A DNA stretch of 36,317 nt from NCBI GenBank assembly GCA_020049045.1, contig JAIFLN010000019.1, positions 67,609-103,925 of the forward strand, written 5' to 3'. The notes below the pieces were generated by a model that was not told where the DNA came from, did no database searches, and saw only the letters and a program-made list of their open reading frames with translations. How positions within the stretch are numbered: position 1 is the stretch's first letter; each line of letters begins with the position of its first letter. Made by a program: the position numbers and the translations under genes. This stretch comes from Spirochaetota bacterium. GTDB lineage: Bacteria > Spirochaetota > Spirochaetia > JABEVK01. Shown piece by piece: positions 1 to 36,317 of this stretch.

Positions 1-666
1 GATTTTGGAAAAATCATTCAGGGAATCAACAGCACGGGGAAACCGTTCTTCGAGAAGAGGAAAAATGGAGTGCCGGAGAAAATTCCTTGTGGGAAAAACC
101 TGTGGATTCGTTGAATCCTCATGGAATGGAATCTTTTGTTCTTCCGCAACTTGAGCCAAAAGAGCAGCCCGCAAAGCAAGAAACGGCCTCAAGTACGAAC
201 CACGCGTGGGAGCCATTCCTGCCAGTCCCTGCCACGACCGCCCTTTCAGGAGCCGCATCAAGACCGTCTCGGCCTGATCGTCAGCATGGTGAGCCAAAAA
301 GATGGGACTTTCTCGATGTGTGTTCAGAAAAGATTGGAAACAGGCGTAGCGGTGATCCCTGGCACCCGCCTCGGTGAACCTGTTCTCCATGGGAGGGCCG
401 AAGTTCTGCAAGGGTACCCTGCGGGCGGCACACCAGGCTTCCACCAAAGCCGCTTCATCCGAACGCTCTTCCTGGCTTCTCCAGCCATGGTCAACATGAA
501 GTGCCTGCAACTGACTGGAAGGAACCAGCTCCGAAAGAGCCCAGAGCAAAACTCCCGAGTCTTTCCCGCCAGAATAACCAATTCCTAAGGGTAGCGTTGG
601 TGACCAGAGTTCAAGCTGTGCTTTGAGATGCTCAAGAAGGATAGGAGTGGCGCTGGTTGACGGCAT
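1..666 (-). CDS. tilS: tRNA(Ile)-lysidine synthase TilS, partial (C-terminal end runs off the window start)
   Basis: Not in the ORF track because it is open at the edge. Minus-strand translation from ATG at 666: MPSTSATPILLEHLKAQLELWSPTLPLGIGYSGGKDSGVLLW...LHVDHGWR...FLAHHADDQAETVLMRLLKG...; PP-loop SGGKDS motif and HHADDQAET motif. Confidence 0.93.
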   Translation of the reverse strand, partial: MPSTSATPILLEHLKAQLELWSPTLPLGIGYSGGKDSGVLLWALSELVPSSQLQALHVDHGWRSQEERSDEAALVEAWCAARRVPLQNFGPPMENRFTEAGARDHRYACFQSFLNTHRESPIFLAHHADDQAETVLMRLLKGRSWQGLAGMAPTRGSYLRPFLALRAALLAQVAEEQKIPFHEDSTNPQVFPTRNFLRHSIFPLLEERFPRAVDSLNDFSKI

Positions 667-1213
667 GGATCAGGGGCTCCCACCCCTCAGTCCAGCGTTG
701 ATGAACCTGCGGAACAACGCGGTCCAGAACGCTTTTGACCGCTTGAAAGTCTTGCACAGAAGGGGTTCCCAATACATGTTCCACCACTCCCTGCCCCACT
801 TCGGGACGGCCGATACCCACAGCCAGCCTGTGGTACGGCTCAGTCAAGAATTCATCAATCGATTTGAGCCCGTTGTGGCCTGCCGAGGAGCCATGTGGCT
901 TCAAACGCAGGCGACCTGGCGGCAGATCCATCTGATCGAAAACCACCAGAAGGTCTGAAGAACTGGCACCAAACCGAGAAAGCAATTCAGGTATGACCAC
1001 ACCTGAGCGGTTCATAGAAGTATGAGGCTTAACGAGAATCAGAGTGTGCTCACCATTTTGGGAAACACAAAATGAATAAGGCCGGAACCAAGGAGTTCGA
1101 AATGAACTCCCCAGAATCCCGGCCCATTGATCAACAAACCAGAAGCCAGCGTTATGCCGCGTTAACTGATACCGAGAACCGGGGTTTCCCAGTCCGACAA
1201 TCAGTCGAATCAG
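632..1213 (-). CDS. pth: Peptidyl-tRNA hydrolase, probable CTG start
   Basis: Frame reads (L/M)[29 protein letters not shown]...LVKPHTSMNRSGVV...DLPPGRLRLKPHGSSAGHNGLKSI. The ORF track starts only at an internal ATG (1015). AGGAG lies 8 nt upstream of CTG at 1213. Confidence 0.9.
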   Translation of the reverse strand: MIRLIVGLGNPGSRYQLTRHNAGFWFVDQWAGILGSSFRTPWFRPYSFCVSQNGEHTLILVKPHTSMNRSGVVIPELLSRFGASSSDLLVVFDQMDLPPGRLRLKPHGSSAGHNGLKSIDEFLTEPYHRLAVGIGRPEVGQGVVEHVLGTPSVQDFQAVKSVLDRVVPQVHQRWTEGWEPLIHAVNQRHSYPS

Positions 1214-1860
1214 GCCTTCTTCTCCTGAGCCTTGGCAGCAGGTGCGGCGGCAGCGGGTGCGGCCTCGGCAGCGGGGGTACCAGTAACTTCAGTCTCAGGA
1301 ACAGCATCCAGAGTACGGGTACTGATCACGTGTGCCAGAACAGCATCACCATTGGTAAGGATCTTAACACCTTCTGCCAACTTCAAGTCTCTCACATACA
1401 CACTGGCGTTCATTTCCAAACTCGAAACATCCACTTTGACGTCATGAGGAATATCTTTAGCCAGACACTCAACTTCGATTTCATGGCTCACCTGCTCCAT
1501 GAGACCGCCGTTGCGAACACCAATGGCAGAACCCACCAAGTGAACAGGCACCTTGGCATGCAAAGTCTTGGTAGCGCTGACGTGATAGAAGTCGATGTGT
1601 TGAATCTTTCCGCTTAGGACATCATCTTGATAGTCCTTAACCAGAACTTCATAAACAGTCTTGCCATTTTGCAGCTTGATAACGGTGTTCTCGCCGAAAG
1701 AGGCGAAGCGCAACGTAAAATCGTGGGCATCCACCGCAATTGGTACCGCTCCGGTTTGGCCGTAGACCACCGCGGGAATCTTGCCGGACACTCTCAGCCT
1801 CCGGGAAGCCGACTTCTTCAGCTCTTTTCGTTCCTGGAAGGCCAGGGTCACTTGTTCCAT
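1210..1860 (-). CDS. rplY: 50S ribosomal protein L25/general stress protein Ctc with Ala/Pro-rich C-terminal tail
   Basis: [37 protein letters not shown]...; AAGGAG upstream of ATG; location upstream of pth. Confidence 0.9.
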
Positions 1861-2216
1861 GCTCTTCTCCTTGCACTCTCGAAACTGGGACGGCAGGGCT
1901 CGAACCTACGGATGCCAGAACCAAAATCTGGTGCCTTACCAACTTGGCGACGTCCCAATGGGTCAGCAGCCTGGTCGTAAGCTTCGAGAATCTGCTCTTG
2001 GAGACGGGCCCGAAATTCCGTATTGATCGGATGGGCGACATCTTTGTATTCACCATTTTTGGTCCGTCGGCTGGGCATAGCAATGAAAACACCGCTCTCA
2101 CCCTGAATGACCTTAACATTGTGAACCACGAAGCAACTTTCGAACGTCACTGTCACGTAGGCTTTGAGTTTCCCCTCGCCTGCAACCTTCCGGATCCTGA
2201 TGTCAGTAATCGTCAT
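1848..2216 (-). CDS. spoVG: SpoVG family regulator; reading frame extends through tRNA-Gln into rplY
   Basis: [88 protein letters not shown] upstream. No stop until TGA at 1848-1850. Confidence 0.93.
1885..1957 (-). tRNA. tRNA-Gln (anticodon TTG)
   Basis: TGGGACGTCGCCAAGTTGGTAAGGCACCAGATTTTGGTTCTGGCATCCGTAGGTTCGAGCCCTGCCGTCCCA+G: 7-bp acceptor stem TGGGACG/CGTCCCA, anticodon loop TTTTGGT, T-loop TTCGAGC, G73; CCA not encoded. Confidence 0.95.
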
Positions 2217-2344
2217 GTTCCATCCTCCCGCTCGGTGTGTCCACTGCGGACATTGTAAACCGACACATCGGAAGATGCAAATTCAGATCTCCTAACAAAC
2301 CCGGTCTGCGGAGTGACTCCCGCAACCGAATGAGACAGGCAATC

Positions 2345-2372
2345 ATTATACTTTTTTGTTGAGGTGTGTCAA
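2345..2372 (-). promoter_or_regulatory. Sigma70-type promoter for the spoVG-tRNA-Gln-rplY-pth-tilS unit
   Basis: Minus strand: TTGACA-16 nt-TATAAT, both hexamers exact consensus, about 120 nt upstream of the spoVG start. Confidence 0.75.
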
Positions 2373-2417
2373 AGGGTATTTCTCACTTTTTTCTATCAGC
2401 TGACAGCCTCTTTCGTA

Positions 2418-2446
2418 TTGACAGGTCGAAGGGTGACGGTTAAATT
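2418..2446 (+). promoter_or_regulatory. Putative sigma70-type promoter for the acidic protein gene
   Basis: TTGACA-17 nt-TAAATT, about 55 nt upstream of ATG 2502. Confidence 0.55.
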
Positions 2447-2501
2447 TCGTCGTACAAAGGCTCGTGCGGCCCTTCCCTATTTCCCGATCAAAGGTACGTT
2501 C

Positions 2502-2744
2502 ATGGCTTTTTATCGTTTCAGTGACGAAGACTTTGATGATTACGACAGCGACTACGAGGATGATTTCGAAGAGGACTTCGATGATGATGACGAAGAGGAA
2601 GCCTTCGATGATGATTACGATGACTTGGAAGATGAAGACGACCTCGACGACTTTGACGACGAGGACGATTTCGAAGAGGACGATGACAAAGACGAGGATG
2701 ACCTAGAGTATGATGGGTTTGATCCTCAAGACTTTGTTGAGTAG
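2502..2744 (+). CDS. Extremely acidic low-complexity protein of unknown function (80 aa)
   Basis: MAFYRFSDEDFDDYDSDYEDDFEEDFDDDDEEEAFDDDYDDLEDEDDLDDFDDEDDFEEDDDKDEDDLEYDGFDPQDFVE; start upstream of a promoter-like element; 51 of 80 residues are D/E by hand count. Confidence 0.65.
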   Translation: MAFYRFSDEDFDDYDSDYEDDFEEDFDDDDEEEAFDDDYDDLEDEDDLDDFDDEDDFEEDDDKDEDDLEYDGFDPQDFVE

Positions 2745-3079
2745 ATGACTTTGGCCGTAAACCAAAGTTTTTCCAGTTCGTAGTAAGAACGGGCGCTCTC
2801 AGAAAACAGGTGGATGACGGTTTCGTTCCAGTCGACGAGAAGCCATTCATTCACCTGGTTTTTTTTGGGTTTATGCGTAGGCACATCCAGATTCTCAGTT
2901 GCCCAATGATCCAACTCCTGAATCAGTCCCTTCAGGTGTCCTTGGCTGTTATAAGTAGCAATGACAAAGGTGTCGGCCCACGAACAGGTATCCCTGACGT
3001 CCAGGATGACAACATCCCGGGCCTTGGCGTCCTCAAGAAATTGCCCTAAAGAAGTCATAAGCGCATTGTTATCTGACAT
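2726..3079 (-). CDS. rsfS: Ribosome silencing factor RsfS/YbeB (Iojap family)
   Basis: ...LEDAKARDVVILDVRDTCSWADTFVIATYNSQGHLKGLIQEL...WLLVDWNETVIHLFSESARSYYELEKLW; follows the nadD/LCP cluster. Exact start uncertain. Confidence 0.9.
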   Translation of the reverse strand: MSDNNALMTSLGQFLEDAKARDVVILDVRDTCSWADTFVIATYNSQGHLKGLIQELDHWATENLDVPTHKPKKNQVNEWLLVDWNETVIHLFSESARSYYELEKLWFTAKVIYSTKS

Positions 3080-4247
3080 AGCGTCCGTCAAAATCCTTTC
3101 CCAGAATAATCGTGATCATGGCCGAACTTGTTGAGACTTCGGCTTGTGTTGTAATTTTTCCGCAACGGATCAATTCGGCCAATTTCTGGGCTTGGTCGGG
3201 GTTTCCAGTGCGGTCAATGATGGTTGTCTCGGCTTGTGAAGTGTTTTCGGCGTTCTTAGCCGCAACAATCTCATACCCAAAATTGCGGAACAAGGACGCG
3301 GTGCGCGTAGCGAGGCCGGCACGAGTGGTTCCATTAAGAATTTCGACCGTCAGCGTCCCATTGACTAATTGGTCAGAATCTTTATTGGCAAGGCCTTCGA
3401 GAACCTGTCTGACGGTTTCCAGCAGGAGAGTCCCGTTGTAGTGTGGAAACAGAAGCTTCTTTTTGTCGACTACCCGTTCGGTTCCAAGAACCCTCTGAAA
3501 AACAACCCTTTCCCAATCCGCTCCTGCCGCCATATTGAGAAAGGTTTTGAGGCCGACGTCTTCCAGATTGGTCTTCACGCTGGAATAGAACAAAGGAAAG
3601 ACGTCTTCGTGTGAAAGGAAAGCCTGATTTTCCCCCCATCGTCTCATCAACGATTGGACAATTTTCTGATGGCGGGCACTTCGGTCGGCCATCTCCTCCC
3701 CTTCGTCCTGATAAATCAGATAATCACGAGCCTTGGAGCCATCGAGAACGAGATTTCCTGAGGGAATCAAAACCATAGGATCCGATTTTGCCTCTTCAAT
3801 GGCAGAGGGCACAAACAACTCGATCCCTGACAAAAGGTCAACCTGCCGCTCGAACTGATCTGCGGTCATGACAAGAGAAAACCCAACATTGAGGCCTGTC
3901 AGTTGGCTGACCTTGGCCATGTACTCCTTCAAATCATCAGGTTTGAACAGCGCTGACAGGGAGTCAACCCGAGAGAGTGAGGCAATCAGGGAACCGGTTT
4001 CAGGAGGAACGTCAATAAACGCTGTTTTTTTGGTCTGCGGGTTATAGAGAATAACCTGGTTGAAGAGAGGCAGGTTCTGATCGGAAACCGTAATCAGAAC
4101 GGCAAGGGGCTTTCCTGATTCCAGGTTGTCCTTGACCCGGTCGGTCCTTACCTGGAGAACGACATAGATCGAAATACCTACCGTCAAAAGGGCAATCAGG
4201 ATAAGCAGAATCCGGCTTGGATCCAGGAGGTTTTTTGTTCTAGTCAT
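3069..4247 (-). CDS. LytR-CpsA-Psr (LCP)-like protein with LytR C-terminal domain
   Basis: N-terminal TM segment; LDGSKARDYLIYQDEGEEMADRSARHQKIVQSLMRR resembles the LCP core; C-terminal VEILNGTTRAGLATRTASLFRNFGYEIVAAKNAENTSQAETTIIDR is LytR_C-like. Confidence 0.75.
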   Translation of the reverse strand: MTRTKNLLDPSRILLILIALLTVGISIYVVLQVRTDRVKDNLESGKPLAVLITVSDQNLPLFNQVILYNPQTKKTAFIDVPPETGSLIASLSRVDSLSALFKPDDLKEYMAKVSQLTGLNVGFSLVMTADQFERQVDLLSGIELFVPSAIEEAKSDPMVLIPSGNLVLDGSKARDYLIYQDEGEEMADRSARHQKIVQSLMRRWGENQAFLSHEDVFPLFYSSVKTNLEDVGLKTFLNMAAGADWERVVFQRVLGTERVVDKKKLLFPHYNGTLLLETVRQVLEGLANKDSDQLVNGTLTVEILNGTTRAGLATRTASLFRNFGYEIVAAKNAENTSQAETTIIDRTGNPDQAQKLAELIRCGKITTQAEVSTSSAMITIILGKDFDGRYVR

Positions 4248-4818
4248 TTTGCCCCTCCCGATAGAGGTGATGCGTCTCAATGTACGAAGCCACCGCCGGT
4301 GGTACCAGTGCCTTCCAGGCCATGCCGCTGCGAATGCGGCTGCGGATCTCAGTGGATGAAACATCAATAAGCTTATTGCTCAGATACCGATGAGGCCACC
4401 CGCTGTTGAGGTTGCCCGGATACTTTCGATGGGCTACCAGCAGATCAGAGAGGCGACTGAGCTCTTCTGCATCCTTCCAGCTGGCAAAAGATTCAAAGAG
4501 GTCATCACCCAGCACCAGAGCAGGCCGGCCTGACAGTTCGTAGTGCTCGAGAATATACCGCACTGTATCAATGGAGTAGCTTATACCCTCTCTAGCCATT
4601 TCACAGGTTTCGAGAACCACTTCGGAATCTTGGACTGCCAGTTTCAGCATATCCAGGCGTTGGCCGACAGTAGTGCCGTCGACATTTTTGTGAGCAGGCT
4701 TGTTGGAAGGAACGAAAACTACCCGATCGAAGCGCTCTTGAACTCTCGCCTCTTCGGCCAGCATCAAGTGGCCGATATGAACCGGGTTGAAGGTACCGCC
4801 GATGATCACGGTCCTCAC
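4240..4818 (-). CDS. nadD: Nicotinate-nucleotide adenylyltransferase (GTG start)
   Basis: VRTVIIGGTFNPVHIGHLMLAEEA...FVPSNKPAHK...LVLGDDLFESFASWKDAEEL...DVSSTEIRSRIRSG. Confidence 0.95.
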   Translation of the reverse strand: MRTVIIGGTFNPVHIGHLMLAEEARVQERFDRVVFVPSNKPAHKNVDGTTVGQRLDMLKLAVQDSEVVLETCEMAREGISYSIDTVRYILEHYELSGRPALVLGDDLFESFASWKDAEELSRLSDLLVAHRKYPGNLNSGWPHRYLSNKLIDVSSTEIRSRIRSGMAWKALVPPAVASYIETHHLYREGQND

Positions 4819-4831
4819 GGTGAGGGGCGCC

Positions 4832-5830
4832 TCAAAGTACGATCTCTTTTTCAGCGAGCCGGAGAAATTCCCGACGGATATCGTCAAGCCTATCCCGGTG
4901 AAAACTTGAAACGCCAAAAACTGTCTCAGCCGACAAAGAAGCCTTAAGGGCCTCCAATCGCGAACCGTCTTCATCAAGGTCGGTTTTGGAACCAAGGATG
5001 ATACGGGGCTTGAGGGAAAGTTCTGCTGAAAAATCGGTCAGCTCCGCCATCAGAGTAGAAAACGTATCCAAATAGGTCTCTTCCGACAAATCGACCAGAA
5101 AAACCAATCCTTTTGTCCGCGCAATATGCTTTAAAAATTGGATTCCCAGCCCCAGACCGTGTGAGGCACCTTCAATAATTCCAGGAATATCCGCGAGGAC
5201 CACGTCTTGATCGTAAACCCGCATCACTCCCAAGTTGGGAATCTTTGTGGTAAAGGGATAGGGTGCCACCTTGGGTGTGGCATTAGTCAGCAAGGTCAAA
5301 AGGGTTGATTTCCCCGCGTTGGGAAAACCAACAAACCCGAGATCGGCAATGATATTCAATTCAATTGTGAGAAGATTTTGCTGAGCAGGCATGCCCGGTT
5401 GGGCATACCGGGGTGCCTGATGCTTGGCAGAACGAAAATGCCAGTTACCCTGGCCACCCCTTCCACCGACGAGGTAGGTCCATTGGGGCTCCGAGTCAGC
5501 AGAAAAGTCATGTAGGATTTCTCCGGTTGCTTTGTCTCGAACAATGGTACCCGGTGGTACGAACACGTAAACAAACTCACCGTTTTTCCCATGCATCTTC
5601 TGACCGCTGCCAGGAAGTCCATTTTGAGCCTTGAACACCCTTTTCATCCTAAGGTGTGCAAGAGTTTTCAAGTTTTCTTTTACTTGAAAGACCACATCAC
5701 CACCCCGGCCCCCGTCACCCCCATCCGGTCCACCAAAAGGGACGAATTTTTCACGGCGAAACGAGACGCAACCCGCGCCGCCGTGACCGGAGGAGACTTC
5801 GATAGTGGTTTCGTCGACGAAGCCTTCCAA
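4832..5830 (-). CDS. obgE: Obg family GTPase
   Basis: MEGFVDETTIEVSSGHGGAGCVSFRREKFVPFGGPDGGDGGRGG...GFPNAGKSTLL...DIPGIIEGASHGLGLG. Confidence 0.98.
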   Translation of the reverse strand: MEGFVDETTIEVSSGHGGAGCVSFRREKFVPFGGPDGGDGGRGGDVVFQVKENLKTLAHLRMKRVFKAQNGLPGSGQKMHGKNGEFVYVFVPPGTIVRDKATGEILHDFSADSEPQWTYLVGGRGGQGNWHFRSAKHQAPRYAQPGMPAQQNLLTIELNIIADLGFVGFPNAGKSTLLTLLTNATPKVAPYPFTTKIPNLGVMRVYDQDVVLADIPGIIEGASHGLGLGIQFLKHIARTKGLVFLVDLSEETYLDTFSTLMAELTDFSAELSLKPRIILGSKTDLDEDGSRLEALKASLSAETVFGVSSFHRDRLDDIRREFLRLAEKEIVL

Positions 5831-5839
5831 TTGACGGGT

Positions 5840-6097
5840 TTATTCCGCAGCGGGAACGATGTTGACGGTTTGCTTTCCGCGGCGGTAGAGGAAGCTCACA
5901 GCACCCTTCACCAAGGCAAAAAGGGTGTGGTCCCGACCGAGCCCGACGTTTTCACCGGGATGAAACTTGGTGCCACGCTGGCGGACGAGGATCTCGCCTG
6001 CTTTCACGTCCTGACCGCCAAAGCGCTTGACTCCGAGCATCTTAGGATTAGAATCGCGACCGTTCTTGGAACTGCCTGCACCTTTTTTATGAGCCAT
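5840..6097 (-). CDS. rpmA: 50S ribosomal protein L27
   Basis: [71 protein letters not shown] 7 nt upstream of ATG 6097. Confidence 0.98.
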
Positions 6098-6443
6098 GAA
6101 ACAACCTCCCGGAATGACTTCCGTATTCAATCTGGACTCGGCGGGGTTCATCCCGCGCCAAGTCCTCGAGACCGCGCAACAAATATTCGCACCAGCCCCG
6201 ATACTGCTCAGTGAGGTCTGGAGAAACTCCTGACATCACCAGATGGAACCGATCAGTACCATCTTCTTTTACCGCCCAGAGAACTCCTGTGGAAGCCTCG
6301 ACGGTCCGGACAAAAGTCCGGAGAAGAATCGTAAACGCCGAACAGACAATGTCTAAGCCTTTGGGCCCAAATCCGGCGTGGCCTTCAACCACAAGCTCTC
6401 CGATTACCTTTTCCTCTGAAAGGGCAACCGCGACCCTGATCAT
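6087..6443 (-). CDS. prp: Ribosomal-processing cysteine protease Prp family
   Basis: [23 protein letters not shown] (His and Cys active-site motif), located between L21 and L27. Confidence 0.88.
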
Positions 6444-6754
6444 GCCAGAACGATGTCTTCGACCTTGATCATGGTGTACATCTGCCGGTTTCCCACGGTA
6501 CGGTGGTAACTCTTGCGGCGTTTGTACTTATACGAGATGGTTTTCTCACCACGGGCAGTCCCGCTGATGGTGGCTTTCACCTTGGCACCGGCAACGTAGG
6601 GAGCGCCGATCTGAACACCCTTGTCATTGCTGACCAGGAGCACAGTTTCAAACTCAAGGGCGGAGCCGGTTTCGGCGTTGACCCGATCAATCTGCAGGAC
6701 GGCACCTTTTTCGGCCTTGAACTGGTGTCCTTTGATTTCGACGAGAGCGTACAT
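6440..6754 (-). CDS. rplU: 50S ribosomal protein L21
   Basis: MYALVEIKGHQFKAEKGAVLQIDRV...KVKATISGTARGEKTISYKYKRRKSYHRTVGNRQMYTMIKVEDI. Confidence 0.98.
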   Translation of the reverse strand: MYALVEIKGHQFKAEKGAVLQIDRVNAETGSALEFETVLLVSNDKGVQIGAPYVAGAKVKATISGTARGEKTISYKYKRRKSYHRTVGNRQMYTMIKVEDIVLA

Positions 6755-6787
6755 AAAAATCCCTCAATGATAAAAATAGCAGAGTCG

Positions 6788-6816
6788 TTTATAGCATGTT
6801 GGCCAACGACGGTCAA
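6788..6816 (-). promoter_or_regulatory. Sigma70-type promoter for the rplU operon
   Basis: TTGACC-17 nt-TATAAA on the minus strand, overlapping the gltD stop. Confidence 0.65.
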
Positions 6817-8264
6817 CCCTTCAAGAACCGATCCATTTCTCGGGCAGCGCCCCGGCCTTCCTGAATAGCCCACACCACCAGTGACTGGCCGCGACGAGCA
6901 TCCCCAGCACTAAAAACCTTGGGATGGCTGGTATTGAACTTTCCATAAACCGCTTTGACGTTGCTGCGAGGATCGCGTTCCAAACCAAGTTCAGCGATCA
7001 CTTCATCTTCAGGTCCAAGGAAACCTAGAGCAAGAAAAACGAGGTCTGCCTCATAGCGCCGTTCAGAACCAGGAACTTCGGACATCTTCCAGGCACCTTT
7101 TTCATCCTTGGTCCAAGACACCTCGATGGTCACCAAGCCCGTAAGCTCGCCTTTTTCGTTGCCCAGGAATTCCTTGGTGCTGATGGAATACGTGCGCGGA
7201 TCTTTACCGAACTTGGCGACAGCTTCATTGTGGCCATAATCTGCCTTGTATAACCGTGGATACGTCGGCCAGGGAAATTCTTCCGTTCGGTCTTCCGATG
7301 GCTTGGGAAGCACCTCGAAGTTTTCCAAAGCGGTACAACCATGACGGAGCGACGTTCCCAAACAGTCGTTACCGGTGTCACCGCCACCGATAACAATGAC
7401 CTTCTTGCCCTTGGCATCGATGTAACGGCCGTCCTTAAGCTGGCTGTCGAGCAAGCTCTTAGTGTTGGCTTTAAGAAAGTCCATGGCGAAATGGACACCC
7501 TTGAACTGACGACCGGGAACAGGAAGGTCGCGGGGTTTTGTGGCACCTGTGGCGATGAGGACGGCATCGAAGTCTTTGACCAGGTCGGAGGCCTTCACAT
7601 CCTTGCCCACGAAAACACCAGTCCTGAAAGTGACACCTTCCTCTTTCATGAGTTGCACCCGTCGATCGACAAGGGCTTTGTCGAGCTTCATGTTGGGAAT
7701 ACCATACATCAGTAGACCACCAATGCGGTCGGCCCGTTCAAACACCGTGACGAGGTGACCCGCCTGATTGAGTTGGTCGGCAGCGGCAAGACCCGAAGGA
7801 CCGGAGCCAATGACAGCAACGGTCTTTCCTGTGCGGCTCTTGGGTGGCAGGGGAACCATCCAGCCCTTCTCATAAGCGTTATCAATGATCCAGGCTTCAT
7901 TGTCTTTGATGGTGACCGCAGGGCTGGTCACTCCAAGCACACAGGCGTACTCGCAGGGTGCTGGGCAGACGCGGCCGGTAAATTCGGGAAAATTGTTTGT
8001 TTTGCGGAGACGGCGGAAGGCCTCTTCATCCTTGCCCCGGTAGATCAGATCATTCCACTCAGGAATGAGATTATCGACAGGGCAACCATAACTTGACTGA
8101 CAGAAGGGCACGCCGCAATCCATACAGCGGGCACCTTGGTTCCGACGCTCAGAATCTTTCAGAGGAACCAGAAACTCCTGAAAATCTTTGAGCCTTTCCA
8201 GGGGAGCCCTGTCTTTGACTTTCTGACGGTCATATTCCATAAATCCGGTAGGCTTGCCCATCAT
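6813..8264 (-). CDS. gltD: Glutamate synthase small subunit (NADPH-type)
   Basis: [27 protein letters not shown]...[12 protein letters not shown]...[22 protein letters not shown]...[20 protein letters not shown] overlap with gltB. Confidence 0.97.
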
Positions 8265-11200
8265 TTCACCTCCGCGGTGTCAGCCGCTTTCTGGGCCTTG
8301 AGAACTTTCTTGTAGTCAGTCGGCATGACCAGGACAAACTCGCTCCGGTGGGTCTCCCACTCCGCAAGCAAAGACTCGGCCACATCCGAGCCTGTGTGCT
8401 GGTAGTGCTTCTGAATCAGGGACTTTACAAGGGCAAGGTCTTCCGCAGAAGGCTTCTCCATCTCGACCATCTGAAGGTTGATGTTATCCTTCAGCTGATT
8501 TCTCGGGTCCCAGACATAGGCGACACCGCCGGACATTCCGGCAGCAAAGTTGCGGCCAGTGGTACCGAGAATCAGTGCGACACCCCGGGTCATATACTCA
8601 CAACCATGGTCGCCCACACCTTCGACGACCACAGTAGCACCCGAGTTCCTAACAGCGAACCGTTCGGCGGCAATGCCCCGTAAAAACGCTTCACCCGCGG
8701 TGGCACCGTAGAAAGCAACGTTGCCCAGAAGGATGTTTTCACTGGGTTTGAATCCTGCATCGGAGGGAGGAGCGATAATAATGCGCCCACCCGACAGACC
8801 CTTGCCGACATAGTCGTTGGCATCACCTTCGAGATAAAAAGTGACACCAGGAGCCAGCCAGGCACCAAAGCTCTGTCCGGCATGCCCTGTGAATCGAACC
8901 GTGATGGAACCTTCCGACAGACCGAGTGCTCCTTTTTTCTTCGTGATCACATGGCTGAGCATGGTCCCTGTCGAGCGGTCGAGGTTTGTGATTTTCGTGG
9001 AAAAGTCCACCTTGACACCTTGATCAAGAGCGGGCTGGGCCTGAGCGATCAGGGTGTTGTCCAGCACTTTGTCGAGGCCATGGTCCTGTTCTCTGGTCTT
9101 GTAGAGTCCTGCCTCGGGATAGGGCTTTTTAGCAGGGGCAAGCAACTTGGAAAGATCAAGATTCCGGCTCTTCCAGTGAAGCACAGCGGCATCGGTTTCC
9201 AGCAAGTCAACGCGGCCGACCAGTTCGTTCAGCGTTCGAATGCCAAGTGAGGCCATGATTTTTCGGGCTTCTTCGGCAATGAAATGAAAGTAGCGCTGAA
9301 CATATTCGGGCTTGCCCTTGAAGCGCTCGCGTAGTTTCGGATCTTGGGTGGCAATGCCGACGGGACAGGTGTTTTTGTGGCACTTACGCATCATGATACA
9401 GCCCAGCGTGATCAGCGGCCCGGTGGCGAAGCCCATTTCTTCGGCACCCAAAAGAGCTGCGATGACCATGTCACGACCGGTTTTTAGTTGACCGTCGGTT
9501 TGAATGGTCACCCGGCTTCGGAGGTCGTTCATCACAAGTGTCTGATGGGTTTCGGCCAAGCCGAGCTCCCAAGGCAAACCTGCATTTTTGACACCCGTCA
9601 GAGGTGAGGCACCCGTTCCACCCTCATGGCCGGAAATCAGAATATGGTCCGCATGCCCCTTGGCCACACCGGCGGCAATGGTACCGACACCGACTTCAGA
9701 AACCAGCTTGACGCTGATTCGTGCCTTGGGGTTGGCGTTTTTCAAGTCAAAAATCAACTGAGCGAGGTCCTCAATGGAATAAATATCGTGGTGCGGAGGC
9801 GGTGAAATCAGTCCGACACCGGGGGTCGAACCACGGGTCTTAGCGATGGTCTTGTCAACTTTGTGTCCAGGAAGCTCGCCCCCTTCCCCAGGCTTGGCCC
9901 CTTGGGCCATTTTAATCTGGATTTCGTCAGCGTTCGTCAGGTAATCGATGGTCACACCGAAGCGGCCCGAGGCGACCTGCTTGATCGCCGAGCGTTTGCT
10001 GTCACCGTTGGCCATCTTGAGAAAACGCGCAGGGTCTTCTCCCCCTTCCCCGGTGTTGCTCTTGCCGCCCAAACGGTTCATGGCTACGGCCAGTGTCTCA
10101 TGGGCTTCCAGGCTGATCGAACCGTAGCTCATCGCCCCGGTCACAAAGCGCTTAACAATCGAACTGGCAGCTTCGACTTCTTCGAGAGGGACAGCGGTGG
10201 TTCCGCTCTTAAACTTGAAAAGCCCGTGAAGGGTGGCCTGTGAAGTCGATCGGTCCGACTGACGGGCAGCGAAACGGTCGTAAGCGGCCTGATCGTTCTG
10301 CCAGACGGCCCGCTGCAAATCGGCGATCGATTCAGGATCCCACATATGTTTCTCACCGCCGAAGCGGTAGTGGTAGTCACCTGGGTTGGGCAGGGAGTCA
10401 AACGGATCGGTATTGCCAAGAGGATACCCCATTTGGTGGCGCTTGAGAGCCTCCCCGGCCAACACATCAAAGCCGGCACCTTCGATGCGGCTTGCGGTTC
10501 CGGCAAAGGCCTTGCCGATCACCGAGGAATCCAGACCCACCGCTTCAAAGATCTGCGAACCCTTATAACTTTCAAGAGTTGAGATTCCCATTTTGCCAAA
10601 GACCTTCCGCATTCCCTTTGAAACGCCCTTGAGGTAGTGTTCAATGAGTTCTTCAACAGTGTGCTTGCCTTCATACTTGCCGTCTACCAGCATCTTTTCC
10701 AAGGCTTCAAAGGTCAGATATGGGTTCACAGCATCGGCACCAAAACCTGCCAACATGCAGAAATGATGCACTTCACGGGGTTCACCCGACTCAACCAGCA
10801 AACCGATCTGGTTGCGGCACTCAAGACGGGTAAGGTGATGGTGCACGGTACCCGTCGCCAGGAGTGCCGAAATTGGAACACGGAGAGCGCTGATTTGTCG
10901 GTCACTCAGGATCACCAGGGAATAACCGTCAGAAAGGGCTTTCTCAGCCTCAACGGCGATGCGATCAAGAGCCTTCAGAAGTCCCTTTTCACCTTCGCTC
11001 TTTGGATAGGTCATATCGATGACCTTCGTCTTCCACCCCTGCACCTCACTGTGTTTGATAGCACCAAGCTGTTCATTTGTCAGCAAAGGATTAGGAAGAT
11101 GAAGCCTGTGAGCATGCGCCTCGGTGCTTTCAAGAAGGTTGTGTTCCGGTCCGATGTAACTCTCGAGACTCATGACGATTTCTTCTCGAATGGAATCGAT

Positions 11201-12829
11201 GGGTGGATTGGTGACCTGGGCAAACAATTGCTTGAAGTAGTCGTACATGACTCGGGGCTTCTCCGATAGTACGGCCAAAGCGGTGTCATTCCCCATGGAA
11301 CCAAGAGGCTCCTGCCCCTCTTCTCCCATGGGCTTGATAATCACTTCGAGACTTTCCTGTGTGTAGCCGAAGGCCTTCATCCGAGCTTCGACGGTGGTAG
11401 AATCAAAACCATGGGGTTCCTGCAGGGTCAGAATATCTTCGACTGTCATCTCCTGACGGGAAACCCATTCGGCGTAAGGACGCTGCGCGGAGATTTTTGA
11501 CTTCAGCTCCCCATCGTCGATGATCCGGCCCTGCTCGAAGTCGACCAGAAACATCTTTCCTGGCTGCAAACGGCCTTTTTGCCGTATATTCGACTCAGGA
11601 ACTTCAATCACCCCGACTTCACTGGCGAGGATAACAATATCGTCCTTGGTGACATAAAACCGGCTGGGCCGAAGACCATTGCGGTCAAGGACAGCCCCAA
11701 TAACTTTGCCGTCCGTGAAACTGATCGAGGCCGGTCCGTCCCAAGGTTCCATAATAGCGCTGTGGTAGCGGTAGAAGGCTTGTTTGGCAGGATCCATGGT
11801 GGTGTGGTTCTGCCAGGCTTCAGGAATCATCATCATGACCGCTTCGGGGAGAGACCTGCCTGAAAGCAGCAAGAGTTCCAGTACGTTGTCAAAGTCACCC
11901 GAGTCGGAGAGGTCCGGTTCAATAATGGGGAAAGCCTGCGAAAGTTCCGGGCCGAACAGGTCGCTTCGAAGGGCTTTCTGCCGGGCAAACATTTTGTTGA
12001 TGTTGCCTCGAACCGTATTGATCTCACCGTTGTGACTCATATAACGAAGAGGCTGGGCGCGATCCCAACTGGGGAAGGTGTTGGTGGAAAAGCGGCTGTG
12101 CACCATTGCCAAGTGGGTGATGTAGTCCGTGTCGTCGAGATCTTTGGCATAATAGGACCATACTTGATCGGGGGTGAGCATCCCCTTGTAAACCATGACC
12201 TTAGTGGAGAGGCTGGCAATGTAAAGGAAGGAGTCGGGGTCGAAAACTGGCTTTGACCGAAGGGTATGCACAGCTTTCTTTCGAACCAGAAAAAGCTTGC
12301 GGTCGAAACTGTCGGCATCCATACCAACGGGGGCCCAGACAAAGAGAGTTTCAATAACCGGCTCAGCCGCTCTGGCAGAAGGACCAAGGTTTGAATTGTC
12401 TACCGGATTGCGCCGCCAGCCGAGAACCTTGACGCCAAGCGAGCTGGCAATTTTTACGAATTCCGCCTTGCAGGCTTCCCGTTGTCCCTTGTCCTGGGGA
12501 AGAAAGACAAGACCTGCCGCCCAAGTTCCTTGAGCAGGAAGGGCAATTCCTGCATCCCTTTTGGCAACTTTCTCGAGAAACTCCCATGGAAGGGCCGTGA
12601 GAATCCCAGCGCCATCACCGGTGTTTTCCTCGGCGCCCCGGGCTCCCCGGTGGTCCATGCGGCACAGGATATTAGAAGCATCCTGGAGAATTTGATGACT
12701 GCGCTTACCCTTGATATGGGCAAGAAAGCCAATTCCACAGGAGTCTTTTTCAAACTGGGGGTCGTAAAGCCCCTCATTGCCCGGTCGTTTGACCATCGCC
12801 ATTGGTTTCCCCCTCGGTCCGCGCTTCAC
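8261..12829 (-). CDS. gltB: Glutamate synthase large subunit
   Basis: [22 protein letters not shown] (class-II GAT Cys), [81 protein letters not shown]. 12829 is a GTG; the start may be slightly downstream. Confidence 0.98.
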
Positions 12830-14583
12830 ATGCTGCGCAGGAACGGAATGTTCAACAGTCCGAAGACATTTTTCAAAACTTGAAGGACAGCTCTCGACAG
12901 GGACAAGCGCCCCGCGACCAACTTGGGATTTTCGGCCACCAAAACCGGGTGGTCGTGATAGAACCGGGCATATACCTTTGCCAAATCGTAAGCAAACCCT
13001 GCCACAACGCTTGGATCACGAGTCCTTCCGGCGGTTTCCACAACCTCGGGGAATTGGGCCAAAAGCTTGACAAGGTCCCATTCTTCCTGGCTCGACAAAA
13101 GTGAGGCATCCCAGGCTGCGAGCTGCTCAGGGGCTTTCGCCAGCATGGAACTGATCCTCGCACCCATATATTGCAGATAGGGTCCGGTGTTGCCATTGAA
13201 AGACAGCGTTTCTTTGGGATCGAAAATCATATCCTTTGACGGGGTTGCCTGCAGCAGGAAGTAATGAAGAGCTCCCAGCGCGATGAGTTCTGCGGTTTTC
13301 ACCGGATCTCCCACCTCGTCCTCACGTCCCTTGGAACGAATTTCTTCGAGTGCACCATCCCTGAGATCATCAAGAATATCGTCAGCGTCTGCAGTCGTCC
13401 CTGAACGGCTTTTGATTCGGCTTCCATCGGGAAGTTTCACCATGCCGTAACTGAGGTGGAACAAATTCGCAGTCCAATCGTAACCAAGGGCCTTCAGCAC
13501 AAAGAACAGCACCCGGAAATGAAAATCCTGCTCATTGGCTACGACATAGACCAACTGGTTGAAAGGCCAATCCCGATGGCGGCTAATAGCGGTACCCAAA
13601 TCCTGAGTGATATAAATCGAGGTGCCATCCGGTCTGAGCATCACTTTGACAGCGTTGGTCTCGTCCTCGTTACGGTCTTTCCAGGGAAGATCCACAACAA
13701 CCGCTCCGTCCTCGCGCTTCCTGAAGACACGGGAAGCCAAACCTTTCAGAACCTCATCCTTTCCCAAGAGGTAGGTTTCACTTTCTTTGTAAAGCCTATC
13801 AAAAGAAATCCCCTGGCGTGCATAGGTCTGACCGACACCCTCAAACGCCCACCCGTTCATCCTTTTCCAAAGATTTCGAACTTCGGTATCGCCTGCTTCC
13901 CACGCCAGTAGAAGAGCTTGCGCCTGTGTTTCGGCCGTAGGATCGGTTTCGGACCATTGGGAATATTTCACATAGTAGTCACCAACAAAACGATCTGGCT
14001 TGATTCCCTCAGACTCTGGAGTCTTGCCTTCTCCATACTTCTGATAAGCCAACATCGACTTGCAGATATGAATACCCCGGTCGTTAATCAGGTTGACCTT
14101 GTGGACTTCCGCACCGTTGGCCCTCAAAATCCGGCTCATCGACTCCCCGAGGGTGTTGTTTCTCAAATGACCGATATGAAGCGGTTTGTTGGTATTGGGG
14201 CTGGAAAATTCCAGCATGACCCTGGCACCGGCCAGCGCCTGGGTGCAACCCCAACCCTCACCTGCAGTCAAAACCTGATTGATCACCGAAGCCGTCACTT
14301 CCGGACGGGAGAACCGCAAATTGACGTAGGGGCCAAGGGCGAAAATTTCTGCTTCGGAAGAGAATTCACCCAAAATTTGAACAAGTTGCTTGGAAAGGAG
14401 AGGAGGAGCCTGCCGAAGTACCTTGGCATAAGTGAACATAGGAAAGGCCAAATCACCCATCTCTGGTTTGGGAGGAACTTCGGCTATAACATTTTCCAAG
14501 TCCAAGGTTTGACCCGCAGCCTGAAAAAGCCGGCTGAGCGCTGTATGAAACCTTTGCTTCCAGAGACCCTGAAGATTCTTCAT
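12826..14583 (-). CDS. argS: Arginyl-tRNA synthetase
   Basis: MKNLQGLWKQRFHTALSRLFQ...EFSSPNTNKPLHIGHLRNNTLGESMSRIL...VVANEQDFHFRVLFFVLKALGY...MVKLPDGSRIKSRSGT. Confidence 0.97.
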   Translation of the reverse strand: MKNLQGLWKQRFHTALSRLFQAAGQTLDLENVIAEVPPKPEMGDLAFPMFTYAKVLRQAPPLLSKQLVQILGEFSSEAEIFALGPYVNLRFSRPEVTASVINQVLTAGEGWGCTQALAGARVMLEFSSPNTNKPLHIGHLRNNTLGESMSRILRANGAEVHKVNLINDRGIHICKSMLAYQKYGEGKTPESEGIKPDRFVGDYYVKYSQWSETDPTAETQAQALLLAWEAGDTEVRNLWKRMNGWAFEGVGQTYARQGISFDRLYKESETYLLGKDEVLKGLASRVFRKREDGAVVVDLPWKDRNEDETNAVKVMLRPDGTSIYITQDLGTAISRHRDWPFNQLVYVVANEQDFHFRVLFFVLKALGYDWTANLFHLSYGMVKLPDGSRIKSRSGTTADADDILDDLRDGALEEIRSKGREDEVGDPVKTAELIALGALHYFLLQATPSKDMIFDPKETLSFNGNTGPYLQYMGARISSMLAKAPEQLAAWDASLLSSQEEWDLVKLLAQFPEVVETAGRTRDPSVVAGFAYDLAKVYARFYHDHPVLVAENPKLVAGRLSLSRAVLQVLKNVFGLLNIPFLRSM

Positions 14584-14593
14584 GTTGAACGAA

Positions 14594-14622
14594 AGTAAAA
14601 CAGAATGGAGGACTTTGGTCAA
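14594..14622 (-). promoter_or_regulatory. Putative argS promoter implying a near-leaderless mRNA
   Basis: TTGACC-17 nt-TTTACT ending 10 nt before the argS ATG; the TTG of the -35 is the start chosen in the ORF track. Confidence 0.45.
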
Positions 14623-14989
14623 GGTTTAACGAGGATTCGATGAAAATGTGAACAAATATGGTCCGTGTAACAGAGTATCAGGAAATTATGAAAAAAAATA
14701 TAACAACATTTCGTCGTTTTTTAGAAAAGTACCTATTGGTAACACGCAATTTGTGATTCTTTTAGGTTATTTGAGCTGGAAGTATAAAAAAACACAATAA
14801 TGTTTGCTCATAGCCCTTTTCCCTTCCTTGATGCAGGAGAAAAACCTCCAATATTTTCTTCAAAACTTAAAGCAACGGACCTTGCAACTCTGTCAGGGGT
14901 ATAGGAGGCTCATTATGAACGCGATAGGATTGTTTCTTTGGGACACACAGGCCAGGACAGAGTACAGGGGAACAACAAAGGAGCGCAGT

Positions 14990-15202
14990 ATGCATTGGGT
15001 ATTTGACCGGGTTGAAGGGTCCATGGCCGTCTGTACCAACGATGCCGGGCAAAAACGGGACATTTCTGTTGACTCCCTCCCTTTTAGGCTCAAAGAAGGT
15101 GATGTGCTGATAGAAAAGAATGGTTGCTTTTTACGTGATGAGGTGGAGACAGCACGGCGGCGGCGGGAAATCAATGACCTCGTGAAGGGTATGTGGGCGT
15201 AA
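14990..15202 (+). CDS. DUF3006-like small protein (alternative in-frame start at 14915)
   Basis: MHWVFDRVEGSMAVCTNDAGQKRDISVDSLPFRLKEGDVLIEKNGCFLRDEVETARRRREINDLVKGMW; AAGGAG upstream; paired with a ComEC-like MBL hydrolase. Confidence 0.72.
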   Translation: MHWVFDRVEGSMAVCTNDAGQKRDISVDSLPFRLKEGDVLIEKNGCFLRDEVETARRRREINDLVKGMWA

Positions 15203-15995
15203 CACTGACCGTTTTTCCATCGCTGACTACCGTTACGGTACCTTGGTCGGTGCGGAAGAGCTCGACATCGGCTTTCCGAAGCCGGTTGACAACCTCCTTG
15301 GACGGATGCCCGTAACGGTTGTCTTTGCCAACCGAAATGACAGCGACTTGCGGCTTGACGGCTCTGAGAAACGAAGCCGTGGTTGAACCCGAACTGCCAT
15401 GATGTCCAACTTTGAGAACGGTAGCCTGGAGAGGAACGGAACCATTTAACATCAACTCTTCGGCTTCCTTTCCAGCATCACCCGTGAACAGAAAGCTGGT
15501 GGAGCCAAAATCGATGCGGAGGACTGCGGACCCTTCGTTCAGGTCATCCTTGGTATCACCTATCGGACCCACAAAGGTGCACAAAGCAGCCCCCAGAGGA
15601 AAACTCACACCTGGCAGGGGGTTCTGAAAGACCATCCCTTTGGCTTTGACGGCCAGAATGAAATTGCGGTAGGTCGCTGTGGTAGTCACCTGCCTGGGAA
15701 ACCAGATCTTCCCGATGGGAAAGGAAGCCACTATCGAATCCATTGCTCCGATGTGGTCTTCGTGGGCATGGGTGGCAACGACAGCAACAAAGCGAGTTAC
15801 CTTCTGAACTTGGAGATAATCCTCAATCAGTGGTAGGTCGTCGTTATTCCCGGCATCGATCAGCAACGAGTCGTCTCCCTGCCGCACCAATATGCAGTCG
15901 GCTTGCCCCACATCGATGAAAGTGACCTGCAGGGTGCCAGTGGCAGGTTGGGCAAAAGCCAGAACTGGAAAAAGGAGCCAAAGCAGTAGTTTCAT
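15171..15995 (-). CDS. Secreted ComEC/Rec2-C-terminal-like metallo-beta-lactamase fold hydrolase
   Basis: Signal peptide MKLLLWLLFPVLAFAQ; TFIDVGQADCILVRQGDDSLLIDAGNN; ATHAHEDHIGAMDSI; FTGDAGKEAEE; LKVGHHGSSGSTTASFL. Confidence 0.92.
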   Translation of the reverse strand: MKLLLWLLFPVLAFAQPATGTLQVTFIDVGQADCILVRQGDDSLLIDAGNNDDLPLIEDYLQVQKVTRFVAVVATHAHEDHIGAMDSIVASFPIGKIWFPRQVTTTATYRNFILAVKAKGMVFQNPLPGVSFPLGAALCTFVGPIGDTKDDLNEGSAVLRIDFGSTSFLFTGDAGKEAEELMLNGSVPLQATVLKVGHHGSSGSTTASFLRAVKPQVAVISVGKDNRYGHPSKEVVNRLRKADVELFRTDQGTVTVVSDGKTVSVTPTYPSRGH

Positions 15996-16483
15996 CGGAA
16001 AACCTTGGGGACCAATCTACCCGTCTTCTTTTGATACTCTGAATAGTCAGGGTAGCGCAAACACAACCAACGCTCCTCCAAACGACTCTTCGAAGCAAAA
16101 AGCAGGAGCAAGGTCAGGTCGAAGAAGACCAAGGTAGGATCTTTCCAAATCACAGCCCAAGCTAAGAAGAGAAGCACCAGCGAGGTATAAATAGGGTGCC
16201 GCAGAACCCGATACGGCCCCCGGATGACCAGGACTGAATCATCTCTAGGTTTGGGGAGTGGGGAGAGATTGGTGCCAAGAGCGAACACCGAACTCAAAGC
16301 TAAAGCACCACCACTCAAGACAAGGGCCGCAGAAAGAGCCACCTCCCACCCTTGAAAACCTTGGCCCCAAGGGGCTATGGGAAAGTTCAACCAGAAGACC
16401 ACAAAAGGCCAGCTCAACATCAGAATCCAGAGAACAACTTGAGCAATAACCCAGGGCAGGCCGGTAGAAAGCGGGCGGGACAT
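15992..16483 (-). CDS. Isoprenylcysteine/phospholipid methyltransferase-like integral membrane protein
   Basis: VIRGPYRVLRHPIYTSLVLLFLAWAVIWKDP...EERWLCLRYPDYSEYQKKTGRLVP, ICMT/PEMT-type C-terminal motif. Start MSRPLSTG; the upstream ORF extension is antisense to uvrD. Confidence 0.85.
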   Translation of the reverse strand: MSRPLSTGLPWVIAQVVLWILMLSWPFVVFWLNFPIAPWGQGFQGWEVALSAALVLSGGALALSSVFALGTNLSPLPKPRDDSVLVIRGPYRVLRHPIYTSLVLLFLAWAVIWKDPTLVFFDLTLLLLFASKSRLEERWLCLRYPDYSEYQKKTGRLVPKVFR

Positions 16484-16556
16484 GAAACCAGAATACCACA
16501 TCTTGGAGTAGGCCAAGGGGGTTGTCCCCCCTCTCCCTTTTCCGTACCCTACCACC

Positions 16557-18569
16557 ATGGCAAGTTTGCAGGATTTGGGACTCAACCCCGAACAGGACGA
16601 TGCAGTCCATACTATTGAGGGCCCGCTGCTCATTATTGCCGGAGCAGGGAGCGGCAAGACCAGGGTCATTACATTCCGTATCGCCCATATGCTTGAGAGC
16701 CACATACCCCAGAGCGCGATTTTGGCTCTGACCTTCACCAATAAAGCCGCAAGGGAAATGGAGGAACGGGCCAAGGCCATTACGGGACGAAAACTGACCA
16801 ATTTGACCGTCAGCACTTTCCATGCTTTTGGAGTTCAAATTCTCCGTGAAAACGGTGAAGCCCTCGGTTACCGCCCCAACTTTACGATCTACGACACCGA
16901 TGACTGCCTGACGCTGCTCAAAGAATGCGCCAGAGAGCTAGGTCAGAGTTGGGAAACACAGGAACTTCAAGAGGCGGCGCAGCAGATCTCAGCGGTGAAA
17001 AGTCAGCGCAAGGGCTGGTCTGACGAGCCGGCGGAGGTGAAAAAGCTCTACCGTGAATATGCCGAGCATTTAATGCTTTACAACGCAGTCGACTTCGATG
17101 ACTTGATCACCAAACCCATAGAAATCTTTGAAAATCACCCCGACATTTTGGCTCAATATCGTGAACGCTACCGTTATGTCATGGTGGATGAGTTCCAGGA
17201 TACCAGCCTCACTCAATTCCGCTTTGTCAAACACCTGACCGAGGAACATCGGAATCTTTGCGTGGTGGGAGACGATGATCAGTCAATTTACTCCTGGCGG
17301 GGAGCCAACTATGAGAATATTCTGCTGTTTGAAAAAACGTTTCCTGAACGTAAGGAAATCAAACTGGAACAGAATTACCGTTCCACCGGGGCCATTCTTG
17401 CTGCGGCGAATGCACTGATTCTCAACAACACCAACCGTAAGGAAAAAGCCTTATGGACCAAAGCCGACGAGGGAAACGTCATTGAACTGGTTCATCCGGA
17501 GGATGAAACTAAAGAAGCCAACTTCATAGCCGATACCATCAAGACGCTGATCTTCCGTGAAAACCGCAAGTATGACGACTTTGGAATTCTGGTCCGTACC
17601 AACAGTTTGACTAAGAACATTGAAATGACTTTACTGGCGCAAAATATCCCCTACAAGATGTCGGGTGGAACCAGCTTCTTCCAACGGAAAGAGGTGAAAG
17701 ATGTGATTGCTTATCTGCGGGTTCTCACCAACCCGCGGGATGATGTCAACTTTTTACGCATTTTGAACACTCCCAGACGTGGCGCCGGCAAGGGGCTTAT
17801 GGAAGTGCTCAATCGAGTAGCATCCTTGAAGAAGGAACCCTTGTACGATGCGTTGAAGGATATTCTCCTGTCAGACCAGGCTCCCATTACCGATCAAGCG
17901 CGAGCAGATTTGATGGAGTTTGTCGAACTGATCGAAGAGTACCGGCGAAAAGCCCGTCAACCCAAGGTCAAGTTTGCCCCTCACCTGAAGCAGCTTCTTG
18001 AGGATATTCAGTATTGGGAGTTCCTGCTGGCCGATAATCCCAACAGCGACAAGGTTGCCAAGTGGAAATACCAGAACGCCGAAAGCCTGGTCAAGTTTCT
18101 CGATGACTGGGAAAATGATCCGGAAGCCCCGCGCACCGATCTGATGAGTTTTCTGAACCGCATCCAGCTCATCACCCGTGACGATCTCAACGACAAAGAA
18201 GAAAAGGGTTCGGTCAGTCTGATGACCATTCATGCTTCAAAGGGGCTTGAATTCAACGTGGTGTTTCTCATGGGTGTCGAAGATAAAATTCTTCCTCACG
18301 AGCGTAGTGTCGAGGAAGGCCCTCACATGATCGAGGAGGAGAGGCGACTGTTTTATGTGGCAATTACGCGTGCCAGACAGAAGCTCTATATGACGGCTTG
18401 TACCACCAGACGAACCATGAAGGAGACCTTTCAACCGGCACCCAGCCCGTTTCTGGAAGAAATTCCCGCGCTTCTGCTCAAGGTGAGTGACGGTTCACCG
18501 CAGGAAGAAGCAACCGTCGACGAGCTGGAATCCTTGATGATGAACCTGAAAAAAGCTCAAGGAGCCTAG
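16557..18569 (+). CDS. UvrD/PcrA/Rep-family superfamily 1 DNA helicase
   Basis: LNPEQDDAVHTIEGPLLIIAGAGSGKTRVITFRIAHML, VDEFQDTSLTQF, VGDDDQSIYSWRGAN, LEQNYRST, LMTIHASKGLEFNVVFLMG, ERRLFYVAITRAR. Confidence 0.97.
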   Translation: MASLQDLGLNPEQDDAVHTIEGPLLIIAGAGSGKTRVITFRIAHMLESHIPQSAILALTFTNKAAREMEERAKAITGRKLTNLTVSTFHAFGVQILRENGEALGYRPNFTIYDTDDCLTLLKECARELGQSWETQELQEAAQQISAVKSQRKGWSDEPAEVKKLYREYAEHLMLYNAVDFDDLITKPIEIFENHPDILAQYRERYRYVMVDEFQDTSLTQFRFVKHLTEEHRNLCVVGDDDQSIYSWRGANYENILLFEKTFPERKEIKLEQNYRSTGAILAAANALILNNTNRKEKALWTKADEGNVIELVHPEDETKEANFIADTIKTLIFRENRKYDDFGILVRTNSLTKNIEMTLLAQNIPYKMSGGTSFFQRKEVKDVIAYLRVLTNPRDDVNFLRILNTPRRGAGKGLMEVLNRVASLKKEPLYDALKDILLSDQAPITDQARADLMEFVELIEEYRRKARQPKVKFAPHLKQLLEDIQYWEFLLADNPNSDKVAKWKYQNAESLVKFLDDWENDPEAPRTDLMSFLNRIQLITRDDLNDKEEKGSVSLMTIHASKGLEFNVVFLMGVEDKILPHERSVEEGPHMIEEERRLFYVAITRARQKLYMTACTTRRTMKETFQPAPSPFLEEIPALLLKVSDGSPQEEATVDELESLMMNLKKAQGA

Positions 18570-18576
18570 GTTCGGC

Positions 18577-19851
18577 TTACGACCTACGCAGAACTTCCAA
18601 CGGTCTCTCTTTTGCCGCTCTCTGAGCAGGCAACCAACTGGCAAGGACCGCCAGAAGAACCGAACCTAATCCTGCGGCTCCCAGAGCCCAGATGTCGAAT
18701 TTCACCGGTATAGTTTCGAGATAGAACGATGAATCCAACAAGTGGAAATTTCCCCCTGCGGCGAAGAGATTGACGATTGAATCTGCAAACCCGATCAGAC
18801 TGTTCACACTGAACGCTACCAAAAAACCGGAAACCATTCCAATGGTAGTACCCAACAGCCCCGAACATAAACCTAATACCAGGAACTGCATTCGGATCAA
18901 CTGATCAGTCGCACCCAGTGCTTTCAGAATCGCAGTCTCCTTGCGCCGTTCACCGACTATGGTGATCATGGCTGTGGAAACATTGACAGCTGCCACCAGA
19001 AGCACCAGACCCATAATAATGGCCAGCAGAACACGGGTCGCCTGGTAATTGAGGAACTGGCTCCGCCCTGTGGTTTGCCAGCTGACCGCCTGCCAAGAAG
19101 GACCCAAAGCTGCTCGAACCTTGTCCAGAAAAGCTGGTGTCTGGTCCAGAGAAAATTCTCCTTTGAGACCCCAAAAAAGAGGCTCTTCCCGGGGATCAAA
19201 GAGTGTCGACGTCAGTTCTAAGGGTGCGAACAACCAAAGTCGGTCCAATTCCTGGTACCCGACACTGACAACAGCGGAAATCCGGACCGTAGTCACACGA
19301 GGAACGGTCAGGTTTCCCCGGGAGCGAGTAGTCAGCAGTTTCAGTTCATCGCCTACGTGCAATCCCAACTTTCGGGCAGCCTCCTTACCGATCCAAACAC
19401 TCCGCGAATCTGGCATTACCAAGCTTCCCTGCAAGGCCTTGAGATAACGGGCGGCGCCGGCGTCAACGACCGGCCACCGAGGATCAATTCCTCGTACCGA
19501 AAGCCCAAGACGCCCCGAGGGAGAGTATGCAAGGGAAAAACCCTGCTGTTCGGGCCAGAGACTTTGGAAGCCGGGAACCTTTGACAGGGCGGTTTCGAGT
19601 CTTTCCCGAATGAGTTGGCGCTCTTCGCCCGGAACTGACAGCGACCAAACTTGAACGTGATAGAGAGCTGTTTCAATGGTCCTGGAAGAGATTCCTTCGA
19701 TCATTCCATCCGAAATGGAAAGAACGACGACCAATGGAACCAAACCGAGAGCCATGGCAAGGCTGCTGGAAATCAAGAATCGGGACTGAGTCTGGGCTCC
19801 TCGGGCTGTAAATGCTTTCCAGCCCAAATTCCAGGCGAGAAAGGGCTTCAC
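18577..19851 (-). CDS. LolC/LolE-like lipoprotein-releasing ABC transporter permease (FtsX fold)
   Basis: N-terminal TM, large periplasmic domain, C-terminal TMs with MITIVGERRKETAILKALGATDQLIRMQFLVLGL...SWLPAQRAAKERPLEVLRR. Confidence 0.9.
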   Translation of the reverse strand: MKPFLAWNLGWKAFTARGAQTQSRFLISSSLAMALGLVPLVVVLSISDGMIEGISSRTIETALYHVQVWSLSVPGEERQLIRERLETALSKVPGFQSLWPEQQGFSLAYSPSGRLGLSVRGIDPRWPVVDAGAARYLKALQGSLVMPDSRSVWIGKEAARKLGLHVGDELKLLTTRSRGNLTVPRVTTVRISAVVSVGYQELDRLWLFAPLELTSTLFDPREEPLFWGLKGEFSLDQTPAFLDKVRAALGPSWQAVSWQTTGRSQFLNYQATRVLLAIIMGLVLLVAAVNVSTAMITIVGERRKETAILKALGATDQLIRMQFLVLGLCSGLLGTTIGMVSGFLVAFSVNSLIGFADSIVNLFAAGGNFHLLDSSFYLETIPVKFDIWALGAAGLGSVLLAVLASWLPAQRAAKERPLEVLRRS

Positions 19852-20528
19852 ACAGGCTCCAGCTTGCCGCCGATCAGCTTCAGGACCCGGCCGGTCCTAC
19901 GGGCGAATTCGGGGTCATGTGTCACTAGCAAAAGACTCTTCCCTTCTCGGTCGACCAAGTCCAACAACAGATCTTGCACCGCCCTTGCGTGGCGGACGTC
20001 CAGGTTACCCGTCGGTTCGTCGGCGAGAATCAAGGCAGGATCGTTAATCAGCGCACGGGCCAAGGCAACACGCTGCCGTTCACCCCCCGACAGCTGATGC
20101 GGATAGTGATTACCCCTTTTCTCGAGTCCAACCAGGGCTATAAGCCGTTTTGCCCTATCCCAGGAATCCTTTTTGGCCACTCCCGCCAACCAGGAGGGGA
20201 GGGCGACATTCTCCAAGACTGAGAATTCCTTCAGGAGAAAATGAAATTGAAAAATTAGTCCCAAGGTGCGGGTTCTAACCTCGGACAAGGAACGCTCTGT
20301 TAGCGCTGCCGTCGCCCTGCCCCCGACCAAAACCTCTCCTGCGTCGGGTCGTTCGAGGGTGGCCGCCAAATGGAGCAGGGTGGTTTTTCCCGTCCCGGAC
20401 TCACCGACCACGGCTACAGCTTTACCCCTCTCGAGAGACCAGTCGAGGCCTTCAAAAAGCACAACCGATTCATCGGGCCCACCAAAGGCTTTATGGACAC
20501 CCCGAAATTCTAGCACGATGTCATTCAT
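19848..20528 (-). CDS. lolD: LolD-like ABC transporter ATPase
   Basis: MNDIVLEFRGVHKAFGG...VVGESGTGKTTLLHLAATLERPDAGEV...HQLSGGERQRVALARALINDPALILADEPTGNLD. Confidence 0.93.
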   Translation of the reverse strand: MNDIVLEFRGVHKAFGGPDESVVLFEGLDWSLERGKAVAVVGESGTGKTTLLHLAATLERPDAGEVLVGGRATAALTERSLSEVRTRTLGLIFQFHFLLKEFSVLENVALPSWLAGVAKKDSWDRAKRLIALVGLEKRGNHYPHQLSGGERQRVALARALINDPALILADEPTGNLDVRHARAVQDLLLDLVDREGKSLLLVTHDPEFARRTGRVLKLIGGKLEPV

Positions 20529-21745
20529 TCGCTTTTCAAGACCTCCGCAACGGGTATTCTGGTAACACCGGCTGAGGCAAGCCACGCAGCCCCTGTAGAA
20601 GAGATGACACAGGCCAGAGCAATCAAGAAAACTTCGGGGACTAAAATCCTAGCAGGTAAGGCTGGCAAATAAAACGCCTCAGAGGAGAGAAGGTCCAGCG
20701 AGCCAAAACTCCAGGCGAGAGCCAGTCCTAAGACCGTCCCCGCGAGGGCTGCCCCCACACCAACCAACAGCCCCTCAACGGCAAAGACCATCCGAAGGCG
20801 GCGCGGACGGACACCCACAGCGGCCCAAAGAGCCAAATCTTCTCGATGTTCGGTGACGGCTCGTTTCTGACTGAAATAAATATTGACTCCAACAACAAAG
20901 AAAATAAGACCCACCAGAACCATCATCACGGCTTTTTCCGTCCTGAGGGCACCAAAAAAGGCGGTGTTGTAGTCTCGCCAGGTTGTGATTTCTGTTGACG
21001 GTCGCCCCAGCTTTCTGGCAAGGTCTGAAGCCGCAATTCTATCTGCGTTTCCATCCACTAGCTTGATCGCGTAAAAAAAATCTTCGGGGCCGGAAAAAAA
21101 GGCCCGAGTATCGTCGAGGTTTCCAATAATCCAACCGGCATCGATCTCATAATAGCCTGTCGAGAAGGTGCCTGTGACCGTCAAGTCAACAAGACGGGGT
21201 TTCAGTAGGGAAAACTCCGATCCGGAAAGGGCTGTGAGGTGTATGCGGTCACCGGGTAAAACACCCAGGGATCGGGCCAGTTCGGTTCCCAACAGTGCTT
21301 CACCGCGAAACGGCAGTCGGGAGGTTCCCAGTTCAGGGTGTCCCAAACCAAGTCGTCGTGCAAATCCCGGATCACTCTCGAGGGCTTCCGGGGCAAATCC
21401 CCGCAGAATGGCACCCCGTCGCAGCCCTTGAGTCGAGGCGACCAGGGTCTGTCCTTCGGTTGTCGGAGTTACTGACCGCACACCGGGGTAGCTTCGGACA
21501 AGAGTCTCGGCATCCGGTGCAGGCAAATTATCGCCGGGAGTCCAGCGCAGATGGCTGGAGGAGAGTTCAATCAGACTCTCAATAAAGGTAAGTTGAAATC
21601 CATTCATAACAGCCAAGACTGCGTTCAGTGTCAGCACACCGACGGCTAAACCAACCAACGAAAGAAGCGGAGCTCCCACACGCCGGTGTTTTCGCCGGCT
21701 TCCGAGATACCGCCGCGCCAAAAAAAGTAGGGGAAATCCGTTCAT
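20525..21745 (-). CDS. LolC/LolE-like lipoprotein-releasing ABC transporter permease
   Basis: MNGFPLLFLARRYLGSRRKHRRVGAPLLSLVGLAVGVLTLNAVLAVMNGFQ...; ATGA-type overlaps with neighbours. Confidence 0.9.
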   Translation of the reverse strand: MNGFPLLFLARRYLGSRRKHRRVGAPLLSLVGLAVGVLTLNAVLAVMNGFQLTFIESLIELSSSHLRWTPGDNLPAPDAETLVRSYPGVRSVTPTTEGQTLVASTQGLRRGAILRGFAPEALESDPGFARRLGLGHPELGTSRLPFRGEALLGTELARSLGVLPGDRIHLTALSGSEFSLLKPRLVDLTVTGTFSTGYYEIDAGWIIGNLDDTRAFFSGPEDFFYAIKLVDGNADRIAASDLARKLGRPSTEITTWRDYNTAFFGALRTEKAVMMVLVGLIFFVVGVNIYFSQKRAVTEHREDLALWAAVGVRPRRLRMVFAVEGLLVGVGAALAGTVLGLALAWSFGSLDLLSSEAFYLPALPARILVPEVFLIALACVISSTGAAWLASAGVTRIPVAEVLKSE

Positions 21746-22689
21746 GGTGTCCGTTCCCGAACAACTCTTCCGTTCTGATAATAGGATTCCTTGACCCGTC
21801 TGCCATTCTCCCATTGTTCGATCAAAAACAATGTTCCTTTATCGTAGAGATTTACTGTGATCTTTTCACCTTCCCGGGTCAATTCTTCTTGGACAAGAAC
21901 CCCGTTTTCTTTCAGAGTGGTCCAAAGAGTCCCGTCGTCCTTGTATTCATAAGTCCAATGAGCTTCGGGACGAGGGATCATCGTAAGAGCCTGTTCAACA
22001 CGACCTTTTGCATCATAAACCCAACGTTGATTCCGCACGACAACACCTTTGAGGGTGACGGTCTCCTCCATGACCTTTCCCAGAGCATTGAGCTGGCGCT
22101 TTTCTACTTTGTCTGTTGAAAAATCTCTCTGAGTCTCCTGAGAAGCTCCAGCCTCCAACCATTCGGTAACCCGGCTCACAAGAGTTTCGGTTCCCTTCAT
22201 CAGGAATTCTTCCGTTCGTCCCGGAAGTCCGTACCATTCACGGTGTTCTCCCTGCGCTTTGGCTTCTTCGTCTGCACTCCAGATGACACTGAGAGTCTTG
22301 GTTGCGCCGTAGACCCAAGCGGCTTCTGCTATTGGGCCAGCAGGTCCGTTACGCTCCAACCGCCGCAGGCTGCCATCGGGCCAATGGTATAGCAAATCCG
22401 TAAACAACAGTTTTTCTCTGGAATCTCGGACGGTTCGTTGGATCAGGACACGGTTCTGAAATTTCAGATCGGCCGTCTCGAGCGGCTGCCCATCGAGAAA
22501 ACTGATTTCACGAACAGGAAGGCTTGATCCAGGATCGAATAAAACCTCCCAGATTCTTTTTCCGTCTCGAAGGTCCCGAACAACCAAGACCCGACCCGAG
22601 GAATCGAAATCAAGTTGCCGAACCGTTTCCGAGTCAGCTCCCGCTGGAGAAAGAAAAAGGACAAGAAAGAAAAAAACCGGTAGCCTCAT
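21742..22689 (-). CDS. Secreted hypothetical protein with YD/MORN-like tandem strand segments
   Basis: Signal peptide MRLPVFFFLVLFLSPAGAD; repeated W/Y-x-x-G/D segments (WVYDAKGRVEQ, WTYEYKDDGTLWTTL, IEQWENGRRVKESYYQNGRVVRER). Confidence 0.75.
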   Translation of the reverse strand: MRLPVFFFLVLFLSPAGADSETVRQLDFDSSGRVLVVRDLRDGKRIWEVLFDPGSSLPVREISFLDGQPLETADLKFQNRVLIQRTVRDSREKLLFTDLLYHWPDGSLRRLERNGPAGPIAEAAWVYGATKTLSVIWSADEEAKAQGEHREWYGLPGRTEEFLMKGTETLVSRVTEWLEAGASQETQRDFSTDKVEKRQLNALGKVMEETVTLKGVVVRNQRWVYDAKGRVEQALTMIPRPEAHWTYEYKDDGTLWTTLKENGVLVQEELTREGEKITVNLYDKGTLFLIEQWENGRRVKESYYQNGRVVRERTP

Positions 22690-23555
22690 TCTTCGCCAAG
22701 AAGCCCGTCAAGAAAGATTTCCACATCGAAGGGGTGGAAATCCTGCGGTTTTTCACCTGTGCCCCAAAAAGCAAACGGCAGGCCCAACTCCCGACTGACG
22801 GCGACGGCGATTCCCCCTTTTCCTGAGGAATCGTATTTTGAAAGGACGACTGCGTCGACACCTACCGCTTCGTGAAAAACCTGTGCCTGTTGAAAGGCAT
22901 TTTGTCCTGTGGTTGCATCCAGAACCAAGATCTTCTGATAAACACCACCACACTTCTCCCGTGCGATTTTGTCGATCTTTTGTAATTCTTTGACTAGATT
23001 GGCTTTGTTGTGGAGACGACCGGCTGTGTCTGCCAAAACTACGCGATCACCCTGTGCCTGGGCACTCTCGAGTGCATCATAAAGCACTGCACCGGGATCA
23101 GCACCATGCTTTTGAGCCACCACCCGTAAATTCTGCCGCTGTCCATGGAGTTGCAGCTGTTCAGCCGCTGCAGCCCGAAAGGTGTCACCCGCAGCGAGCA
23201 CCACAGGACCGCGTCCTTGCGTCCCCAGCCAGAATGCCAGTTTGGCAAGACTGGTTGTTTTACCGACACCATTGACACCTAAAAAAAGATACAGGTTGAG
23301 TGAGTCGGGATGGTATTCCAATGGTTTAATTCGAATCAACGGACGTAACATATCTTTGAGAGCTACGAAAAGCTCCTGTTTTGACTTTAGCTTCTGCGAC
23401 CGGGCAATAACCCTCAGCTCTGCCGTGAGAAAAGAAGCTGTCTTATAGCCAAGGTCTGCCTCGATCAACAGATCTTCAATGGCTTCGAAAGCCTCATCGC
23501 TGCCGCCGCCGAAGAACAGGTCCTTGAGTTTTTGGAACAAACCTTTTTTCTGCAT
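22686..23555 (-). CDS. ftsY: Signal recognition particle receptor FtsY
   Basis: FLGVNGVGKTTSLAKLAFWL, LAAGDTFRAAAAEQLQ, LADTAGRLHNKANLVKEL, LSKYDSSGKGGIAVAVSRELGLPFAFWGTGEKPQDFHPFD. Confidence 0.97.
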   Translation of the reverse strand: MQKKGLFQKLKDLFFGGGSDEAFEAIEDLLIEADLGYKTASFLTAELRVIARSQKLKSKQELFVALKDMLRPLIRIKPLEYHPDSLNLYLFLGVNGVGKTTSLAKLAFWLGTQGRGPVVLAAGDTFRAAAAEQLQLHGQRQNLRVVAQKHGADPGAVLYDALESAQAQGDRVVLADTAGRLHNKANLVKELQKIDKIAREKCGGVYQKILVLDATTGQNAFQQAQVFHEAVGVDAVVLSKYDSSGKGGIAVAVSRELGLPFAFWGTGEKPQDFHPFDVEIFLDGLLGEE

Positions 23556-23564
23556 GGATCCATC

Positions 23565-24953
23565 CTACGGGAGGGAGGCTTGGGCCACGCCCAGGTAGTC
23601 CCCGAGTTCGAACATCATCCAGACAAAAACTCCCGAGGTCAAGAGAACGGTGGCGGTATAGCCAACAGCACCGCCGTAGTACAGAGCCACGGCATGATCG
23701 TAGGTTTTCCGGTTGCCACCCAGGGCATAGAGGTTGACTAAGTTCCACTGCTCCTCTGTCCAGGCAGCGGTGAAAGAAGCGGAGGCCAAGCTGGCTCCGA
23801 AAGCCGCCACAGTCCAGTAAAAACGGTCCTTTGCCTCAAGCACCGGCCTTCGAATGACAGGAAGTACGAGGACTCCGAGGGAGGGTGAGGCTGTGTCAGG
23901 CCCTATCTCCCAGACCAACGTTTCCATTCCGGGAATCTGGGCTCGTACACGGGAAGTGGCCAGAGGGCGGTCAATCGTCTGAGGGGAAGGTCCCAGGTAG
24001 CGGCTGTCGAGGTACAGTTCTGCTCCGCTTGGAAGTGTTTCAAGAACCAGAGGTTCGGCGGCACTCTCGCCAGATTCCAAAGTGATGAGTTTCTGCTTTC
24101 CCTCATCGAGTACAACTGTCATGGTCCTTTCGGGTTTGGCTGGGGACTGAATGACGAACGACAACTCACCTGGTTCCGCAACGTCCGTAGCCCAGGGCAG
24201 CGGATGCCACAGACCCCCAATTTGGACTCGGGTTCCAGAAACGGGCGACTGGATCACCAAACCAGCCCAGGCCCGTCCCAGGAGACTGCTGCGAAACGCT
24301 CCTGAGGCTTCAGTCATCCGTTCATCGGCTTCATCGGCTGCAAAACTTCCCTCCCAGCGGGCCAATACCCGTTCTTCCAAGGTGCTGTAAAACTCAATTC
24401 TGGCCTGGAGGTAACCGGCGACAGAACGGAACTCCCCTGTTACAAGGTAATGGGCTCGACTAAGCTTCAACAGGTCGGAGCGATCTCGATGGATCCAGGG
24501 CAGACCCTCGCGGCCCTGCGCCCAGGCGGCCTTGAGCGGAAGCAACGGGGCAAAGGCCGGTTCAGGAATTGGCTCTTGCTCCAACAGAAGCAACTTAGAC
24601 TCGATGCCCTTCAGAGTCTTTTCTGCACCATCTTTCTCAGAGATGGACAAAACGGAAGTCAGCCGCTTTTTGTCCAGGTCAAGCATCAATCGGCTGGCCT
24701 GCTGCTGCAACGCCCGTCGGGAACTCTCCAGAAATTTCTGACGAAAGGCTGAGGATTCGGCCGAAGTCACCCGATGTCCGGGCAGAGTGTTCCAGCCTCG
24801 CACCAATAGTTGGGGAAGCCGGGACTTCCATTCCCCCTGCCCTTCGAACTCCCCCAGAGCCCAAATCAGTTCCTTGGGTTCAGTCTGGGCTCCGGCAAGG
24901 CTGGTCACAAGAACCAGAAGAACTGCCAGAAGCCATTTGCTAGAGGTCGTCAT
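23565..24953 (-). CDS. Secreted PEGA-domain-like protein
   Basis: Signal peptide MTTSSKWLLAVLLVLVTSLAGAQ; VLETLPSGAELYLDSRYLGPSPQTIDRPLATSRVRAQIPGM resembles PEGA; C-terminal TM segments. Confidence 0.72.
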   Translation of the reverse strand: MTTSSKWLLAVLLVLVTSLAGAQTEPKELIWALGEFEGQGEWKSRLPQLLVRGWNTLPGHRVTSAESSAFRQKFLESSRRALQQQASRLMLDLDKKRLTSVLSISEKDGAEKTLKGIESKLLLLEQEPIPEPAFAPLLPLKAAWAQGREGLPWIHRDRSDLLKLSRAHYLVTGEFRSVAGYLQARIEFYSTLEERVLARWEGSFAADEADERMTEASGAFRSSLLGRAWAGLVIQSPVSGTRVQIGGLWHPLPWATDVAEPGELSFVIQSPAKPERTMTVVLDEGKQKLITLESGESAAEPLVLETLPSGAELYLDSRYLGPSPQTIDRPLATSRVRAQIPGMETLVWEIGPDTASPSLGVLVLPVIRRPVLEAKDRFYWTVAAFGASLASASFTAAWTEEQWNLVNLYALGGNRKTYDHAVALYYGGAVGYTATVLLTSGVFVWMMFELGDYLGVAQASLP

Positions 24954-26071
24954 CCCCGCCGGGTGTCGCCAAGGTGTTCTCCCAGGCAGAGCGGAGATAA
25001 TCCTCCATAAAACCGTCGATGTCTCCATCCATCACATTCTGGACTTGACCAACCTCATGCTTGGTCCGATGGTCTTTGACCATGGTGTATGGCTGAAACA
25101 CATAGCTTCGAATCTGAGAGCCCCACTCGATCGCCTTCTTATCTGCACTGTATTTGGCCATTTCCTTGTCTTGTTCAGCCTTGTAGAACTCGTACAGCCG
25201 ACTCTTGAGAATACTCATGGCCGTTGCTTTGTTCTTGTGCTGGGACCGTTCGTTCTGACACTGAACCACGATACCCGTGGCCAAATGGGTCAAGCGCACC
25301 GCCGAATCGGTCTTGTTGACGTGCTGGCCACCGGCTCCTTGGGCCCGATAGGTATCGATCCGGAGGTCATCGGGTTTGATTTCCACTTCGATGGTATCGT
25401 CAATTACAGGATGGACCGCCACCGAGGTAAAACTCGTGTGCCGTCGTGCAGCCGAATCAAAGGGACTGATCCGGACCATCCGGTGAACACCATGTTCGCT
25501 CTTGAGAAAGCCGTAGGCGAAATCCCCGGTGATTTGCAGCGTGGCTGACTTGACTCCGCCTTCCGCTTCCAGCAGATCTACCACCTCCACCTTGAATTTC
25601 CGACGTTCAGCCCACCTGGTATACATGCGCAGAAGCATGGATGCCCAATCGCAACTTTCTGTCCCTCCGGCTCCCGCATGAATGTCCACAAAAGCGTCGA
25701 ACCGGTCCGCCTCACCCGACAGGAGTTCTAGGACTCGTCGCGATTCGTACTGTTCCCGAACCTTTTTCAGCAGATCCTTGATCTCACTTTCCAAACTCTG
25801 GTCACCTTCGGCCATCGCAAGCTCAAACAAAGCTTGAAGGTCCTCCAGATCCCGAAGCAGAACAACCCACGGGTCAATGCGGTCTTTGAGCCTCTTAATG
25901 CCAGTCATGACTTTCTGAGCTCGCTCCTGATCGGTCCAAAAAGAGGGGTCGTGGGTCATCGACTCCTGGTCGGCGATCTGTTGGCGGATGACGTCGGGGT
26001 CAAAGACGCCTCCAGGTATCACGGATATCTTTTTCGAGAATAGAGATCGGGGATTGAAGGTCTTCGAGCAT
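24940..26071 (-). CDS. prfB: Peptide chain release factor 2 with programmed +1 frameshift
   Basis: ORF 24940..26022 contains GAGGTESCDWASMLLRMY and RAQGAGGQHVNKTDSAVRLTH. A 23-codon 0-frame begins at ATG 26071 (MLEDLQSPISILEKDIRDTWRRL) and ends at CTT-TGA-C (TGA 26002..26000); GGAGG lies 3 nt before CTT. Confidence 0.96.
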
Positions 26072-26088
26072 GAGGAAACTCCTGTGAT

Positions 26089-26361
26089 CTAAGGTTTAAG
26101 GACGGTACGCTTCCACTTCTTTCCCTCAAGAGCCGTAATGACCAGGGTGTTTTCCAAGGGAAACTGATACAGCCTCAGCGTGTCGTAAAAATCCGTGAGC
26201 TTGTCAACTTCGAGTTTCAGCCGGGCCAGATTCTTCTCCGAAAGACTCGAAGTCTCGTAGAGATTTTTCTGTACCTTTCGAAAACCGTACTGGAGCAGGA
26301 GGTGATCCACCTTGATCCGACTGTCTTCGTTACCGTAGTCACAGGCCGCCGAAACAAACAT
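26089..26361 (-). CDS. Orphan Cas2-like (Cas2/VapD-superfamily-like) small protein
   Basis: MFVSAACDYGNEDSRIKVDHLLLQYGFRKVQKNLYETSSLSEKNLARLKLEVDKLTDFYDTLRLYQFPLENTLVITALEGKKWKRTVLKP; Cas2-like D..., R..., YGFR.VQ...YE and D.LR.Y pattern. No cas1 or array in the window. Confidence 0.6.
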   Translation of the reverse strand: MFVSAACDYGNEDSRIKVDHLLLQYGFRKVQKNLYETSSLSEKNLARLKLEVDKLTDFYDTLRLYQFPLENTLVITALEGKKWKRTVLKP

Positions 26362-26367
26362 GGGTCC

Positions 26368-26397
26368 AATGTAGGGCCTGGGGTGTGGCTCTGTCAA
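26368..26397 (-). promoter_or_regulatory. Putative promoter of the Cas2-like-prfB operon, implying a leaderless transcript
   Basis: TTGACA-18 nt-TACATT then only 6 nt (GGACCC) to ATG 26361; overlaps the TTG start used in the ORF track. Confidence 0.5.
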
Positions 26398-26466
26398 ATG
26401 GGATTGATTTTTCGCCTCTCCTGTCGATAAATGAAGAGTACAAATCCTTTTTCGACGGAGTGCTTG

Positions 26467-27717
26467 GTGAAAACGGTCCGAATCGCCCTGTTTTCGATAC
26501 TCGTCTCACTGGTTTCTGCGCTCTGGGCTCAAGAAGGAGTTGCCTACGTGTCGCGGTTAGCGGCTCAAGCAACCGCACAGAGTGTGATCTTGACCTGGAA
26601 AGACGCGGAGGGGTATGCGGGTGCCCAGTACGAGGTCTGGCGATCTGATAAAGAGATTGTGAAAGATAGCTTGTCAAAAGCAAAACTGCTGTCGACGGTG
26701 AAAGCCGGAGTCGAAGCTTTCGAAGATACCACCGTTACAACACCGTCCTTCTACCTCGTACTATTGAAAGACAACCAGGGCAATCGAAAGGGCTTCTATA
26801 TCCCCTATCGGAACAAGACAACGGTTGCTGTAAAACCCGACAGCACAGCGCAAGCAAGCACAGCCAAGATCAAGGTCGGTGCAGTAACCTACGCCAATCC
26901 CCAGGTGCTGATTCCCTTTTCAGCGGTTCCCTCAGATCGGAAACTCGTTGTTTTCCGGCGAGCCTCTGCCATAAGGGCACTGGCAGATCTTAAGGATGCA
27001 ACACTCCTTGGCAATACCACGGGAGCACAGACCCCTTACCATGACACCCCGGCTCCTGGTTTGGAGTTTTATTATGCAATACTCGACGCACAAGCTTTTG
27101 CGGATGGCAGGGCTGATGCGTTTCAAACAGAAAACACCACCGAGTTCCCAGCTGGATTCCCTCTTGTAGCCATACCTGCCGAAATCAAAGCCTCCTCTCT
27201 CGACAGCACCCTCCGACCTGGTATCAACCTCTCAACGAGGGCATTACCGCTTCCAAGACTGCAGTTTGGCACCGAACCAGAATCGGGAGTCCCCTTGGTT
27301 CCCACTGCCTATGAACCCATTCCCTCGACGGTGCTTCCACATGAGGCCGAGGCAGCCCTGCGCCGGTGGTCCAAAGCTACCCCATCCGGGCAGTCCCTCC
27401 CTCCCCAAATCGTTCTCCCTGAGGAACGCTCTGCAGTTCAGGAAGGCGCAGCGCGATACTTGGTTCAAATCCAGAAGGCCTATCTTGAACCTAAGGACTG
27501 GAAAGGTGCGGTGGATGCCCTTGAGAATGTCCTGAAACTAAGCCTGGATGAACGAACTGAGGCCCGGGCACGGTTTTATCTTGGCGAATCTCTTGCAAAC
27601 CTGAAGGAATACAGGAAGGCCTTTGTCGAATTTTTGGCAGCGAGGGTCTCCTACCCGAGCGAGACCCGTCCTTTCCTCGAAGCTCTCTTCAATCTTCTTG
27701 ATTCAGAGACAGACTGA
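26467..27717 (+). CDS. Secreted hypothetical protein (FnIII-like N-terminal region, TPR-like C-terminus), GTG start
   Basis: GTG at 26467 with GGAG 5 nt upstream; VKTVRIALFSILVSLVSALWAQEG signal peptide; VILTWKDAEGYAGAQYEVWRSDK; C-terminal ALENVLKLSLDERTEARARFYLGESLANLKEYRKAFVEFLAA. Confidence 0.75.
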   Translation: MKTVRIALFSILVSLVSALWAQEGVAYVSRLAAQATAQSVILTWKDAEGYAGAQYEVWRSDKEIVKDSLSKAKLLSTVKAGVEAFEDTTVTTPSFYLVLLKDNQGNRKGFYIPYRNKTTVAVKPDSTAQASTAKIKVGAVTYANPQVLIPFSAVPSDRKLVVFRRASAIRALADLKDATLLGNTTGAQTPYHDTPAPGLEFYYAILDAQAFADGRADAFQTENTTEFPAGFPLVAIPAEIKASSLDSTLRPGINLSTRALPLPRLQFGTEPESGVPLVPTAYEPIPSTVLPHEAEAALRRWSKATPSGQSLPPQIVLPEERSAVQEGAARYLVQIQKAYLEPKDWKGAVDALENVLKLSLDERTEARARFYLGESLANLKEYRKAFVEFLAARVSYPSETRPFLEALFNLLDSETD

Positions 27718-29500
27718 GTCTAGACCGCCAGATTTCCCCTGGGTGAAGAATCAGCCACCATTGAGGTGCCAAACGGGCTCCGTCAAAACTGACCGCAGCA
27801 TCGGGAGCCCAGGACCAACCCTGAGTGATTTTTCGTGCTTCATCCGTAATCAGATACCCTGAAGCCTGAGTCAGGGCACCGAAACACTCGCCGGAAACTA
27901 AAGAGGGTTCTGGATAAGAAAGGTTAATTTCGGTAGTGAACCACCCTTCCCAGGAGGGTCCTGTCAACAACTCGAGCTCGAAATCCACGACAAGCGAATT
28001 ATCATCAAAGGTAAAACTTTTTTTGAGGCGCAGTGGCTGCCGGCCTTGATATCCATCTACGCTGTCTACCGTCATCAACTGAAAGCTCCAGCGTTCCCGG
28101 TTTAGTTCGACCAAGCGGTATTCCCGACGGAAAAAGAATGCTGCATCGACTCCTGGACGGTCAATTCTGTAGAATCGATCGACAAAAGCCATTGGCTTTG
28201 GTCCCTCACCGTCGACAGAAAGACTGGTGATATAGTTCCAAGGACGATCGAGAAAATCCCATTCAAAAACCTGTCCGCCAACCGGATCGATATAGAGGTT
28301 GTAAGTACTGCCCTGAAAAAGATACTCCTTTACCCCGTCAAGATCGAAGTCCTGAGAAGTGAGGGAAGGCTGAAATCTCGTCCGATCACGCAGGAGAGAT
28401 TCTGCATTGAGGAGAGCGGCGAAGGACTTTTGCCGATGGAGCGCCAACAATTCTTTGTCACCACCCCCAAGAAAACCAAGCCAATTCTGCGCTTTCCACA
28501 AATCGTCATAGGCACTTTTCTTTTTGTATTTGTCACCCCGGAGAGAAGAAACCATCAAATGGACATAAACCATTTTGTTGTATAATTGGTTGGCTGCTTC
28601 ATCATAGGCGAGGAACTGCTTCCAGCTTTGGGAACTCGACGACGGCCGTGAGGAAATACCGGTCCGTTTACACAGATCATCAAAGCTCGTGCCGGAAAAA
28701 TACGATCGTTCGAGTGCCTGCTGGTTCTTCTTCAAGAAACTCGAAGCCGTCACCGCTTCGATTTCCGGATAAAACGACCGCAACAGTTGAAGGAAAGACT
28801 CCAAACCAGCTTCGGAACGGGAAAGAAAATTCCCCTCTTCGGGGGTATCAATCGTCAAGAAAAGACTGAGCAGCTGGCGATCTTTTTTTCGTCGGGATGG
28901 AACCATCGCCAAGAAGGCTTCGAAGTCTCCTCCTTGAATTTTTTGAGCCAAATCTTGATGAAAGGGAAACACGGTCAGAAGTCGTCCCTGATGTTCGGTA
29001 AGCCTGGGAAGTCCTATCTGGGCCTGAGACAAACCGACTCGGCGGAAGTCACCCTCTTCCAGAAAAGTGTATTCCATTCCACTGCCGGTTAGGTGAACAA
29101 CCAACGCTGGATCCCAGACTCCCTTTGTCAACCACAACCCACGGGGCCTTCTACCAAGCAGTTTTCTGACGAGGGTCGTCAGCTCTTCGATCTGGCCCAA
29201 TCTGTCTGTTGGCGGAATGAGAGGTAGCAGCGGCGCATAATAACCGCCACCTAAAACCTCAACCTGCTTGCGTTTGATCATTTCTGAAAGCACAGACAAG
29301 TACTCAGAATGCTGTCTTTGGATCCAGTCCAGCAAGGGTCCGGAAAAAAACAGTGTTACGGGCACATCGGGAAAACGATACACAACTGCTACAAAAGGTT
29401 TGACAGCTGCCGAATAAAATTTTTCCAATTCTTCATCCGTGGAATGAATAGGAGGAGAGAAGCAAAATCCCAAAAGGAATTGCATTTTATCGAGGATCAT
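27689..29500 (-). CDS. GH57-family alpha-glucanotransferase/amylase-like protein, probable pseudoenzyme
   Basis: VPVTLFFSGPLLDWI, KQVEVLGGGYYAPLLPLIPPTDRLGQI, RPRGLWLTKGVWDPALVVHLTGSGMEYTFLEEGDF, C-terminal DFDLDGVKEYLFQGSTYNLYIDPVGGQVFEWDFLDRPWNYITSL (DUF1926-like). Confidence 0.85.
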   Translation of the reverse strand: MILDKMQFLLGFCFSPPIHSTDEELEKFYSAAVKPFVAVVYRFPDVPVTLFFSGPLLDWIQRQHSEYLSVLSEMIKRKQVEVLGGGYYAPLLPLIPPTDRLGQIEELTTLVRKLLGRRPRGLWLTKGVWDPALVVHLTGSGMEYTFLEEGDFRRVGLSQAQIGLPRLTEHQGRLLTVFPFHQDLAQKIQGGDFEAFLAMVPSRRKKDRQLLSLFLTIDTPEEGNFLSRSEAGLESFLQLLRSFYPEIEAVTASSFLKKNQQALERSYFSGTSFDDLCKRTGISSRPSSSSQSWKQFLAYDEAANQLYNKMVYVHLMVSSLRGDKYKKKSAYDDLWKAQNWLGFLGGGDKELLALHRQKSFAALLNAESLLRDRTRFQPSLTSQDFDLDGVKEYLFQGSTYNLYIDPVGGQVFEWDFLDRPWNYITSLSVDGEGPKPMAFVDRFYRIDRPGVDAAFFFRREYRLVELNRERWSFQLMTVDSVDGYQGRQPLRLKKSFTFDDNSLVVDFELELLTGPSWEGWFTTEINLSYPEPSLVSGECFGALTQASGYLITDEARKITQGWSWAPDAAVSFDGARLAPQWWLILHPGEIWRSRLSLSLNQED

Positions 29501-30066
29501 CAACCCTTCTCCAAAAACGAAAAACCAAGACCCTGAAGAACAAGCCAGACAAGACCCAGAGTCATGAGTTTCAAAGGCAATCCTTGTATAAAGGGGGGAA
29601 TCCGTTCCCTTGACAACCGACTTAGCACACTGTTGAGAAGGAGCAGGGCAATTCCGTAACCAAGCACCACAGCAAGCGCTAAAAGCAGAATCTCAAGCAG
29701 ATTACTGCTCGAAGCTCCGACCAGGAGAACTCCACCGATGAGAAAACTATGAACGAGGTATTCTTTTGCCTGGGGCCACGACCCTTTGAAAGAACGCACA
29801 GAAGCAGAGTATGCAAAAGAAACCAAACCAAGCACCCCAAGAAGCAACAAGGTCCGCAAAAACTCCCAATGCAAAGGCTGAAGGAGAAACTGGTCAGGAA
29901 CCCAATACAAAACCACAGCCAATGAGAGAAGAACCCAGAGAAGGAGAGTCTTCCGGAAAAGAGACCATTGCCCCGCCGATGCCAAGAACTCACTAACACC
30001 AAGATAATGGAAAAACAGGAGATTATTCGCAAGGATGGAGGCGAAGACAATTTCGATAAAATTCAC
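29500..30066 (-). CDS. RnfA/RnfE (NqrD/NqrE)-like integral membrane subunit
   Basis: MNFIEIVFASILANNLLFFHYLGVSEFLA aligns with RnfA LVNNFVLVQFLGLCPFMG; six hydrophobic segments; follows rnfC-rnfD. Confidence 0.78.
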   Translation of the reverse strand: MNFIEIVFASILANNLLFFHYLGVSEFLASAGQWSLFRKTLLLWVLLSLAVVLYWVPDQFLLQPLHWEFLRTLLLLGVLGLVSFAYSASVRSFKGSWPQAKEYLVHSFLIGGVLLVGASSSNLLEILLLALAVVLGYGIALLLLNSVLSRLSRERIPPFIQGLPLKLMTLGLVWLVLQGLGFSFLEKG

Positions 30067-30087
30067 TTTCAGACTCCAGGCATCGTA

Positions 30088-31029
30088 TCACGCCAAACGA
30101 AAATCGTTAAGAGATTTTCGTCCCATACGCTGGTCAAGCCAAGGAACAAGCAGATTCATCAGAAGAACAGCATAACCGACGCCGTCGCCACCCAGACCCC
30201 AGGTTCGGATCAGAAACGATACAAAGCCGACTCCAGAAGCAAAAAGTATCAATCCCAAACGACCCAGGGGTCTGGAAGAAGGATCGGAAGCCAGAAAGAA
30301 CAGGTTCAAAAGAAAGGTTCCAGAAAACACCTGAAACAAGACATCTCCACCCATCAGTGCTGTCGGTATCGAAAAGGTGAGAAAAAAGAAAACCGGCACC
30401 TCCCAAGGAAAATAGCCTTTCGCCAAAAGAAAAATGGTGGCAGCCAGAAGAAACAATCCACCGGATTCCACGATCAATGCCGAAGAAGTATGGCTAAGGC
30501 CAAGAAACAGGTCGATGTAACCTGGCGGCAGCTGAATACTGAACCATGAAAAGGCATTTGTATTGAGCCAATTCGTCATTTCCAATCCATAAACGGAATC
30601 TGGTCCACCGATTCCCGTCGGAAACGGATAAAAAGACTGGGACCACCCCGCCTGAAGAAAAGCCCAGGCGATTAAGACGGGGTTGATCCAAGGAACCCCG
30701 CCCCCGCCAAAGAGGCCTTTCACAACAAGAATGGCAAAGGCACTTCCCAACACAGGAAGATACCAGGGGGCGTTGGAAGGGAGTAGGAGAGCCAGGAGCA
30801 AGCCCCAGAGAAGTGCGCCCCAATCCTGAGGCTCGTTTACACGCCGGAAACGCCGAAGTGCTTCATCAAATCCCCAGGCGGAGACCATGGAAAGGGATAC
30901 AAGAAGCAGAACAGGCCAACCTCTTTGCCAAGCAGAAAAAGCAACCACGGGAAGGAGTGCCAATAGAAAGGAAATATGAAACCGAAAGGTTGTCACTCGA
31001 TCGAAGGCCTGGGGCATTCTATACGCCAT
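30088..31029 (-). CDS. rnfD: RnfD/NqrB-like membrane subunit
   Basis: MAYRMPQAFDRVTTFRFHISFLLALLPV...LALLLPSNAPWYLPVLGSAFAILVVKGLFGGGGVPWINPVLIAWAFL; AAGGAG 7 nt upstream of ATG 31029. Confidence 0.88.
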   Translation of the reverse strand: MAYRMPQAFDRVTTFRFHISFLLALLPVVAFSAWQRGWPVLLLVSLSMVSAWGFDEALRRFRRVNEPQDWGALLWGLLLALLLPSNAPWYLPVLGSAFAILVVKGLFGGGGVPWINPVLIAWAFLQAGWSQSFYPFPTGIGGPDSVYGLEMTNWLNTNAFSWFSIQLPPGYIDLFLGLSHTSSALIVESGGLFLLAATIFLLAKGYFPWEVPVFFFLTFSIPTALMGGDVLFQVFSGTFLLNLFFLASDPSSRPLGRLGLILFASGVGFVSFLIRTWGLGGDGVGYAVLLMNLLVPWLDQRMGRKSLNDFRLA

Positions 31030-32311
31030 GGACTCGCTCCTTGGCATTTTGGAACTCAGAGACTAGCGGTACCCTCGAGGGACAGACGTAGGAACAGATT
31101 CCACATTCAATGCAGAAGCCCAGACCTTCCTCTCGGGCCAGTGCTATGTTTCCTTGTGTCAACGCCTTATGAAGATTCAAGGGTTCCAATCCAACAGGGC
31201 AGGAAGTGACACATTGACCGCACCGGATACAGGGGCGTTCCAAGCTCTGGTTAACCTCATCTTTTTCAAGTACCAAGACTGCCTGTGTCGATTTGAGAAC
31301 CGGTGTGGATAGCAGATCCACAGAATGACCTTGAAACGGCCCTCCGATTAGAATCTTGTGTTCTCCGGGATGCAGTCCACCCACATCTTTGAGGAGCTGC
31401 ACCAACGGAGTACCAATACGAACAAGATATACCCCGGGATGTTGTACACCACGACCTGAAACAACAATGGTCTTTTCAACCTGCGGCTTGGCCTCAACGA
31501 CAGCATCCCGTATGGCTAAAACCGAGGAAACATCAAGAATCAAGACCTTGGAACCCATGCCCGGAGCGACACTTACTCCAATTGTCTGAAGCAAGAGACC
31601 TTCCTGAGACTGGGGATATTTGAAGCTCAGTGCATGAAGGACAACACCCTCCAGCTCAGCAGAAAACCTCTTCACCCACAAATCGGGATGATCGGGATCA
31701 GATACATAATGTGTCTGTCGCGGTCGAAAAAGCTTTTGGAGAATCCGAATGCCCTCGACCAAAGCCTCAGAACGCTGGTCCTGAAGGTTCAGAGACAGTG
31801 TCAGGTAGGGCTCCGGTTGAAGGGCGTTGACCACTAGTGTCTCGATCATAGGGGAAAGGCTCTCAAGGTTCCTTCGGGGATCGAGGGGGCTGGATTCAAG
31901 AAAGATGCCGGCTTTTCTGACTCTATCCAAGAGTTCTTCATCAGAGACAGAGGCCCATTCTTTCTTGGTTACAGGATGGCCCGTGCGGCCAAATTCTCCT
32001 TCAAGTTGAACCAGCGCCGCACTGCTGACCACCCCACCGGGCAAAGGGATTTCTCGAAACTCGAGAATGCGACCAGGTATGGGGGAGTGAATGTCAAGGT
32101 CTCCCGAAAAGAGTCCCCGAGCCAAAACTTGGTCCTCTGCGACAGATTCGCCGACATTCACCATCCATTCGGCTCTAGCCCCGGTATATTGCGTCAGGGG
32201 GATGACCGCCAAAGAGGGCAGAAACAATGGTCGGATAGGTTGTGAACCGGTGAGGGAACGGAAGGAATCCACCAGGATGCCTCCCCTCGAAAACGACTTG
32301 ACCCTCGGCAT
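31019..32311 (-). CDS. rnfC: RnfC-like subunit with two 4Fe-4S motifs
   Basis: KSFSRGGILV...AVIPLTQYTGARAEWMVNVGESVAEDQVLARG...IHSPIPGRILEF...CIRCGQCVTSCPVGLEP...CIECGICSYVCPSRVPLV. Start uncertain (ATG 32311 or upstream TTG). Confidence 0.92.
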   Translation of the reverse strand: MPRVKSFSRGGILVDSFRSLTGSQPIRPLFLPSLAVIPLTQYTGARAEWMVNVGESVAEDQVLARGLFSGDLDIHSPIPGRILEFREIPLPGGVVSSAALVQLEGEFGRTGHPVTKKEWASVSDEELLDRVRKAGIFLESSPLDPRRNLESLSPMIETLVVNALQPEPYLTLSLNLQDQRSEALVEGIRILQKLFRPRQTHYVSDPDHPDLWVKRFSAELEGVVLHALSFKYPQSQEGLLLQTIGVSVAPGMGSKVLILDVSSVLAIRDAVVEAKPQVEKTIVVSGRGVQHPGVYLVRIGTPLVQLLKDVGGLHPGEHKILIGGPFQGHSVDLLSTPVLKSTQAVLVLEKDEVNQSLERPCIRCGQCVTSCPVGLEPLNLHKALTQGNIALAREEGLGFCIECGICSYVCPSRVPLVSEFQNAKERVHGV

Positions 32312-32368
32312 CGGTTTAGCAATCCTCCTGTCGGATTCGCTCAAACTATCCCGTTGCCTTGACCCTCG

Positions 32369-33232
32369 TCAAGGGTTTTCGGAACCGAAGATCCGGGCTG
32401 CGTGGTGGGGATCCAGACCTTCGAAGGCCTTGCGTGCCCAGATGGCATCGGGAGTTTCCAAGGATGCTCGCACCTCAGAAACCCGACCATTCCGACGCTC
32501 GTAGGATAGATAGCTCCATGCTTTTCCAGGAACCCAGTCTTGCCAAACAGCACCGTAAGGCCAAGCTCTCTGAAACCAGTGATGACGAAGCCAACTGACC
32601 CTGGAACCAGGTTCAACTTGGGAGGAGGAAGTGCTTTCTGAAGAGTCAGAACGACCGGGAATCGTCGTCAAAACGATGGCGGCCCCTAGAAGCAGGATGT
32701 TCAATACCAGCAAGCGCCACCGGCGACCTAGACTTGCTCCGCTAGGATTCAAGAGGGTCAAAAGACTGAGTATCAGATAGAGGCTTGATCCTGTGATGAT
32801 TACCCAGCCTGTGATAACTCTGGGGGTGAAACCAGTGGAGACCGTTGAAACCTGGGCTTGTACTTCCCGAACTCCCAATATCTCCCGTGCTTTATCAAGA
32901 TTTTGTGGTTCAAACCAAATCCGTGATATTGAAGATCCGGGTCGGAAGATTGTTTTCAAACTTGTCAGCCAGGGATCCCTTCGAGGATCTTGGAGAATCA
33001 GCCGAGTCTCGAGATTGGCAAGGGCAAGTAGCTGCAGTCCTTCAAAGGCAGAAACATCGACGACGGCATTGGTCCAGCCAATCACTGTGATGCCGGACTC
33101 TTCCATTTTCCGAATGGATTCTTGCTCTTGCTCTCGTGGTACGTCCCAAGAGATCCAAGCAGGTGCGGTGTCCAAGGAATAGACAGCGGTACTGGTGAAA
33201 AACAATATCGACAGTACAAAAAGCCGCTTCAT
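32369..33232 (-). CDS. Secreted/membrane hypothetical protein
   Basis: Signal peptide MKRLFVLSILFFTSTAVYS; two central TM segments; no family recognised. Confidence 0.7.
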   Translation of the reverse strand: MKRLFVLSILFFTSTAVYSLDTAPAWISWDVPREQEQESIRKMEESGITVIGWTNAVVDVSAFEGLQLLALANLETRLILQDPRRDPWLTSLKTIFRPGSSISRIWFEPQNLDKAREILGVREVQAQVSTVSTGFTPRVITGWVIITGSSLYLILSLLTLLNPSGASLGRRWRLLVLNILLLGAAIVLTTIPGRSDSSESTSSSQVEPGSRVSWLRHHWFQRAWPYGAVWQDWVPGKAWSYLSYERRNGRVSEVRASLETPDAIWARKAFEGLDPHHAARIFGSENP

Positions 33233-33237
33233 GGATC

Positions 33238-33705
33238 TCACAGGTTGCAGAAAGCCGTCGCAAGGAACAGCCCGAGGAGACAACCGACAATGACTTCAGG
33301 GCCTTTGTGACCATGGATCTCCTTGACAGGCTTATGGGCGGTTACCCACCGGGCATTCATATCCTCGATGATTTGATTCAGGGCACGGGCTTGATTCCCT
33401 GCCGCTTGACGGACACCCAAAGCATCACGAATGGCCATGGCAGAAAAGAATAAAGAAACCATAAACAGCGGGGAGTCAATTCCGACTCGAAACCCAACAG
33501 CAGCGGTCAAGGCGGAAACAACAGCCGAGTGACTCGATGGCATACCGCCAGTCGTCCAAACAAGAGTCCCCAGAAGATCACGTTTCGCCAACCGGGAACG
33601 TGACCGCAAGATCGAGATCAATGCCTTGATGAACTGGGCCAAAAACCAAGCTGTTAAGGCTGACAGGAAAATAGGGTCAGAAATGAGATGGCGGAAGGAC
33701 TCCAT
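33238..33705 (-). CDS. Divergent PAP2 (DUF212) family membrane protein
   Basis: LAQFIKALI...GGMPSSHSAVVSALTAAVGF...AMAIRDALGVRQAAGNQARALNQI...KEIHGHKGPEVIVGCLLGL. Confidence 0.92.
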   Translation of the reverse strand: MESFRHLISDPIFLSALTAWFLAQFIKALISILRSRSRLAKRDLLGTLVWTTGGMPSSHSAVVSALTAAVGFRVGIDSPLFMVSLFFSAMAIRDALGVRQAAGNQARALNQIIEDMNARWVTAHKPVKEIHGHKGPEVIVGCLLGLFLATAFCNL

Positions 33706-33770
33706 GTTTGGGCCAGTTTGGCCGACGACCTCCCCTTTGTCAAGGTTGCCTTTTCTTGTAGGGTAAAGTG

Positions 33771-34712
33771 ATGAGACTCCCCTTCATAGCCGGAATTAAC
33801 GACCACGATCGTCGCCTTGAGTCTGTCCTACGCCGCCTGCTCCCAAACCAGAGTCTGGGAGCTCTCCATAAGGCTCTCCGGCAAGGGGATATCCGGCTCA
33901 ACGGCTTGAAAGCCTCCTCAGACTCCAGGGTCTCTACAGGGGATGAAATTGCTGTTTGGGAGGCACTGATTCCCACTGTAGATTCACCCAAATCCACCGT
34001 TGTTCCGTCAGCCGAATTGCCTCCAGAGTGGATTTTGTTTGAAGGCATTGACTTCCTGGTCATTAATAAACCCTCTGGCCTTTTGGTTCACCGTGGTGAG
34101 GAACGAGACCCTAACCCGCAGAAACAGCCCCTTGATAATTTGGTGCGCTCCTGGTTGGCGCAGTCAGCCTCCAACTCCTTGAGTTTCCGCCCGGGACCGT
34201 TGCATAGGCTAGACCGGCAGACTTCCGGTCTAGTCGTCTTTTCCAAAACTTTGGTGGGAGCCCGCAGCTTCAGCCTGGCTCTCGCCGAAAGAATGGTAAA
34301 AAAAACATATTTGACAGTCGTTAGTGGGCTTCTCAATGGTTCACGTGACATCACGGCACCTCTGATCCGGGATGAGAGCGCAAGAATGACCCGTACAATC
34401 CCCTCGGCTGAGTCCAAAGCAGAGGAAGCTCACTCTTTGTTTGTTCCCCTGGCTCAAGCCAAGGGTATGACTCTGGTTGAAGTCGATTTGGGAACCGGTC
34501 GCACCCACCAAATACGAGCCCACGCCAAAGCCCTGGGTCTGTCTCTCGCCGGTGATCAGAAGTATGGCGGAGGCTCCCGTCCCCCGGGTCTCGACGTTGA
34601 CTGGCTGCTTCATGCTTGGAAGTTGAATTGTGAGCTCATGCCTTCTCTCGAGGCACCTTTACCACCGTTCCGGGCGCAATGGGTCGAAAAAACTTTCAAG
34701 ATTCACCTCTAA
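33771..34712 (+). CDS. RluA-family pseudouridine synthase
   Basis: S4-like N-terminus LHKALRQGDIRLNG; FLVINKPSGLLVH; GPLHRLDRQTSGLVVFSKT; VEVDLGTGRTHQIRAHAKALGLSLAGDQKYGG. Confidence 0.95.
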   Translation: MRLPFIAGINDHDRRLESVLRRLLPNQSLGALHKALRQGDIRLNGLKASSDSRVSTGDEIAVWEALIPTVDSPKSTVVPSAELPPEWILFEGIDFLVINKPSGLLVHRGEERDPNPQKQPLDNLVRSWLAQSASNSLSFRPGPLHRLDRQTSGLVVFSKTLVGARSFSLALAERMVKKTYLTVVSGLLNGSRDITAPLIRDESARMTRTIPSAESKAEEAHSLFVPLAQAKGMTLVEVDLGTGRTHQIRAHAKALGLSLAGDQKYGGGSRPPGLDVDWLLHAWKLNCELMPSLEAPLPPFRAQWVEKTFKIHL

Positions 34713-34723
34713 GGTGCCGATCC
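34697..34723 (+). promoter_or_regulatory. Candidate sigma28 (FliA/WhiG)-type promoter for flaB
   Basis: CAAGATTC-N11-GCCGATCC compared with TAAAGTTT-N11-GCCGATAA (4/8 and 6/8); overlaps the rluA-family gene end, about 100 nt upstream of flaB. Confidence 0.4.
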
Positions 34724-34803
34724 TATGAAATGAAGGAGTCGAATGGATTCGGCTTTCTTCAAGGCTTTATGCGTCTCTCGAACTATGGTTCGGGTATCCG
34801 ACG

Positions 34804-34825
34804 TAATATTCAAGGAGGAATATTA
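34804..34825 (+). promoter_or_regulatory. Hairpin presenting the flaB Shine-Dalgarno in its loop (CsrA-site-like)
   Basis: TAATATTC-AAGGAG-GAATATTA: perfect 8-bp inverted repeat, 6-nt loop AAGGAG; the last stem base is the A of the flaB ATG. Confidence 0.65.
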
Positions 34826-35685
34826 TGATCATCAACCACAACATGAGCGCCATCAACGCTCAGCGTGTTCAGGGTGACTCTGTTAAGGACGTCACCAGGA
34901 ATATGGAGAAGTTGGCTTCCGGCTTCCGTATCAACAAAGCCGGTGACGATGCCTCGGGTTTGGCTGTTTCTGAAAAGATGCGGTCACAGATCCGTGGTTT
35001 GAACCAGGCTTCCCGCAATGCGGCCGACGGTGTGTCGTTCATTCAGACCACGGAAGGTTACCTGCAGGAAAGTCAGGACGTTCTCCAGCGCCTCCGCGAA
35101 TTGTCCGTGCAGTCCTCCAACGGTATTTATACCGCCCAGGACCGCCAGCAAATCCAGGTCGAAGTGTCCCAGCTTGTGGACGAAATCGATCGGGTTGCTT
35201 CGCACGCCCAGTTTAACGGAATGAATATGCTGACCGGGTCATTCGCTCGCGAAGAGGGCACGAACTCCGTTCCCGCCTCCATGTACTTCCATATCGGAGC
35301 CAACGTGGATCAGCGGACTCGTGTGTACGTGGGGACCATGACTGCTTCCGCCCTGGGTCTGAAAGACCTTGGCGACGGCAAGAAAATCTCCTTGGCCACT
35401 CCCGACGAAGCCAACCGCGCGATCATGACCTTCGACGCCGCCCTCAACCGGGTGAGCAAGCAGCGGGCCGACCTCGGTGCCTACCAGAATCGCCTTGAAT
35501 TTGCGATCAAGGGCATTGATATCGGGGCCGAAAACCTGCAGGCCAGCGAAAGCCGGATCCGGGACGTCGATATGGCCAAGCAAATGGTTGACTACACCAA
35601 GAACCAGATCCTGGTCCAATCGGGCAACGCCATGCTGGCGCAGGCCAATCAACGGTCGCAATCGACCTTGCAATTGTTGGGCTAA
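34825..35685 (+). CDS. flaB: Periplasmic flagellar filament core flagellin FlaB
   Basis: [69 protein letters not shown]...[45 protein letters not shown]. Confidence 0.98.
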
Positions 35686-35705
35686 GGGTTTATGTTTACG
35701 GCTGG

Positions 35706-35751
35706 ATGGTCTCCTTTCAGAAATGAAAGGAGCCATTCGGCTGGTTTTTTT
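35706..35751 (+). terminator. Rho-independent terminator after flaB
   Basis: ATGG-T-CTCCTTTCA-GAAA-TGAAAGGAG-C-CAT hairpin, followed after a short gap by TTTTTTT. Confidence 0.7.
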
Positions 35752-35915
35752 GTTCTTTGACAGCTCCTTTCTGTTTTTTCATCTTGTCCAGGTCGGCAAG
35801 GACGCGGGCTTTCCAGCCCCCTACTCGGGGGTCAGGAGAACCCGTATCCTTGTCTGACCGGTTCTGTATTGGCACGACGCGTGGTGTCAGTCAGTACTCA
35901 AAGGCAGGGTCAAGG

Positions 35916-35931
35916 TCAAGGATGGCCTTGA
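35916..35931 (+). promoter_or_regulatory. Small hairpin in the leader of the second flagellin
   Basis: TCAAGG-ATGG-CCTTGA, about 20 nt upstream of ATG 35951; contains CAAGGATG, resembling a CsrA core site. Confidence 0.4.
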
Positions 35932-35950
35932 AGGAATCCAGGAGGGTACC

Positions 35951-36317
35951 ATGATCATTAACCATAATATGAGCGCCATCAACGCCAACCGCGTTCTCGG
36001 CACAACCGGGCCAGCGATGACGCTTCGGGCTTGGCCGTTTCTGAAAAGATGCGGTCACAAATCCGCGGCTTGAACCAAGCCGGACAGAACATCCAGAACG
36101 GGATTTCGTTTATCCAGACCACGGAAGGTTACCTGCAGGAAACTCAGGACATTGTGCATCGCGTCCGCGAGCTCGCTGTCCAAGCTTCCAACGGCATTTA
36201 CACTCAGAATGACCGGCAGATGATTCAAGTGGAAGTCAGTCAACTGGTGGATGAAGTCAACCGCGTTGCCTCGCATGCCCAGTTCAATACGATGAATATG
36301 CTCACTGGTGCTTTTGC
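35951..36317 (+). pseudogene. Second FlaB-type flagellin, frameshifted by an apparent internal deletion (3' end off window)
   Basis: [17 protein letters not shown] in frame, then out of frame; frame shifts to ...[104 protein letters not shown]. Confidence 0.8.

Follow-up and report, generated by a model that had tools for sequence, protein, structure and literature searches.

We analysed a 36,317-nucleotide stretch of a spirochaete contig (hereafter the window), whose minus strand carries, at 26361..26089, a small cas2-like gene that we named cas2L. It encodes a protein of 90 aa, with its ATG at 26361 and its stop codon at 26091-26089, and translates as MFVSAACDYGNEDSRIKVDHLLLQYGFRKVQKNLYETSSLSEKNLARLKLEVDKLTDFYDTLRLYQFPLENTLVITALEGKKWKRTVLKP. 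The earlier note that drew attention to this gene had described a Cas2-like order of motifs, and the three segments that it quoted (VSAACDYGNED, LLLQYGFRKVQKNLYE and DTLRLYQF) can all be read in the 90-aa open reading frame; the strand, which the note did not give, is minus. The mechanical ORF call starts at a TTG 12 codons upstream, inside the -35 box described below, and the conserved start among relatives of cas2L is the ATG at 26361. The gene is followed on the minus strand by a gap of 17 nt (26072..26088), a distance that the note had right, which contains an AGGAG Shine-Dalgarno sequence for prfB. The second cistron, prfB itself (24940..26071, minus; ATG at 26071), encodes release factor 2 (RF2) with the domains PF03462 and PF00472; these coordinates cover the full reading across the +1 programmed frameshift site TGGAGGCGTCTTTGAC (25999..26014, minus), where the frame joins to full RF2 at CTTTGAC (25999-26005). 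A divergent gene on the plus strand (26431-27717) has a common intergenic region with cas2L; its product looks secreted and has no Pfam match, and relatives occupy the same place in loci L002-L004.

cas2L is a genuine gene, and purifying selection on it is strong. Its dN/dS was about 0-0.11 in unsaturated pairs, and a profile of eight relatives found one strong copy in 143 of the 395 genomes of the class, or 68 of 133 genera; an open reading frame with this selection and this many single strong homologues is more than chance. One carrier, G367, also has a weak match, which is the CRISPR Cas2 of that genome.

Upstream of cas2L, a -35 box, TTGACA (26392..26397, minus), was recognized from the sequence and a genome pattern match and is conserved across loci. 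The -10 box, TACATT (26368..26373, minus), ends 6 nt before the ATG, which would place the start of a leaderless transcript there. A promoter of this TTGACA/TAnnnT type ends 5–8 nt before the cas2L start in 114 of 130 unique loci, whereas dinucleotide shuffles gave 4.2 expected, with a maximum of 9. Shine-Dalgarno-like sequences were found at 3/130 cas2L starts, as against 106/116 prfB starts tested. Because a sigma-70-type promoter lies close to the ATG and there is no Shine-Dalgarno sequence, the cas2L mRNA is very probably leaderless, and a leaderless operon joining cas2L with prfB can be predicted with considerable confidence. Across the source genome, the pattern TTGACA-N16-18-TANNNT-N5-7-ATG had 37 sites and the reversed pattern had 0, which suggests that this spirochaete may make many leaderless transcripts. 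The prfB frameshift site was present in 311/395 genomes, many of them without Cas2L, and therefore has no specific tie to Cas2L; a dependence of Cas2L on the frameshift was rejected on this ground.

Several lines of evidence assign Cas2L to the Cas2 fold. The Pfam model PF09827 (CRISPR_Cas2) scored 30.8 bits against Cas2L, above the curated cut-off of 23.8, and the equivalog model TIGR01573 scored 23.5 bits, just under its cut-off of 24.5. A six-frame search of the genome with PF09827 returned nothing, cas2L included, and Cas2L is therefore a remote member of the family. PADLOC Cas2 models matched all of the aligned family members (121/121) at E <= 1, and the family profile found Cas2-type chains in the PDB (6k2e at E 1.5e-4); the best PDB sequence matches were 6k2e, annotated as Cas2, 3exc and 1zpw. 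AlphaFold modelled the monomer at pLDDT 97 with the topology strand-helix-strand-strand-helix-strand followed by two C-terminal strands, and a Foldseek search of the PDB with this model returned Cas2 structures first, at a TM of about 0.67 over about 70 residues. An unrelated fold, which the earlier note had named as counting against its proposal, did not emerge from either the profile or the monomer structure checks, and in the Foldseek comparison with Cas2 and VapD that it had recommended, Cas2 was the best match and VapD, a poorer structural match, came only at rank 40. Viral Foldseek matches to the model were weak and provided no lead.

The same ranking bears on the idea that Cas2L is the toxin in a VapD-like toxin-antitoxin system. 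Cas2L belongs to the same superfamily and is a small basic protein, but prfB stands where an antitoxin gene would adjoin it, no relative was found on plasmids, phages or viral contigs, and VapD ranks low among the structural matches. We rejected a VapD-type toxin, as no antitoxin lies beside cas2L, and consider such a role very improbable.

No cas1 was found in the 36-kb window, and cas2L has no CRISPR neighbourhood, the next gene being prfB. The term 'orphan', as used in the earlier note, is apt for the window but not for the genome, which carries on another contig a complete-looking type I-E CRISPR-Cas locus that encodes a Cas1 and a Cas2e of its own (L014 1-8863, contig C26; Cas3, Cas7e, Cas1, Cas2e and probably the rest). 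A weak positive association between cas1 and cas2L (odds ratio 1.8, p 0.007, uncorrected for phylogeny) would favour the view that Cas2L is a CRISPR Cas2 kept for acquiring spacers in trans, together with a Cas1 encoded elsewhere. However, 76 of the 143 cas2L-carrying genomes have no detectable cas1, CRISPR loci in cas2L-carrying genomes have their own Cas2, and a tree (unrooted, 91 columns) split Cas2L from 22 spirochaete CRISPR Cas2 proteins with support of 100/100. The family profile separated the two groups as well, with Cas2L members at 80 bits or more and CRISPR Cas2 encoded beside cas1 in the same phylum at 26 at most. On the strength of the cas1 counts, the tree and the separate type I-E Cas2e of the genome, we rejected a CRISPR origin in trans; already disfavoured, it is scarcely credible. 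Judged from sequences and the structural model, Cas2L is almost certainly a member of the Cas2 superfamily that is independent of CRISPR.

Conserved linkage with prfB across spirochaetes, which the earlier note had suggested looking for, is indeed present: prfB is the next gene downstream, on the same strand, in 129/130 genomes whose cas2L loci were read (locus L005 duplicates L021 in the linkage table), and the linkage spans at least 26 family-level groups. The exception, G288, has kept cas2L with its promoter and has prfB on another contig. Seven genomes outside the class have cas2L relatives at 85–101 bits. At these loci (L180-L186) the relatives stand apart from prfB, with none within the stretches read, and most have a Shine-Dalgarno-like sequence. 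Because cas2L is kept unlinked from prfB in G288 and in the seven genomes outside the class, its product probably acts in trans. Searches of plasmids, phages and viral contigs for cas2L relatives gave no match, and mobile spread was rejected for this reason; the absence from mobile elements is consistent with vertical inheritance. Phyla beyond Spirochaetota were covered by one contig scan with a single Cas2L protein, and the family may also occur there.

Losses of cas2L occur without replacement. Nothing Cas2-like was found upstream of prfB in 20 cas2L-negative loci, nor in the close negatives whose sites were read, and a diverged Cas2L hidden at this position was rejected. In close relatives without Cas2L (L242-L250, L252), the prfB ATG often lies a few nt behind a -10 box, as if a clean deletion had removed the first gene and left prfB leaderless. 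Since many relatives are without cas2L, the gene is dispensable in some lineages and not essential everywhere. About half of the sampled spirochaete genera keep it in first place in the prfB operon, which suggests a housekeeping job.

In other bacteria, prfB adjoins unrelated genes, as in secA-prfB, and linkage alone is therefore weak evidence of shared function. With operon neighbours of prfB so often unrelated elsewhere, transcription may be all that the two genes share, and Cas2L could do something unrelated, such as act as a BPSL1038-like dsDNA nuclease in DNA metabolism, while its gene rides on the common promoter. Some Cas2-fold proteins are DNases (PMC10491678), and the solo cas2L copies without prfB in other classes also speak for such an arrangement. 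A linkage found in 129/130 genomes and at least 26 family-level groups is nevertheless unusually tight for coincidence, and we regard shared transcription as the sole connection as possible but doubtful.

The pattern of conservation within the family offers further clues. At the position of the Cas2 catalytic Asp, 83% of the 121 members have D, 17% have E and 1% (one member) has G; an acidic residue thus ends strand 1 in 99% of them. Every member has E36, K49, D53, Q66, P68 and W83, and 98–99% have D57, D60, R63 and Y65. The invariant residues gather in helix 2, strand 4 and the C-terminal hairpin, not around D8, which suggests a binding surface specific to the family. Binding of protein or RNA would account for this pattern as readily as catalysis would, and because the catalytic position is divided between D and E, nuclease activity cannot be assumed. 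Cas2L proteins are mildly basic, with a median pI of about 8.8.

A non-nuclease, RNA-binding autoregulator of the operon, binding the leaderless start or the region of the prfB frameshift and setting RF2 synthesis, would suit three observations: residues conserved away from the catalytic position, the replacement of D by E at position 8, and the location of cas2L as first cistron before an autoregulated gene. Such a regulator would be hard to square with G288, where cas2L is kept with its promoter and prfB is elsewhere, with the unlinked copies in other classes, or with the retention of the frameshift site in genomes without Cas2L, and we consider it unlikely.

The explanation that we prefer, at a probability of about 0.4, combines a domesticated Cas2L, a leaderless prfB operon and an RNA role alongside RF2. 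Cas2L would be a CRISPR-independent, vertically inherited member of the Cas2 superfamily that has turned into a chromosomal housekeeping gene in spirochaetes. The comparative evidence points to cas2L as the first cistron of a leaderless mRNA, followed by prfB, and to a product that would act in trans. We infer that Cas2L may form a Cas2-type dimer, which might bind RNA, and in most lineages cleave it, on or close to the translating ribosome. Produced in parallel with RF2, Cas2L would take part in the same process, that is, in termination or rescue together with mRNA turnover at stalled stop codons. RNase activity is known for Cas2 and VapD nucleases (PMC11980593, PMC3506569). Our best guess is that Cas2L works in translation alongside RF2 as a Cas2-fold dimer that binds or cleaves RNA; the putative role in RNA or translation, considered on its own, is tentative. 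More speculative is the proposition that spirochaetes fixed a Cas2-superfamily protein early on as a general factor associated with translation, which would bind or cleave RNA and be produced along with RF2 from a leaderless mRNA; the Cas2 fold would then have a role beyond defence, toxins and mobile elements.

Cas2 is best known for defence, and two of its relatives outside CRISPR, VapD and BPSL1038, are known to be nucleases. A single-copy, vertically inherited Cas2-fold family tied to an essential translation gene throughout a bacterial class is a tractable example of a Cas2 relative at work in core cell biology, and it has a bearing on what Cas2 did ancestrally. The family also sets a trap for annotation: Pfam labels Cas2L as CRISPR Cas2, and counts of CRISPR genes in spirochaetes may therefore be inflated. 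Our literature search found no paper linking Cas2 with prfB and none on 'orphan Cas2' with CRISPR, and the suggested housekeeping job of Cas2L appears to be undescribed so far. Other Cas2 homologues outside CRISPR lie near resolvases or relaxases (PMC3506569), a context unlike that of prfB.

Among known non-CRISPR Cas2-fold families, BPSL1038 (PMC10491678) and the VapD-like toxins (PMC11980593) come closest to Cas2L, which is without the defining features of either. Like VapD toxins and VapD-like proteins, Cas2L belongs to the non-CRISPR part of the Cas2 superfamily. Unlike VapD, it has no adjacent VapX, VapW or VapY antitoxin, its neighbours being prfB and the divergent gene; it is chromosomal, with no mobile-element match, and VapD is the weaker structural match to it. 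With the BPSL1038 Cas2/VapD nuclease sub-family it shares being a chromosomal, conserved Cas2-fold protein without CRISPR. BPSL1038, however, has a D(X20)SST active-site motif, whereas residues 29-31 of Cas2L are KVQ (mostly K/Q, V/I and Q in the family alignment), and Cas2L occurs in different taxa, with no prfB link reported for BPSL1038. With CRISPR Cas2 (PF09827/TIGR01573), Cas2L has in common the ferredoxin-like fold and the acidic residue at the end of strand 1. It differs in the absence of a nearby cas1, array or effector, in its score below the TIGR01573 cut-off, and in forming a separate clade with a new invariant motif, K..D..TD.YD..R.YQ.P, and a C-terminal KKW hairpin.
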